The translations under genes and the position numbers were made by a program. A stretch of 64,000 nucleotides of DNA from Cellvibrio sp. KY-YJ-3 (GTDB lineage Bacteria > Pseudomonadota > Gammaproteobacteria > Pseudomonadales > Cellvibrionaceae), in assembly GCF_008806955.1 (NCBI RefSeq), contig NZ_CP031727.1, forward strand, positions 1,550,001 through 1,614,000, given 5' to 3'. The number at the start of each line of letters is the position of its first letter. Within the stretch, counting starts at the first letter, position 1. The notes under the pieces were generated by a model that had not been told where the DNA came from, did not search any database, and was given only the letters and a program-made list of their open reading frames with translations. This document shows, piece after piece, positions 1 through 64,000 of this stretch.

Positions 1-2
1 TG

Positions 3-155
3 CAAGGTCACTTCGCTAGCCATAAGGCTGACCACCATTCACGTCGCGGCCTGATCCGCATGGTAAACGCCCGTCGTAAATTGTTGGACTACCTGAAAGG
101 TAAGGACTCTTCTCGTTACGTTGCTCTGATTCAAAAATTAGGTCTGCGCCGTTAA
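3..155 (+). CDS. rpsO: 30S ribosomal protein S15, C-terminal part (cut by window start)
   Basis: This is the last 50 codons of ribosomal protein S15, which binds 16S rRNA in the small-subunit platform. The visible frame reads [17 protein letters not shown] and continues through the conserved [14 protein letters not shown] stretch to a TAA at 153-155. The 5' end lies before the window. It is followed at once by an intrinsic terminator and then by pnp, the rpsO-pnp order widespread in gammaproteobacteria. Confidence 0.97.
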
Positions 156-163
156 GTTTGTCC

Positions 164-192
164 AGTGCCCGCTTTGCGGGCACTTTTATTTT
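164..192 (+). terminator. Intrinsic terminator after rpsO
   Basis: A perfect 9-bp stem (164-172 with 176-184) closes a TTT loop and is followed by a T-rich tract. It separates rpsO from pnp, although partial read-through into pnp is known for this locus in enterobacteria. Confidence 0.9.
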
Positions 193-371
193 GTAGTTTT
201 AGTTTCTGAAAATAGAAAGTGATTAGGGAATTGCGCTGGTGAGAGTAAAAATTAGCGCCCGGGCAGGATGCACATGATTAATGATTTTTTATTGAGCTGA
301 ATGAAAAGAACAAACTTAAGACGCGTAACAATTAACGCAAATGATTTTTAGTGAAAACAAAGGATAAAAGA

Positions 372-2495
372 GTGAATCCGATTATTAAAAAGTTCCAATA
401 CGGCAACCAAACCGTAACCCTCGAAACTGGCCGTATTGCGCGTCAAGCAACCGGTGCAGTGATGGCAACTATGGGTGAAGTATCTGTACTTTGCACCGTT
501 GTTGGTGCAAAACAAGCATCACCAGGCCAGGATTTCTTCCCACTGTCTGTGCATTACCAGGAAAAAAGCTACGCCGCTGGCCGTATCCCCGGCGGTTATT
601 TGAAGCGTGAAGGCCGTCCTTCTGAAAAAGAAACCCTGACTTCGCGTTTGATCGATCGTCCCATTCGTCCATTGTTCCCCGAAGGTTTCCTCAACGAAGT
701 GCAAGTAGTTTGCACCGTGGTATCAACTGACAAGCAATACGATCCCGATATCGTGGCGATGATTGGTACCTCAGCCGCATTGGCTATCTCCGGTATTCCA
801 TTCAACGGCCCAATCGGTGGCGCGCGTGTTGGTTACACCCAGGAAGAGGGTTACATCCTCAACCCAAGCTTCAAGCAACTCGAAACTTCCGAGTTGGACA
901 TGGTGGTTGCCGGTACTAAAGATGCCGTGTTGATGGTGGAATCTGAAGCAAAAGAATTGCCAGAAGATATTATGCTCGGCGCCGTTCTTTACGCTCACCA
1001 GGAAATGCAAGCTGTAGTACAAGCTTGTGTGGAATTGGCGCGCGATGCGGGCAAACCGCGTTGGGAGTGGCAGCCAGTTGCCGTTAAAGCGGGTTTGACT
1101 GACGCGTTGCTCAAAGGTTTTGGCGACTCAATCGGTATGGCTTACCGCATTACCGATAAAGCAAAACGTTACGACCGTCTGGGCGAGCTGCGCAATCAAG
1201 CGGTTGCTGAATTGGCGACAGAATCGACTGGTTTTACTGCCGATGAAGTGAAAGCCGAATTCGGCATGGTTGAATACCGTTTAGTGCGTTCACGCATTGT
1301 AGCGGGCGAGCCACGTATCGATGGTCGCGACAACAAAACCGTTCGCCCCATTCAAGTTGAAGTTGGCGTGTTGGGCAAAGCGCACGGTTCTGCATTGTTC
1401 ACTCGTGGTGAGACGCAAGCGCTCGTAGTAGCGACCTTGGGTAACGCGCGTGATGCACAAATTATCGACTTCCTCGAAGGCTCCAAAAAAGACGCATTCA
1501 TGCTGCACTACAACTTCCCGCCGTTCTCGGTAGGTGAATGTGGTCGTATGGGCGCTACTGGTCGTCGTGAAATCGGTCACGGCCGTTTGGCGCGTCGCGG
1601 TGTCACTTCGGTACTGCCAAAAGAATCTGATTTCCCTTACACCCTGCGTGTAGTGAGTGAAATTACTGAATCTAACGGTTCAAGCTCAATGGCTTCTGTA
1701 TGTGGTGCGAGCCTGGCGTTGATGGATGCCGGTGTTCCACTCAAAGCACCAGTAGCCGGTATTGCCATGGGCCTCGTAAAAGAAGCTAACGGCTTTGCGG
1801 TATTGACCGACATCCTCGGCGACGAAGATCATTTGGGCGATATGGACTTTAAAGTGGCCGGTACCACCAGCGGTGTAACTGCACTGCAAATGGATATCAA
1901 AATCGAAGGTATCACCGAAGAGATTATGGAGATCGCCCTGGAGCAAGCTCTGGCCGCGCGTTTACACATTCTCGGTGAAATGAACAAAGTGCTGCCAAGT
2001 TCGCGTTCAGTCGTTAGCGAAAATGCACCGCGTTTTGAAACCATCAAAATTCATCCGGACAAGATCCGCGACATCATCGGTAAAGGCGGCGCGACTATTC
2101 GTGCAATCACCGAAGAAACTGGTTCTTCAATTGATATCGACGATGACGGCACCGTTAAGATTTACGCCGACAACAACGACGCATTACAAGCAGCAATTTT
2201 GCGTGTAATGGGTATTGTTGCTGAAGCAGAAATCGGTGCAATTTACGAAGGCACTGTAGTGCGCATCGTAGATTTCGGCGCATTCGTAAACTTCTTGCCG
2301 GGCAAAGACGGTTTGGTCCACATCTCTCAAATCGCCGACGAGCGCGTAAACAGCGTGAGCGATTATTTGAAAGAAGGCCAAATCGTAAAAGTAAAATGCC
2401 TCGACGTAGACCAGCGCGGCCGTATCAAACTCTCAATCAAAGAAGCTTTGGCTGAAGAGTCAGGTGCAGCACCAGCGGAAGTTACTGAAGAGTAA
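372..2495 (+). CDS. pnp: Polyribonucleotide nucleotidyltransferase (PNPase)
   Basis: PNPase degrades RNA 3'-to-5' using phosphate and is a core component of the RNA degradosome. The 707-residue protein shows two RNase PH domains (about 5-135 and 310-530), a KH domain with the GKGG loop near residue 565, and a C-terminal S1 domain (VYEGTVV-like start near 620, ending in RIKLSIKEA). An in-frame GTG at 351 exists, but the GTG at 372 is preceded by AAAGGA (359-364) at 7 nt and gives [11 protein letters not shown], which matches the usual PNPase N-terminus; I therefore chose 372. A terminator follows directly. The 180-nt leader after rpsO could carry the RNase III autoregulatory hairpin known in Escherichia coli, but I could not establish it by eye. 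Confidence 0.97.
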
Positions 2496-2519
2496 TTTTT
2501 TCTCTGCGCTGAACTAAAA

Positions 2520-2551
2520 AACGCCCGCCTCGAAAGATGCGGGCGTTTTTG
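2520..2551 (+). terminator. Intrinsic terminator after pnp
   Basis: The stem ACGCCCGC / GCGGGCGT is followed by TTTTT. It ends only about 30 nt before the ATG of the next gene, so that gene must rely on read-through, a promoter inside pnp, or a promoter overlapping the hairpin. Confidence 0.9.
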
Positions 2552-2578
2552 TATGAAATTAAAAAGGGATTTGAATTT

Positions 2579-3952
2579 ATGAATATTAGTAGCAATTCAA
2601 AAATATTTCCGACCTTGGCAATTGTCTTTTGGTGCGCCTCGTTAGTTGTTCCAGCAATCATGTTTGAAGGGCAAAGCTACTTTCTCGGTTGGCATGTTCT
2701 TGTATTCGGCATGGCGTTTGGGTGGCTTTGTAATGGATGGGCTGTGTATGCAAATCTATTTTTTCTGATAGCTTTTATTCGGTTGTTGCATCATAAAACC
2801 CCATGGATTTCTTCATTGTTAATGTTAGGTTTGGCTGCTCTTCTTCCATTATTTTCTGGTGCTCCGGCTAATGAAGGGACTGATGTAATTGATGCCGTTG
2901 TTAGTTGGGGGCTTGGTGCTGTCTTTTGGATGACCGCTATGTATTTCATAGTGGCGGCAGTAATTGCCCGCCATCTAAGAATTTCAGTGGTTGCCGGAGT
3001 TGTGACGAGTGTAGCCATATTGCTTTTGGTATATGTAATTTTGTGCGTTAATTACCTGAATGTTCGAAAGCTTGCCAATGATCAAGAGCGGGAAATGTAT
3101 TTGAGCAAAGGCATGATGCTGCCTGTAGTGAAAATGAGTGGGGTACCTTTTAAATTTCCTCGTGGCAATCCGGAGTTGAAGAATGAAATCGTGACTTTGA
3201 AAGTTGATGCTGCGCTAAAGTCAGGAGATGAAAATACGCCAAAATTATTTATTCCAAAAATAGTTAATTATCGCGAAGACGGCTATCAATGGATAACAGC
3301 GCCACTGCTCGGAGGTGGTTCACTCACCCTTCGTACCAAGTCTGAAGATGAGTCGATTATATTGGAAATAACTAAAAATCCCCCAGGGGTCTTAGTGAGA
3401 ATCTTTAATGTTAAAACTAATAAGGAGTTTTTTAGGCAACAATTAAGGATTTTAAATCGTAGTCATTCTCGATTCTATTATCCTTTAGCCACAAGGAATG
3501 GCGTGGAGAAAGGTTATGACTCTGCCATATTAAGAGTTTTGGGGCGTGATAAGAATGTCAGCGCAGAAACGAAGAGCCACAGAGTTTCAATTGAGGGGGA
3601 TTTTGGCAATATTTCTTGTAATGTAAATAAATTTGACGACGCAAATGGTTTTAGTGTTTGGGACAATAGAGAGGTGGTGTTTGAGCCAAGTCTAATCGCT
3701 AAAAATCAAGGAATTTGTTCTGAAAGATATATGTATTTAATTGGTTTAGTATGGAAGTCTACTAAAGAGGCTGCTCCATTTGTAAGAGTGTTTGATCGTA
3801 GATCATTAAGTCATGTTGCTTCATATGGTGAAGCTTCTTTTGCGATGATTGGTGAGCATGAGAAAAATATGATTCTAAGTGTAAATGTTGATGATGATAA
3901 GGTTACGGTTAATACAAAAGTTGGTGGCTTTAGTGCAAGACGATTGTATTGA
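2579..3952 (+). CDS. Unknown membrane protein with large soluble C-terminal domain
   Basis: I do not recognise this 457-residue protein. The first 160 residues hold about five hydrophobic segments (near 8-26, 35-60, 75-93, 105-128 and 134-159). The remaining 300 residues are polar and probably form one extracytoplasmic or cytoplasmic domain. The open frame extends to an ATG at 2537 inside the pnp terminator, but the ATG at 2579 has an AAAGGGA-like site just upstream and begins MNISSNSK, so I use it. The gene is clearly more AT-rich than its neighbours, with many AAT, ATA and TTA codons, which suggests acquisition by transfer. A terminator follows it. Confidence 0.75.
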   Translation: MNISSNSKIFPTLAIVFWCASLVVPAIMFEGQSYFLGWHVLVFGMAFGWLCNGWAVYANLFFLIAFIRLLHHKTPWISSLLMLGLAALLPLFSGAPANEGTDVIDAVVSWGLGAVFWMTAMYFIVAAVIARHLRISVVAGVVTSVAILLLVYVILCVNYLNVRKLANDQEREMYLSKGMMLPVVKMSGVPFKFPRGNPELKNEIVTLKVDAALKSGDENTPKLFIPKIVNYREDGYQWITAPLLGGGSLTLRTKSEDESIILEITKNPPGVLVRIFNVKTNKEFFRQQLRILNRSHSRFYYPLATRNGVEKGYDSAILRVLGRDKNVSAETKSHRVSIEGDFGNISCNVNKFDDANGFSVWDNREVVFEPSLIAKNQGICSERYMYLIGLVWKSTKEAAPFVRVFDRRSLSHVASYGEASFAMIGEHEKNMILSVNVDDDKVTVNTKVGGFSARRLY

Positions 3953-3969
3953 TACAAGGCACTATTAAA

Positions 3970-3996
3970 AATCCCCGCGCTTGCGGGGATTATTGT
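3970..3996 (+). terminator. Intrinsic terminator between convergent genes
   Basis: A 9-bp perfect stem, AATCCCCGC with GCGGGGATT and loop GCTT, is followed by TATTGTTT on the plus strand and preceded by AAAA. It can serve the plus-strand membrane gene and possibly also the minus-strand regulator. Confidence 0.85.
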
Positions 3997-4012
3997 TTAC
4001 AGCTAGAGAAAA

Positions 4013-4720
4013 TCATTCAAACAATCGCGCATAATCCTTAGTCACTGCTTCATAACACTCGCACGCAACTGCTTCCAATCCCACTCGATCCAGAATGCTA
4101 ATTTTCCCGCGTGCATATTGAATTAATTTTCGCTCTTGTAATGCACCGGCGGCGACAGTAATTCCGCTGCGGCGCACGCCGAGCATGTTGGCGAGAAATT
4201 CCTGGGTAAGGTGAAAATAATCGGCGTGGGCGCGGTCGTGGGTCATGAGTAGCCAGCGGGCTAAGCGGGGTTCGATCGCGTGAAAGTGGGCGCAGGCGGC
4301 GGTTTGTGCGAGCTGTGCCATAAGCACGTATAAATAGCGATTAAAGGTGCTGGCGAGAGCGGCGTTGCCTTGCAAATGTTGCTGTAATTTTTCTGCCGTC
4401 ATGCGCAGTGCAGTGCCTGAACCTTGCACCATGGCGCGCATGGGGGCGCTGTTAATGCCGAGTGCGACGGTGGCGCCGAGCATTCCTTCGTAGCCAATTA
4501 ATCCCATTTCCAGTGGCTGGTGATCGCGCAGTGTGGTTACCAGATTAATAAAACTGGTAAGCGGAAAATACACATAGCGAAAGGGTTGATCTGGCTCGCA
4601 CAATATGGTGCCAGCGGTTAATTCCACCAGTTCGCAGCTTTGTAATATTTGTTCACGCGCGGCGGGCAATAAGCCTGCAATCAGGCGATTGACCGGAGGG
4701 ATAGTATTGGGGGCTAGCAT
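4013..4720 (-). CDS. Crp/Fnr family transcriptional regulator
   Basis: This 235-residue protein has an N-terminal cyclic-nucleotide-binding-like beta barrel (about 15-130; GTILCEPDQPFRYVYFPLTS is typical) and a C-terminal Crp-type winged helix (about 150-225; LTQEFLANMLGVRRSGITVA is the helix-turn-helix). I see no cysteine cluster for an iron-sulfur centre and no canonical cAMP pocket, so the effector is unknown. An open frame continues upstream to 4876, but the ATG at 4720 has AGGACG placed 6-7 nt before it. It is read away from the adjacent sigma/anti-sigma operon and is separated from it by that operon's terminator. Confidence 0.88.
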   Translation of the reverse strand: MLAPNTIPPVNRLIAGLLPAAREQILQSCELVELTAGTILCEPDQPFRYVYFPLTSFINLVTTLRDHQPLEMGLIGYEGMLGATVALGINSAPMRAMVQGSGTALRMTAEKLQQHLQGNAALASTFNRYLYVLMAQLAQTAACAHFHAIEPRLARWLLMTHDRAHADYFHLTQEFLANMLGVRRSGITVAAGALQERKLIQYARGKISILDRVGLEAVACECYEAVTKDYARLFE

Positions 4721-4909
4721 CGAGCGTCCTGTAGCGAAAGCGGCTCGTGGCCAGTGATATGCCACAAGTCTTGCTTTGGAGTCTACTGGATGGTTTTTTT
4801 GCTGTCTGTCCGCTACAGGGCATAGGGAAATATTTGTTGCGCCGGGGGTGGTTGCGATTTTGTTGGTAGATGGCACTGCGCGTTGCGGCCGTTGTCTCGA
4901 ATTGCTGGT

Positions 4910-4935
4910 AAAAAAATCCCCGCAGCAGCGGGGAT
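4910..4935 (-). terminator. Intrinsic terminator of the sigma/chrR operon
   Basis: The stem ATCCCCGC (4916-4923) with GCGGGGAT (4928-4935) and loop AGCA is followed on the minus strand by a run of T (complement of 4910-4915). Confidence 0.88.
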
Positions 4936-4978
4936 AACTCGGTCAGTTTTTCTCAGGCATAAACGTGGCGCAAGTTGA

Positions 4979-5650
4979 TTAATGCCACGCCATAAACGGA
5001 TTAAATATGCGTTGCCAACCCGTAAATTTCAGCGGTGCATTTAATACGGTCAAGCAGATGCAATCTTCATTTTGTAGCGCTGTAGGGCTGTGTTTATGGC
5101 TGGTGTCGCGCGCAATAAAATCCCCTTCGTGATAAACACCAAGTTCATCGGAGAAGCCGCCACTTAATATCACTGTGTATTCAAAACCCTTGTGGGTATG
5201 GGTGGGAACCTTGGCGCCTGCATTAATTTTTTGCAGGGCGACTTGGAAACCTTTTACATTCAGCAGCGAGGTTAAATCAAACTTGCTAATTTCCTTGGTT
5301 TGGCGTTGCCAGGGTAAATCCGCGAAGGATGTCGGCAGGTAACGCAGCAAAGGGTTGTTGAAATGCTGGGTAATTTTTTCGGCACTACCCATGTCCACTT
5401 TCACTTTTGGTGTGTCGCTGTGATCGTGCGGTTCCAGCGATGCCATCAATGAGTCAAACGCCTCGTCCTCGGTGCTGGCGGGCTTGATGGTTTCCAGCAG
5501 GGCGCCACCCAAGTGATTAAAATTTTTCACCAAGTCGCGACATTCGTGGCAAAAGCAGAGGTGCATAGACACCGCCAGCGCTTGCGGAATACTCAAGCTG
5601 CCCGCTGCGTAATTCATTAACGTCATATCATCGGGATGATAAGCACTCAT
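4979..5650 (-). CDS. chrR: ChrR-type zinc anti-sigma factor with cupin domain
   Basis: This protein holds the partner ECF sigma factor inactive until singlet oxygen or a related oxidant is present, as known for Rhodobacter sphaeroides ChrR. The N-terminal zinc anti-sigma domain shows ligands H5, H30, C34 and C37 (spacing H-x3-C-x2-C). The C-terminal cupin domain carries H151, H153 and E157, then H185 and H187, and the C197-x-C199 pair that is also present in Rhodobacter ChrR. At 223 residues it has the usual family length. Its ATG overlaps the sigma-factor stop by 4 nt, so the two are translationally coupled. All ligands expected for singlet-oxygen sensing appear intact. Confidence 0.93.
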   Translation of the reverse strand: MSAYHPDDMTLMNYAAGSLSIPQALAVSMHLCFCHECRDLVKNFNHLGGALLETIKPASTEDEAFDSLMASLEPHDHSDTPKVKVDMGSAEKITQHFNNPLLRYLPTSFADLPWQRQTKEISKFDLTSLLNVKGFQVALQKINAGAKVPTHTHKGFEYTVILSGGFSDELGVYHEGDFIARDTSHKHSPTALQNEDCICLTVLNAPLKFTGWQRIFNPFMAWH

Positions 5651-6261
5651 AGTTCTTTTGCCTCAAACATTACTCGTAATTTCTGCAGCGACAGGCGCAA
5701 GCGGCCTTTCACTGTCCCCAAAGGAATTTTCAATTCCTCTGCCACTTCCTCGTGGGTTTTGCCTTCGTAGTAGACTTTGCGCAGTGCAATCATTTGTTCT
5801 TCCGGTAATTTATCGATGGCGTTTTTTACAAACTTTTCCGTCGATAAATTTTGAATCGAGCAAATGGTGGTGTCCTCAGTCGGGATCTGCCACAAGTCTT
5901 CAGTTTCTATCACCACTTCCGCGCGGGTGCGATTCAGTTTGCGCAGCATATCGATACGCTGGTTGCGCGTGATGGTGAAAATCCAGGTGGACACCGAGGC
6001 CAGCGCCTCGGAATATTTACCGGCGTTGCGCCACACACTGGTCATCACCTCTTGTACCAACACTTCGGCATGCTGACTAAAGCCTTGATTGATCGCATAG
6101 GCTTTTATACGTGGTGCAAAGTGTTTGTAGATCTCTCTAAACGCTGCTTTGTCATCGTGTTCGGCCACGCGGGCTAGCAGGGCGCCCCAGTCCGGGGTAT
6201 CGTTTGCTGCACTTGAGTCATTCATCGACCGGGCCTTTGTCGTCGTCATTTGATGTCTCAT
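5647..6261 (-). CDS. rpoE: ECF RNA polymerase sigma factor, RpoE/ChrR (ECF11-like) group
   Basis: Region 2 is seen around YKHFAPRIKAYAINQG to VSTWIFTITRNQRIDMLRK, and region 4 around LPEEQMIALRKVYYEGKTHEEVAEEL to KGRLRLSLQKLR. The overlapping chrR gene assigns it to the ChrR-controlled group. The start is uncertain: ATG at 6261 (GGTGAG upstream), 6249 or 6225 (AAAGG upstream) are all possible; I keep the longest. A TGATCG-N16-CGTA element lies 44 nt upstream on the same strand, consistent with autoregulation. The pair is probably a photo-oxidative or singlet-oxygen stress module, with the divergent DUF4397 gene as a likely target. Confidence 0.92.
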   Translation of the reverse strand: MRHQMTTTKARSMNDSSAANDTPDWGALLARVAEHDDKAAFREIYKHFAPRIKAYAINQGFSQHAEVLVQEVMTSVWRNAGKYSEALASVSTWIFTITRNQRIDMLRKLNRTRAEVVIETEDLWQIPTEDTTICSIQNLSTEKFVKNAIDKLPEEQMIALRKVYYEGKTHEEVAEELKIPLGTVKGRLRLSLQKLRVMFEAKEL

Positions 6262-6304
6262 TATCGCTCACCGGGTAGTTTTAGATAGTCCGTAACACAC
6301 CTAA

Positions 6305-6330
6305 TACGCCACCTTTATTGCTAGCGATCA
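6305..6330 (-). promoter_or_regulatory. Putative ECF sigma-dependent promoter of rpoE-chrR (autoregulatory)
   Basis: Read on the minus strand the sequence is TGATCG (complement of 6325-6330), 16 nt, then CGTA (complement of 6305-6308). This resembles the TGATCC/CGTA promoter pattern described for RpoE-ChrR sigma factors. The divergent promoter at 6409-6434 has the same hexamer but for one base and the identical 16-nt spacer, which makes chance less likely. Confidence 0.6.
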
Positions 6331-6408
6331 CCCATACACCCGTGTTTTCGTGCATTTGTGTAATGGGGCAATTTTTGCAAATTATTTTTCATTTTTTTTA
6401 CGCCGGTT

Positions 6409-6434
6409 TGATCCCTCCCAAAAAACAGGGCGTA
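6409..6434 (+). promoter_or_regulatory. Putative ECF sigma-dependent promoter of the DUF4397 gene
   Basis: TGATCC (6409-6414) and CGTA (6431-6434) are separated by exactly 16 nt. The pattern fits promoters recognised by ChrR-controlled sigma factors and points at the large lipoprotein gene starting at 6542, with a leader of about 100 nt. Confidence 0.65.
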
Positions 6435-6541
6435 AACCATCCCCGCTGATACCCACCGATGTAATGGGTTTCGCCCTGTGTTACCGATCCAATCTAATCA
6501 CCAATAACAGCTAATACGATCAATACCAGAGGTAAGGAAAA

Positions 6542-9379
6542 ATGAAATCATTCAGAGGTTTTACTACCCTCGCGAAAGGAGCGGTGCTTGCACTACTCAG
6601 CGTCGTTCTTGTTGCCTGCGGTAGCGATAGCAAAAAGCAAGATGTGCGTGTAGCTGTCAGCCCCGCTGCTGTAACGGTAAAAGTGGGCATGACTCAAAAT
6701 TTCACGGCGAGTGTTTTCGGTACTAAAAATGCGAGTGTTAGCTGGGCAGTCGATGAAGCCAATGGCGGCACTATCACTGGCGCTGGTGTGTATACGGCAC
6801 CAGCCACCCCAGGCACTTACCATGTGACAGCCACCAGTGTTGCGGATAACACCAAAAAGTCCTCGGCGACCGTAACGGTTGTACCACTGGATAAAACCAC
6901 CGTGCGTGTATTCCATGGTTCAGCCGACGCGCCCAAAGTGAACCTGTGGGTAAACAATGCGGAGGCAGTTTCTGATCTGGATTATTTGCAATCGACCGGC
7001 GTATTGGAGCTGGATGAAGGCACTTACAACATCGCTGTAGAGGGTGTTATCCCCAGCGGCAATGCGGTAGTGATTGGCCCGGTTGATTTGCAATTGGCGG
7101 GCAACACCGCCTATGACGTAATTGCCGTCGGTCCAGTGGCCGATATAGAGCCTTTAGTGATTGCGGACACTGGCAGCCTGAGCGATGCCACCAAAGTGCG
7201 AGTGCGTGTAGCCCACCTTGCCGCTGCCGCGCCTGAAGTAAAAGTGTTTGTCACCGCGCCCGACGCTGACCTCGCCAGCGCCACTCCGCTCGGCACTTTC
7301 GAATTTAAAGACACTCTCGGCCCCGTTGAAGTGGATGCTGGCACCTACCAGATCCGCGTAACCCTGGCTGACAATACCGTCGTTTATGATTCAGGCGCCG
7401 TAGCACTGATGGCCGGCAAAGATCTGTTGGTGGGCGCGGTAGCCAATGTTGGTACTGGTTCATCGCCCATCAGCCTTGCGGTATTGGATGGTGACGCGGT
7501 CGCAATCCTGAACGACAAAAATGCCGGTGCCGACATCCGTGTGGTACACGCCTCGGCAGATGCACCGGCTGTCGATGTCACCGCGAATGACGCTGATACG
7601 CCTGCCATCGCTAACCTCGCATTCCCCGAAGCGACTGGCTACCTGAACCTGCCTGCGGCGACCTACAACTTCAAAGTGACTCCCAACGCAGCGACTACTC
7701 CTGTTGTGATCGATGCCGACTTAGCTCTGGCGAACGGCAGTGCCTACAGCGTTTTGGCGGTAGGTGCGCTGGCCAATATTGAGGCTTTGGTGCTGACCGA
7801 CAACAACCGTTCGGTGGCAACCGAAGCCAAAGTGCGTTTGGTGCACGGTTCAACCCTGGCTGGTAATGTCGATATCTATGTCGTTGCTGCGGGTGCGGAT
7901 ATCGCGACTGCATCCCCCGCATTCGCCAATATCCCTTTTAAAGCCGAAACCGGTTATGTCAGCCTGGCTGCCGGTGAATACGACGTAATCATTGCGCCAA
8001 CCGGCACCAAAACAGAAGCCATTAAAGCCTCTGTTGCCCTTGAAAATGGTGGTGTTTATACCGCGATCGCACGCGACGGCGCTGGTTTGACTGCGGCCTT
8101 GGGGGTGATTGGTTTGGATGGTTTGGCACCTAACAAAACCCAAGTGCGTGTTATCCATGCGTCTGCGGATGCACCTAAAGTGAATCTGTGGGTAGATGGC
8201 GCTGTAGCTGCATCAGGCTTGGATTATCAGAAAACGACTGGTTTCCTTGAGCTGGATGGCGGCACCTACAACATCGCGGTAGAAGGTGTAATTCCCGGCG
8301 GCAACGCGACAGTGATAGGCCCCGTCGACTTAACCTTTGATGCCAACATGCGTTACGACGTACTGGCCGTGAATTCGGTGGCTAACATCGAACCCTTGCT
8401 ACTGACCGATATGGGCAAGCTGGCTAATGGCAACAACGTGCGTGTGCGTGTGGCGCACTTGGCAGCCGCTGCACCGGAAGTGAAAGTGCATGTGACTGCA
8501 CCCGGCGATGCCATTTCTGACGCGACTTCACTCGGCAGTTTCGAATTTAAAGAAACCTTAGGCCCCGTCGAAGTTCCCGCTGGTACTTATCGTATCCGTG
8601 TCACCCTGCCCGATAACACCGTGGTATTTGACTCAGGCTCAGTTGCTCTCACTAGCGGTAAAGACCTGCTAATCGGCGCTGTGCCAAACGTGGGTACCGG
8701 TACATCGCCCATCCAGCTGATTGTGGTGGACGGTGCTGACGTTGCAGTACTGGGTGATGCCATGGCGGGGGCCAATATTCGTGTAGTGCACGCCTCCGCC
8801 GATGCGCCCGCAGTGGATGTAATCGCGAATGACGGCGTGGCTCCAGCCGTCAGCAACCTGGCATTCCCTGCATTCACCAACTACCTGAACCTACCTGCCG
8901 CGACTTACAACTTCAAAGTTGTGCCTACCGGTGTAACTACCCCCGTTGTTATCAACGCCGACGTGCCACTGGCCAACAGCACCGAGTACACGCTGCTGGC
9001 AGTGGGCGCTTTGGCGAACATCGAGCCGCTGTTATTAACTGACAACAACCGCAAAGTTGCGACCGAAGCCAAAGTGCGGTTGGTGCACGGTTCTTCGTTG
9101 GCGGGTGAGGTGGATATCTACGTAGTGGCTGCCGGTGCATCCATCGCAGAAGCTATGCCCGCGTTTACGGCGGTGCCCTTCAAGGCGGATACCGGTTATG
9201 TATCGCTGGCTGCAGGTGACTACGATGTAATTATCACTCCAACCGGCACCAAAACCGAAGCCATCAAAGCCACCCTGACCTTTGCCACTGGTATGGTTTA
9301 CACCGCCGTAGCACGCGATGGTGTTGGGTTGACTACACCGCTGGGTGTGATTGGTTTAGATGCATTAGCGCCGCAATAA
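6542..9379 (+). CDS. Large lipoprotein with Ig-like domain and eight DUF4397-like repeats
   Basis: The 945-residue product has a lipoprotein signal peptide with lipobox LVAC (C26). Residues about 36-115 form a Big-type Ig-like domain. The rest is a tandem array of DUF4397-like units of about 100 residues, starting VRVFHGSADAPKVNLWV near 121 and VRVIHASADAPKVNLWV near 535. Four units form a block of 414 residues that is present twice. DUF4397 proteins have no established function; the architecture suggests a surface-exposed beta-rich adhesive or structural lipoprotein. AGGTAAGG precedes the ATG. The upstream ECF-type promoter suggests induction by the neighbouring sigma factor. Confidence 0.9.
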   Translation: MKSFRGFTTLAKGAVLALLSVVLVACGSDSKKQDVRVAVSPAAVTVKVGMTQNFTASVFGTKNASVSWAVDEANGGTITGAGVYTAPATPGTYHVTATSVADNTKKSSATVTVVPLDKTTVRVFHGSADAPKVNLWVNNAEAVSDLDYLQSTGVLELDEGTYNIAVEGVIPSGNAVVIGPVDLQLAGNTAYDVIAVGPVADIEPLVIADTGSLSDATKVRVRVAHLAAAAPEVKVFVTAPDADLASATPLGTFEFKDTLGPVEVDAGTYQIRVTLADNTVVYDSGAVALMAGKDLLVGAVANVGTGSSPISLAVLDGDAVAILNDKNAGADIRVVHASADAPAVDVTANDADTPAIANLAFPEATGYLNLPAATYNFKVTPNAATTPVVIDADLALANGSAYSVLAVGALANIEALVLTDNNRSVATEAKVRLVHGSTLAGNVDIYVVAAGADIATASPAFANIPFKAETGYVSLAAGEYDVIIAPTGTKTEAIKASVALENGGVYTAIARDGAGLTAALGVIGLDGLAPNKTQVRVIHASADAPKVNLWVDGAVAASGLDYQKTTGFLELDGGTYNIAVEGVIPGGNATVIGPVDLTFDANMRYDVLAVNSVANIEPLLLTDMGKLANGNNVRVRVAHLAAAAPEVKVHVTAPGDAISDATSLGSFEFKETLGPVEVPAGTYRIRVTLPDNTVVFDSGSVALTSGKDLLIGAVPNVGTGTSPIQLIVVDGADVAVLGDAMAGANIRVVHASADAPAVDVIANDGVAPAVSNLAFPAFTNYLNLPAATYNFKVVPTGVTTPVVINADVPLANSTEYTLLAVGALANIEPLLLTDNNRKVATEAKVRLVHGSSLAGEVDIYVVAAGASIAEAMPAFTAVPFKADTGYVSLAAGDYDVIITPTGTKTEAIKATLTFATGMVYTAVARDGVGLTTPLGVIGLDALAPQ

Positions 9380-9403
9380 CTGCTTTTTCAGGTTATTTAT
9401 CCT

Positions 9404-9435
9404 AAAAGCGCCCGGATTCGTCCGGGCGTTTTTTT
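9404..9435 (+). terminator. Intrinsic terminator after the DUF4397 gene
   Basis: The stem CGCCCGGA (9409-9416) with TCCGGGCG (9421-9428) closes a TTCG tetraloop and is followed by seven T. Confidence 0.93.
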
Positions 9436-9483
9436 GCCCAGAACAATACTATTTTTTCATCGGCGGCTTGAAGGATTAGCTAT

Positions 9484-9529
9484 TGTGTATTAGTGTAGTG
9501 ATACACATGGTGTTTTGGGTTGTACACCA
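9484..9529 (+). promoter_or_regulatory. Two adjacent inverted repeats, candidate operator of the downstream operon
   Basis: The first repeat is TGTGTAT-N10-ATACACA (9484-9507). It is followed without a gap by TGGTGT-N10-ACACCA (9508-9529). Both arms are perfect and their centres are 23 bp apart. The GTGTA/TACAC halves resemble sites of YtrA-type GntR repressors, and such a repressor is encoded in the operon that begins 33 nt downstream. Confidence 0.55.
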
Positions 9530-9561
9530 CCACACAACAATAAAGCCGCAAGGAGAGTTCG

Positions 9562-10458
9562 ATGAGTATTCATCGCCATTTATCAATAAGCCGTTTTTTA
9601 ATCCTGCTCTGCCTGTTGGCAGGTGCATCCGCGCATGCGCAAACCAGCCTGTACGAGATCAGCAAGGACAATCAGAAAATTTATTTGGGCGGCACTATTC
9701 ATTTGTTGCGCAGCAGCGACTACCCCTTGCCCGCCGAATATGATCACGCCTATCAACAGGCCGATGTGCTGGTACTGGAAACCAATCTGGACAATGCGGC
9801 ATCGCCTGAGTTTGGCCAAAAAATGGCGAAAGCATTTATGTACAGCGGCGGAAAAACTCTCGCCGAGGATTTGCAACCCGCACTCTGGCAAGAGCTGCAG
9901 ACTTTTTCAGCCGCACGCCAATATCCCATCGCCCAAATGAGTGCCTTTAAAGCGATGTTTGTCAGTCTGTCGCTCTCGGTAGTTGAAATGCAGCGTTTAG
10001 GGTTTGGTGTGGCCGAGGGAGTGGATATGGTTTTTTTCCAAAAAGCCAAAACCGATAGCAAGCCCGTATTGGAATTGGAATCCGGCGATGAAGTATTAAC
10101 ACAGCTCGCATTGCTGGCGGATATGGATGCCAATATGGTGATCAAAGCTACCCTGCGCGATTTACACAAAATGGATGCGGTGTTGGAAAAAGCATTGGGT
10201 TATTGGCGTCGTGGTGAACTGGAAAAATTGGATCGCGAAATGTCGGCCGATATGCGCCGCGAAGCGCCCGAGGTCTATCAGCATTTATTAATCGCACGCA
10301 ATCAGGCGTGGCTACCCAAAATAGAAAAACTGTTTGCAACGACCGATGTGGAACTGGTGTTGGTGGGTAGTTTGCATCTCTCCAGTAAAGATGGCCTGCT
10401 CGCGCAACTTAAACAGCGCGGTTATCAGGTAAAACCTTATCTCGCCAAACAACCATAA
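9562..10458 (+). CDS. TraB/GumN family periplasmic protein
   Basis: The 298-residue product has a signal peptide (about 1-26, ending AHA). The family signature is visible as GGTIHLL near residue 34 and VGSLHLSS near 270, with conserved Glu/His residues between, as in TraB/TIKI-like putative metalloproteases. The substrate is unknown. AAGGAG lies 7 nt before the ATG. It is the first gene of an operon with ABC-transporter genes and a GntR repressor; the next gene begins 20 nt later. An envelope-stress or antimicrobial-resistance role is a guess from the context. Confidence 0.85.
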   Translation: MSIHRHLSISRFLILLCLLAGASAHAQTSLYEISKDNQKIYLGGTIHLLRSSDYPLPAEYDHAYQQADVLVLETNLDNAASPEFGQKMAKAFMYSGGKTLAEDLQPALWQELQTFSAARQYPIAQMSAFKAMFVSLSLSVVEMQRLGFGVAEGVDMVFFQKAKTDSKPVLELESGDEVLTQLALLADMDANMVIKATLRDLHKMDAVLEKALGYWRRGELEKLDREMSADMRREAPEVYQHLLIARNQAWLPKIEKLFATTDVELVLVGSLHLSSKDGLLAQLKQRGYQVKPYLAKQP

Positions 10459-10478
10459 TTAGCTAAAAGGAGTTTTTT

Positions 10479-11354
10479 ATGTCTGCCTGTGTATCGCTAA
10501 AAAATCTGCAACGCCAATATTCACGCGTCACCGTTCTAAAGGGAATCAATGCCGAGGTATTGCCGGGGCAAGTCATTGCCCTCTTGGGCAAAAACGGCGC
10601 GGGTAAAACCACGTTATTAGAAACGATTCTGGGTTTTGGTTTTCCCTCGGCAGGCGAGGCGAGGCTTTGGCAGCTTGATGCCACACAAATCGGCGGTGAA
10701 ACTAAGCAGCGTATTGGTTTTGTACCGCAACAGGATGAGTTGTTGCCCAGTTTAACCGGTGGGGATCACCTGAAATTATTTAAAAGTTTCCGCACCCACT
10801 GGAACCAACCGCTGGTTGATAAATTAATTGCGGAATGGTTAATTCCCATGGATATGCACACGGGAAAAATGTCGGTGGGGCAGCGACAAAAATTATCCAT
10901 TCTGTTAGCGCTGGCCCATGAGCCGGAATTATTGATTCTGGACGAACCTGTTGCCAGTCTTGATCCCATCGCCCGCCGCCAGTTTTTGCAACAGCTGGTG
11001 GATATTGCCGCCGATGAAAATCGCGCAGTAATTTTTTCTACCCATATCGTGAGCGACGTGGAACGAGTTGCCAATCAGGTGTGGATGCTGCGCGATGGCG
11101 ATTTGGTTTATCAGGGGGGCTTGGATGAACTTAAAGAAAGTTTTGTGCGCGTCACTTTAACGTTTGATCATCCATTTACCCAAAAAATTAGCTGGCCGGA
11201 TGTAATCAAACAAAAAAATAGCGGCAATCAAACTCAGCTCACGATTGAACGCTGGCAACCCCATATGGAGCAGCAACTTGCACAGGAATTTTCAGCGCAG
11301 GTGAGGGTAGAGTTTTTAGGCCTGGAAGATATTTTTTTGGAGATGAATCCATGA
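10479..11354 (+). CDS. ABC transporter ATP-binding protein (YtrB-like)
   Basis: Walker A is GKNGAGKTT (37-45), the signature is MSVGQRQK (about 131-138) and Walker B is LLILDEP (about 147-153), followed by the H-loop in FSTHI. The 291-residue length with a C-terminal extension of about 75 residues fits drug/peptide-type exporters of the CcmA/YtrB class. AAAGGAG precedes the ATG. Its last 4 nt overlap the permease gene, so the two are coupled and likely form one exporter. Confidence 0.92.
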   Translation: MSACVSLKNLQRQYSRVTVLKGINAEVLPGQVIALLGKNGAGKTTLLETILGFGFPSAGEARLWQLDATQIGGETKQRIGFVPQQDELLPSLTGGDHLKLFKSFRTHWNQPLVDKLIAEWLIPMDMHTGKMSVGQRQKLSILLALAHEPELLILDEPVASLDPIARRQFLQQLVDIAADENRAVIFSTHIVSDVERVANQVWMLRDGDLVYQGGLDELKESFVRVTLTFDHPFTQKISWPDVIKQKNSGNQTQLTIERWQPHMEQQLAQEFSAQVRVEFLGLEDIFLEMNP

Positions 11355-12724
11355 ATATCCAGGCAACACTCAATCAATATTGGCGCTTGATTCTGGTGAT
11401 GTTGTTGCCGGCGCGCTATGTAAAATGGTTAGCTGTATTTACATTCACGGTGTTAATGTCCGGTGCGATACTACGTTTTTTTGGTCACTCGCTAGTCTTG
11501 TATATAGGCACAGCATTTAGCCTCCTGCTACTGATGATGATAGGCATGTTGGTGCCGGGGCAAATGCTCGCACTTAGAAGCAGCAAACAATTCCAGTATA
11601 TGGCCGATCTTCGGTATAAATTATTTTTCCTGGCGCTGGCATTTTGGTGCTTGGCATCCTTGGCCTTATCTGCCGCCCTGACTACACTAGATCCAAAAGG
11701 GTTCAGTTTTCCTATTACCTTAGCTGTAGCAACTATGGGGTTGAGTGGTGTTGCTGTGCTCTTTGCGGTGGTTGGCTCTTATATGCAAACCGCACAGGGT
11801 TTCGTTCCATTATTTGTGTGGGTGCTCTTCTTCTCCGCAAAAAGTACCAATTTATTTTCTTCCGCACACATAACTACTTATTGGTTCATCACTATAGGTT
11901 TATGGTCGGTAATGTTTATCTGGTGGTTTCGTTGGCAGCCACAAAAATATCTGGTGAATTTTATGACCCTGCCCGCAGCAGAAATGCAGCGGCTGCAAAT
12001 GACTAATTCCCAGACGATAGCGGCAGCCTTTTCTGCGGTACCTAACACCCTTGCAGGCAGCTTGTTAGTAGGTGCCTCAGATGGTATTCAAGCTTGGTGC
12101 AAGCGTGAGCTGGGGCAGTTGGTGTTTTTTCTGCTTATGCTTGGGTTGATGTTTTATTGGATAAAACAAATCCCGCAAAATGTGGCGGGGGTTATGGTTG
12201 GCATTTACCTGTTTATTTTCATCTGCATTCGCGGCAGCGTTATCTTCCAGCACATTTTCCGCAATCTGCATCGCTTGTGGATGCATAGCTCCTTTTCCAG
12301 AACAGAAATTCTCACTTACATTGAAGCACGTTATTTCCTGTTATTGGCTGCTTCCTTGATGCCCGTCATCTTTGCGCTTGGCCTGATTAACCATTATCTA
12401 TTGGATGAATTGTTAAGCCTGTTTAACGTCGTTTATTTATTGCTGATTGGTTTGTTGATGTGCGGCTTGTCGTTTTACCTGGGTTTGTTTATCTACCTGA
12501 AAAGCGCTGCCAGTTTCCTCTGGTTGAATTGGGTTAGCCCAATAGTAAACCTCTGTCTGATTGGCGTGATGGTTTACTTTAATATCCTGTTTGGACCTGA
12601 CCCGAGTGTTGAACACAGGGATTATCTGACATTTTCTACCGGGTTATTAATACTGGTTTTAGCGGGGCGCACATGGGTTAAATCCCATTGGCACAAGATT
12701 AACTTTTTCAGGGTGAAAAACTAA
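11351..12724 (+). CDS. ABC transporter permease-like integral membrane protein
   Basis: This is a hydrophobic protein of 457 residues with roughly ten or more membrane segments and no ATPase motifs. It starts within the stop of the preceding ATPase gene (ATGA overlap) and ends overlapping the GntR gene (TAATG). Position and hydropathy make it the membrane partner of the YtrB-like ATPase. I do not recognise a more exact family from the sequence. Confidence 0.8.
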   Translation: MNIQATLNQYWRLILVMLLPARYVKWLAVFTFTVLMSGAILRFFGHSLVLYIGTAFSLLLLMMIGMLVPGQMLALRSSKQFQYMADLRYKLFFLALAFWCLASLALSAALTTLDPKGFSFPITLAVATMGLSGVAVLFAVVGSYMQTAQGFVPLFVWVLFFSAKSTNLFSSAHITTYWFITIGLWSVMFIWWFRWQPQKYLVNFMTLPAAEMQRLQMTNSQTIAAAFSAVPNTLAGSLLVGASDGIQAWCKRELGQLVFFLLMLGLMFYWIKQIPQNVAGVMVGIYLFIFICIRGSVIFQHIFRNLHRLWMHSSFSRTEILTYIEARYFLLLAASLMPVIFALGLINHYLLDELLSLFNVVYLLLIGLLMCGLSFYLGLFIYLKSAASFLWLNWVSPIVNLCLIGVMVYFNILFGPDPSVEHRDYLTFSTGLLILVLAGRTWVKSHWHKINFFRVKN

Positions 12725-13098
12725 TGTTCACTCTCAATCCCCAATCCGGCATTCCTATTTATCGTCAACTCGCCGAACAAATTCGGCGTATGGTGGCGGG
12801 TGGTCAATTAAAAGAGGGTGATGAATTGCCCTCGGTGCGCGAAGTGGCGTTGGAGCATGCGGTAAACCCCATGACCATTTCCAAAGCTTATAGTTTGTTA
12901 GAACTGGAGGGTGTGCTGGCGCGGCAGCGCGGTAAACCCATGCAGGTGGCGGCGCAAAAAAAATCGGCGCATAACGAACAGCAGCGCTTGGCACATTTGC
13001 ATCCACAGCTTGAACAATTGGTACTGGCGGCGCGGCAATTGGAAATTCCCGATAAGTTGCTGCTTAGCAGTTTGCGTGAATTACTTGCGGAAAAATAA
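12724..13098 (+). CDS. GntR family repressor, YtrA subfamily
   Basis: This short 124-residue regulator has an N-terminal GntR winged helix (about 8-75; GIPIYRQLAEQIRRMVAGG and the helix pair around LPSVREVALEHAVNPMTISKAY) and only a short helical tail for dimerisation. That layout defines the YtrA subfamily, whose members usually repress an ABC-transporter operon they belong to. The ATG overlaps the permease stop. The paired inverted repeats upstream of the operon are its likely operator. Confidence 0.9.
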   Translation: MFTLNPQSGIPIYRQLAEQIRRMVAGGQLKEGDELPSVREVALEHAVNPMTISKAYSLLELEGVLARQRGKPMQVAAQKKSAHNEQQRLAHLHPQLEQLVLAARQLEIPDKLLLSSLRELLAEK

Positions 13099-13129
13099 TA
13101 TTAATTGGGTATCCATAAGGAACCAACGG

Positions 13130-14743
13130 ATGAAAATAACCTGGTCTGTTTATACAGTGTTGTGTTTTTTATCGCTCGGCATCGTGTCGGGATGCGATGA
13201 AAAAACCAATGAACTATCAACGGCAGCATCGCTGCTTAAACCTTGCCCTGGCTTTGAAGAAACGGGAAAACCACCGGTGGTCTATGGTGCCCAGTGTGGC
13301 GAGCTGAGGGTTAAAGAAAATCCGCAGGATGCACAAAGTGCAGAAATTAAAATTGCGATTTTGCGGTTGCCAGCAATTAGCCCCGTGGCGCAAGCTGATC
13401 CCCTGTTTTTAATTCAGGGTGGACCGGGTGGTTCATCCATTGAAATGGCGAATCAGCTGCATGGTTTTTTTGCGGATATACGCAAAAACCGCGATTTAAT
13501 TTTTATTGATCAGCGTGGCACGGGAAAATCCAACCCTCTGCATTGCGAAAAAATGTCGCCGCTGGATGCTAACCTGCCTGATGCTGCCCAACTGGAAAAA
13601 CAGTTGGACATTATGCGCGCCTGCGTAGATAAATATAAAAATTCCCTGCCGTTTTATACCACTTGGCACGCCGTACAAGATATAGATGCGGTGCGCACTG
13701 CCTTGGGCTACCAAAAAATTAATCTGTGGGGCGTCTCTTATGGCACCCGTGTTGCGCTCGAATACTCGCGGCAATCTGGCGATAACACGCGCAGTATTAT
13801 TTTAGATGGTGTTGCTCCTACCGAAATTGCACTCGGAAAATATTCTGCACGGGATATGCTCGCGGCGCTGACCGCCGTCAGCAATGAATGTATGGCGCAA
13901 ACGGAGTGCGCCGCGCAGTATGGCAACCCGCTGGAAAAAGCAGAAATTGTGTATTCGCGTTTGCGTGCGGCGGAAGAAGCAGGTGAACCAATACAGGTGA
14001 CTTACCGACATCCGCGTCATCAACAAGAAGCGACCCAACGGTTAACGCCGCGCGCATTTTCGCTGTTGATGTTTATGGCGCTTTACACCCGCGACATGAC
14101 CGTGCTGTTGCCGGAAATGATTAGCCATGCCGAGCAAGAAAATTATCAGCTATTGGCTGCATTACTTTCTCTTGCCAGTGATCAGGCTTACAAAATGAAT
14201 ATCGCCGAGGCGATGCATTTCAGTGTGATTTGCAATGAAGACTGGCCGCTTATTTCGGCGAGTGATAGAGCAACCACGCCGCCTTTTTTTGGTTTTAATC
14301 CCATTGAGGATAAAGCCGCTATTTGTGCTATGTGGCCTGCTGCCGAATTACCGGCGGACTATTGGGAACCCATTCGTAGCACAGTCCCAGCGTTATTACT
14401 GTCAGGAAAATATGATCCGGTCACGCCACAAGTCTGGGCTGACTCTGTTGCGAATACTTTGCCCAATGCGACCGCCTTGGTGGCGGAGGGTGGTAATCAC
14501 GGTGTATCCACCGAAGGTTGTATGCCACAAATTATTGCGCAATTTATTGAGCGGGCGAGTATGGAGGGCGTGAATAGAGATTGTGTTGCGCAAATTAAAA
14601 CCTTGCCGTTAGTGTTGGGCGCCAACCAAACTGCCAGTGTTTCATCGAGTTCGGTCAAGGTCTCATCCAGTGCGAAAAATATTTCTTCGAGTTCAGCACA
14701 GGCATCATCCAGCGCGGTAATAATAGAAGGAGCCCAACCATGA
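13130..14743 (+). CDS. Alpha/beta hydrolase lipoprotein, TAP-like, with poly-serine tail
   Basis: The 537-residue product has a lipoprotein signal (lipobox IVSGC, C22). The alpha/beta hydrolase features are clear: oxyanion segment GGPGGSS (98-103), DQRGTGKS (128-134), nucleophile S203 in GVSYGTR, and a C-terminal TAP-like part with D429 (GKYDPVTP) and H457 (GGNHG). Relatives are tripeptidyl or proline aminopeptidases. The last 36 residues are a serine-rich low-complexity tail with no domain after it. The longest open frame begins at 12911 inside the GntR gene, but the ATG at 13130 has AAGG upstream and gives the signal peptide. ATGA coupling to the next ATPase gene is seen. Confidence 0.88.
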   Translation: MKITWSVYTVLCFLSLGIVSGCDEKTNELSTAASLLKPCPGFEETGKPPVVYGAQCGELRVKENPQDAQSAEIKIAILRLPAISPVAQADPLFLIQGGPGGSSIEMANQLHGFFADIRKNRDLIFIDQRGTGKSNPLHCEKMSPLDANLPDAAQLEKQLDIMRACVDKYKNSLPFYTTWHAVQDIDAVRTALGYQKINLWGVSYGTRVALEYSRQSGDNTRSIILDGVAPTEIALGKYSARDMLAALTAVSNECMAQTECAAQYGNPLEKAEIVYSRLRAAEEAGEPIQVTYRHPRHQQEATQRLTPRAFSLLMFMALYTRDMTVLLPEMISHAEQENYQLLAALLSLASDQAYKMNIAEAMHFSVICNEDWPLISASDRATTPPFFGFNPIEDKAAICAMWPAAELPADYWEPIRSTVPALLLSGKYDPVTPQVWADSVANTLPNATALVAEGGNHGVSTEGCMPQIIAQFIERASMEGVNRDCVAQIKTLPLVLGANQTASVSSSSVKVSSSAKNISSSSAQASSSAVIIEGAQP

Positions 14744-15537
14744 TTCGCGTTGAACACTTAAGCAAAGTTTTTCATCCAAAAAAACAAAAAAATAGTGCCT
14801 TGCCTGCAACCAAGCAGCTGCCTGAGGCAAGTGTCATTACCGCATTAAATGATGTGAGCTTTACTCTGAAGGACGGCGAAATAACCGGTTTGTTAGGGTT
14901 AAATGGTGCGGGTAAATCTACCCTGATGCGTTTGATTTATGGTTTGTTGCAGCCGACAGCGGGCGATGTGTGGGTGAACGAACATCAGCTCAGTGTCGCA
15001 GCCAATGCCGCGCGGCAACAATTGGGTGTGCTGCCGGATGACACAGGTTTGTACAAGCGGTTAAGTGCGCGTGAAAATATTCGCTACTTTGGCGAGCTGC
15101 AAGGTTTAACCGGCATGCAGCTGGAAGAATCCATTAATCAATTAATTAACTGGTTGGGCATGGAGGCAATTGCCGATCGTCGCGCGGAAGGTTTCTCGCT
15201 CGGTGAACGGATGAAAACGGCTCTGGCGCGCGCCATAGTGCATCAACCGCAACATATTTTATTAGACGAACCCACCAACGGACTGGATGTAATTACCACG
15301 CGCTCGGTGCGCCGTTTATTGCACGAATTAAAAGCGCAAAATCGCTGCGTGATTTTTTCCAGCCATTTGATGCACGAAGTCAGCGGCCTGTGTGATCGCA
15401 TTTTGGTGATTCATCACGGGCGCATTCTGGCCGATGGCAATCTTGAGACAATTATGGAAATAGGGCAGGCCACCAATTTGGAGGACGCCTTTGTCAATTT
15501 GGTGCAGGCGGCCAACAAGGAATCTATTTATGAATAA
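14740..15537 (+). CDS. ABC transporter ATP-binding protein (NatA-like)
   Basis: Walker A is GLNGAGKST (near residue 54), the signature FSLGERMK (near 152) and Walker B ILLDEPTNGLD (near 172). The 265-residue protein resembles NatA-type ATPases of ABC-2 exporters. A lysine-rich insertion follows the first strand (residues about 8-25). The gene overlaps the hydrolase stop by 4 nt and the following permease start by 8 nt. Confidence 0.92.
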   Translation: MIRVEHLSKVFHPKKQKNSALPATKQLPEASVITALNDVSFTLKDGEITGLLGLNGAGKSTLMRLIYGLLQPTAGDVWVNEHQLSVAANAARQQLGVLPDDTGLYKRLSARENIRYFGELQGLTGMQLEESINQLINWLGMEAIADRRAEGFSLGERMKTALARAIVHQPQHILLDEPTNGLDVITTRSVRRLLHELKAQNRCVIFSSHLMHEVSGLCDRILVIHHGRILADGNLETIMEIGQATNLEDAFVNLVQAANKESIYE

Positions 15538-16723
15538 ATTTCTGCAAACCTTGTTAATTGTGTGGCGCAAAGAATGGCGCGATGCCCTGCGCGATAAAAA
15601 AAGTTTACGCATGGCATTTTTAATGCCGGTGTATTTTGTTGCAGTATTTGTTGCTTCGTCCTTATTTATTATTCATATGAGCCAGCAATCGCGCGCGACT
15701 ACCAGTGAACCGATTAAATTATCGGTTGTTGGCGCCGAGCAGTTGCCTGCCTTGGTGGATTGGTTACAGGAGCGTGGTATTCAGGTGCAGGCGGCGGATG
15801 AACAAGCCTATCAGCAAGTACAAAGTGGGCAGTTGGGTTACGCCTTAATTGTGCCGGAGGATGCGCGCGAAAAATTTGCCACCGGAGAATCGATTGAATT
15901 AGCGCTAGTGTTTGATGCCACCAATAATAAATTGCAGGGCGCATTACATTTTGTGCGACAACAAATTTGGAGTTGGAACGCGCGTGTTGGCAGTTTACGT
16001 TTGCTGTCGCGCGGCATATCGCCTGCCATCGTCAACCCGGTAATGGTGCGTGATTTAAATGTGGCAAGCGATCAAAAAATGGGATTTTTTGTGATGGCCA
16101 GTTTGCCCATGCTATTAATTCTTACGGTATTTATGGCAACCGTGGGTTTCAGTGCGGACATGACCGCGGGCGAACGCGAGCGGCGTTCATTAGAGTCGCT
16201 GTTAATTACACCTGCGCCCTCTGGCGCTTTGTTGTTGGGGAAATGGCTTAACAGTTTGTCATTAACCTTTTTGGTGCTGGTGGTTGAATTATCGCTGCTC
16301 GCTATCGCTTTTGCGTATGTGCCATTTAAAGAGTTGGGTTTACGGGTACATGTTACGCCCTTGGATTTATTGGTGGTGTTGGTGGCGTTAATGTCGTTGG
16401 CGATAGTCGCGACGGCGCTACAGTTTTTAATTTCCATGTTTGCGCGCAGTTTTAAAGATGCACAAACCTACATGGGGCTAATGATTTTTATCCCCATGGT
16501 GCCATTGTTTTACACGCTCCTGAACCCCAGCGCCTACGCCGATTGGTTTCGCTGGGTGCCGGTATTAGCGCAGCAATTAGTGGTGAAAGATTTATTGCTG
16601 GGTGGCGATGTACCACTGCTCGCATTTGCCCAGGCATGGTTAGTGGCGGTGGTATTAGCGGCAATATTTTTGCGTTTTACTGCGCAGCAATTGCGTAAAC
16701 CGAAAATTGTGTATGGGGTGTAA
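15530..16723 (+). CDS. ABC-2 type transporter permease (NatB-like)
   Basis: The 397-residue product has one N-terminal membrane segment, an extracytoplasmic domain of about 150 residues, then five or six membrane helices near the C-terminus. The motif TAGERERRSLESLLITP is characteristic of NatB/ABC-2 permeases. The frame is open from 15491, but the ATG at 15530 has AAGG upstream and yields the expected N-terminus MNKFLQTLLIVWRKEWRD. With the upstream ATPase it forms the second exporter of this operon. No clear terminator follows. Confidence 0.9.
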   Translation: MNKFLQTLLIVWRKEWRDALRDKKSLRMAFLMPVYFVAVFVASSLFIIHMSQQSRATTSEPIKLSVVGAEQLPALVDWLQERGIQVQAADEQAYQQVQSGQLGYALIVPEDAREKFATGESIELALVFDATNNKLQGALHFVRQQIWSWNARVGSLRLLSRGISPAIVNPVMVRDLNVASDQKMGFFVMASLPMLLILTVFMATVGFSADMTAGERERRSLESLLITPAPSGALLLGKWLNSLSLTFLVLVVELSLLAIAFAYVPFKELGLRVHVTPLDLLVVLVALMSLAIVATALQFLISMFARSFKDAQTYMGLMIFIPMVPLFYTLLNPSAYADWFRWVPVLAQQLVVKDLLLGGDVPLLAFAQAWLVAVVLAAIFLRFTAQQLRKPKIVYGV

Positions 16724-16854
16724 ATGCCCTGCGGTATCACGGGGTAAATGGAAAAAAATCACCGGGGTCTTGTGTGAAAAGTCATAGAGCAATCCAGTCA
16801 CAGGGAGGATGCTGAATAGTGTAGATATTTTTCTACCTATCAAGGAGGTTCATC

Positions 16855-19800
16855 ATGACTAGCAAGGTTTTGATTGTTCTCGAAAGTGGATATCGCTTTG
16901 ACTTTGACCCTACGGGCGCACCGGATTTCACCTACACCACACTGGTGAATACGCTGACCAGCGCCGGATTCCAGGTTACCCGCGCGCATCGGGAATCGGA
17001 TGCGACACCCGGTGTACTGCGGTCCTTCGATTTTGCGGCGCCGGGCGCCAACCTGTTGCAATATGATGTTATCTGGCTGATTGGTTTGCGCGGGCGCAAC
17101 CTCTCCTTTGGTGCCAGCGGTAGTTTTGATTTGAGTGAGGCAGAGCTGGCGGCAATTACTCGCTTTATGGATGCCGGTGGTGGTGTATTTGCCACGGGCG
17201 ACCACGACAGCCTTGGTGCGGATATGTGTGGCCGCATTCCGCGTGTGCGTGCCGCGCGCTGTTGGTATGGCGCAGGTGATGGCACGACCCTCGCCGACGA
17301 TCACTCCCCCATGCCAGACGACTTTCCCAAAAATTTCCCACCTTTTAGTGCGGCGCGCGCCGACACCACGCGGCCTAATCCGGCGGGTGACTACAGCGAA
17401 TTTTCTGCCCCCTTTGTGTGGTTTGAAAACCAGTCGGACTCTGTGCCTCAGGTAATCGCGCCCATCACCTCGCCCGCGCACCCCATTCTGCGCAATGGGG
17501 ACAGGGATATAGTGCTTTACCCGGATCATATGCACGAGGGTAATACTCTGGGAGAGGTGCCCGGTTATAACTACAACCAAACCCTGATGCTCGATGGCCA
17601 GAACTTTGTGGAGTTTCCCGCACTGGCTGGCGAACACCCCAAGCCCGAGGTCATCGCTACCGGGCAGGTGCTGGAAAATGCTTCGCGCTTTGCTACGGGT
17701 GGCAATGCTGATTTGGCAATTGCCTCCAGCAAAACAGTGAACACACTCAGTGTCTATGACGGCCGTCGCGCAGGTGTTGGTCGGGTAGTAACCGGGGCGA
17801 CGTTTCACCATTACGTGGACATCAACCTTACCGGTGATTCCGGCATCACCCCCGGCTTACCGCAAACGCGTGCGGGTGCCGATGCGGCCAAGGGTCACGG
17901 CTTCGCCCATCCGGGAGCTGAATCGACCTTTGACGATATTAAGACAGTCTTTATTAATATCACCCGCTGGCTGGCGCGACCAAGGCCAGCCATTCGTTTA
18001 GTGCTGGAGCGAAGCACCTTCGGGCAGGACGAAGTGACAGTCAATCCGGAATTTGCCGGTGCCTTTTTGGTGACGGTGGATGGATTGAAACCGGGGCAAT
18101 TCCCTGGCGGCGGCATCACTACCCTCATGCCATCGGCGGCGCAGTTGGCTAGTTGGGCGCCCGCCATCAGCTTGTCGGGAGCGCCGGCGATTGAAGTAAT
18201 CCCCACCGGGGTAGCCAGTGATGATCCGACCCTCGCGGCGCGTTTGCAGCGGTTTACCTTCACTTATCGGGTGCGCTTTGTCGGCAATGCCTTTGGTTTT
18301 GCTGAACCCAATCGAACAGTGGAAGTGAATGCCGCCCTGAACAGCACTGAGGGAGCATTGTCCGATACCGCCTGGATTCAGCTGGTGAAATCGGCCAACC
18401 CCTTTATGCTCGATCTGGAGGGTGGCAATACTACTTCCTGGCTAAGTTCCGACTTGAAGGTGTTTCGCGTGGTTGCGGGCGAGTCGGTGCACGGCGTCAG
18501 CCTGCCGAATGGCGCTACCCGTGCCCAGGCGCTGCAGTTCATTAATACCCTTAGCGGCAGCATCACACCTGCCCAGTTTGAGGCACTTACTGGCAACCAG
18601 TCGGCGTCTGCACTGAGCCCTTTTCCTACCACTACCAGTGGCCGCAATGTGTACAACTTTGCCATCGCGCGGGTGAGACGGAATGGCACCATGCTAGCGG
18701 CGAATGATGTGCGCTTGTTTTTCCGTATCTTCACGTCGCAAACCACTGCCGCACTCACCTACCGCGAGGCGATGGGCGCCCCTTTGGAAGGCTACCTGAA
18801 AACCGCAGGTGCTAACCCGATTGCTTTGCCGGGCCAGGCCGGCGGTGAATGGTTGTCATTTCCCTGTTTTGCTGAAGGGCGTGCCGCAACGCCAGCCACT
18901 CAAGTGGATGGCAACAATGTGAAAGACATCAGCACCAGCGAAAGTAATAAGTTTTTTGGTGCGCTGCTGGATACCAACCTAAGCGGGAATTACCTGCCAC
19001 CCACACCGGCCGGTGGCACTGCGGAGCCACTGCCCGATCTGTTGATGGGTGAACACCAATGTCTGGTGGCGCAAATCGAATTTGCTGGAACACCCATCCC
19101 CAATGGTGCCAACCCCAGCACCTCCGACAAGTTGTCGCAGCGCAATATAGCGTTAAGTGAAGTCGCCAACCCCGGCTTGGCTGCCTCGCGCCTCGCTGTT
19201 CACACCTTTGAGATAGAGGCAAGGCCACAGCCCATTAGCGATTCACTGTTGCCAGATGAGCTGTTGCTGGAATGGTCGCGCAACCTGCCGGATGGCACCT
19301 ACGTGAATATCGAAATTCCCGGCTGGCGCGCGCAGGAGGTGGTGATGCTGGCGGATCGCTACTATCCGCTGCATAACATTCGCGCGCTGGATGATCGTAC
19401 TATCCAGTTACCGGCGGGCGGCAGCTGTTATATTCCATTGCCGCGCAGCCTTAAACGCCAAACCGGAGTGATCAGTGTGGAGCTGCCCTTGGGAATCAAA
19501 AAGGGTCAGCGCTTTGATGTGGCGGTGCGGCAAATTACCAATCGCGGGCGCAACGTAAAATTCCCGTCACCCAAAATGCGGGAGATTTCGCGGAAGGAGG
19601 CAGAAAAGCTGATTGCTGGATTGCTTAAAAGCAGCGGCGATACCCGCACCAAAACCCGCGATCTACTGGCACAAAAGGGTGGGGTATTCGACTTGGGTAA
19701 CAACCTTAGTTTGGTGACTGACCTGTCAGTACTGGATGCGCAAGGCGACCACGCCGTACTTATTGAGCACCCCGATCCCAAGGCGATGGAAGCAGCGCGG

Positions 19801-20436
19801 CGCGAAGCGCGTATGTGGCGCGAAACCCTCGGTGCTTTCCAGCTGGGAATTCCGGTATCGGTGAAAGATGACATGCTGTTGCATCATCTGCGCCTATTGT
19901 CGGTTATGACCTGGCGCGCCGCGAAGCTGAGCCGCAAAAGCCGTTGGTATGCAACCTTTACTCGCTATGTCGAGTTACTCACTGACAAAGTGCGCGCCTT
20001 GGGCGGCGACCCGTTTGCGCTACCGGCAACACCGGATGGCATTATCCCGCAGTTGGGTGTGAAGGATGATAAGCCAGCAGACGGTGGCGCAAACCCTGGT
20101 CAAGGCGGTGCGGCAGGCGACACAGCGGATGGCTACTTTGAACCTGCGGTGGACGATTGGCTGGCAGGTACTCAAGGGCTCCCTGCACCGGCAGATGCCA
20201 AACCCGGCATTTGGTCAGGTAAGGTCAGTGGTCTGCTGTTCGATCACTTCGGTGACTTTGAGGGCTTTACCTTGGAGACTTATGGCGGCGTACATCTGCG
20301 CTTTTTCAGTCGCGAAATGGCGATTCATGGTTTGGCGCAGAGTGCGTGGAAGGAGCGTTATGTAGTGACCGTGATTTCAGTTTCAGCGCAAAGCCGGGAG
20401 GTTCGCCGACTACTGATCCGGGGCCACTCGGTCTAG
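16855..20436 (+). CDS. Large uncharacterised protein with amidotransferase-like N-terminal domain
   Basis: I do not recognise this 1193-residue protein as a named family. It has no signal peptide or membrane segment. Residues 1-370 look like a flavodoxin/class I amidotransferase-like fold (VLIVLESGYRFDF, then FMDAGGGVFATGDHDSLG, and several His including ATFHHYVD). Residues about 375-840 are beta-rich with Ig-like sequences. Residues about 840-1075 hold a mixed domain and a helical part (ARREARMWRETLGAFQLG). Residues about 1120-1193 form a compact end domain containing DHFGDFEGFTLETYGG. A near-perfect AAGGAGGT lies 7-8 nt before the ATG, so it is well translated. The gene is monocistronic, GC-rich, and bounded by a strong terminator. 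Confidence 0.85.
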   Translation: MTSKVLIVLESGYRFDFDPTGAPDFTYTTLVNTLTSAGFQVTRAHRESDATPGVLRSFDFAAPGANLLQYDVIWLIGLRGRNLSFGASGSFDLSEAELAAITRFMDAGGGVFATGDHDSLGADMCGRIPRVRAARCWYGAGDGTTLADDHSPMPDDFPKNFPPFSAARADTTRPNPAGDYSEFSAPFVWFENQSDSVPQVIAPITSPAHPILRNGDRDIVLYPDHMHEGNTLGEVPGYNYNQTLMLDGQNFVEFPALAGEHPKPEVIATGQVLENASRFATGGNADLAIASSKTVNTLSVYDGRRAGVGRVVTGATFHHYVDINLTGDSGITPGLPQTRAGADAAKGHGFAHPGAESTFDDIKTVFINITRWLARPRPAIRLVLERSTFGQDEVTVNPEFAGAFLVTVDGLKPGQFPGGGITTLMPSAAQLASWAPAISLSGAPAIEVIPTGVASDDPTLAARLQRFTFTYRVRFVGNAFGFAEPNRTVEVNAALNSTEGALSDTAWIQLVKSANPFMLDLEGGNTTSWLSSDLKVFRVVAGESVHGVSLPNGATRAQALQFINTLSGSITPAQFEALTGNQSASALSPFPTTTSGRNVYNFAIARVRRNGTMLAANDVRLFFRIFTSQTTAALTYREAMGAPLEGYLKTAGANPIALPGQAGGEWLSFPCFAEGRAATPATQVDGNNVKDISTSESNKFFGALLDTNLSGNYLPPTPAGGTAEPLPDLLMGEHQCLVAQIEFAGTPIPNGANPSTSDKLSQRNIALSEVANPGLAASRLAVHTFEIEARPQPISDSLLPDELLLEWSRNLPDGTYVNIEIPGWRAQEVVMLADRYYPLHNIRALDDRTIQLPAGGSCYIPLPRSLKRQTGVISVELPLGIKKGQRFDVAVRQITNRGRNVKFPSPKMREISRKEAEKLIAGLLKSSGDTRTKTRDLLAQKGGVFDLGNNLSLVTDLSVLDAQGDHAVLIEHPDPKAMEAARREARMWRETLGAFQLGIPVSVKDDMLLHHLRLLSVMTWRAAKLSRKSRWYATFTRYVELLTDKVRALGGDPFALPATPDGIIPQLGVKDDKPADGGANPGQGGAAGDTADGYFEPAVDDWLAGTQGLPAPADAKPGIWSGKVSGLLFDHFGDFEGFTLETYGGVHLRFFSREMAIHGLAQSAWKERYVVTVISVSAQSREVRRLLIRGHSV

Positions 20437-20475
20437 CGGCGATGATCCAGTCAGCATGGTTTGTTGTGTCCAATA

Positions 20476-20505
20476 CGAAAAAAGGCGCCCCGGCGCCTTT
20501 TTTCG
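20476..20505. terminator. Bidirectional intrinsic terminator
   Basis: A perfect 14-bp inverted repeat (20476-20489 with 20492-20505) has a GC core GGCGCC flanked by A-run and T-run, so it can stop transcription on both strands. It serves the 1193-residue gene on the plus strand and possibly the minus-strand GST gene. Confidence 0.9.
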
Positions 20506-20601
20506 TTAGCCGCTCTTTCCTGGCATCATTGCTAGCGTGCGGTACTACCGATAGCAATCGTATCCAGGTGGCTGCGGCAGTGAGTCTATTGATCTCGCTG
20601 G

Positions 20602-21162
20602 TTAACCTTGCGGTGGTTGTGTCGCAATAAAATGCCCATAGTTCAGCGCGCCCGTGTAAAATTTTTCCAAATTTTCATAAATAGAAAAATCAATTTGGTT
20701 GCGGAATTTTGCCCAGCCGATAAAACAGGCAAGGCGGATTTGGGCATCGTTATAAGGTGTGCTTGTCGGCCAGGACATCTGGTTTAATTCCGCGAGTGTT
20801 GACTGGATGCGCGCGGCTTGGCGTTGCAAGTAGGGCACTGCGCTGATGTCTACACCATCGCGTTTGATGAAAAACAAATTCACTGTTGCATCCATCAGTG
20901 TGCTTACCAGACACAGCACATCCAACTCCTGCGCGGTTTTGCAAAATTCCTGCCCGGCTTTTTCGCGCAGGTATTTGGTGATGGAAGCGGAGTCGGTTAA
21001 AAAAATATCACCATCTTCCAGAAACGGCACCCGCTGGGTGGGCGACTTGGCGGTGCTGCCAGCCTGATCGGTCTCAATAAATTCAAACGCCTGCTGCGTT
21101 TCCAATAATACGATGCGCACGTGGCGCACAAAGGGGGAGGTGTAGCTACCGTAAAGTTTCAT
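20602..21162 (-). CDS. Glutathione S-transferase family protein
   Basis: The N-terminal thioredoxin-like domain begins KLYGSYTSPFVRHVRIVL, with the SPFVR segment typical of bacterial GSTs, followed by VPFLEDGDIFLTDSASI, the glutathione gamma-glutamyl binding region. The rest is the all-helical C-terminal domain. At 186 residues it is slightly shorter than usual (about 200). It follows the SnoaL-like gene after 12 nt and is probably cotranscribed with it. The substrate cannot be told. Confidence 0.88.
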   Translation of the reverse strand: MKLYGSYTSPFVRHVRIVLLETQQAFEFIETDQAGSTAKSPTQRVPFLEDGDIFLTDSASITKYLREKAGQEFCKTAQELDVLCLVSTLMDATVNLFFIKRDGVDISAVPYLQRQAARIQSTLAELNQMSWPTSTPYNDAQIRLACFIGWAKFRNQIDFSIYENLEKFYTGALNYGHFIATQPPQG

Positions 21163-21174
21163 GAATACCTCTGC

Positions 21175-21609
21175 TTAGTTTTTGGGCGGAAATTTAAATG
21201 CCTGGCGTGCGAGTAATTTCCAGTCGCCCGCTTGTTTTTGCCACACCAATAAAATGCCCAGTTCAATCGTATTGGGTACACCGCCATCTTTTATATCGGC
21301 TTTCAAATTGTGCCGCACCAGTGCCGTGTCGCCGCTAATGGTGATGGTCTGTTCGCGCAAATCCATCGTCACAAAATCGGATTTGCCACTGGCAATTTTT
21401 TCCACAAACGCGGCCTGGTCTTCCATGGTGCCACTGGAGTGGCCGTAACTTAATTGCGGTGCGGAGAGTGCGAGCAGCGCTTTTCTGTCGCCTTCAATCA
21501 TAGCGCTGCGCAGGGCGGAGACTTTTTCTTCCAACTGCTGTTGGTCGCTGTTTGCAAAACTGGTGCAGGCAAGGCTCGCGCACAGAAGGCCTAATACTAA
21601 AGATTTCAT
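21175..21609 (-). CDS. Secreted SnoaL-like/DUF4440 (NTF2-fold) protein
   Basis: The 144-residue protein has a signal peptide (about 1-19, ending SFA) followed by an NTF2-like cone domain: EEKVSALRSAMIEGDRKALLALSAPQLSYGHSSG is typical of DUF4440/SnoaL-like proteins, and VWQKQAGDWKLLARQ is the usual closing strand pair. Family members bind or modify small molecules, often without known substrates. AACGACC precedes the ATG and a GGAG lies 5' of that. The GST gene follows 12 nt downstream. Confidence 0.85.
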   Translation of the reverse strand: MKSLVLGLLCASLACTSFANSDQQQLEEKVSALRSAMIEGDRKALLALSAPQLSYGHSSGTMEDQAAFVEKIASGKSDFVTMDLREQTITISGDTALVRHNLKADIKDGGVPNTIELGILLVWQKQAGDWKLLARQAFKFPPKN

Positions 21610-21867
21610 GGTCGTTCTCCGGTCATGGTGGGCGGTTAATAGTGTTATTGCCCGTGGGGTGGCTGCCGATTACCGGATTGTAGCGGCTGGGCGCGGATTT
21701 GTGCGTTAAAGAAGGGCAAAGGTTATGTGAATCCAGCCTTTCAAGATGTGCTGATATTCCAATAGGGTTTTTGACAAGCATGATGTTTATCACGACACTG
21801 TTGAGACATGCATCGCGTATTGATGCGAGTGGCAACCGGTTTTCATCATTGCAGAAGGGAGTTTTTT

Positions 21868-22173
21868 ATGTCGGAGCTCAGAACAGCCAAAAACCCTAAT
21901 AAACCCAGCCTTGCCGAGCGTTTGCAGCATCTGGTGGATGACCGGCGCGGTGTGAACAAGGCTGTGCCGATTAATTTGAGTAGTTTTCTCAATGAATCGC
22001 AGATGCTGGCGCTACACAGTCTGGAAAGTTTTGGCTGGAACCTCTGGTTTGTGCGCCGCCCTATGTTTATGCCGCCATTAGTCGTGGTCGCTAATGGTGA
22101 ATCCACCCAACATGCGGTGTTGGAAGAGGATGGCTCGGTGAATTTAAAACCGCAGATCCATTTGCGTCATTAG
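21868..22173 (+). CDS. Small conserved-looking protein of unknown function
   Basis: I do not recognise this 101-residue protein. It is soluble, with a basic N-terminal half and a compact C-terminal part (FGWNLWFVRRPMFMPPLVVV). The open frame reaches 21808, but GAAGGGAG 8 nt before the ATG at 21868 decides the start, giving MSELRTAKNPNKPSLAERL. A short hairpin follows at 22188-22212. Confidence 0.7.
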   Translation: MSELRTAKNPNKPSLAERLQHLVDDRRGVNKAVPINLSSFLNESQMLALHSLESFGWNLWFVRRPMFMPPLVVVANGESTQHAVLEEDGSVNLKPQIHLRH

Positions 22174-22187
22174 CAGTGAAATTATTC

Positions 22188-22212
22188 AGGCGCGATTCAG
22201 TGCATCGCGCCT
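22188..22212. other. Short hairpin without T-tract
   Basis: An 8-bp perfect inverted repeat, AGGCGCGA with TCGCGCCT and a 9-nt loop, lies just after the small gene. No T-run follows, so it may be a weak terminator or a 3'-end stabiliser. Confidence 0.4.
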
Positions 22213-22246
22213 AGCATCAATTCCATAAACCACCGGAGTTGCTGCT

Positions 22247-22768
22247 ATGTCCAAGATTCTCGCTTCCTTTGCACTTGTCATCTTGTCTTCTGTGCTGGTC
22301 GCCTGTGGCGGCAGTGGCAGTGCTGCCTCCGATCCGGGTGAAGACTATCGGCCAGAACTGCGCGCCTTCGATATCATCGACAGTTACGACACCGACACCG
22401 CAATTCCCAATCACCCGCCCTTGGCGCTCAGCCCTTATTTTTACGATGGTTTGTACGAAGTGTTCTGGGCGGTGGACAGTCTGGAAGATTACACCGTGAG
22501 TCTGCGTATTAATGACCGCGCTTCTATCGCCGGAAGTATCTTGATTAACTCCCAGGTATGCGGCGCCGGTCGTGTGTGCGATCAAGGTGGCAACTGGATC
22601 TGTGAATATACCAATGACTTTTTTATGTCTTGTGACAATTCACCGCGCGAGGTGGATATTTATCCGCTGATTAGCCAGCTGCCACAGCGAGTGTTTTTAT
22701 TGTTAGAAGTGTGCGACAGAAACTCAGGTTACTGCGAATACGATTATTATCCTGTAACGCTTGAGTAA
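22247..22768 (+). CDS. Cysteine-rich lipoprotein of unknown function
   Basis: The 173-residue product has a lipoprotein signal (lipobox LVAC, C20) followed by GGSGSAAS. The mature part has seven further cysteines (for example VCGAGRVCDQGGNWIC and VCDRNSGYCEYDYYPV), suggesting disulfides in the periplasm or on the outer surface. It is acidic and beta-rich. No family recognised. The ribosome binding site (CCGGAG) is weak and placed about 10 nt upstream. Confidence 0.72.
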   Translation: MSKILASFALVILSSVLVACGGSGSAASDPGEDYRPELRAFDIIDSYDTDTAIPNHPPLALSPYFYDGLYEVFWAVDSLEDYTVSLRINDRASIAGSILINSQVCGAGRVCDQGGNWICEYTNDFFMSCDNSPREVDIYPLISQLPQRVFLLLEVCDRNSGYCEYDYYPVTLE

Positions 22769-22772
22769 CCTT

Positions 22773-22801
22773 TTATCCAGCCCCGGTGGGGCTCTGGATA
22801 A
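22773..22801 (+). terminator. Probable terminator after the lipoprotein gene
   Basis: A two-part stem (TTATCC with GGATAA, and AGCCCC with GGGGCT, with a 2-nt bulge) closes a GGT loop a few nt after the stop codon. The following tract is only AATTTATCC, so termination may be incomplete. Confidence 0.5.
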
Positions 22802-22820
22802 ATTTATCCAATAGGTTCAT

Positions 22821-22843
22821 GCTGCCGCTTTTTTTGCGGCAGC
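22821..22843 (+). promoter_or_regulatory. Hairpin abutting the TauE start codon
   Basis: An 8-bp perfect stem, GCTGCCGC with GCGGCAGC, encloses a T7 loop and ends 4 nt before the ATG at 22848. It occupies the place where the ribosome binding site should be. It may be a terminator of upstream transcripts or a translation-control element. Confidence 0.5.
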
Positions 22844-22847
22844 TGTC

Positions 22848-23612
22848 ATGATCACCGACCCTCTGTTTTATTGTCTTGCTATTCCCGTTGTTATTTTAGT
22901 TGGCATGTCCAAAGGTGGCTTTGGTGGCGGCTTTGGCATGCTCGCGGTTCCCCTTTTATCGCTGTTAATTGACCCGCGCTTGGCGGCTGCAATTTTGTTG
23001 CCCATTTTATGCATTATGGATGCGGTGGGGCTGTGGAGCTTTCGTGGCACCTGGGACAAACTCAATTTAAAAATCCTGCTGCCCGGTGCACTGCTGGGGA
23101 CGCTTGCTGGTGCACTCACCTTTGAAATGGCCAATGCAGATTGGGTGCGCTTATTAATTGGATTGTTGTCGATTTATTTTGTTGCCCATTATCTGTGGGG
23201 AAAACGTTTTCTGGAGCAAATGGCGCAGCGTTCGCCGAATAAAATCAGCGGCAGTTTTTGGGGCGCTATCGCCGGTTATGTCAGCTACATCGCCCACGCC
23301 GGTGGCCCACCCATCGCCATTTATTTATTGCCACAACATTTATCCAAGTCGGTATTAGCGGGTACCACTATTTTATTTTTTGCGATTATTAATTTTGTAA
23401 AACTGATTCCCTACGCGCTGCTTGGGCAAATATCGGGCGGCTCCTTTTACACTTCACTCCTGTTATTGCCACTGGCCCCTTTGGGAGTACTGCTGGGCGT
23501 TTATTTGCACCGCCGCGTATCCGATCGTTTCTTTTATTGGATGAGCTACAGCTTCCTGTTATTGGCGGGTGTGAAATTAACTTATGAAGGGGCTTGGGGA
23601 ATCTTTGGTTAA
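22848..23612 (+). CDS. TauE/SafE family membrane exporter
   Basis: The 254-residue protein has about eight hydrophobic segments and the family hallmark VGMSKGGFGGGFGMLAVP near the N-terminus, repeated in weaker form mid-protein (SYIAHAGGPPIAIYLLP). TauE/SafE proteins are thought to export sulfite, sulfoacetate or other anions. The start is the ATG at 22848, needed to retain the first membrane helix, although no Shine-Dalgarno sequence is visible because a hairpin lies directly upstream. Confidence 0.92.
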   Translation: MITDPLFYCLAIPVVILVGMSKGGFGGGFGMLAVPLLSLLIDPRLAAAILLPILCIMDAVGLWSFRGTWDKLNLKILLPGALLGTLAGALTFEMANADWVRLLIGLLSIYFVAHYLWGKRFLEQMAQRSPNKISGSFWGAIAGYVSYIAHAGGPPIAIYLLPQHLSKSVLAGTTILFFAIINFVKLIPYALLGQISGGSFYTSLLLLPLAPLGVLLGVYLHRRVSDRFFYWMSYSFLLLAGVKLTYEGAWGIFG

Positions 23613-23714
23613 AGCGGGCGGGCTGGTATTTATCGATGGATTCTATATGATTCGCGCGCGAGTGTTTGGACGGTAAATAAAAAACGAAAACTGAATTAAA
23701 AAGGAAAATGGAGT

Positions 23715-24803
23715 ATGCGCGTAATTTTAACGGCCGGATTATTAACCTTACCTATGACCAGTTGGGCAGTGAACACTGAACCTGCGGGGTTTTATGCAGG
23801 CGTTGGTGTTAGCCAGATTGAGTACTCGGGCAAGCTGCCAGCAGCGCTGGATAAAAAGCCGGATTGGACAGCGTTTGAATTGGCAGGTGGCTACAAACAC
23901 AGCCCGTTTGTGGGTGTTGAATCGCGTATCGGTTTTGGCGGTTCACCGGAACTGCTTTACGGTGGGGTTTACTATCGCACGGAAAGTGCAAATGACACCG
24001 CAAAAACGTATTTGCTTCTGGGATTTGCGGGTGCAAGCATTGAGGGGAATGCCGGTGATGATTTGTCGCTCTCTGGTATTTCCTATGGGGCGGGTGTTGG
24101 TTTTCCCGTCGGGCACAATTTGAACCTCAACCTTGAATACCGCATGTTGGTGGATGATAGCGATGCCGACGTGAATATGGGTGCATTTGCAGTCAATATG
24201 GATTATCGCTTCTCTGGTTTTGGTAGTGGCGCTAGTGCAGGTCAGGCTTCTTTTGCTCCTGCGGTGGATGCCGGTTTTTATGCGGGTCTCGGTGTGGCTC
24301 AAATCGAGCTGAGTGAAGATGAGATCTATGAAGAAGATGAGTTTGATGATGAACTCGACGAAGAATTTGACGATGAAGATGCCGAAGACGGCGCGCCGGA
24401 TCTGAAGTGGAATGCGGTAGAGTTGATTGGCGGTTATCGTTATAACTCGCTGGCTACCGTTGAAGCGCGTTTTGGTGTGAGTGATAAGGATGAGCTGCTG
24501 AGCTTCACTTACGCATCGCTGTATTATCGCCCCAGCATTGAACTATCCAAAGTGCAGCTTTATGGTTTGCTTGGTTATACATCGGTCAATACGAAGTTTG
24601 AAGATGAACCCGATGAAGAAACGGGGGAGGTAGATAAAGAGAGCGATACAATCTCAAGCTTTTCTTATGGCGCAGGTGTTAATCTGCTAATTGGTGAGCA
24701 GTTTAGTGTTGGTCTTGAGTATCGTTTGTTGGCAAGTGATGAAGACGATGGCTATTCGAGTGATTTGAATGCGTTGGCGGCGAATGTAAATTATCGCTTC
24801 TGA
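23715..24803 (+). CDS. Outer-membrane protein with two tandem beta-barrel domains
   Basis: After a short signal peptide (MRVILTAGLLTLPMTSWA) the 362-residue protein contains two homologous halves, each starting with GFYAGVGVSQIE or GFYAGLGVAQIE and ending in an alternating strand with a C-terminal aromatic (MDYRFSGF and VNYRF). Each half has the length and strand pattern of an eight-stranded opacity/OmpA-like barrel. The second half carries a very acidic loop (about 198-224, nearly all D and E). The final residue is F, as expected for BAM-dependent insertion. AAGGAAAATGGAG lies upstream of the ATG. Function unknown; the acidic loop could bind cations. Confidence 0.85.
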   Translation: MRVILTAGLLTLPMTSWAVNTEPAGFYAGVGVSQIEYSGKLPAALDKKPDWTAFELAGGYKHSPFVGVESRIGFGGSPELLYGGVYYRTESANDTAKTYLLLGFAGASIEGNAGDDLSLSGISYGAGVGFPVGHNLNLNLEYRMLVDDSDADVNMGAFAVNMDYRFSGFGSGASAGQASFAPAVDAGFYAGLGVAQIELSEDEIYEEDEFDDELDEEFDDEDAEDGAPDLKWNAVELIGGYRYNSLATVEARFGVSDKDELLSFTYASLYYRPSIELSKVQLYGLLGYTSVNTKFEDEPDEETGEVDKESDTISSFSYGAGVNLLIGEQFSVGLEYRLLASDEDDGYSSDLNALAANVNYRF

Positions 24804-24925
24804 TTTTTAAGTTCAGATCGAGAGAAAGGAATCTTTCGTTTATTTTTGTCCCATTTCCACGTAAAACCTGAAATCAAGACTCCCTTCTTTTACGCTTCCT
24901 CGCATTTTGTAACGACAACTTTCTC

Positions 24926-25426
24926 TTAGGGTATAACCGCCTCTGCGCTACTACTGGCACTGCTTGCCAAGTCACGTGCAAGCATACAGTGGGTTTTAAT
25001 TTTCTCTTCAATTTTTGCCGCTGTGCTCGAGGTTTGCTGTTGTTGCCGCCAGAACTTGCAGTCAACACTATCGGCTTTGAGTTGACGCAATTTAGTCAGG
25101 CGCTCAGCTTCGGCTTTATCGGCAAGCTGCTGTTCGCGGCGCGCTTCGGCGGCGGCGAGAAAACTTTCGTGGGTGAGTGTATCGCCGGTTTCGGTTGTTG
25201 TGTTTTGCGTTTCGCTTTCCGCGGTTTCTGACGTGTTGTTAGCAGCTTCACTGGTGTCTGTACCGAGCTGTGTCAGTGCTGCTTGCATGGCTGGCTGGTG
25301 TTGTGCTGCTGCGCTTTTTTTAGCGGTTGAATTGCTTCCGCTGTCGGCCATTAACCAATAGGTGGAGCCGACACCGAGTAAAAATAAGCCCGCGCCTATA
25401 GCAATTGTTTTTGTCCCGATTTCCAT
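24926..25426 (-). CDS. Membrane-anchored protein of unknown function
   Basis: The 166-residue protein has a single N-terminal membrane segment (KTIAIGAGLFLLGVGSTYWL), then a low-complexity Thr/Ser/Glu linker, then a charged helical region (AAAEARREQQLADKAEAER) and two cysteines near the end. The frame is open from 25528, but AAGGAG 6 nt before the ATG at 25426 sets the start. It lies downstream of tex with a gap of about 110 nt in the reverse order (this gene is after tex stop at lower coordinates). No family recognised. Confidence 0.72.
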   Translation of the reverse strand: MEIGTKTIAIGAGLFLLGVGSTYWLMADSGSNSTAKKSAAAQHQPAMQAALTQLGTDTSEAANNTSETAESETQNTTTETGDTLTHESFLAAAEARREQQLADKAEAERLTKLRQLKADSVDCKFWRQQQQTSSTAAKIEEKIKTHCMLARDLASSASSSAEAVIP

Positions 25427-25539
25427 TGCATGCTCCTTGTGTGCATCGAGGGAGGGGTGATCAAAATTCTTGGTAGCTGAATTTGTTGCCTCCTGCATTT
25501 GCGATGAAATGACAGGAGGCATTGGCACAGGCTAAAAAA

Positions 25540-27885
25540 CTATTTCTTTTTCAGCGCCTGTTGTAACAACGCACCCATACTGCCCATTGCCGCAGGGGCA
25601 GGGTTGTTTTTCTGCGCTGCGCGCTGTTGGTTTTGTGATTGCGGACGTCCGCCCCCCCGGTTGTTTGATGAAGAGTTGCCTTCCACCTTTTCACCAGGTG
25701 TATCATCCAAACGCAATGACAGGGCGATACGTTTGCGCGGTACATCCACTTCCATTACTTTGGCTTTTACGATATCACCGGCTTTCACCGCTTCGCGTGG
25801 ATCTTTAATAAAGTTGTGCGAGAGCGCGGAGATATGTACCAAACCATCCTGATGCACACCAATATCCACAAAGGCACCGAAGTTGGTCACGTTAGTAACT
25901 GTGCCTTCCAGAATCATTCCTGGAACCAAGTCGGTAATTTCTTCTACACCTTCCTGGAATTGCGCGGTTTTAAATTCAGGGCGCGGGTCGCGGCCGGGTT
26001 TATCCAATTCTTTGATGATGTCGGTTACGGTGGGAACACCGAATTTTTCATCGGTGTAGTCCACCGCTTTTAAGCCGCGCAGGAAGGATGAATCACCAAT
26101 CAGCCCTTTAATTTCGCGCGCGTTTTTCTGCGCGATTTTTTCAACAATCGAATAGGATTCAGGATGCACAGCAGAGGCGTCGAGTGGGTTGTCACCACCG
26201 GCAACACGCAAAAATCCTGCGGCTTGTTCAAAGGTTTTTTCACCAAAGCGCGGTACTTTTTTCAATGCTGCACGCGAATTAAACGCGCCGTTCTGGTTGC
26301 GGAATTCGACGATGTTATTCGCCAGTGTCGTGTTCAACCCGGACACACGTGCCAGCAGCGCAGCCGATGCGGTATTCACTTCTACACCCACTGCGTTCAC
26401 ACAGTCCTCAACTACCGCATCGAGCGAGCGCGCCAGTTGCGATTGCGAAACGTCGTGTTGGTACTGGCCAACGCCGATGGATTTTGGATCGATTTTTACC
26501 AATTCAGCGAGTGGATCTTGCAAACGGCGCGCGATAGAAATTGCACCGCGGATGGTTACATCCAAATCGGGAAATTCTTTCGCTGCAAATTCAGAGGCAG
26601 AGTAAACCGATGCCCCGGCTTCACTCACAATCACCGTGCTGGCTTTAATATCGGTGTGCTTTTTCAATACATCTTTAGCAAATTTTTCGGTCTCGCGCGA
26701 TGCAGTACCGTTACCAATCGCAATCAAACCGACATTATGTTTGTTGCACAGGTGAACCAAAATCGCTTCGGATTCGGCGATTTTATTCAGCGGCGGAGTC
26801 GGGTACATCACACAGTGGTCGAGCACTTTACCGGTCGCATCAACCACCGCGACTTTTACGCCGGTGCGCATACCAGGGTCTAGGCCGATAGTAGCTTTTT
26901 GCCCGGCAGGTGCCGCGAGCAACAAATCTTTTAAATTGGATGCGAAAACTTTAATCGCTTCTTCTTCGGCTTTTTCGCGCAGCTCGCCGAGCAAATCCGT
27001 TTCCAAATGCGTGAGCAATTTTACTCGCCAGGTCCAGCGCACCACTTCAGCGAGCCAGCCATCGGCAGCGCGGCCTTTATCTTGCACCTGCCAGTGTTCT
27101 GCGATCATGGACTCGCAGGGATGACCGATGCGCGCTTCTTCATCGCCCACTTTAATGGAGATGGTGAGCACGCCTTCGTTGCGACCGCGGAACATGGCCA
27201 ATGCGCGGTGCGATGGCACCGATTTAAGCGGTTCGTCGTGCTCAAAATAATCGCGGAATTTTTGCACTTCCTGTGAAGCGTCTGTTTCTTTGCCGGTGGC
27301 GACGCGCGCCGAAAAGGTGGCTTCCTGTTGCAGGAAATGGCGCAGGCGACCGAGCAATTCGGCATCTTCACTGAATTTTTCCATCAGGATGTATTTGGCA
27401 CCGTCGAGCGCGGATTTCACATCATTAATGCTGTGCTCGGCATTAAAATATTTAGCGGCTTCCACTTCGGGCGCGAGTGTTGGGTCGGCCAACAAGGCGT
27501 CTGCCAAAGGCTCCAATCCAGCCTCTTTGGCGATTTGACCTTTGGTGCGGCGCTTGGGTTTGTAGGGCAAGTACAAGTCTTCCAGGCGGTTTTTGGTGTC
27601 GGCGATCTGGATCTCGCGCTCCAATTCCGGCGTGAGCTTCTCTTGTTCGGCGATAGATTTGAGGATCGCCGCGCGGCGCTCTTCCAGTTCGCGCAGGTAG
27701 CGCAGGCGTTCTTCCAGGGTGCGCATTTGCGTATCGTCCAGCCCGCCAGTCACTTCTTTACGGTAGCGGGAGATAAAGGGTACGGTCGCACCTTCATCCA
27801 GCAGCCCTACGGCGGCGCTAACTTGTTGTTCCTGAACGTTTAATTCGTCGGCAATACGTTTGGCAATACTCGGTAAGCTGGTCAT
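25540..27885 (-). CDS. tex: Tex, RNA-binding transcription accessory protein
   Basis: Tex is a conserved nucleic-acid-binding protein linked to transcription and toxin-gene expression. The 781-residue product shows the Tex N-terminal helical region, a YqgF-like nuclease fold ([18 protein letters not shown]), helix-hairpin-helix motifs ([20 protein letters not shown] and [17 protein letters not shown]) and a C-terminal S1 domain ([19 protein letters not shown]). A Q/N/G-rich tail of about 40 residues follows the S1 domain. The start is placed at [15 protein letters not shown] (27885), the family N-terminus, rather than the upstream ATG at 27939. Confidence 0.96.
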
Positions 27886-28091
27886 AACATAAAGGCTCGT
27901 GTAGCGGGCTTGAATCGGAAAGGGCACCATTATCGCCAAAATCCCCCTGTGTGCCAGACTTGTTTTTGGTAAGGCTTTGTGAACGGGAAATGGGCTGCCA
28001 ATATTTTTTTCCTGCAGTGAATCCAGCGGCGTTGGTGTTGCGTCTTAGTGGTTATGCGCATGTTGATTAAACGGGTTTCACTGTCAGATTA

Positions 28092-28895
28092 TTGGAGAAA
28101 AATTATGTTAGTTCGCAACGGTTTACTGGGGGCATGGTTCTTGGGGGGGGACTGTGTTTGGCTGCGCCGCTGGCGCTGGCCGAAATGGTCGCCAAGGTTT
28201 ACCCCGTGAAAGATTTCAGCGAGTTTGTGAGCGGTGGTAATACCCATATTGAAATCACCCAAAGTGATAAAGAGTACTTGCGGGTAGAGGCGGATGCCGA
28301 GGTAATGCAGCGGGTAAAAGTGGATCAGACCGGCAAACGTGTCAGTGTGTGGTTAAAAAGCGATAAGGGTGGTGTGTTCAGTTGGTTTGGTCAGGGCAAT
28401 GATCCGGTGAAAGTCATTCTGGGGGTTAAACAGCTGGAGTTACTGGATATTTCCGGTGGTGCCCATGCCAGGGTGGCAGATTTGCAGGGGCGCGATTTTG
28501 AATTCAAAGCCAGCGGTGCCGCCAATGGCGATTTCGATCGCTTGACCATGGACAAGGTGAGGATGGATTTGTCCGGGGCGGGCAATGTGCGCATCGCGTC
28601 GGTTACCACCCAGGAGCAGGGCTACGATATTTCCGGTGCCTCCAATGTCGAGATCAAAGGAGATAGTCATAGTGAGCGTCTGATGGTGGGCGCCAGCGGT
28701 GCCAGCAATTTCCGCGGCAAATCGCTTACCGCCCGTCAGGCCGAGTTAAATGCCAGTGGTGCATCGCATATTAAGGCGACGGTGACTGAGACCTTGGTGG
28801 CAGATGCCAGCGGTGCATCCAGTGTGGACTATTACGGTAACCCGCACGCTAAAACCAAGGCCACGGGGGCGAGCCACGTCAATGCCAAGGACTAG
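28092..28895 (+). CDS. DUF2807 (GIN domain) secreted protein, apparent frameshift in the signal peptide
   Basis: The mature part is a DUF2807 right-handed beta-structure with repeated SGA motifs (VDISGGAHARV-like, DISGASNVEI, GASGASNF, NASGASHIK), found in putative adhesin heads. The intact frame reaches only a TTG at 28092 or an ATG at 28134 and has no ribosome binding site there. In the +1 frame an ATG at 28105 with GGAG 7 nt upstream encodes MLVRNGLLGAWFLGG, a perfect signal peptide start that would join the mature frame (GLCLAAPLALA) if the G8 run at 28143-28150 had nine G. The gene is therefore either frameshifted, phase-variable or miscalled in the run. The stop overlaps the convergent cyclase gene by 4 nt. 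Confidence 0.85.
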   Translation: MEKNYVSSQRFTGGMVLGGGLCLAAPLALAEMVAKVYPVKDFSEFVSGGNTHIEITQSDKEYLRVEADAEVMQRVKVDQTGKRVSVWLKSDKGGVFSWFGQGNDPVKVILGVKQLELLDISGGAHARVADLQGRDFEFKASGAANGDFDRLTMDKVRMDLSGAGNVRIASVTTQEQGYDISGASNVEIKGDSHSERLMVGASGASNFRGKSLTARQAELNASGASHIKATVTETLVADASGASSVDYYGNPHAKTKATGASHVNAKD

Positions 28896-30343
28896 CGTCG
28901 CTGGCTTTTGCGTGTGTACATCAGGTTATCGGCGTGATGTAGCAGGTCTTTTTCGTTATCGCCGTGTTCGGGGAAATGCGCTAGGCCAATGCTTGGCGCA
29001 ATACTTATTTGCGTACCATTCAAGTCAAAGGGCTGTGTGAGTTGCTGGAAGATCTTGTCGGCAACCAGATCGCTTTGCGCCGGTTGATCAATATTTTCCA
29101 GCAGCACAACAAATTCATCGCCGCCAAAACGGGCGATGGTATCGCATTCGCGCACACTCAATTCCAGCCGCCGTGCGACCGCTTCCAGCAGCAGGTCGCC
29201 GGTGTGGTGGCCAAACGAGTCGTTCACCTCTTTGAATTTATCTAAATCCAAAAACAGCAGCGACAACATGCCGTTATTGCGCCGCGCTCTGGCCATCGCG
29301 GAGTTAAAACGGTCATAAAACAGGTCTCGGTTGGGCAGGCGGGTTAAGCGGTCGTACAAGGCGCGTTGCTGCAGGCGTTCAATAAGCTGGCGGCGATCGA
29401 TGGCGGCTGCCACCTGGTTGGACACAAACTGCAGCAGCTCCAGTGTTTTGGCGCTATAGCTTGCCGCTTCGCTGTAGCTTTTGATGACCAATGCCCCGGT
29501 TGTGCGGCCCTGTATTTTGAGCGGAACCCCAAGCCAGGATTGCACCGGAGGTGTTGCACCCATGGGGCAAGTGGCCAATTGAAGGGCGTCCAGTAGCAAT
29601 GGCTCGCCACTGCGGATCAGCTGCGCATAATCGCTGTCGCTGGCGAGTGATTGGCAGGCCGGTACAGGTTGGTGCTGATCGATAAAGTAGGGAAAACTAA
29701 TGCAATCTGTCGGCGCATCATAGAGCGCAATGGCGAAGTTACCGGCGGGCAACAGGGCGCCAATAATGCCGTGGATCTGCTGGTACAAACTATCCAGATC
29801 CTCGGTATTGTGAGAGGCTTCAGCGATCGCAAATACCGCCTGTTGCACGGCTTCGGCTTGTTTACGCAGGGTGATGTCACGCGCCACCGCCACCCGGCAT
29901 TGATTCTCCTCCGACCAGCGCGCCGACCACATGATGTGGGCTATCTCGCCATTTTTGCGTAGATAGCGATTCTCAAAGTGCGGCTCCGGTTGCCCGGCGA
30001 TTATAGTTTCCACCGCATTAATGGTGCGCTCCCGGTCATCGGGGTGAACCAGCTCCAGCATTTGCATGCCCATCATCTCAGCTTGCGAGTAACCAAAAAT
30101 GCGCTCGGCACTGGGGCTGACATATAAAAAATGGCCGTGTTTATCCACCACACAAACCGCATCGACCAGCAGGTCGATATATTTGCCCAAGGCGGGGAAA
30201 CTGAGGGAACGCATGATCGAGTGGTATTGCTCCTGAAATAGTTGTCGCTGTAAATGGCGGCCACCCGAAACAATGGCTGCCATTGATAATGGCTGATTGC
30301 TCCTTGACGGAAATACTTGTCTGCGCCAGCTGGGCTCAAGCAT
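28892..30343 (-). CDS. Diguanylate cyclase with PAS and GAF domains
   Basis: The 483-residue protein contains a PAS domain (about 50-165; VDAVCVVDKHGHFLYVSPSA), a GAF domain (about 175-325) and a GGDEF domain (about 330-480). The active site is intact (FGGDEF near 402-408; FLDLDKFKEVNDSFGH before it), and an inhibitory I-site RECD lies five residues before GGDEF, so product inhibition by c-di-GMP is expected. No membrane segment is evident; sensing should be cytoplasmic. The N-terminal 45 residues are less certain because no strong ribosome binding site was seen at 30343. Confidence 0.93.
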   Translation of the reverse strand: MLEPSWRRQVFPSRSNQPLSMAAIVSGGRHLQRQLFQEQYHSIMRSLSFPALGKYIDLLVDAVCVVDKHGHFLYVSPSAERIFGYSQAEMMGMQMLELVHPDDRERTINAVETIIAGQPEPHFENRYLRKNGEIAHIMWSARWSEENQCRVAVARDITLRKQAEAVQQAVFAIAEASHNTEDLDSLYQQIHGIIGALLPAGNFAIALYDAPTDCISFPYFIDQHQPVPACQSLASDSDYAQLIRSGEPLLLDALQLATCPMGATPPVQSWLGVPLKIQGRTTGALVIKSYSEAASYSAKTLELLQFVSNQVAAAIDRRQLIERLQQRALYDRLTRLPNRDLFYDRFNSAMARARRNNGMLSLLFLDLDKFKEVNDSFGHHTGDLLLEAVARRLELSVRECDTIARFGGDEFVVLLENIDQPAQSDLVADKIFQQLTQPFDLNGTQISIAPSIGLAHFPEHGDNEKDLLHHADNLMYTRKSQRR

Positions 30344-30520
30344 AGTCGCTTCGCGCCGGTTTGGCGTAATTAGTCAGAGTAATAAGCATAGTTGTAATAC
30401 AAGCATTTGGCGCGCCAATTTGCATTTTTTGCTGGCGTGTATCTACGGTGATTCAGCATCCGCTGCTATTCGCCGCTGCCTCAAATGCCTAACCCCTGAC
30501 GCTATTGACGGAGACAATTA

Positions 30521-31324
30521 ATGACCCTCAAACCCCTCTGGATTTTACTGGCGATAAACCTGTTGCTCAGCCCTGTGTCGCTCGCAGTGACACAATCGGC
30601 GGCGCAGGCCGAGTCGCCGGGGCTGGTTGATTTACGCCGCAGCCTGCAGCAATTGCGCCGCAGTGAACCCATCGCACTGGATGTGCAATTCAAATTGTTT
30701 GGCCGCAGTGGCGAGGACAAAGACCTGCAGGAGCGCGAGGGTTTATTACAACTGCGGTTGGAGGATTCCGCTGCGGGGTTGCGCATGGCCTACGCCCCGG
30801 CGCTGATCGCCCAGCTGCGCGATGAGGAGATGGCTAAAACAATTGATGAGGATGTAAAAAACTCCGCGCTCAATGCTATTGGTCAGTTTGATTATTGGGA
30901 GTGGCGCGAGCTGGTGTACCCGGTGGATCAGTTGGAGTTGATGTTGGCGCGCTACCGTTTTTTGGATGAGGCCGTCAGCAGCTACGAAGGCAAACCCGCG
31001 CGCTTGTTACGCTTTAGTCTGCCCAGAGAGAAAATCGACAAACGCTATCGCAAGTACGTCAAAAAATACCGCAACCGCCTGCTGCTGTGGATTGATGAAC
31101 AGGGTGTACCGCTGGCGAGTGAGCTGCAGGAGTCGGGCACCGGGCGGGTATTTATCGTGATTGGTTTCAAATTCAAAAATGCGGTGCAGATGGAATACCA
31201 GCAAGTCGGTGATCGCTTGATCACCCGTCGGCGCGAAGTGAAGGATGAAAGCGAAGGCGCCACCATGCAGAGTGAACGGCACTTTATCAGTCTGGTATCG
31301 GTGGCCGATGAGGCGGGAAACTAA
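30521..31324 (+). CDS. Secreted protein of unknown function
   Basis: The 267-residue product has a signal peptide (MTLKPLWILLAINLLLSPVSLA). The mature protein is rich in charged residues with a pattern of alternating strands (RNRLLLWIDEQGVPLASELQ, RVFIVIGFKFKNAVQMEYQQVG), which suggests a beta-sheet periplasmic domain comparable to LolA-like or outer-membrane-lipoprotein sorting folds, but I cannot assign it. GGAG precedes the ATG. The next gene begins 140 nt downstream. Confidence 0.72.
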   Translation: MTLKPLWILLAINLLLSPVSLAVTQSAAQAESPGLVDLRRSLQQLRRSEPIALDVQFKLFGRSGEDKDLQEREGLLQLRLEDSAAGLRMAYAPALIAQLRDEEMAKTIDEDVKNSALNAIGQFDYWEWRELVYPVDQLELMLARYRFLDEAVSSYEGKPARLLRFSLPREKIDKRYRKYVKKYRNRLLLWIDEQGVPLASELQESGTGRVFIVIGFKFKNAVQMEYQQVGDRLITRRREVKDESEGATMQSERHFISLVSVADEAGN

Positions 31325-31463
31325 TTGATAGTGCTGGCGTCATAAACCGGTGCCCGCGAGGCGGGATAAATTCTGCTAGGCTGTGGCGGTATTTTGTAAT
31401 CCACGTGCAGTAGTACAAGGGTTTATTGACAGGTTTAATTCTAACTCTAAAGGGATCTACGCT

Positions 31464-34322
31464 ATGTTAAAGCGCTATTCTGCGGTGGCAGCCAGTTTAT
31501 TGCTGCTGTGCATTGTGTCGTTGGTGGGCTGCGAGTCCACTGGCTCGTCGGCGGGGCAAGTTCCTGCGCAGGCACAGTCTGTTGAAAATACCACCATCAT
31601 TAAAAGCCCCAATGACGATCGCCAGTATTCGGCAGTCATGCTCGCCAATGGTTTGCAGGCGGTATTGGTAACTGACCCGGCCAGCGAAGTGGCGGCAGTA
31701 TCGCTGGCGGTGGGGGTGGGCAGTTATCAGGACCCGGATTCACAACTGGGCCTGTCGCATTACCTTGAGCACATGTTATTTCTCGGCACCGAAAAATACC
31801 CCGAACCCAACAGCTTTCAAAAATTCGTGGATGGCAATGCCGGGGTGTGGAACGCTTACACCGCGCGCGACCATACCAATTATTTTTTCCAGTTAAAGGC
31901 TGATCAGTTGGATAAAGCGCTGGATTTTTTTAGCGATTATTTCCGTGCGCCAACCTTTGACCCGCAGTACAGCGATAAAGAGCGCAACGCGGTAAATAGT
32001 GAGTGGTCCATGGGGCGCACTAACGACAACTGGATTATGTATCGCATTAGCGGCCTCACCTCCAGTCCGTCGCACCCCGCGCACCGTTTCACCACCGGCA
32101 ATTTGGAAACCCTGTCGGATAAACCCGGCTCACTCTTGCAAGACGAATTGCGCGCGTTTTACAACCGCTATTATTCCGCCAACAACATGAAGCTCACTAT
32201 AGTGGGCAATCAATCGCAGGCGGAATTAAAAGCACTCGCGGAAAAACATTTTTCCTCCATTCCCAATAAAAATATCGAACGTCCACAAGTCACCGTGCCG
32301 GGGTTAACCCGTGCAGAAGAAGGGCAGCATATTCACGTAAAAACCCTGAAGGATCTCAAACAATTATTTATCGAGTTTCCCATCGCGGATAACAGCAGTT
32401 TGTGGCCAGTAAAACCCAACGGTTATTTGCACTACCTGATTTCATCCGAAGAGCCGGGCACACTCGGTGAACAATTGCGCCGCGAGGGTTTGGCGAATTC
32501 GGTGAGTGCAAGTGTATCGCCCGATGAGTACGGCATGGACGGTACTTTTTCGGTATATGTCGATCTCACCGAAAAAGGCTTGCGCAATAAAGATCACATC
32601 ATCAGCTCCATTTTTGCCTACATCGAATTGATGAAAGCGAAAGGTGTGGATGAACGCTACTACCGTGAAATCAAAGCCATGTGGGAAAAAGATTTTGCCA
32701 ATGCGGAAAAACAACAACCGTTGCAGCAGGCGACTGAACTTTCCTACAAGCAATTCGATTACCCGGTTGCGAACCTGCTCAATTCCGATTTTGTGTACGA
32801 GCGCTTTGATGCCAAAGCGATTAAAACCGTTCTCAAACAATTGACCCCGGCGCGCGCGCGTATTTGGCATGTGAGCAATAATGAAGTGACGGATCAGCCA
32901 GTGCCCTACTACGAAGGTAGTTATGCGGTGAAAAAATTCAGCGCGGCGGAATTAAAAGCCTGGGCCAACAGCGGCAAAAAAATGCAATTTCAATTGCCGC
33001 CGGAAAATGATTTGTTTACCGACAAGCCCGCACCGATTGTGGCAGCAACCCATAGCAAACCGCAAAAACTGGTTGAGCAGCAAGGCGTAGAGGCGTGGTT
33101 GGTGCACACGCAACATTTTCAGGAAGATAAAGGTTTTGTGGAGTTAAACCTGAATATCGATTTTGCCTACAACGGGATTGAACAACTCGTCGCTGCCAAT
33201 TTATTGGCCGACATTTATAAAATGCACCAGACCTCGCTGGTGGATCGCGCCGGGCGCGCGGGCATTTCCATCGGTTTGGATTTAACGGCGGAAAAGGGCC
33301 AGGCGTTTAGTATTTATGGCTACACCGAAAAGCAAGCGGGCTTGGTGCAAACCCTGCTGCAGGATTATGTGGCGCTAACTGTGAGCGATGAAGATCTGGC
33401 TAAAGCCAAAGACCGGTTTGTAAAAACCATCGCCAACAACAAAAAAGAAATCCCGATTCGCCAGGCGTTTAATCGCTTTGGTTTGTTAACCCGCGCCAAA
33501 GGCAATTGGGATGATGCAGAGGTTATCGCCGCTGCCCAAAAAATCACCCTCGCACAGGTGCAAGCACACCATAAAGCTGTGCTCGCGAATCACTTGTTGC
33601 GCGTCTATGCCGCCGGTAACTTTACCGATGGCAGCATCACTGCGCTCGCCACGGCAGCTGCGCAAACATTGGGTAGCAACAAAGCACCGGCACAGCGTTA
33701 TTTTGCGCAGAGTATTACCCCCAAAACCGGTGGTTTGATAAGCGATAATCTGGATATAGATCCAACCGATAACGCACTGGTAGATATTTACCTGGGCACG
33801 CAAAAAAATCTCACCCAGCAAGCGCAGTTGATGCTGCTTAACGGTTTGTTCAGCACCGACATTTTCACCCAGCTGCGCACCAACGAGCAGTTGGGTTATG
33901 TGGTGGGCAGTACTGGTTCCGCGCTGAATGACTACCCGCTGTTTGGGTTATACGTGCAAACCACCAATACCAGTTTGGTGGATTTAAAAGCGCGCATGGA
34001 TAAATTCCGCAAGGATTATCTCGCCACACTGCAAGCACTGGAACCGGCGCAATTGGAGCAATTAAAAGCAGCGGAAATCGCGCAAATCATGCAAAAACCC
34101 AACGACTATCGCGCCGAGGCCACCCAGCACTTGCAGGATTTCAAAGAGGGCAAGTTCAGCTTTGATCGCAAAGAGCGGGTGGTTGCTGCCCTGCAACAGG
34201 TAACCAAGGCGGATTTGATAAAAATCTACCAACAACTGGTGCTGGGTAAGCAGGGGCACAACGTGGTGATTCAGGCGCGCGGTGCCAATTATAAAAACCA
34301 ACCGTTTGCACCACTGAAATAA
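31464..34322 (+). CDS. Pitrilysin/insulinase-type M16 zinc protease, lipoprotein
   Basis: The 952-residue product matches protease III (PtrA) in size and layout, with four M16 half-domains. The inverted zinc motif HYLEH (H99, E102, H103) and the downstream ERNAVNSEW glutamate are intact, so it should be active. The C-terminal half retains RTNEQLGYVVGST. Unlike Escherichia coli protease III it has a lipoprotein signal (lipobox LVGC, C23), so it is probably membrane-anchored in the periplasm. The frame is open from 31383, but AAAGGGA before the ATG at 31464 and the signal peptide fix the start. Confidence 0.94.
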   Translation: MLKRYSAVAASLLLLCIVSLVGCESTGSSAGQVPAQAQSVENTTIIKSPNDDRQYSAVMLANGLQAVLVTDPASEVAAVSLAVGVGSYQDPDSQLGLSHYLEHMLFLGTEKYPEPNSFQKFVDGNAGVWNAYTARDHTNYFFQLKADQLDKALDFFSDYFRAPTFDPQYSDKERNAVNSEWSMGRTNDNWIMYRISGLTSSPSHPAHRFTTGNLETLSDKPGSLLQDELRAFYNRYYSANNMKLTIVGNQSQAELKALAEKHFSSIPNKNIERPQVTVPGLTRAEEGQHIHVKTLKDLKQLFIEFPIADNSSLWPVKPNGYLHYLISSEEPGTLGEQLRREGLANSVSASVSPDEYGMDGTFSVYVDLTEKGLRNKDHIISSIFAYIELMKAKGVDERYYREIKAMWEKDFANAEKQQPLQQATELSYKQFDYPVANLLNSDFVYERFDAKAIKTVLKQLTPARARIWHVSNNEVTDQPVPYYEGSYAVKKFSAAELKAWANSGKKMQFQLPPENDLFTDKPAPIVAATHSKPQKLVEQQGVEAWLVHTQHFQEDKGFVELNLNIDFAYNGIEQLVAANLLADIYKMHQTSLVDRAGRAGISIGLDLTAEKGQAFSIYGYTEKQAGLVQTLLQDYVALTVSDEDLAKAKDRFVKTIANNKKEIPIRQAFNRFGLLTRAKGNWDDAEVIAAAQKITLAQVQAHHKAVLANHLLRVYAAGNFTDGSITALATAAAQTLGSNKAPAQRYFAQSITPKTGGLISDNLDIDPTDNALVDIYLGTQKNLTQQAQLMLLNGLFSTDIFTQLRTNEQLGYVVGSTGSALNDYPLFGLYVQTTNTSLVDLKARMDKFRKDYLATLQALEPAQLEQLKAAEIAQIMQKPNDYRAEATQHLQDFKEGKFSFDRKERVVAALQQVTKADLIKIYQQLVLGKQGHNVVIQARGANYKNQPFAPLK

Positions 34323-34330
34323 TCGCAGTT

Positions 34331-34360
34331 GCCTCTGGCGCGGATTGCCAGAGGCATTTT
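34331..34360 (+). terminator. Terminator after the M16 protease gene
   Basis: A 9-bp perfect stem, GCCTCTGGC with GCCAGAGGC and a 7-nt loop, is followed by ATTTTG a few nt after the stop codon. Confidence 0.7.
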
Positions 34361-34412
34361 GAAAGCAGCTGCCGTAGAATAGGCGGTAATTTTTAACGGG
34401 TGAGACAGCACA

Positions 34413-34718
34413 ATGAGCACAAAAACTGACGACGATATTTTTTGGGAGCTGGTGGAGAAATTCATTGACCACGCTAACAACGCCTGCGACAACGCCGACC
34501 CCGGTATCGTCAGCGCCGCACTCATTAACGCCACCGCGCGTTTCAACGCCTTTGTCGTCGCCCAAAGCTCACTCGATAAAAACGAATTTGCCGAAGACGT
34601 AGAAGGCACCACCAACTATTTAACCGGCCGCTACCGCGAATTTTTAAAAGAGCACATGGAAGATTATCGCGAAAATTACACCGCGCTTATTGGCGCGCGG
34701 GAATTACCGGAGGAGTGA
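34413..34718 (+). CDS. DUF3144 family protein
   Basis: This 101-residue acidic, mostly helical protein matches the small DUF3144 family (FWELVEKFIDHANNACDNAD, SAALINATARFNAFVVA and YREFLKEHMEDYRENY are typical). Members are cytoplasmic and of unknown function. GGTGAGA lies upstream of the ATG. It sits alone between the protease gene and a terminator. Confidence 0.88.
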   Translation: MSTKTDDDIFWELVEKFIDHANNACDNADPGIVSAALINATARFNAFVVAQSSLDKNEFAEDVEGTTNYLTGRYREFLKEHMEDYRENYTALIGARELPEE

Positions 34719-34745
34719 TCGGGAATCGCTGTTGTCACAAACAAC

Positions 34746-34770
34746 AAAGCAGCTTCGGCTGCTTTTTTTA
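34746..34770 (+). terminator. Intrinsic terminator after the DUF3144 gene
   Basis: AAAGCAGC pairs with GCTGCTTT around a TTCG tetraloop, followed by TTTT. Confidence 0.92.
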
Positions 34771-34880
34771 TGCCCAATGTTTCCTCTTTTATGTGTGTGT
34801 TTAGCTCCGTAGTCCGTTTACGCGATTCAGGGTCAAGCTATGTTAAATCCGGTTTAGTGGGCTGACGTTTTAAGGTTTAT

Positions 34881-34892
34881 CTGGTATACAAG
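34881..34892. promoter_or_regulatory. Possible GntR-like half-palindromic operator
   Basis: CTGGTATACAAG is a 12-bp imperfect palindrome around GTATAC, 51 nt before the esterase ATG. Such TGGTATAC-centred sites are used by some GntR-type sugar-catabolic repressors. A single short site; weak evidence. Confidence 0.25.
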
Positions 34893-34942
34893 TAAGTGAG
34901 CATGTAATTTTCTTTTTGACCATAACCATAAAAGTGCTGATT

Positions 34943-36904
34943 ATGAATAATATTCTTCGTTTCCCTGTGCGATTCCTGCTGCTATTGTCTGTGTCATTGG
35001 CGGCGTTTTCCCCGGCTTATGCCGATGTCACCCTGCCGCGCTTGTTAAGCGATGGGGCGATTCTGCAGCGTGATAAACCCATCACCATTTGGGGCTGGGC
35101 GCATGAGGGCGAGCAGGTGACGGTGAGCTTTGCGGGTAAGGAGCAAAGCACTACCGCGCAGGCGGGCAGGTGGCAGGTGACCTTTCCGGCGCGCAAAGCT
35201 GGCGGTCCTTATGAGTTAACCGTGACTGGCAAAAACACCCTTACACGCAAGGATATTTTGCTGGGCGATGTGTGGATCGCGGCGGGGCAGTCGAATATGG
35301 AATTGCCTTTGCGTCGGGTGAAATACCAGTACCCCGGTGTGATTGAAGCGACCCGCTTATCGCAGGTGCGCGAATTTAACGTGCCCGTTGCCTACGCGTT
35401 CAAGGGGCCGCTGGCGGATTACACCCAGGGTGAATGGAAGACCGCTACGCCGGAAAATCTGCCGGGTTTTTCAGCGGTAGGGTTTTTCTTTGCCAAGCAA
35501 TTGCACCGTGTTACCCGTGTGCCTATCGCCGTGGTGACTTTGCCCGTGGGTGGCTCACCCGCTGAGGCGTGGATGAGTGAAGCGGCGTTAAAAAAATATC
35601 CACACTATGTCGAACAATTAACACCGTTCAAAGACGATGTGCATGTACAAACGACCATCGCCAAAGACAAAGCCAACAACGACAAGTGGTATGGCGATTT
35701 AACGGCGGCAGATATTGGTCTGCAAAATAATTGGTCGCAGTCAGAGCTGGATGCAAGCAGTTGGAACAACCTGCAAGTGCCTGGCTTTTTCAAAGAGCAG
35801 GGCAGCGATTTCACCAACGGCAGCGTGTGGGTGCGCAAAGAGTTGGTGCTCAGCCCACCACAGGCGGCAAAAGCAGGCACTTTGTGGCTGGGTGCGATTG
35901 TGGATGGCGACCAGGTATTTGTGAACGGTCAGGCGGTAGGGCAAACCGGTTATCAATATCCACCACGTATTTATTCGTTGCCAGCGGGAGTATTAAAAGC
36001 GGGCAAAAATACCATCGCTATTCGTATTACCAGCTACACGGGTAACGCCGGTTTTGTGAAGGACAAGCGCTATGAATTGGTATTGGATGAAGCCCTGCCG
36101 ACCATGGAATCTATTCCTTTGGCGGGCGAATGGAAATATCAAATCGCCGCCAATGCGCCCGCTATGCAACCAACTACCACGCTGCACTACATTCCATCCT
36201 CACTGTTTAATGCCAAGCTCGCGCCTGCGCTGCCGCTGCAAATTAAAGGGGTGATTTGGTATCAGGGTGAATCCAACGTGGCGCGTGCGGCGGAATATAA
36301 AAATTTATTCAGCGATTTAATTGTGGATTGGCGCGCGCAGTTCAAACAGGGCGATATCCCGTTTATTTATGCGCAATTGGCGAATTTTTTACCCGCCAAA
36401 CCTGAGCCGGGTGAAAGTGGCTGGGCAGAACTGCGCGAAGCGCAGCGCCAAACACTCGCGCTAAAAAATACCGCCATGGCCGTAGCGATTGATGTGGGTG
36501 AGTGGAACGATATTCACCCGCTGAATAAGCAGTCGGTGGGTGATCGTTTGGCGTTGGGGGCATTGAAACTGGCCTATGGTAAAAAGCGTTTATTGGCTTC
36601 TGGCCCGACCTTGCAAAAAGTAGAGCGTAAGGGCAACACGGTGGAATTGTCCTTTAGTGATACGGGAAAAGGCTTGCGCGTGCTCGGTGGTGGCGATGTA
36701 AAACACATGGCAATTGCCGGGGCGGATAAACAATTTGTGTGGGCTAAGGTGCAAGTGAAAAAAGATAAGCTGGTAGTGTCAGCGAATGCGGTGCCGGAAC
36801 CTAAATGGGTGCGATACGCTTGGGCTGACAACCCTGAGGGGGCAAATCTGTATAATAGCGCTGGTCTGCCTGCATCGCCGTTTGAGGCTCATGTTTCGGA
36901 TTAG
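34943..36904 (+). CDS. Sialate O-acetylesterase-type SGNH hydrolase
   Basis: The 653-residue secreted enzyme has a signal peptide (about 1-28, ending AYA). SGNH/SASA features are seen: S117 in the block GQSNMELPL, the WYQGESN block near 438, and D523/H525 in DIHP. Between residues about 240 and 390 a jelly-roll insert resembling a glycoside hydrolase family 2 sugar-binding domain interrupts the catalytic domain, as in known family members. It should remove acetyl groups from sialic acid or acetylated plant polysaccharides in the periplasm or outside. The frame is open to a TTG at 34916; the ATG at 34943 begins a normal signal peptide. Confidence 0.93.
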   Translation: MNNILRFPVRFLLLLSVSLAAFSPAYADVTLPRLLSDGAILQRDKPITIWGWAHEGEQVTVSFAGKEQSTTAQAGRWQVTFPARKAGGPYELTVTGKNTLTRKDILLGDVWIAAGQSNMELPLRRVKYQYPGVIEATRLSQVREFNVPVAYAFKGPLADYTQGEWKTATPENLPGFSAVGFFFAKQLHRVTRVPIAVVTLPVGGSPAEAWMSEAALKKYPHYVEQLTPFKDDVHVQTTIAKDKANNDKWYGDLTAADIGLQNNWSQSELDASSWNNLQVPGFFKEQGSDFTNGSVWVRKELVLSPPQAAKAGTLWLGAIVDGDQVFVNGQAVGQTGYQYPPRIYSLPAGVLKAGKNTIAIRITSYTGNAGFVKDKRYELVLDEALPTMESIPLAGEWKYQIAANAPAMQPTTTLHYIPSSLFNAKLAPALPLQIKGVIWYQGESNVARAAEYKNLFSDLIVDWRAQFKQGDIPFIYAQLANFLPAKPEPGESGWAELREAQRQTLALKNTAMAVAIDVGEWNDIHPLNKQSVGDRLALGALKLAYGKKRLLASGPTLQKVERKGNTVELSFSDTGKGLRVLGGGDVKHMAIAGADKQFVWAKVQVKKDKLVVSANAVPEPKWVRYAWADNPEGANLYNSAGLPASPFEAHVSD

Positions 36905-36918
36905 TGTTTTTACTCCCC

Positions 36919-37032
36919 GCGCAATGAAGTCCGGAGTTCACTCGGAGACTCTCCGTGAACCCTTCCTTGGGGGCTCGTCGCCCGCGTCCTTGCGGGCCAC
37001 GGTCTCCGAGCAAACTCCGGACTCCATTACGC
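36919..37032 (-). repeat. Structured inverted repeat element with 31-bp arms
   Basis: The arm 36919-36949 pairs with 37002-37032: 27 of 31 positions are Watson-Crick. The four exceptions (36922, 36927, 36939, 36940) are all C-A or A-C on the plus strand, so on minus-strand RNA every one becomes a G-U wobble pair. The enclosed 52 nt contain a second small hairpin (CCCGC with GCGGG at 36981-36996). The element looks like a dispersed palindromic or MITE-like repeat or a structured RNA read leftward. Confidence 0.75.
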
Positions 37033-37067
37033 TGCTCCTTGTGAAGTAAAAAACTTTTCCAAACATT

Positions 37068-37110
37068 AAAACGCCGATGTGGAATTAATTTCTCATCGGC
37101 GTTTTTATTT
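37068..37110 (+). terminator. Intrinsic terminator after the esterase region
   Basis: AAAACGCCGATG (37068-37079) pairs with CATCGGCGTTTT (37094-37105) around a 14-nt loop, followed by TATTTT. The T-tract runs into the TTG start of the next gene. Confidence 0.85.
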
Positions 37111-38384
37111 TGAAACAATTCGATATTTTTGATATTTCCCCCACTAAATCCGTAGCAATTATTGGCGGCGGCCCAGCGGGTTTAATGGCAGCGGAAGTGA
37201 TTGCGTCTGCGGGCCATGCGGTATCGGTTTACGATGCTATGCCATCGGTTGGGCGGAAATTTTTATTGGCGGGTGTGGGTGGAATGAATATCACCCATGC
37301 GGAACCGGCAGAGGATTTTCGCGCGCGCTATTCGGCCAGTGCCCAGTTCATCAATTCCCTCAAACAATTCGATGCAGATGCCTTGCGCCAGTGGGTGCAT
37401 GGTTTGGGTGTGGATACTTTTGTCGGCACTTCAGGCCGTGTTTTTCCAACCGATATGAAAGCCGCGCCTTTATTGCGCGCCTGGTTGCATCGCCTGCGGG
37501 AGTTGGGGGTAAAAATTTATCCGCGCCATCGCTGGTTGGGTTGGAGTGAGCAGGGCGAGTTAATTTTTTCCGCGCAGGAAAATGGCAATGCCATCACTAA
37601 AACGATTAATGCAGATGCGCTAGTGCTCGCCCTCGGCGGCGCCAGTTGGCAGCGTTTGGGTTCCAACGGTGCCTGGGTTCCTTTGCTGCGTGAACGCAGC
37701 GTGCAAGTGAATGAGTTGGTGCCGAGTAATTGCGGGTTTGATGTGATCTGGAGTGAGTTTCTCATCAACCAACATGCGGGTGCACCTTTACAAGGAGTGG
37801 GGCTGAGTTGTGTGGATGCGCAGGGCATGCCGCGCCAGATTTTGTCGGAAGCCATCATCAGCGCTTACGGTATTGAAGGCACGGGTATTTATGCGCTGTC
37901 AAAATATCTGCGTGAAAACTTGGCAGAGAATGGTTCTGCACTGTTGAATATCGATTTGTTGCCCGATTTGTCGCCAGAAAAAATTGTGCAAAAACTCAAT
38001 AAGCCGCGCGAGAAAAATTCCCTCAGTAATTTTTTGCGCAAACAATTTAATCTCTCACCTGTCAAACTGGCATTGCTGCGTGAACTGACCAGCAAACAGA
38101 CGTTTGAAAATCCCGCGCTGTTAGCGATGGCGATAAAAAAACTCTCCGTCACCTTAACCGCCACGCGCCCGATTGATGAGGCTATCAGCAGTGCCGGTGG
38201 TGTGGCTGCCAAAGAGTTGGATGCCTCCTACATGCTCAAAAAAATCCCCGGTGTATTTTGCGCCGGTGAAATGTTGGATTGGGATGCACCCACTGGCGGC
38301 TATTTGCTGACCGGCTGTTTTGCCAGCGGGCGCGCCGCCGGAAATGGTGTGGTGAGTTATTTACGTGCAGCCCATGTGCGCTAA
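37110..38384 (+). CDS. NAD(P)/FAD-dependent oxidoreductase, PP_4765-type flavoprotein
   Basis: The 424-residue protein has an N-terminal dinucleotide-binding motif (AIIGGGPAGLMAAEVIASAG) followed by YDAMPSVGRKFLLAGVGGMN, diagnostic of the HI0933/BaiN-like family and especially of its PP_4765 (TIGR03862) branch. The C-terminal FAD motif is FCAGEMLDWDAPTGGYLLTGC. No ATG is available upstream of the Rossmann motif; the only in-frame start is a TTG at 37110 lying in the T-tract of a terminator, without a visible ribosome binding site. The function is unknown; relatives may be flavin-dependent reductases. Confidence 0.88.
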   Translation: MKQFDIFDISPTKSVAIIGGGPAGLMAAEVIASAGHAVSVYDAMPSVGRKFLLAGVGGMNITHAEPAEDFRARYSASAQFINSLKQFDADALRQWVHGLGVDTFVGTSGRVFPTDMKAAPLLRAWLHRLRELGVKIYPRHRWLGWSEQGELIFSAQENGNAITKTINADALVLALGGASWQRLGSNGAWVPLLRERSVQVNELVPSNCGFDVIWSEFLINQHAGAPLQGVGLSCVDAQGMPRQILSEAIISAYGIEGTGIYALSKYLRENLAENGSALLNIDLLPDLSPEKIVQKLNKPREKNSLSNFLRKQFNLSPVKLALLRELTSKQTFENPALLAMAIKKLSVTLTATRPIDEAISSAGGVAAKELDASYMLKKIPGVFCAGEMLDWDAPTGGYLLTGCFASGRAAGNGVVSYLRAAHVR

Positions 38385-38418
38385 GCAGGGTACTAAGTAG
38401 GGTATTAAGTAGAGTGAT

Positions 38419-39738
38419 ATGAAAAAAATTCTGGTGCTTGGCTATGTGTGGCCAGAACCCAATTCCTCGGCGGCGGGTAGCCGCATGTTGGAGTTGGTGC
38501 AATTATTTTTGGCAATGCAGTGTGAAGTAACCTTTGCCTCAGCGGCGGCCTTATCCGAACACCGGTTTGATTTAAATTCGCTGGGTGTGGCGGAAAAAAC
38601 TATCGCACTGAATTGCAGCAGCTTTGATGAATTTGTGTGTGCGTTGCAACCGGACGCTGTGTTGTTTGATCGCTTTTTTACCGAGGAACAGTTTGGTTGG
38701 CGCGTGGAACAGCAGTGCCCGCAGGCGCTACGCATTCTGGATACGGAAGATTTTCACAGCCTGCGCCATGCGCGCCAGCAGTTGTTAAAATCGGCGCAAA
38801 AAGCACAGGGAAACGATGGCGTAGCAACAGAAAAAGAACGGCAATCAGTGCCACCTGTGAGCGCAACAGCAGCGGAGCTTTATACGCAAATGTGCAGCAG
38901 CGATATGGTGCAGCGCGAAGTCGCTGCAATTTTCCGCTGCGATTTATCCTTAATGATTTCTGAAGTAGAAATGGAATTGCTGCAACAGTTTTTTTCAGTT
39001 CCTGCACCGTTATTATTTTATTGCCCATTTTTATCGCAGCCTAAAATTGCCGATAAAACCCTGCCGGACTTTTCCGCGCGACAACATTTCATCACCATCG
39101 GCAATTTTCGCCACGAACCCAATTGGGATTCAGTGCTCTGGTTAAAGCATCAACTCTGGCCGCTAATTCGTGCTCAGTTTGCACAGGCAAATTTGGTTGC
39201 ACCGGAGCTGCATATTTACGGCGCCTACCCGCCACCAAAAGCGACGCAATTGCACAATGCCAAAGAAGGTTTTCATATCAAAGGCTGGGCGGCAGATGCC
39301 CAGGCGGTAATGCAAAACGCGCGTGTTTGTCTTGCACCTTTACGTTTTGGTGCGGGCATTAAAGGCAAACTGATGGATGCTATACATTGCGGCACTCCGA
39401 GTGTAACCACCCGTATTGGCTGTGAATCCATGAGCGGTGGTTTGGCGTGGTGCGGTGTGATTGCCGATAATGCAGAAGTATTTGCGCAAGCGGCGCTGGA
39501 TCTTTACCAGCAGCCCTCGCTTTGGCAAGAAAAACAGCAGCAGGGCTTTAATATTCTGCGCGACTATTTTTACCGCTGCGATTACGCCACTGAATTACAG
39601 CAGCGTTTACTTTCTCTGGAAGAAAACATCGCCGCTGAGCGGCAGCGCAATTTTATCGGCCAAATGCTGCGCCATCATCACCACAAAAGTACCCAATATA
39701 TGGCGCAGTGGATTGAGGCCAAAAACAGCGATCGATAA
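38419..39738 (+). CDS. Glycosyltransferase, GT4-type
   Basis: The 439-residue cytoplasmic protein has a GT-B fold. The C-terminal domain shows the classical GT4 pattern: FITIGNFRHEPNWDSVLWL, then IKGWAADAQAVMQNARVCLAPLRFGAGIKGK with LMDAIHCGTPSVTT, which binds the nucleotide sugar. The N-terminal acceptor domain contains an insertion of about 50 residues near 125-175. Just upstream lies a 12-bp direct repeat (38387-38410), but no good ribosome binding site is seen. Its sugar and acceptor are unknown; no polysaccharide cluster surrounds it. Confidence 0.88.
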   Translation: MKKILVLGYVWPEPNSSAAGSRMLELVQLFLAMQCEVTFASAAALSEHRFDLNSLGVAEKTIALNCSSFDEFVCALQPDAVLFDRFFTEEQFGWRVEQQCPQALRILDTEDFHSLRHARQQLLKSAQKAQGNDGVATEKERQSVPPVSATAAELYTQMCSSDMVQREVAAIFRCDLSLMISEVEMELLQQFFSVPAPLLFYCPFLSQPKIADKTLPDFSARQHFITIGNFRHEPNWDSVLWLKHQLWPLIRAQFAQANLVAPELHIYGAYPPPKATQLHNAKEGFHIKGWAADAQAVMQNARVCLAPLRFGAGIKGKLMDAIHCGTPSVTTRIGCESMSGGLAWCGVIADNAEVFAQAALDLYQQPSLWQEKQQQGFNILRDYFYRCDYATELQQRLLSLEENIAAERQRNFIGQMLRHHHHKSTQYMAQWIEAKNSDR

Positions 39739-39801
39739 GGCTGGTGTAGATGGTATACTATACTACTGAGTGGTATTGGCTGGCTTTTGGGGGGGAAGAT
39801 T

Positions 39802-40068
39802 ATGGCGATGGTTAAAAAAAGTATCACGGTAACGGATCAGCAGGATAGTTGGATCAAAGCCCAGATTGAGCTAGGGCATTATGGTAACGAGAGCGAAGTT
39901 GTCAGGGAGTTAATTCGGGAGCGGCAGTTGCGGGAGCAGGAGCTTCAGTTTGTGCGCGCCCAGTTGATCAAGGCGGAGCAGGGCGGCTTTAGCGCGCTAA
40001 GCCCGGACGCTTTATTACAGGAAATCAAACAAGGATTGGGGCGAGATGCGGTATCGAATAAGCCATGA
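39802..40068 (+). CDS. parD: ParD-type antitoxin (ribbon-helix-helix)
   Basis: The 88-residue protein starts with a ribbon-helix-helix DNA-binding domain (KKSITVTDQQDSWIKAQIELG then YGNESEVVRELIRER) and ends in a flexible toxin-neutralising tail. The ATG at 39802 is preceded by a GGGGGGGAAG tract; an earlier ATG at 39787 is within that tract and less likely. It overlaps the toxin gene by 23 nt, the usual arrangement of parDE operons. The antitoxin should repress its own promoter near 39750-39770. Confidence 0.9.
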   Translation: MAMVKKSITVTDQQDSWIKAQIELGHYGNESEVVRELIRERQLREQELQFVRAQLIKAEQGGFSALSPDALLQEIKQGLGRDAVSNKP

Positions 40069-40336
40069 AGCGAGCATGGATCTGGCAAGGATATATTGGC
40101 ATGGCGCTGCCAAGTTTGGTGAACAGCAAGCGGAGCGTTACTACCAATTACTGATCGAGCAATTTGAAAAAATCAGCAACGCGCCCTTGGCTTTTCAATC
40201 GGTAAACAATATACGCGAGGGCTATAGGCGCAGCGTTTGCGGTGCAGACAGTATTTATTACCGGATCAGTAACCAAGACGGTGCAGTGGAGATTATGCGA
40301 ATTTTGGGGCGACAGGATCTTTCAGAAAACCTTTAG
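40046..40336 (+). CDS. parE: ParE-type toxin (RelE/ParE superfamily)
   Basis: The 96-residue protein shows the ParE signature: an N-terminal MRYRISHEASMDLARIYWHG helix pair, YYQLLIEQFEKISNAPLAF, and the C-terminal strands around SIYYRISNQDGAVEIMRILG. ParE toxins poison DNA gyrase; RelE relatives cut mRNA. Both ATG overlap and the terminator behind it show a two-gene operon. Confidence 0.92.
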   Translation: MRYRISHEASMDLARIYWHGAAKFGEQQAERYYQLLIEQFEKISNAPLAFQSVNNIREGYRRSVCGADSIYYRISNQDGAVEIMRILGRQDLSENL

Positions 40337-40366
40337 CGAAATGCATCACCAGAATATTTTTACAGG

Positions 40367-40396
40367 AGCCCCGGCGAGGAATCGTCGGGGCTTTTT
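40367..40396 (+). terminator. Intrinsic terminator of parDE
   Basis: An 11-bp stem with one G-U pair (40367-40377 with 40382-40392) closes a GGAA tetraloop and is followed by TTTTG. Confidence 0.92.
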
Positions 40397-40416
40397 GTTG
40401 CGTGGTCGCTGAAAAC

Positions 40417-40887
40417 TTATTCCGCTGCCACCGCTTCTGCAATCGCTACATTGCTGACTTTATCGCCTGCAAAATGTACGGCCACTTGTTTATTGCTATT
40501 TGCAGCGGCATTTACGCCGAGTGCTGCAGCAACTTGCGCTGCTTGTGCAGCAGTGGCATTTACGGAACTTACGTTGTAAAACCATACTTCTGCGTCTGCT
40601 TCACCACTGGTGGTGACGGGAGCGCCCAGCGTAGCCTGAACTTTTGCTTTGGTCGCGTCATTGCCCAGTTTGGATTTCACTAAGGCCACGGCGGATTGCT
40701 CCGGCGTAGTGGAAACGTTGCTCGCTGCTGTGCTGGTATCTTCAACTTTGGCTTGGGTCTCTGCGACTTTTGCCTGCGCTTGATCCACAGATTCAGAGGC
40801 TTTTTTAAGCGAACCAAACAAATCTGCCGCTTGTGCCTGTGCCGTCAACAGACCGATTAAACCCATAACAACCAATGATTTTTTCAC
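40417..40887 (-). CDS. Secreted alanine-rich protein of unknown function
   Basis: The 156-residue product starts with GTG preceded by AGGGAG at 7-8 nt. It has a signal peptide ending QAQA, then a coiled-coil-like Ala/Lys/Glu segment (about 24-60), then a small domain (VKSKLGNDATKAKVQATLG and DAEVWFYNVSSVNATAAQ) that resembles a BamE/SmpA-like lipoprotein fold, with LGAPV in place of the usual GxP turn. No lipobox is present. The function is unknown; it is probably periplasmic. Confidence 0.75.
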   Translation of the reverse strand: MKKSLVVMGLIGLLTAQAQAADLFGSLKKASESVDQAQAKVAETQAKVEDTSTAASNVSTTPEQSAVALVKSKLGNDATKAKVQATLGAPVTTSGEADAEVWFYNVSSVNATAAQAAQVAAALGVNAAANSNKQVAVHFAGDKVSNVAIAEAVAAE

Positions 40888-41117
40888 AGTAAAACTCCCT
40901 AATTAGGCTGATAGTGAACCTGGAAATGTGTATTGAAGTGCCAAACTGCGCGGCCACCCTAATCAAGTTGTAAGTGAAGGTCAAATGAAAATTATTCTTT
41001 TTTTGTAGCTTATTGTGCGCGGCGTCCGAACGGTTTTGCGCGAATTTTATGTCCACTGCGCTTGAATAACTCACCTCCGCACCCCACCATTCAATAATCC
41101 TTGTCGCGGTCGCCGCT

Positions 41118-41531
41118 ATGCACACGCCTTCCTCTCATTATCAAGCTGTGTCTCCTGTCCCTGTCTGGAAGGCTGTTGCGTGGCGCAGTGTTTTGCTGGT
41201 TGGTTTGTTATGGCTGGCGGCGCTATACACGGGTACACAAACTACCCCCTGGGGTGCAGCTGAGCAAAATGGTATAGCGACGGCGATAGATGCACCGCTA
41301 CATGCCAATAGCGAGCATTCATTTTCGCTTAAACGATTTTTCTCCCGTACTAAAAATCAACCTAACACACTCGAATCCCCCGAGCCGCTCTGGCTACTGC
41401 TGGCGAGTGAATTTCGTTTGGCCCCAGTTCCCGACTTTGTCAGGCAATCCCTTCTTACTGAAATTGCACCCGCTATATCTTGGCTGCAATTACAGTCACT
41501 CAATGTTCCCCGCGCACCACCGCTCGTTTAA
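41118..41531 (+). CDS. Small membrane-anchored protein preceding SecDF
   Basis: I do not recognise this 137-residue protein. It has one hydrophobic segment (WRSVLLVGLLWLAALYTG, about 22-40) and an extracytoplasmic tail with basic and Pro-rich stretches. It ends 72 nt before the secDF gene in the same direction and may be cotranscribed. No strong ribosome binding site is visible, so the start is tentative. Confidence 0.55.
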   Translation: MHTPSSHYQAVSPVPVWKAVAWRSVLLVGLLWLAALYTGTQTTPWGAAEQNGIATAIDAPLHANSEHSFSLKRFFSRTKNQPNTLESPEPLWLLLASEFRLAPVPDFVRQSLLTEIAPAISWLQLQSLNVPRAPPLV

Positions 41532-41603
41532 TCACTCCGTTAAAAAACATTTTAATTATTTTTTTGCGTACACCTCCTGCGTACGCAATGTGGAGTATTA
41601 GCG

Positions 41604-43904
41604 ATGAAAACCCTTTTTTCACGGGCTGTTATTTATGGCCTGATTATTTTGTTTGGGCTGCTCAGTGCCCTGCCGAATGTATTACCCGAATCTGCATTAC
41701 AAAAGTTGCCCGATTGGTATGCGCAAAACCAATTAACGTTGGGGCTGGATTTGCGCGGCGGCTCGCATTTGTTGTTGGAAGTGGACACCAGTGAATTGGT
41801 GCGCGATAAAAACCCGGCGCTGCATGAGCAAATAGTGCGCGATGCGGTCGAGCAAAGTTTGGAGGTGGTGCGTCGCCGGTTGGATGAAACCGGCATGGTG
41901 GAGCCGATGATTACGCGGCAGGGTAGTGACAGCATTTTAGTGCAGCTGCCCGGCGTAAGTGACCCACAACATATTCGCGAATTGTTGGGCACCACCGCGC
42001 GCATGACATTCCATTGGGCCGCCAATGCACAATCGCCGCTGCACACCAAAATTATCTCGGTTAAGGGCGAAGCGGGTGAGCGCTATCAATTGGAGGAGCG
42101 CATCGCATTGGAAGGAAAGCACATCAGCGATGCGCGCTTGGCGTTTAATCCGGACACCGGCGAACCTGTCGTCAATTTTAAATTGGATAAAGACGGTGCA
42201 CGCCGTTTTGGCGATATGACCCAGCGCAATGTGGGGCGCTCGCTCGCGATTGTATTGGATGACACAGTGGTGACAGCGCCGGTTATTCGCAGTGCAATTA
42301 CCGGTGGTAGCGGCGAAATTAGCGGATCGTTTACCAGTGCATCAGCCAATGATTTGGCATTGTTGTTGCGCGCGGGTGCATTGCCCGCACCGCTCAAGGT
42401 AATTGAAGAGCGAACCGTGGGGCCGGATTTGGGAAGCGATGCAATCTCCATGGGCATCAGCACCGGTATTGTCGGCGCGCTGTTGGTGCTCGCGTTTATG
42501 GTAGGCATTTATGGCCGTTGGGGTTTTATTGCCTGTGTTGGTCTCGCGATTAATATTGGTTTGAGTTTTGGTGTGTTGAGCCTGCTCGGTGCGACGCTTA
42601 CGCTGCCGGGTATCGCCGGTTTTATTTTAAGTGTGGGCATGGCGGTGGATGCGAATATTTTAATTAATGAACGTATCCGTGAAGAAGCGCGGCGCGGCGA
42701 AAATGCGCTGCAGGCCTTGCGTGCCGGTTTTCAGCGCGCCTACAGCACCATTTTGGATTCCAATGTCACCTCGCTAATTGCTATTAGTTTATTGTTTTTA
42801 TTCGGCAGCGGCCCAGTGCGCGGGTTTGCGGTCACTATGGCGGTGGGTTTATTAATCTCCATGTTTACCGCGATTTCGTTTACGCGTTTAGTTATGGAAT
42901 GGCGCGTGAGCAAATTGGGTAAACAGCCGTTAATTATTTCCGGCATAAAATGGTTGGATAGTATCAGTGAAAAAACTATTCCGTTTTTACGCGCCCGTTT
43001 TTTTGGTTTGATGGCGTCTGCCGTTTTATCGTTGGCATCGGTGTTTTTATTTTTTAGCCCCGGCTTGCATTACGGCATCGATTTTAGTGGCGGAACTGTC
43101 ATAGAAGTGAGCGCGCCGGATACCAATGTGAGTGCGTTGCGCAATGGTTTGCAGCAAGGCGAATACGCGCAGATAGCCATTCAGGAATTTGGTAGCGATG
43201 GTCATTACCTGCTGCGCTTGCCCATGCAATCCGCAGAGGATGTGGCGAATGGCAGCAGCGTACAAGCGGTAAAAAGTGCCGTGACTGCCATAGCACCGGA
43301 TGCAGAATTTCCACGCGTAGAAATGGTTGGGCCACGCGTCAGTGGCGATTTTGGCGATGCGACTATCCTTGCGATTATTTTGGCAGGCCTGGGCATGTTG
43401 GGTTATTTATGGGTTCGTTTTGAATCGCATTTTGCGATGGCTGCTACTCTCACACTTGCACTCGATCTAACCAAAACCATCGGCTTTTTTGCGCTGGCAG
43501 GCGTGGAATTTAACCTCACCGCTGTCGCCGCACTGCTCGCGTTAATTGGTTATTCGGTGAATGACAAAGTCGTGGTGTTTGACCGCATCCGCGAAAACCT
43601 GCGCCTCACACCCGACAAACCTTTAGTGCAGCTGCTTAATGAAAGCATCACCTCAACACTCACGCGCACCACCTTTACCTCAGTCACAACTTTCCTGGCA
43701 TTACTGCCCATGGCAATTGCAGGCGGCAGCGCCGTATCCAGTTTTTCACTGCCCATGCTATTCGGCATAGTCATCGGCACCAGCTCATCCATTTTAATTG
43801 CTGCGCCGATTGTGTTGTTGCTGGGGGAACGGAGAATGCGCAAAGGAAAATCACAGCTTCATGTTGTCAACGAAGCGCAGCGGGAGATTGATTTGTTGCC
43901 GTAG
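41604..43904 (+). CDS. secDF: Fused, compact SecDF protein-export subunit
   Basis: SecDF uses the proton gradient to assist preprotein translocation after SecA. The 766-residue protein joins a SecD half (LTLGLDLRGGSHLLLEVD near 45; six membrane helices with VGMAVDANILINERIREE) to a SecF half (HYGIDFSGGTVIEV near 490; LIGYSVNDKVVVFDRIREN near 645). The SecD periplasmic P1 region is much shorter than in canonical gammaproteobacterial SecD (about 615 residues for SecD alone). Gammaproteobacteria usually encode separate SecD and SecF next to yajC and tgt, which are absent here. GGAG lies about 10 nt before the ATG. Confidence 0.92.
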   Translation: MKTLFSRAVIYGLIILFGLLSALPNVLPESALQKLPDWYAQNQLTLGLDLRGGSHLLLEVDTSELVRDKNPALHEQIVRDAVEQSLEVVRRRLDETGMVEPMITRQGSDSILVQLPGVSDPQHIRELLGTTARMTFHWAANAQSPLHTKIISVKGEAGERYQLEERIALEGKHISDARLAFNPDTGEPVVNFKLDKDGARRFGDMTQRNVGRSLAIVLDDTVVTAPVIRSAITGGSGEISGSFTSASANDLALLLRAGALPAPLKVIEERTVGPDLGSDAISMGISTGIVGALLVLAFMVGIYGRWGFIACVGLAINIGLSFGVLSLLGATLTLPGIAGFILSVGMAVDANILINERIREEARRGENALQALRAGFQRAYSTILDSNVTSLIAISLLFLFGSGPVRGFAVTMAVGLLISMFTAISFTRLVMEWRVSKLGKQPLIISGIKWLDSISEKTIPFLRARFFGLMASAVLSLASVFLFFSPGLHYGIDFSGGTVIEVSAPDTNVSALRNGLQQGEYAQIAIQEFGSDGHYLLRLPMQSAEDVANGSSVQAVKSAVTAIAPDAEFPRVEMVGPRVSGDFGDATILAIILAGLGMLGYLWVRFESHFAMAATLTLALDLTKTIGFFALAGVEFNLTAVAALLALIGYSVNDKVVVFDRIRENLRLTPDKPLVQLLNESITSTLTRTTFTSVTTFLALLPMAIAGGSAVSSFSLPMLFGIVIGTSSSILIAAPIVLLLGERRMRKGKSQLHVVNEAQREIDLLP

Positions 43905-43914
43905 GAGAGATTTT

Positions 43915-43942
43915 TACAGCTCTCACCAATTGGTGAGAGCTG
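43915..43942. other. Perfect 28-bp palindrome after secDF
   Basis: ACAGCTCTCACC (43915-43926), AATT, GGTGAGAGCTGT (43931-43942) form an uninterrupted palindrome. No T-run follows on either strand, so it is a poor intrinsic terminator; it may still stop transcription or bind a protein. Confidence 0.6.
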
Positions 43943-43987
43943 TGGTAGGTTGGGCAGCAATACCCAAAAAATTAAGTTATTAAATTC

Positions 43988-44096
43988 GTAGCCCGCATGG
44001 AGCCTAGCGAAATGCGGGAGCTTTAAAAATTATTTAATTGAATTCTTTCTCACTCTTTAAATAATCACGTATTTCTCCAGGCTCCATGCGGGCTAC
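43988..44096. repeat. Intergenic element with 18-bp perfect inverted ends
   Basis: GTAGCCCGCATGGAGCCT (43988-44005) is inverted at 44079-44096. The left arm is followed by AGCGAAATGCGGG, the form of a dispersed GTAGCCCGnATGGAGC-type repeat seen between genes in many gammaproteobacteria. The interior is AT-rich and non-coding, consistent with a pair of REP-like units or a MITE. Confidence 0.7.
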
Positions 44097-44141
44097 TTGC
44101 AAACCATCGCACGCGGTGCGCGAGTTGTAGTGGTTTATAGC

Positions 44142-44504
44142 TCATTGTGATTTTGGAGCCATTAGCTTTGCCGCATTCCAAGCTGCTGTAAATTGACGCG
44201 CTTCACGCATAACAGTAATTGAATCTTTGCGTTCTCCATAACCTATAACCTTGCCCTCGAGTGAAACTACAAAATACTCTCTTGTGTCACTACCGTCAGT
44301 ATCTAATAGCGATGACGCAAGACGATAATAAAGAATTTTTGAGTCATCCGGGCCGCTTTCAGCACTGATCGGTTTCCCAATAAGAGTGGTAACTTCGGAT
44401 ACAGTCATGCCTTTTTCAATCAAAGGAAAATTTCTATTGTAAGGAGCCGCACAGGACAAAATTAGGAGTGAAAAAATAACTATAATTCCAACTTTTGATT
44501 TCAT
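44142..44504 (-). CDS. Small BamE/SmpA-like lipoprotein
   Basis: The 120-residue product has a lipoprotein signal (lipobox ILSC, about C17) and a SmpA/OmlA-type domain: FPLIEKGMTVSEVTTLIGKP is the classical helix-turn of the family, followed by three strands ending EGKVIGYGERK. The true BamE is usually next to fur; this is a paralogue of unknown role. GGAGAG 5 nt before the ATG at 44504 fixes the start over the upstream ATG at 44525. Its codons are more AT-rich than those of its neighbours. Confidence 0.8.
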   Translation of the reverse strand: MKSKVGIIVIFSLLILSCAAPYNRNFPLIEKGMTVSEVTTLIGKPISAESGPDDSKILYYRLASSLLDTDGSDTREYFVVSLEGKVIGYGERKDSITVMREARQFTAAWNAAKLMAPKSQ

Positions 44505-44743
44505 AGGGTCTCTCCATTGATTCATTATTTAAATCTAGCTGCGTATTAAACGGCTAAAGCTGAGCTCATTAAAATTTCTCTTGAAGAATAGCATTACAGT
44601 AAAAAATAAGTATTTTTTTGTGCTGTTTTGTATGAGCTGAAAAAATGATAAGTGGGTTTTGAGACATTTAGAGTTGCTTGCTCAGAGCTGTCAATTACAC
44701 CGCATAACTGCCAGCCAACCATATCTTCAACAAACCTTAAAAT

Positions 44744-44771
44744 AAAAACGCCCGCAGTTGCGGGCGTTTTT
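44744..44771. terminator. Bidirectional terminator, end of the minus-strand glycosylation operon
   Basis: A 12-bp perfect stem (AAAAACGCCCGC with GCGGGCGTTTTT) closes an AGTT loop. On the minus strand it ends the PA14/PMT operon. About 240 nt between it and the lipoprotein start at 44504 hold no recognisable feature other than AT-rich sequence. Confidence 0.9.
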
Positions 44772-44795
44772 CATGGGGTAGCGTGTTGCGATAAA

Positions 44796-45377
44796 TTAAA
44801 ACTTCACGCTCTTGGAATCGTCACCGAACCAGTTGGGTTTTTCATCGCCGCGGGCGTATTGAACGGTGAAGCCGGAGTTGCCGAAGCCTTGGAAGTAGCT
44901 GATGGCGACTTGGTGTTGGCCTTCGCTTAAATGGGTCATACAAACTTGTACGCTGTAGGGGCGGTCTTTTAAGTGTTCGCAAATTAATTTGCCATCAATA
45001 CGCAAGGAAAAGCCGTCGTCGCTGCCCATTAAAAAGCGATAGGTGTCTGCTTGTTTAACGGTGATGGTGTGGTTTACATCCACAAAAAAGTCATCGGTAT
45101 AGGTGGCGACGTTGCCCAGCTTGGGGTGACGGAAACGGCTTTTTTCTTCCAGGTTTAAGCGGTCTACCATTACCTCGCGGGTGACTTCAATGTCGCGGGC
45201 TTGATAGATATTGCCAATGCTTACGCGGTTTTTACTGATAACCAGTTTCACCACCGGATCGACTGTTACCGGTGTGATACGCACCAGAATTAAAATGGTT
45301 GCCAGCGCGAGCAGCGCGGAAAAAATAGTGTTTTTGTGTAACAGCACGTTTTTGTTGAGAAGCGATTGAATGGCCAT
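44796..45377 (-). CDS. Membrane-anchored PA14-domain protein
   Basis: The 193-residue protein has one N-terminal membrane segment (TIFSALLALATILILVRI) and an extracytoplasmic PA14-like domain (about 75-190; FLMGSDDGFSLRIDGKLI and HQVAISYFQGFGNSGFTVQY are typical). PA14 domains bind carbohydrate. It begins 2 nt after the mannosyltransferase stop and is surely cotranscribed with it, so it may bind or present the glycan substrate or product. Confidence 0.85.
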   Translation of the reverse strand: MAIQSLLNKNVLLHKNTIFSALLALATILILVRITPVTVDPVVKLVISKNRVSIGNIYQARDIEVTREVMVDRLNLEEKSRFRHPKLGNVATYTDDFFVDVNHTITVKQADTYRFLMGSDDGFSLRIDGKLICEHLKDRPYSVQVCMTHLSEGQHQVAISYFQGFGNSGFTVQYARGDEKPNWFGDDSKSVKF

Positions 45378-45379
45378 AA

Positions 45380-46882
45380 TTATCTCACCACCTGCAGTTT
45401 CCAGAAGCTGAACCAGTTGCGCATTTCAAATTGATCTTCCGTCAGGCCAAAGCCATAGGTGAAGGGGGAGAAGAAGGCAAATACGGCGATTACCAATAGC
45501 GCAAATAAGCTGGCGTTGATAATGGTGTGTTTGTTGTTGGCGAGCACTTCGTCGCGGTAAATATAATTAAATACCAGTGCGAGATTGACGGCGCCAAACA
45601 GTAGCGGCACGAGATAGTGATACAAATACATCACGCGTTCGATTTGCAAAATCGCAATCATGTAGCTGAGGTAGAGCGCGGTGAAAGCGCAGATCCAATA
45701 AAATAGTTTTTCGTCTTTGATGGGGTTGTTATAAACATAGCGGCCGATAATTAAACCTACCGACAAAATAATCCCGCCCAGTACCGAGAACCACACAATG
45801 GGGTTGCCAATCAGGTATTTGTATTTCACCACGACTTTGCCGTCGATAGTGTTTTTATCCCAGCGATAGCTAATGGTTTTTTTGCTAACCGGCCAGCCCA
45901 TGGCGTAGCTGCCGTTTTCATCGGGTTTGCACACATCCAAACGCGGAACACCATCGGCGTATTCAGACATGTATTTCCAGTTGTCGCGCATGCCCAGCAT
46001 AAAGGTGGAGGGCGACCAGGTATTACCAGCGCGAATTTGGGTGAGGTATTCAGGTGAGGCTTTGTAGGTGCGATCTTTCACGATTTGCGTGCCCATGCCG
46101 ATGTGCACATAAAACACCGCGAAAAATACCGCAGCAACCGGCAGCACGCCGGCTGGAACTGTGGTGGCTAAGCGGGTGAACAGCGCGCGCCACTGCCATT
46201 GTTTAATCGCGCTCCATTGATCCACACCAAACAGCATGACAAACAATAGCAGCAAAATAAATGCATTCACTTTGACCGCGACGGCTAAGCCTATCCATAC
46301 CCCGAGCAGTGCATAGTGTTTTAATAAAATCGCTTTTTGGTGATGAATAAAATCGGTGGCGACACGCACAAAATAATAGAGTGCACCGAGAATAAAAAAG
46401 AGTTGAATGCCTTCGAGCATGGCAGCACGCGAGTGAATAACCAGGGCGTTGTCAAAAATCACCAAGCTGGTAAACGCGGCAGCCAGCCATGCGCGTTGGG
46501 TTATCGCATTAATAATCCCGTAAAAAAATACCACGCCGAGCGCCATCATCATCACCGACGGCCAGCGAAAGCCTTTGTAGGTCATGGTGGGTGGCGCGTT
46601 GTCGCCGGTTAAATAATCCGTCTCCAACAACTTTTGTTTATCGACCTCGCCGTTGCCACCAAACATCACCTCACCCACCGCCATCAGCATTTTGCCGAGG
46701 GGAGGGTGAGGCTCCATGTACATCACGCCATCGATATGTTTCTGGGCGGAGGCAACATGGTAGTTTTCATCCCAAAACATCGCTTGGGGGCTGCCGTAGA
46801 AAGGAAAATAAATACCCAGTGAGATAATCAGAATCGCCACTGGGTAAATAAAACGTGCGTAGGTTTTTAGGAAAAGTTTCAT
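45380..46882 (-). CDS. Protein O-mannosyltransferase-like GT39 membrane enzyme
   Basis: The 500-residue protein has about ten membrane segments. The catalytic acidic pair in the first luminal loop (FWDENYHVASAQKHIDG) and the EPHPPLGKMLMAVGE motif are diagnostic of PMT/GT39 enzymes, which transfer mannose from a polyprenyl phosphate to Ser/Thr of exported proteins. A second loop of about 90 residues between helices 7 and 8 stands in place of the MIR region. It lies directly upstream of the PA14 gene. Confidence 0.92.
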   Translation of the reverse strand: MKLFLKTYARFIYPVAILIISLGIYFPFYGSPQAMFWDENYHVASAQKHIDGVMYMEPHPPLGKMLMAVGEVMFGGNGEVDKQKLLETDYLTGDNAPPTMTYKGFRWPSVMMMALGVVFFYGIINAITQRAWLAAAFTSLVIFDNALVIHSRAAMLEGIQLFFILGALYYFVRVATDFIHHQKAILLKHYALLGVWIGLAVAVKVNAFILLLLFVMLFGVDQWSAIKQWQWRALFTRLATTVPAGVLPVAAVFFAVFYVHIGMGTQIVKDRTYKASPEYLTQIRAGNTWSPSTFMLGMRDNWKYMSEYADGVPRLDVCKPDENGSYAMGWPVSKKTISYRWDKNTIDGKVVVKYKYLIGNPIVWFSVLGGIILSVGLIIGRYVYNNPIKDEKLFYWICAFTALYLSYMIAILQIERVMYLYHYLVPLLFGAVNLALVFNYIYRDEVLANNKHTIINASLFALLVIAVFAFFSPFTYGFGLTEDQFEMRNWFSFWKLQVVR

Positions 46883-46919
46883 AGTGTATTTTTTTTAGAG
46901 TTAGTGTTGTGCGTTGGAA

Positions 46920-47693
46920 TTATTTTTTGCGCAAACCTTTACCGGTTGCCGCCCAGAAAACACCGCCGTAAACATGTTCAAGAAATAGCGTGTCGCTGTA
47001 GGTGGCTGGCAGGTGACCGAGGGCGGTGTAAAACGCGCGGCCGCCATCGTAATTGTGGTACCAGGCGATGGGGTGGAACTTGCCCATGCCAGCGGTTTTT
47101 TTCTCGCCCCACTGGGCGCTGGGGTCGTAGGTTTGTTCATCAACAGCAAGTATGTAATTCAAACCTTTAATTCGCTCCGCACCAAACTCATACCATTCAT
47201 CAGTCCACAACAAACGATCCGGCATACGATCCAGACCGGGGAATTTGCGATCCAGTACTTGCAGGTCTGCGCTTTGATTGGCGGGGTGAATATGAAAGGT
47301 GCGGCCTACCATTTTGGTGTACCAGTTCCAGTCGTATTCGGTGTCGGAGGCGCTGTGCACACCCACAAAACCTTTGCCGGAACGAATAAAACGTTCCATC
47401 GCCGCTTGTTGCTCATCGTTGAGTATGTCGCCGGTGGTGAGCAGGAAAATCACGGCCTGATATTTTTGCAGTTTTTCATCGCTGAAAATGCTGGCGTCTT
47501 CGTGCCAATCCAACGCAAAGTCATGACGCTTGGCCATGGCGCGCATGGCGGTCACACCTTCGTTGATGGATTCATGGTGAAAGCCATTGGTTTTGGTAAA
47601 CAGCAGCACATTAAATTGTTGTGCCTGAGCACTGAGGCTGGCGAACAGTAATGAGCAGGTAAAGGCAAGGGATAGCAGTAACTTGTTGTGCAT
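46920..47693 (-). CDS. Secreted ThuA-domain protein
   Basis: The 257-residue product has a signal peptide (about 1-24, ending AQA) and a ThuA-like amidotransferase-fold domain (VLLFTKTNGFHHESINEGV, FIRSGKGFVGVHSASDTEYD and the closing GRAFYTALGHLPATY). ThuA-like proteins act in carbohydrate metabolism, with trehalose utilisation known in rhizobia. It begins a minus-strand series with the mannosyltransferase 37 nt downstream and may share its transcript. Confidence 0.92.
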   Translation of the reverse strand: MHNKLLLSLAFTCSLLFASLSAQAQQFNVLLFTKTNGFHHESINEGVTAMRAMAKRHDFALDWHEDASIFSDEKLQKYQAVIFLLTTGDILNDEQQAAMERFIRSGKGFVGVHSASDTEYDWNWYTKMVGRTFHIHPANQSADLQVLDRKFPGLDRMPDRLLWTDEWYEFGAERIKGLNYILAVDEQTYDPSAQWGEKKTAGMGKFHPIAWYHNYDGGRAFYTALGHLPATYSDTLFLEHVYGGVFWAATGKGLRKK

Positions 47694-47810
47694 CGTGGAT
47701 GTACCTCGCGAAGAGATTGTTCTTGTTGTGTTTGAGCTTGTTATTGTTTTCAGCGTTTTTGTTGTTTGGGGCGGACGCCATCATAAGCGATTGAGATTTA
47801 TAGGCAATAA

Positions 47811-47836
47811 AAAAGGGCGCCGAGGGCGCCCTTTTG
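47811..47836. terminator. Terminator between ThuA-like and PEP-CTERM genes
   Basis: AAAAGGGCGCC (47811-47821) pairs with GGCGCCCTTTT (47825-47835) around GAG. The A and T runs allow termination in both directions; on the minus strand it ends the PEP-CTERM gene. Confidence 0.88.
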
Positions 47837-47855
47837 CGTGCTACTACCAAACGTT

Positions 47856-48659
47856 TTAGTGGCGTTGACGGCGGCGCAAACCTGCCAGTGCCATCAGGCT
47901 CAGGCCGAGCAGTAACAATGAGCTGGGTTCCGGTACTTCAACCGGTGGACGCTCAACGGTCACGCCTTTGAGTTTGTAGAAATCGTCACCCGTGGTTTTG
48001 TTTTTGTTGGGGCCGCTAAAGGTATCGCCAAATACCGGGTTGTAAGCGCCAATCAGCCAGTACTGGGAGGCTACACCAGCAAAGTTAACGGCGCCCGAAT
48101 TGCCATTGATATCGACATTGTAATAATTGCCGACAACTGACCAATTCTGGCCAAGCAGGTCTTCCCATTTTTGGCCCAACAGCGAGCTGCTGTTAAAGCT
48201 ATCGCCATTGAATGCCAGAATCGAAATATCGGCATCGTTTTGATACCAGCCCAGGTCAACGGAGGTCAGCTTGACCATTTCATCAAACGACAGCAGGTGC
48301 ATGTCAAAGTCGCCACCTTGATTGTCAACAGCGTGGTTAGGTGAGTCGGTTTTTTCTATGCCCAAGCCATCCCACTTGCCGACGTGATTTTGTTCGATCG
48401 CTTTGTTAACGCTGGTGGTGTATTCCTGGCACTTGCCATAGCGGTACTTTTTACAGGTTTGGGTGGTGCCATAGGACCAACCGGTCACCGACAATTCCAA
48501 ATCGGCCTCGCTGTAGTTGTACTGCATCGCATAGGTGCTATTAAGCACACCATTGCGTGAATCCGGAGTATTGAGGTCAATGCTGATGGGGGCGGCCAAT
48601 ACGGGACTGATGGCGCCGAGCAAAGTTAAGCATCCAAGCAAGTTAACTAATTTACGCAT
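47856..48659 (-). CDS. PEP-CTERM sorted secreted protein
   Basis: The 267-residue product has a signal peptide (MRKLVNLLGCLTLLGAISPVLA) and a C-terminal PEP-CTERM tripartite signal: VPEPSS, a hydrophobic helix and the basic end GLRRRQRH. Exosortase (not in this window) should cut and anchor it. The mature domain is beta-rich with an exosortase-dependent surface-protein look. The open frame extends to 48854, but the ATG at 48659 gives the signal peptide and has GGATC upstream. Confidence 0.9.
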   Translation of the reverse strand: MRKLVNLLGCLTLLGAISPVLAAPISIDLNTPDSRNGVLNSTYAMQYNYSEADLELSVTGWSYGTTQTCKKYRYGKCQEYTTSVNKAIEQNHVGKWDGLGIEKTDSPNHAVDNQGGDFDMHLLSFDEMVKLTSVDLGWYQNDADISILAFNGDSFNSSSLLGQKWEDLLGQNWSVVGNYYNVDINGNSGAVNFAGVASQYWLIGAYNPVFGDTFSGPNKNKTTGDDFYKLKGVTVERPPVEVPEPSSLLLLGLSLMALAGLRRRQRH

Positions 48660-48816
48660 GGTGAAGATCCGTGTGAGTGAATGAGCTGGATCTGTAATGG
48701 CAATTTTGGTGCCATGGTTTATAAGTCGTTGATTTTGCTGTGATGCAGTTCTTGTTTTCAGGGTTTGCGTAATTAATGTGATAAAAAAACCGACATTTTT
48801 GGTTGTGCCAACACAA

Positions 48817-48843
48817 TAAAAAAGCCCGAGCATGGCTCGGGCT
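48817..48843 (-). terminator. Intrinsic terminator of the antiporter gene
   Basis: AGCCCGAGC (48823-48831) pairs with GCTCGGGCT (48835-48843) around ATG; on the minus strand it is followed by six T. Confidence 0.9.
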
Positions 48844-48877
48844 AAAGGGCTCAAGTAAAAGGGGGGCTAACAAGGGG

Positions 48878-50260
48878 CTAAACGATTTGTACCTTGGCGG
48901 GCGGTGCGGGCTCGTTATCGGCCTCTTCCGCGCCCACAGCACCAAGCTCTCCGGTTTTGCGCGCGTGTCTGCCATAAACAATTTCAAATAATGGTGATGC
49001 CATCAGGGTGGTCACTATGGCCATGAGTACCATTATGGAGAACAGCGCCGGGCCAATGACCCCGGCTTGTAAGCCGATATTGATAATGATCAGTTCCATC
49101 AGGCCACGCGCATTCATCAGGGCGCCAATGCCCATGGCGGTGCGATTATCGGCACCACACAGGCGGGCGGCGCCCCAGCAGGCAACCCCTTTGGCGACTA
49201 TGGAGCCGATGAGGATCACGGCGGCAATTGCCAGCAACTCCACGTTGTTAACCATGGTCAATTGCGTATTTAAGCCTGAGTAGGTGAAGAAAATTGGAAT
49301 CAGAATAATCACCACAAATGGTTCCAGCTGGCGCTTGATCTCTTGAGTGAGTTTGCCGCGTGGCATGACGGCACCCAACAGGAAACCGCCAAAGACTGCG
49401 TGTAAACCAATCGCATCGGCCGTGAAGGCGGCCAACATAAAACACATGATCACCAAGGCAAACAAGGTCGGACTGAGGGTTTGTTGTTGCTCTGCCGCGC
49501 GCGCCAACGGAGCAAGAATTTTAGGTGCGACCAGGATCATAAAGGTGGCAAAAACGATACCGCCGATAATGGTTTTTACTGCCAGTTCTGCGCCAGCGCC
49601 GAAGGTTGCGAGCACTACAGCTAGTACGCACCAAGCGCCGGCATCATCGATGGCGCCGGCAGACAGTGAGAGTGTGCCGAGTTTGGTTTGGCTCAGGCCG
49701 CGTTCATGAATAATACGCGCCAGCATGGGAAAGGCGGTGATGGCAATGCAGGCGCCCATAAACAAGGTGGCACTGAACAGGGTGGCCTTCTCGGAAAATA
49801 AGCCTGGCACAGTCAGGAGCCAGGGGGTGATAGCAATCGCAACCAGAAATGGCGCCGCCATTCCGGAAATAGACACAGCTGCCGCGCTCTTGAGATTTGC
49901 TTTGAAATGGTCGCCGCGAAACCCCAGGCCAACCAGAAACATGTACATCCCTACACCCAGCTGTGCGCCAACGTAGAGTACCCCCTTCATTTCTGTCGGG
50001 AACAGGCTTTTTTGTAGCTCGGGCATTAACAAGCCGAACAGTGATGGCCCCAGAATAACCCCGGCAATCATTTCACCCACTACTTGGGGTTGGTGAAGAT
50101 ACTTTTGTCCGATCCATCCCACCAGTCTACAGACTGCCAGAATGACGAACATTTGCAGGAAAAAAACGATGGAGAGTTGCGCGATTGTCATTGGGTGCAT
50201 CCATTTTTTATTGGTAATCATTTTTTGCTTTGGTTGCTCTGCAGCGATGAAGTGAGGCAA
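48878..50260 (-). CDS. Cation:proton antiporter, CPA2 family
   Basis: The protein (460 residues from the longest start) has about 12 membrane segments and the CPA2/KefB-like features VVGEMIAGVILGPSLFG, SAGAIDDAGAWCVLA (the DD pair needed for cation/proton exchange), and MGIGALMNARGLMELI. It ends in an acidic/Pro tail without a KTN domain. Starts at 50221 or 50191 (MTIAQLSIV) are equally possible; none has a clear ribosome binding site. It is divergent from the OxyR-like regulator, which could control it. Confidence 0.9.
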   Translation of the reverse strand: MPHFIAAEQPKQKMITNKKWMHPMTIAQLSIVFFLQMFVILAVCRLVGWIGQKYLHQPQVVGEMIAGVILGPSLFGLLMPELQKSLFPTEMKGVLYVGAQLGVGMYMFLVGLGFRGDHFKANLKSAAAVSISGMAAPFLVAIAITPWLLTVPGLFSEKATLFSATLFMGACIAITAFPMLARIIHERGLSQTKLGTLSLSAGAIDDAGAWCVLAVVLATFGAGAELAVKTIIGGIVFATFMILVAPKILAPLARAAEQQQTLSPTLFALVIMCFMLAAFTADAIGLHAVFGGFLLGAVMPRGKLTQEIKRQLEPFVVIILIPIFFTYSGLNTQLTMVNNVELLAIAAVILIGSIVAKGVACWGAARLCGADNRTAMGIGALMNARGLMELIIINIGLQAGVIGPALFSIMVLMAIVTTLMASPLFEIVYGRHARKTGELGAVGAEEADNEPAPPAKVQIV

Positions 50261-50403
50261 CTTTTGCTTTGTACCGGATCTATGTCATCTCTCACAATGC
50301 GAACCCCATAAGTTTTCTCTATGAGAATCCGCGGATTGTTTTTGCGTCACTTGATGCAACAGTGCAAACTAAAAGTACTTATTTGTCCGACCACTGAATA
50401 TTT

Positions 50404-51330
50404 ATGACTCTTATCGAACTTCGCTATATTGTTGAATTGACTGACACACGGCATTTTGGTCGCGCAGCGCAGCGCTGCAATGTCAGCCAACCAAATCTCA
50501 GTGTCGCAGTCAGGAATCTGGAGGCGGAGCTGGGGGGCGCGTTGTTCGAGCGCACCAAGACGGGAGTCCATCCAACCCCCTTGGGGGACAAAATTGTGGC
50601 GCAGGCGAAGGTGCTGCTGCAGGGCGTGGCCGATATTCATCAATTGGCCGACGCCGGGCGGGATCAATTGGGTAGCCCTTTGGCGCTGGGGGTTATTGCC
50701 ACCCTTGGACCCTACCTGCTTCCCCAGTTAATCCCTCATCTCGCCTTGCATGCGGCGGCCATGCCGTTGCGGGTGGAGGAGGCGTGCACTCCGCTATTGC
50801 GGCAAAAGCTGCGCGCGGGAAGTTTGGATGCAATTGTGGTTTCCCTACCGTTTGCGGAGGCGGATGTGGTAGTGCAGGAGTTGTATGAGGAGCCGCTGGT
50901 GCTGATCATGCCCCAGTCCCATCCGCTTGCTGCGCTGACGATGATTGACTCTGCGGCGATTGCCGGGCAGCCCTTGTTATTGTTGGCCCAGGGGCATTGT
51001 TTGCGGGAACAGGTGATGACGCTATTTCCAGCCTGGTGCGACAGTGCATCGCCGATGGAGCTCAATAGCCTCGAAACGTTGCGCTACATGGTGGCGGCAG
51101 GTTTGGGGCTGGCGATAGTCCCGCGCTCGGCGGCGCCCATGGGGCTGTGCGCCGCCAATCGTTTGGTGGCGCGGCCATTGGTCATGCCCGGCGCTACACG
51201 CACCCTGGCGCTGGCATGGCGCGCGAGTTTTCCACGCCACAAGGCGATTGATGTGTTGCGCAAATCCATTCAAGTTTGCAGTGGCGCCTATTGGCGTTTT
51301 ACCACCGAGCCCGAGTTGGCGGAGCAGTAA
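50404..51330 (+). CDS. OxyR-like LysR family regulator
   Basis: The 308-residue protein has the LysR winged helix (about 1-60; ELRYIVELTDTRHFGRAAQRC with SQPNLSVAVRNLEAELG) and an OxyR-type effector domain. The peroxidatic C199 sits in GHCLREQ exactly as in Escherichia coli OxyR, but the resolving cysteine is at 212 rather than 208. OxyR activates antioxidant genes on peroxide stress. Its TAA overlaps the halogenase ATG (TAATG), and the antiporter gene is divergent. Confidence 0.88.
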   Translation: MTLIELRYIVELTDTRHFGRAAQRCNVSQPNLSVAVRNLEAELGGALFERTKTGVHPTPLGDKIVAQAKVLLQGVADIHQLADAGRDQLGSPLALGVIATLGPYLLPQLIPHLALHAAAMPLRVEEACTPLLRQKLRAGSLDAIVVSLPFAEADVVVQELYEEPLVLIMPQSHPLAALTMIDSAAIAGQPLLLLAQGHCLREQVMTLFPAWCDSASPMELNSLETLRYMVAAGLGLAIVPRSAAPMGLCAANRLVARPLVMPGATRTLALAWRASFPRHKAIDVLRKSIQVCSGAYWRFTTEPELAEQ

Positions 51331-52838
51331 TGAATTCCATAAAAAAAATAGTCATCCTCGGTGGCGGAGTATCGGGCTGGATTGCGGCGTCGATGCTGGC
51401 CGCCCAGGTGCGCCGCGATTTGTGCGAAATCGAATTGATCGAGTCCGAAGACATAGGTTCGGTCGGTGTGGGTGAATCCACTATTCCACCGGTAGTGCGG
51501 CTGATTACCAGCCTCGGTATCGATGAGGAGGATTTCATCCGCGAGACCCAGGCTTGTTACAAGCTCGGCATCAAGTTTGTGGATTGGCGCAGTAAAAACC
51601 AGTCCTATTTTCATCCTTATGGCGCACTGGGGCAGCGCATCGGCACGCAGGATTTCTACCAGTGCTGGCTCAAGGCGACTATGGCGGGGGGCGATTATCC
51701 GCTGCAGGATTTTTCCCCCTGTTCGGTGATGGCTGCTCAAGGGCGGTTTTTTTTGCCCTCGCAAGCCATGAACACTCCGATCGGTGGTGCCGGTTACGCG
51801 ATTCATCTGGATGCAAAACTGGTTGCCGCCTATTTGCGGCGTTACGCCGAGGCCCGTGGCGTGGTGCGCAGCGAGGGCAATTATGTGGCGGTGGAGCGGC
51901 GCGACAATGGTTTTATTTCGGCGCTGGTATTGGCGGATGGACGCAAAATCGAAGGCGACTTTTTTGTCGATTGCTCGGGTTTCAGGGCGCTGTTGATTGA
52001 TGGGGCCATGGCAGCGGGGTTTGAGGATTGGGCGCAATACTTGCCCTGCGATCGCGCCATAGTGGTCAAAACCGGCGCCGCGGGATCGCGCATGCCTTAC
52101 ACCACCGCTACCGCACGCAAGGCGGGCTGGTCCTGGCGGATTCCGCTGCGCAATGCCACTGGTCACGGTTATGTCTATTCCAGTCGTTTTTGCAGCGACA
52201 CCGAGGCCAAAAGCACCCTGCTCGGCAATCTCGATGCGCCGCGTATCAATGACCCGCGCCTGATTAGCTTCAAGGCCGGGCGTCGCCTGGAGTTTTGGAA
52301 AAACAACTGTTTGGCGCTGGGCTTGGCGGGTGGTTTTGTGGAGCCGCTGGAGTCCACGGCGATTCACTTGATCGCCCGCGGTATGGATTACTTTTTGCGG
52401 TTTTTCCCCGACCTGGAATGCGAACCCAGTCTGCGGCGCGAATACAACCGGCGGATGGCGGCGGATTATCAGGAGGTGCGCGATTTTATTGTGTTGCACT
52501 ACTGCACCAGTGAGCGCAGCGACAGCGACTTTTGGCGCTGGTGTCAAACCATGCCACTGCCGGATTCGCTGCGCGAACGCATCGAATTATTCAAAGGCCA
52601 CGGCATTGTGCGCGAGGAGCGCGACGAACTGTTTCGCAGTGCCAGCTGGCAATCGGTGTTTGAGGGCATGGGGATTCGGCCAGCCAAATACAGCCCGCGG
52701 GTAGATAATATCGAGCTGGCGCAGATCAACGAGAATTTGAAACTGGCGCGTTCGGCGATCCTCAATATGGTGAAAACCCTGCCCACCCACGATGACTATC
52801 TCGCCGGGCGTTTTGGTGTCCCGGCAGTGGATCAGTAG
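51330..52838 (+). CDS. Flavin-dependent tryptophan halogenase-type enzyme
   Basis: The 502-residue protein shows the family hallmarks: FAD motif GGGVSGW near 12, GVGESTIPP near 47, the lysine of YKLGIKF (K78, position of PrnA K79 that carries the chlorinating lysine adduct) and GWSWRIPL, the WxWxIP motif. Such enzymes chlorinate or brominate aromatic substrates with FADH2 and halide. The substrate is unknown. No biosynthetic cluster or flavin reductase is adjacent. The start at 51330 overlaps the OxyR stop; the longer frame to 51276 is unlikely. Confidence 0.93.
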   Translation: MNSIKKIVILGGGVSGWIAASMLAAQVRRDLCEIELIESEDIGSVGVGESTIPPVVRLITSLGIDEEDFIRETQACYKLGIKFVDWRSKNQSYFHPYGALGQRIGTQDFYQCWLKATMAGGDYPLQDFSPCSVMAAQGRFFLPSQAMNTPIGGAGYAIHLDAKLVAAYLRRYAEARGVVRSEGNYVAVERRDNGFISALVLADGRKIEGDFFVDCSGFRALLIDGAMAAGFEDWAQYLPCDRAIVVKTGAAGSRMPYTTATARKAGWSWRIPLRNATGHGYVYSSRFCSDTEAKSTLLGNLDAPRINDPRLISFKAGRRLEFWKNNCLALGLAGGFVEPLESTAIHLIARGMDYFLRFFPDLECEPSLRREYNRRMAADYQEVRDFIVLHYCTSERSDSDFWRWCQTMPLPDSLRERIELFKGHGIVREERDELFRSASWQSVFEGMGIRPAKYSPRVDNIELAQINENLKLARSAILNMVKTLPTHDDYLAGRFGVPAVDQ

Positions 52839-53978
52839 TTAGTCGATCACCGCTAAATAGTGACCATTCAAATAGCTGCCATCCTCAACCACCGCGGTGC
52901 TGTGCGAGGGATAAACTTCGCTCAAGTGCAGCTGCGTCGGGCGTCTGACCAGGCGGGTTTCGCTCACCTGATATTCGCTGTTAGACCCCACCACAATCAC
53001 CTGGTAGAGCTGCATTTTTGCGCCCGCCTGCAGGCCGTTATTGGCGCCACCCTGAAGGATGACCTGAGTCTGGCCCGGGTGGGCATCAATACTGGCGATG
53101 TAGGGTTGGCAATCAACCGTTTGGGCTATGTCATCACTGATGGCGCCGCTCAGTTTTGCCACGTTTCTGCCATAGGGTGTTTTCAAAAAAGCGGGCGAGT
53201 CAAAACCTATCGCTTTGCGGGTATTCCACACACCGCTAGCGCTATAGCGGCGATTCAGTAGGGGTTCGCCCGTAAAACCGTCGCGCAGTTCAAGTTCCAG
53301 AGTAAATAGGCGGGTGCGTTTGTCGAATTTTTCAATGCCGGTCAGGTTGTGAAATCCATTGGCTAATTGACGGTAGAGGTCGGGATTGTAGGTGCTGCTG
53401 GTATCCGTCATCGCCATGTCATCGATAGTGCCACTGAGGACAAACTGGGCGCGGGTTTGACGGGCTATTTTTTGCGCCTGCTGTTTTAATTGTGTTTCGC
53501 TGAGGTTGGGCAGGGCAAAGCCCTGGGCGATCATCGCCGGTGGCAGCAGCTGATGAGTGCGTGTGAGTTGGGCGCGAATCATCTCGGGAATGCCGGCCTC
53601 TGCCGCATATAAATTGCCAGCGTTGGCGCTTTGCGGGTTGCGTCGGGTAAAGCGGGTAATTACCAGTGACTTGTGCAACGTGTTGTGATCGCGGCTGCGA
53701 TCTGCGCATTGGTTTTGTGGCAGGTAGTGAGTTTGTGCGGGGGTATCCGCACCCGCTTCACTCGGTGGCGGTGTAGTGCTTGCGGGCAGTTGGGCAGTGC
53801 CGACCACAACTGCATCACCTGTGTTTTGGCTGAGCGCTACCTTGCCTTCCGGTCGGTAGGCAATGTCATCGGGTACCAGTGGATTGGCGCACAGCGCTGA
53901 ACTCAGCCCCAGAATACTGGTCAACAGCAGGCTCTTGGCGAGCTGCGGTAGCGGGTTGAGTGATCTAATTGAACCCAT
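52839..53978 (-). CDS. flgT: FlgT-like flagellar H-ring protein
   Basis: The 379-residue secreted protein has a signal peptide (about 10-33) and matches FlgT in size and layout: a middle domain (KSLVITRFTRRNPQSANAG to ARQTRAQFVLSGTIDDMAM) and a C-terminal beta domain (VILQGGANNGLQAGAKMQLY). FlgT forms the H-ring around the Vibrio flagellar basal body. The N-terminal domain of Vibrio FlgT is replaced by a shorter linker with Pro/Thr-rich sequence. GGAG lies 6 nt before the ATG at 53978. The end abuts the convergent halogenase gene without a gap. Confidence 0.68.
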   Translation of the reverse strand: MGSIRSLNPLPQLAKSLLLTSILGLSSALCANPLVPDDIAYRPEGKVALSQNTGDAVVVGTAQLPASTTPPPSEAGADTPAQTHYLPQNQCADRSRDHNTLHKSLVITRFTRRNPQSANAGNLYAAEAGIPEMIRAQLTRTHQLLPPAMIAQGFALPNLSETQLKQQAQKIARQTRAQFVLSGTIDDMAMTDTSSTYNPDLYRQLANGFHNLTGIEKFDKRTRLFTLELELRDGFTGEPLLNRRYSASGVWNTRKAIGFDSPAFLKTPYGRNVAKLSGAISDDIAQTVDCQPYIASIDAHPGQTQVILQGGANNGLQAGAKMQLYQVIVVGSNSEYQVSETRLVRRPTQLHLSEVYPSHSTAVVEDGSYLNGHYLAVID

Positions 53979-54127
53979 GGCCGGCTCCAGTGTTAAGCGG
54001 GTATAGTGATGCAAGGTGTATGGCTATCATAAAATTATCGGCCCCCGGGCGTATTTCTTTAGGCTCTTGTGGTTGTGATCAAAAGTCAGTGGCGCCGCGT
54101 TGGTGGTGCAAAGGTTGGAGTGGGTTG

Positions 54128-54583
54128 ATGAATAAATTTCGGGTGTTGCTGATCTTGGTGCTGGGTCTGATGGTGGGCTGTAGCTCGGCAGGCCGCAGCT
54201 ATGTAAAAAGTGAAATGAACGAAACCCTTGAGGTGGAGGTTTTGCCGAATCAGAGCAAGATGTTTACCTATCGCCTGCGCTGGCCAGAGGATCAGATCCC
54301 TAACCATATTCGCGTTAGTCGCGATGGCAACGATAGTCGCCGCGACTTTTACGAGGGCGGCATAACTGTCGGTCGCAATACGCACGAGCGACTGCTGGAA
54401 AATACCGCCTATGTTGTTGAAAAAGTGGGTTATTGCCGCGAAGGCTTCTTTGAGTTGGATCGCAGTATCTCGCGCTATCACCTATGGGTGCGCGGCGAAT
54501 GCAAAGAGAGTGCAAACGCCGCTGACCAGCAGGCATTTGGCGCCAAACAGGTGCTAACCGCAGAGCACTGGCACCAGTCCTGA
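54128..54583 (+). CDS. Small lipoprotein of unknown function
   Basis: The 151-residue product has a lipoprotein signal (lipobox LMVGC, about C17) and a single beta-rich domain (LEVEVLPNQSKMFTYRLRW, DFYEGGITVGRNTHERLLENTAYVV). It is divergent from flgT; flagellar lipoproteins FlgO/FlgP are usually near flgT in Vibrio, but I see no clear match. The frame is open from 53969, but GGAG 8 nt before the ATG at 54128 and the signal peptide fix the start. Confidence 0.72.
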   Translation: MNKFRVLLILVLGLMVGCSSAGRSYVKSEMNETLEVEVLPNQSKMFTYRLRWPEDQIPNHIRVSRDGNDSRRDFYEGGITVGRNTHERLLENTAYVVEKVGYCREGFFELDRSISRYHLWVRGECKESANAADQQAFGAKQVLTAEHWHQS

Positions 54584-54709
54584 TATTTTTGTTGCGTGCA
54601 GTTCCTGCGGTTTTTTGCGCCAGTCTGCCGCTTATATCAACAGCCAACTTGCCCCCGGCTGTCTTGCTAATACCCCTCTAAGCGGGTAATATCCTGCGCC
54701 CATTTGCCT

Positions 54710-54736
54710 AGCCCCTACACCTCAGGGGCTTTTTTG
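54710..54736 (+). terminator. Intrinsic terminator before gltB
   Basis: AGCCCCT (54710-54716) pairs with AGGGGCT (54724-54730), followed by six T. A smaller TACCC/GGGTA hairpin precedes it. Confidence 0.85.
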
Positions 54737-54826
54737 TCTGGGATGCAATTTGGCGCAGCTTTCGCATGAGCTTTGCGCCCTTAATCTTCGTATCCCTTGA
54801 TAGTGATTTTTGTTGAGAATCAGCCT

Positions 54827-60724
<5,898 letters not shown>

Positions 60725-60729
60725 TTTCC

Positions 60730-60797
60730 GTAGGGGCGCTGCTTGCCGCGCCCCTGTTTGACCGCATATATTCGGGCGCAGCAAGCAGCGCCCCTAC
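60730..60797. repeat. Inverted repeat with 24-bp arms between gltD and hemE
   Basis: The arm 60730-60753 (starting GTAGGGGCGCTGCTTGC) is matched by 60774-60797 with one mismatch (C60747 opposite A60780), separated by 20 nt. The mismatch is a G-U pair on minus-strand RNA. It looks like a dispersed GTAGGGGC-type palindromic repeat. Confidence 0.75.
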
Positions 60798-60823
60798 AAC
60801 CCCGCCTTTGCGGGGTTTGTTTT
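60798..60823 (+). terminator. Intrinsic terminator of gltBD
   Basis: AACCCCGC (60798-60805) pairs with GCGGGGTT (60810-60817) around CTTT, followed by TGTTTTA. It directly abuts the inverted repeat. Confidence 0.8.
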
Positions 60824-60862
60824 ATCCAACACATGCAAGGCATTGGGCCTGAGGATAAGAGT

Positions 60863-61930
60863 ATGACCGAACTCAAAAACGACCGCTTCCTGCGCGCCTT
60901 ACTCAAGCAGCCCGTCGATGTGACGCCGGTATGGATGATGCGCCAGGCCGGGCGCTATCTGCCTGAGTACCGCGCCAGCCGCGCCAAAGCGGGCGATTTT
61001 ATGGGGCTGTGCACCAATCCCGAGGCGGCCTGCGAAGTCACCTTGCAGCCGCTGGATCGCTACCCCGGTCTGGATGCCGCCATTCTCTTCTCCGATATCC
61101 TCACCATCCCTGACGCTATGGGTTTAGGCCTGTATTTTGAAACTGGCGAAGGCCCCAAATTCAAGAAAGCCGTGCGCACCGAAGCCGATGTCAACGCGCT
61201 CAAGGTGATCAACCCGGAGCAGGATCTACCCTATGTGGTCAATGCGGTGAAAACTATTCGCCGCGAGTTGAATGGCCGCGTGCCGCTTATCGGTTTCTCC
61301 GGCAGCCCCTGGACGCTGGCGACTTATATGATCGAAGGTGGCTCAAGCCGCGATTTCCGTCGCGCCAAAGAAATGCTCTACAACCAGCCGCAGGTGATGC
61401 ACCAGTTGTTGGATGTATTGGCCGACTCGGTGATTGTTTACCTCAATGCCCAAATTTTGGCGGGGGCGCAGGCGGTGCAGGTTTTTGATACTTGGGGCGG
61501 CGCGCTGTCACATGCTGCCTATCAGGAGTTTTCCCTCAAATACATGCACAAAATCGTCAATGGTTTGATCCGTGAGCACGAAGGCCGGCAGGTACCGGTC
61601 ATCCTCTTCACCAAAGGTGGTGGCCAGTGGCTGGAAGCTATGGCGGCGACCGGTGCTACCGCGTTGGGCTTGGATTGGACCACCGATATAGCCACCGCGC
61701 GCGCGCGCGTTGGCAGTAAAGTCGCGCTGCAGGGCAATATGGACCCGACAATTTTGTACGCCTCACCGGAGCGGATTCGCGCTGAGGTTGGCACTATTCT
61801 CGCGGCTTACGGCAGTGGCTCAGGTCACGTATTCAACCTGGGGCACGGCATTACCCCGGAAGTAGATCCGGCGCACGCTGGCGCGTTTATCAACGCAGTT
61901 CACGATTTATCTGCTAGCTATCACGCATAA
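60863..61930 (+). CDS. hemE: Uroporphyrinogen decarboxylase
   Basis: HemE decarboxylates uroporphyrinogen III to coproporphyrinogen III in heme synthesis. The 355-residue protein has the N-terminal signature [14 protein letters not shown], the catalytic Asp region in [15 protein letters not shown], and [17 protein letters not shown]. The ATG at 60863 with GAGGATAAG upstream gives the usual [14 protein letters not shown] start; the frame is open to 60743 across the repeat and terminator, which rules out that start. Confidence 0.98.
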
Positions 61931-62151
61931 TTTTGTAGTCATTTGTCGCCTGTCAGCATCTTTTAGCCGCCATTGGGCTATGGGTGCTGGTGCGGCGTGA
62001 TTATCTTCATTACACTCGACGCAACATCTGGTTTTTTAGGAAGATTTACTCCCCCCGGAATCCTGAGATCACTGGCAGCTCTGTCGTAGTTGGCCGGTAT
62101 CCCCGATTTAATAAGGCTGATAACACCATTGGGTGATATGGAGAGCAAGGC

Positions 62152-63519
62152 GTGGCAATTAAACAGGTTAAAGTTGATGTCAACGAATTAACCATCGGTA
62201 TGTATATATCCGGTCTGGATCGCCCCTGGTCGCAGACACCCTTTCCTTTGCAGGGTTTTTACCTGCGCGATCTGGGAGAGATCAATCAACTTAAAGCCCT
62301 CTGCAATTATGTCTACATCGATGTGGAGAAGGGCCGCGGCCCCATCTCTGCCAACCTGAAAACTATTGCAGCACCCACCAAAAAAACCACGACTCGCGAG
62401 CGGGTTAACAGTTTCACCGAGACTTTGGCGCCGCTGAAAATCCAGCGCGGCTTATACCGCGAGGTGACGCCGCTGCAACGCGAAGTAAAGCAAGCGCGTC
62501 AGTTGCACCAAAAAGTTTACGGTGCAGTGGTGGAGGTGATGGAGCAGCTTGAAAAAAACCAGTTTGATGATTTGTCGCTCGGCGAGACCAAGCGTGTCGC
62601 GAGCGAAATGGTCGATAGTGTAGTGCGCAACCCTGACGCCTTTACTTGGTTGTCGCGGGTGCAGGAAAAAGACGAATACACTTACAGCCATGCGGTGCGC
62701 TCCTCGGTGTGGGCGATTTTATTTGGCCGTCATATCGGCCTGCCCAAACGCGATCTGGATGTACTGGCAATGGGGGTGTTGCTGAAAGATGTGGGCAAGG
62801 TAATGCTCGATGCCAGCCTGATTACCAGCCTCAATCGCTCGGCCGAAGAAGAAGCGCTCTATGAGAGCTTCGTGGAAATTGGCTGTGAAATTTTGCGTAA
62901 AACCCAAGGGGTTGAGCCACGTGTGATCGCCGTGGTTAAGACCCATTGCGAACGCCTGAACGGCAGCGGCTTCCCGCATGGCTTGTCGGGCGACAAGATC
63001 CCCCTCATGGGCAAAATTGCTGGCATAGTGACTTATTACGATCATGTCACTAACCCGCGCGGCTCGCGCGACCCTATAGCGCCCTCCAAGGCCGTCGCCA
63101 AGTTGTACGAGTTACGCAACATCCAGTTCCAGGAAGAGTTGGTAGTCGAATTTATCCGAGCCATTGGTCTCTACCCGACCGGCACTTTAGTCGAGTTGAG
63201 TACCGGTGAAGTGGCCGTTGTTGTGGAGCAAAACTTTGAGCGCCGGCTGAAACCCAAGGTTATTGTGGTATTGGATACACTCAAGCAGCCGCTCAATGAA
63301 TATCTGTTGCTGGATTTGTCGGAGGACGATAAACGCAAACAGGAGCTTATTGATTCCGGCAAAAAGAATCGCCATGAGATTGAAAAGATTGAAATCGCCC
63401 GCGATCTTGAGCCGGGCAGCTATGACGTGGATATCGCAGGCATTCGCGATCACTATTTAATGCGCACCGAAAAGAAAGGTTTGATGGCATTGCTCAGCCG
63501 CCTGACCACGCGCAGCTAA
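62152..63519 (+). CDS. DUF3391 and degenerate HD-GYP domain protein
   Basis: The 455-residue cytoplasmic protein has a DUF3391 N-terminal region (about 1-120) and an HD-GYP-like domain (about 160-340). Key residues are altered: the HD pair is K212-D213 (LLKDVGK in place of LLHDIGK), the HHE motif is THCE (264-267), and the GYP motif is GFP (273-275) after NG in place of DG. H180 is kept. It is therefore unlikely to hydrolyse c-di-GMP and may bind it or act as a scaffold. The start is GTG at 62152 with GGAGAG upstream. A strong terminator follows. Confidence 0.9.
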   Translation: MAIKQVKVDVNELTIGMYISGLDRPWSQTPFPLQGFYLRDLGEINQLKALCNYVYIDVEKGRGPISANLKTIAAPTKKTTTRERVNSFTETLAPLKIQRGLYREVTPLQREVKQARQLHQKVYGAVVEVMEQLEKNQFDDLSLGETKRVASEMVDSVVRNPDAFTWLSRVQEKDEYTYSHAVRSSVWAILFGRHIGLPKRDLDVLAMGVLLKDVGKVMLDASLITSLNRSAEEEALYESFVEIGCEILRKTQGVEPRVIAVVKTHCERLNGSGFPHGLSGDKIPLMGKIAGIVTYYDHVTNPRGSRDPIAPSKAVAKLYELRNIQFQEELVVEFIRAIGLYPTGTLVELSTGEVAVVVEQNFERRLKPKVIVVLDTLKQPLNEYLLLDLSEDDKRKQELIDSGKKNRHEIEKIEIARDLEPGSYDVDIAGIRDHYLMRTEKKGLMALLSRLTTRS

Positions 63520-63550
63520 AGCCAAACAGTTGAATTGTTAAGTTTTAGTA

Positions 63551-63582
63551 AAAAAACCGCATTCAATGAATGCGGTTTTTTT
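63551..63582. terminator. Bidirectional terminator after the HD-GYP gene
   Basis: A 14-bp perfect stem (63551-63564 with 63568-63581) with A-run and T-run ends closes a 3-nt loop. Confidence 0.92.
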
Positions 63583-63683
63583 ATAGCTAGGTAGAATGGC
63601 CCGCCCGCTGAGCGGGGTGTTTGCTGCGGTGTAAGTGCCGGGACAGTAAATGAATACACGCGAATTAATCAGAGAGAAATAGC

Positions 63684-64000
63684 ATGTTTGAATGGTTGGC
63701 AAGTCCCGAAGCCTGGGTTGCATTGGCAACATTAACGGCGTTGGAAATTGTTCTGGGGATCGACAATATTATTTTCATCTCCATTCTGGTGGGCCGCCTG
63801 CCCGAGCATCAGCGCAAGTTTGCGCGCAATGTGGGTTTGGGCCTGGCGATGATCACTCGTTTGGCGCTGCTTTTCTCCCTTGCGTGGGTGATGGGCTTGG
63901 TTGACCCGCTGTTCAGTGTTTTAGGCCAGGAGATTTCCGGACGCGACATTATTTTGATTGGCGGTGGCTTGTTCCTGATTGCCAAGGCGACCCATGAGAT
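63684..64000 (+). CDS. TerC/YoaE family integral membrane protein (cut by window end)
   Basis: The visible 105 residues start MFEWLASPEAWVALATLTALEIVLGIDNIIF-like, the hallmark of TerC proteins (EIVLGIDN with the conserved acidic residues), followed by further membrane helices (ITRLALLFSLAWVMGL). TerC-family proteins are implicated in metal export, including manganese. AGAGAG lies upstream of the ATG. The 3' end is outside the window. Confidence 0.93.
   Translation, partial: MFEWLASPEAWVALATLTALEIVLGIDNIIFISILVGRLPEHQRKFARNVGLGLAMITRLALLFSLAWVMGLVDPLFSVLGQEISGRDIILIGGGLFLIAKATHE

Follow-up and report, generated by a model that had tools for sequence, protein, structure and literature searches.

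The closest described systems are the ChrR-controlled ECF11 sigma factors, and among these RpoE-ChrR of R. sphaeroides, which governs a singlet-oxygen response, provides the nearest solved relatives of the proteins analysed here (2q1z and 2z2s). The two systems are alike in their aligned zinc ligands and in core operon genes that carry the promoter. They differ in that a DUF4397 gene lies divergent to sigma in Cellvibrio, whereas the available part of a review of the R. sphaeroides system does not name DUF4397 (PMC6852236).

Promoter sequences have been described for other members. For PSPTO_1043 of P. syringae, a consensus of TGATCC-N16-CGTA was derived from binding-site peaks, and the sigma-chrR pair (PSPTO_1043/1042) is itself a target; none of the targets listed in the accessible text is named DUF4397, though several are labelled only as hypothetical (PMC5507510). 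The same sequence is found in the promoters of RpoE2, the sigma factor of the RpoE2-ChrR pair of Shewanella oneidensis, two of them with mapped starts, and the targets listed in the accessible sections of that paper include a periplasmic glutathione peroxidase, ferrochelatase, photolyases, a Lon-domain protein, an SDR and fatty-acid genes, with no DUF4397 term (PMC4336711). For V. cholerae, the corresponding excerpt gives a motif of TGATC-N16-18-CGTAW (PMC5241685). Our literature searches returned nothing joining DUF4397 with a sigma factor; the 2008 R. sphaeroides comparative regulon study, which may list unnamed orthologues, lay outside their scope. Titles on Cellvibrio, ChrR and singlet oxygen, and on ECF11 in other genera, likewise held nothing on DUF4397 as a target, in agreement with the original prediction, which knew of no established role for these proteins in singlet-oxygen or oxidant response. 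The ECF11 system is therefore already known; what is new, in the sense of unreported in the searches made, is a recurrent, predicted exported target without known function and a swap of partners at the sigma locus.

We analysed a 64,000-nucleotide stretch of the Cellvibrio sp. KY-YJ-3 chromosome (the window). With a probability of about 0.88, the region at 6305-6434 contains two divergent promoters of the adjoining ECF11 (RpoE-ChrR) sigma, and DUF4397 lipoprotein genes are recurrent members of the gammaproteobacterial ECF11 regulon.

The sigma-chrR locus of the window

In the window, chrR and the sigma gene are separated by a 280-nt gap from a DUF4397 lipoprotein gene on the opposite strand (Table 1). 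The window's genome combines an ECF sigma factor with regions 2 and 4, a cognate ChrR with a zinc domain and a cupin, a predicted autoregulatory TGATC-N16/17-CGTA promoter, and a core regulon (photolyase, SDR, FAD oxidase, DUF1365 and CfaS) that carries the promoter, all of which are expected of an ECF11 sigma-ChrR pair. The class of the sigma factor was assigned by comparison with solved structures, among which RpoE of R. sphaeroides is nearest. The anti-sigma factor scores 188.4 bits against TIGR02451 (cut-off 124.5), and the solved R. sphaeroides ChrR (2z2s_B) aligns over most of its length, with the DCICL segment kept. The zinc ligands of both ChrR domains, which we take to be His5, His30, Cys34 and Cys37 and, in the cupin, HxH-x3-E...H, are all kept in the alignment of the window ChrR.

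Table 1. Features of the sigma-chrR/DUF4397 locus (window coordinates) and motif sites before redox-type genes elsewhere in the genome (locus:position)
Feature	Position	Strand	Description
ChrR anti-sigma factor, 223 aa	4979..5650	-	zinc-binding N-terminal domain and ChrR cupin; TIGR02451, Cupin_7, alignment to 2z2s_B
ECF sigma factor, RpoE/ECF11-like, 204 aa	5647..6261	-	Sigma70_r2 and r4; closest solved structure R. sphaeroides RpoE 2q1z_A, E 3.1e-36
Predicted ECF11-type promoter facing the sigma-chrR operon	6305..6330	-	-35 TGATCG (6325-6330), N16, -10 CGTA (6305-6308); TACG and GATCA columns invariant in 9/9 Cellvibrio
Predicted ECF11-type promoter facing the DUF4397 lipoprotein gene	6409..6434	+	-35 TGATCC (6409-6414), N16 with A-tract, -10 CGTA (6431-6434); TGATC and CGTA invariant in 9/9 Cellvibrio
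Small hairpin in the lipoprotein leader	6451..6469	+	ACCCA...TGGGT; kept in most Cellvibrio relatives folded
DUF4397 lipoprotein, 945 aa	6542..9379	+	putative signal peptide with lipobox LVAC (Cys26, by reading), then eight DUF4397 stretches (PF14344, E 6.2e-140)
TraB/PrgY/GumN-family gene	9562..10458	+	PF01963; 182 nt downstream of the DUF4397 gene
Redox-type gene sites, window's genome	L180:5374, L181:5298, L182:5770(-), L183:5591, L179:9587(-)		DCC1-like, AhpC/TSA, flavin oxidoreductase, catalase-family, DUF3833

The predicted promoter pair and the partner of sigma in Cellvibrio

The pattern TGATCS-N16-CGTA matches exactly twice in the window, and both matches fall inside the gap between the two start codons, each directed at its own gene. 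Shuffled sequence contains a mean of 0.16 matches, and two of 100 shuffles reach two. The two sites are those originally predicted, TGATCG-N16-CGTA toward sigma and TGATCC-N16-CGTA toward the lipoprotein gene, and the ChrR-type character claimed for their TGATCC and CGTA elements is borne out by the published P. syringae, Shewanella and V. cholerae consensus. Their spacers, described as identical, are so in length (16 nt) but not in sequence, where 10 of 16 positions agree as counted by eye. A simple scan of 6200-9700 revealed no sigma-70-like site.

Across the 4.49-Mb genome there are 61 exact TGATC-N16-18-CGTA places versus 24 for the reversed pattern, a lenient control because the reversed pattern includes CTAG, which is rare in many bacteria. 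Genome-wide counts alone show no enrichment: TGATCS occurs at 168 places over 13 spacings, and the share of N16, at least 12 in a hand count among the matches listed, is little above an even one. With a motif this common, the pair is by count alone only suggestive.

Comparison turns the predicted promoter pair convincing. Both sites, with N16 after the hexamer, are found in all nine Cellvibrio genomes that have the divergent sigma/DUF4397 arrangement. Over 6262-6505 in these nine, all 18 TGATC/CGTA columns are invariant versus 28 of the 226 other columns; an AAA within the spacer of the lipoprotein-facing promoter (6421-6423) is likewise invariant. The two -35 elements stand 78-80 nt apart in eight of the genomes and 68 nt apart in the ninth.

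In a survey of 144 genomes of the family, ChrR scored over the cut-off in 122 (any match in 133), and DUF4397 was present in 33 (over the cut-off in 32). The genus set comprises 21 genomes including the window's own: ten carry the window's kind of sigma-chrR, with ChrR 69-100% identical, six carry another, canonical-type kind whose ChrR is only 36-37% identical to that of the window, and in the remaining five no ChrR scores above the cut-off. DUF4397 occurs in nine of the ten genomes of the window's kind, divergent from sigma each time, in one of the six of the other kind (G025, where it is unlinked and a promoter site was not found), and in none of the five without ChrR. The tenth genome of the window's kind, G027, has sigma-chrR with its sigma-facing site and no DUF4397 match; the TraB/GumN-family gene adjoins sigma there, and no site was found toward it. 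ChrR relatives of the window's kind, at 53-56% identity, also occur in four genomes from a different genus of the family, again with no DUF4397 match. As a side observation, the two kinds of sigma-chrR replace each other within Cellvibrio (loci L099 and L102-L106; 36-37% identity in ChrR), and no genome among the matches listed has two ChrR over the cut-off.

The loci of the other kind resemble that of the window in having a pair of divergent ECF11 sites, with sigma facing a divergent ECF11 promoter in 6/6 Cellvibrio genomes, and differ in the partner, which is an operon of SnoaL-like, SDR, FAD oxidase, DUF1365, CMAS (cyclopropane synthase type) and DUF2878 genes (Pfam names from one genome, G025). 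In genomes of the window's kind, the SDR/FAD oxidase/DUF1365/CMAS operon sits elsewhere and has its own TGATCC-N16-CGTA in seven of the nine genomes fetched, the window's own included (G030 is outside this count); of the other two, G019 has a different operon without a site and the contig of G032 is too short. Because the core-operon site of the window's genome sits inside the photolyase ORF, at the 3' end, coding constraint accounts for part of the site's conservation. In genomes without ChrR (G016, G022 and G029) the core operon is differently flanked and the site is absent, and G017 has, at the core operon, an N17 match that lies in a coding region and on the opposite strand. DUF4397 takes the place beside sigma that loci of the other kind give to the core operon.

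DUF4397 genes outside the linked Cellvibrio

Within the family, 21 unlinked DUF4397 loci were scanned, leaving out five without a tblastn match to the window lipoprotein (L114, L123, L131, L133 and L135) and the match in G138. Two of the 21 (L111 and L116) have a near-gene site with at most one mismatch, in both cases N16 with one mismatch about 60 nt before the start. A one-mismatch N17 site lies 319 nt upstream in L122, and L128 has only a two-mismatch form, 63 nt before the start.

A wider sample came from scanning a DUF4397 alignment against a collection of 84,980 species, which gave 425 relatives; the best 80 of the 425 by similarity to the window lipoprotein were taken. Five of these are linked Cellvibrio and 75 are others (including the G025 gene, L213); a lipoprotein ORF was called in 72 of the latter. 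An exact TGATCN-N16/17-CGTA lies within 200 nt of the start at 50 of the 75 DUF4397 loci, versus one of 713 other genes of the same loci. The spacer is N16 in 28 and N17 in 22. Among the 72 loci with a called ORF, other spacings from N8 to N24 are limited to N15 in three and N10 and N11 in one each, and the 713 other ORFs have N15 twice, N11, N13 and N16 once each, and N17 never. The site is 50-80 nt before the start in 48 of the 50 loci, and 58-64 nt in all of these 48 but L235. Meanwhile, the upstream gene varies, being of RNase D (L221), NifU/Fe-S (L232), flavodoxin-fold (L214) or DUF3833 (L235) type, and the site stays with the DUF4397 gene. Chance co-occurrence of the motif, weighed against shuffles, other spacings and other genes of the same loci, was rejected.

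The exact site is present in Rheinheimera, Alishewanella, Alkalimonas (one of two), Arsukibacterium, Pseudidiomarina, Idiomarina and Aliidiomarina, in Shewanella corallii (171 nt upstream), and in one Alteromonadaceae and one Kangiellaceae bin. It was not found in Marinobacter (6/6), Exilibacterium (2/2), Aeromonas (3/3), Pleionea and others; two of the Aeromonas loci read TGATCC-N16-CATA and the third has no called ORF. Some Rheinheimera-type DUF4397 genes have a tandem pair of ECF11-like sites roughly 100 nt from each other, the second being N16 in L273, L274 and L280 and N15 in L253, L254 and L272.

The original prediction also asked whether DUF4397 genes neighbour ECF11-type sigma genes elsewhere. 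One does: in the Kangiellaceae locus L235, a divergent DUF3833 gene is followed by the promoter, DUF4397, sigma and chrR, which makes a second and differently built sigma-chrR/DUF4397 linkage. Such adjacency is rare (1/75 loci), though the promoter is present in 50/75. Linkage in nine Cellvibrio genomes and this Kangiellaceae genome could also mean that the lipoprotein is a signalling part rather than an effector, one that senses the state of the envelope and feeds back on sigma-ChrR and is for that reason linked and co-induced; linked regulators are commonplace in ECF loci. We consider this unlikely, as the protein, with its apparent lipobox, is presumably exported, while ChrR is a soluble protein with a sensor-type cupin of its own. 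Moreover, most of the 75 other DUF4397 loci are unlinked, and G027 retains the sigma-chrR pair with no DUF4397 match.

Presence of the site goes with presence of ChrR. ChrR scored over the cut-off in 66 of the 74 genomes searched (the genome of L269 is outside this count), and the site was found at DUF4397 in 49 of these 66 versus none of the eight others (Fisher 7e-5, ignoring kinship; with related species, such values do not stand for independent tests). Several of the genomes come from metagenome binning, so that a missing ChrR may reflect incompleteness, and for two of the eight ChrR-negative genomes, which lack a called ORF, the 400 nt before the match were scanned. The exact site is absent in 17 of the 66 ChrR-positive genomes, including those of Marinobacter, Exilibacterium, Aeromonas and Cellvibrio G025. 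These absences, together with the 61 motif places in the window's genome, would suit a reading in which the sigma-facing site is a real autoregulatory promoter and the lipoprotein-facing match is incidental, the gene being driven by a housekeeping or other promoter. This is very improbable in view of the 9/9 conservation amid diverged surroundings, the N16/N17 site at DUF4397 genes versus the other genes of the same loci, and a simple scan that found no sigma-70-like site. Recognition by another ECF sigma of the genome, for which one could cite the motif before bcp in a Cellvibrio genome with no ChrR match (G015), is the least probable alternative of all, since the site is missing at DUF4397 in all eight genomes without ChrR, the sigma gene carries the same motif, and the motif is the published ECF11 one.

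Spacing of the sigma gene's own promoter was expected to co-vary with that of the DUF4397 promoter, and in the 60 of 66 ChrR loci compared this was not found. Idiomarinaceae have N17 at DUF4397 and mostly N16 at the sigma gene, and in Rheinheimera and relatives (L290-L297 and similar) a search of 500-1,200 nt upstream of chrR found no exact sigma-gene promoter, even though the DUF4397 gene carries an exact site. Taken together, sequence and comparison strongly support the divergent ECF11 promoters and the membership of DUF4397 genes in the regulon, and the claim that ECF promoters link sigma with the lipoprotein holds up in Cellvibrio and also in other groups, where unlinked DUF4397 genes carry this promoter.

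The lipoprotein, its possible role and the wider regulon

The lipoprotein scores 459.5 bits against PF14344 (gathering threshold 30.6) over its eight stretches. The putative lipobox was found by reading, and Cys26 is invariant in an 8-row alignment; the protein is presumably exported. Residues 116-533 were modelled as an all-beta array (mean pLDDT 93.5, pTM 0.89). Foldseek matches of this model, among those listed, are generically Ig-like, with E-values of 4e-6 and weaker and query TM-scores of at most 0.35, and include PepT extracellular domains, a bacterial TIE protein and adhesins; no convincing enzyme is among the first 50. Only two sequence hits to solved structures were obtained, of epimerase/dehydratase type at E 0.02, which were taken as chance. 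A relation of DUF4397 to AlgF is mentioned in a table note of PMC7349177, in the part of that paper available. The use of the name for a zinc-finger domain of phage nucleases, in the accessible text of PMC10448857, does not fit the PF14344 seen here; the term also appears in a paper on a chitinase.

DUF4397 proteins from the called loci (best 80 of 425) are low in Cys (0.22%), Met (0.94%), Trp (0.12%) and His (1.09%) versus 1.11, 2.34, 1.56 and 2.47% in the other ORFs there, whereas Tyr is not depleted (2.67 versus 2.91%). This composition would fit an oxidation-resistant envelope protein, although it is only a hint because the same bias is usual for Ig-like repeats. As the modelled part is all-beta with generic Ig-like matches, an envelope-protecting role is something we infer from the fold and the regulation.

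By analogy with ChrR homologues, as treated in the available part of the review (PMC6852236), oxidative damage by singlet oxygen or peroxides would be sensed by ChrR, freeing sigma. RNA polymerase carrying this sigma would then fire both promoters, as their consensus and conservation suggest. Leftward initiation from 6305-6330 would produce more sigma and ChrR (autoregulation), and rightward initiation from 6409-6434 the 945-residue lipoprotein of tandem DUF4397 domains, followed by its export. In the envelope, the protein may be a non-enzymatic Ig-like scaffold or shield, or a binder of an envelope polymer, made or replaced during envelope oxidation. The gene would be placed under this control in different ways: linked to sigma in Cellvibrio, just upstream of sigma-chrR in one Kangiellaceae genome, and away from sigma but behind the same kind of promoter, as a rule some 60 nt ahead of the start, in Rheinheimera, Alishewanella, Arsukibacterium, Idiomarinaceae and others.

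A broader proposal is tentative, and we hold it to be somewhat less probable than its negation. Within the ECF11 response to singlet oxygen or peroxide, DUF4397 lipoproteins might be a branch devoted to the envelope, in which Ig-like modules arranged in tandem and low in Cys, Met, Trp and His coat or brace an outer membrane undergoing oxidation. Several gammaproteobacterial families would have retained this branch in the regulon, and in Cellvibrio it would occupy the divergent position that canonical-type loci give to the core fatty-acid operon. An ECF11 promoter at DUF4397 genes in several lineages would give a family without known function a first likely role and a concrete, testable context, namely an envelope under photo-oxidative or peroxide stress. 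It would also add a predicted exported, apparently non-enzymatic member to a regulon associated with DNA repair, fatty-acid modification and peroxidases, and may help to explain the presence of ECF11 in so many non-photosynthetic bacteria.

Two neighbours of promoter-bearing DUF4397 genes fit an oxidative-stress setting: a glutathione peroxidase gene in L214 (4383-4925) and a fatty acid desaturase gene in L235 (4251-5294).

A genome-wide motif scan had been proposed originally. When those of the 61 motif places outside ORFs of at least 200 aa were listed, N16 sites were found before genes for a DCC1-like thiol-disulfide protein, an AhpC/TSA (Bcp-like) protein, a flavin oxidoreductase, a catalase-family protein and a DUF3833 protein (Table 1), which plausibly constitute a redox regulon. 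N16 sites also precede ORFs that show no obvious connection with redox functions (L013, L016, L150 and L154).

Conservation was examined at two of these wider sites. A bcp match exists in 20 of the 21 genus genomes, 19 of them readable; the bcp-like site is present in three of the nine genomes with the window's sigma kind and a bcp match (G000, G020 and G014) and in none of the five readable ones of the other kind. The catalase-family site occurs in G000 and G020 and is absent, at up to one mismatch, from distant homologues in G021 and G014. Given this patchiness, the part of the regulon outside DUF4397 and the core operon appears either to turn over or to include false matches. Separately, the TGATCT-N16-CGTA of G015 (L199) lies 81 nt before bcp.

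Two further features flank the lipoprotein coding region. The leader hairpin, folded in eight of the nine linked genomes (all but G021), has a 5-pair consensus in which two pairs show at least one two-sided change, with a weak covariation term of -0.12; with five pairs and little covariation, it would be at best a tentative candidate for a terminator or riboswitch. Judged by eye, the matching stem of G019 is longer, at about 11 pairs. Downstream, the TraB/PrgY/GumN-family gene follows DUF4397 in six of the nine linked genomes (the window, L091, L092, L094, L096 and L097), the contig of L098 being too short to tell. No terminator-like site is listed in 9380-9561 of the window, and the gene could possibly be co-transcribed with DUF4397 by read-through.
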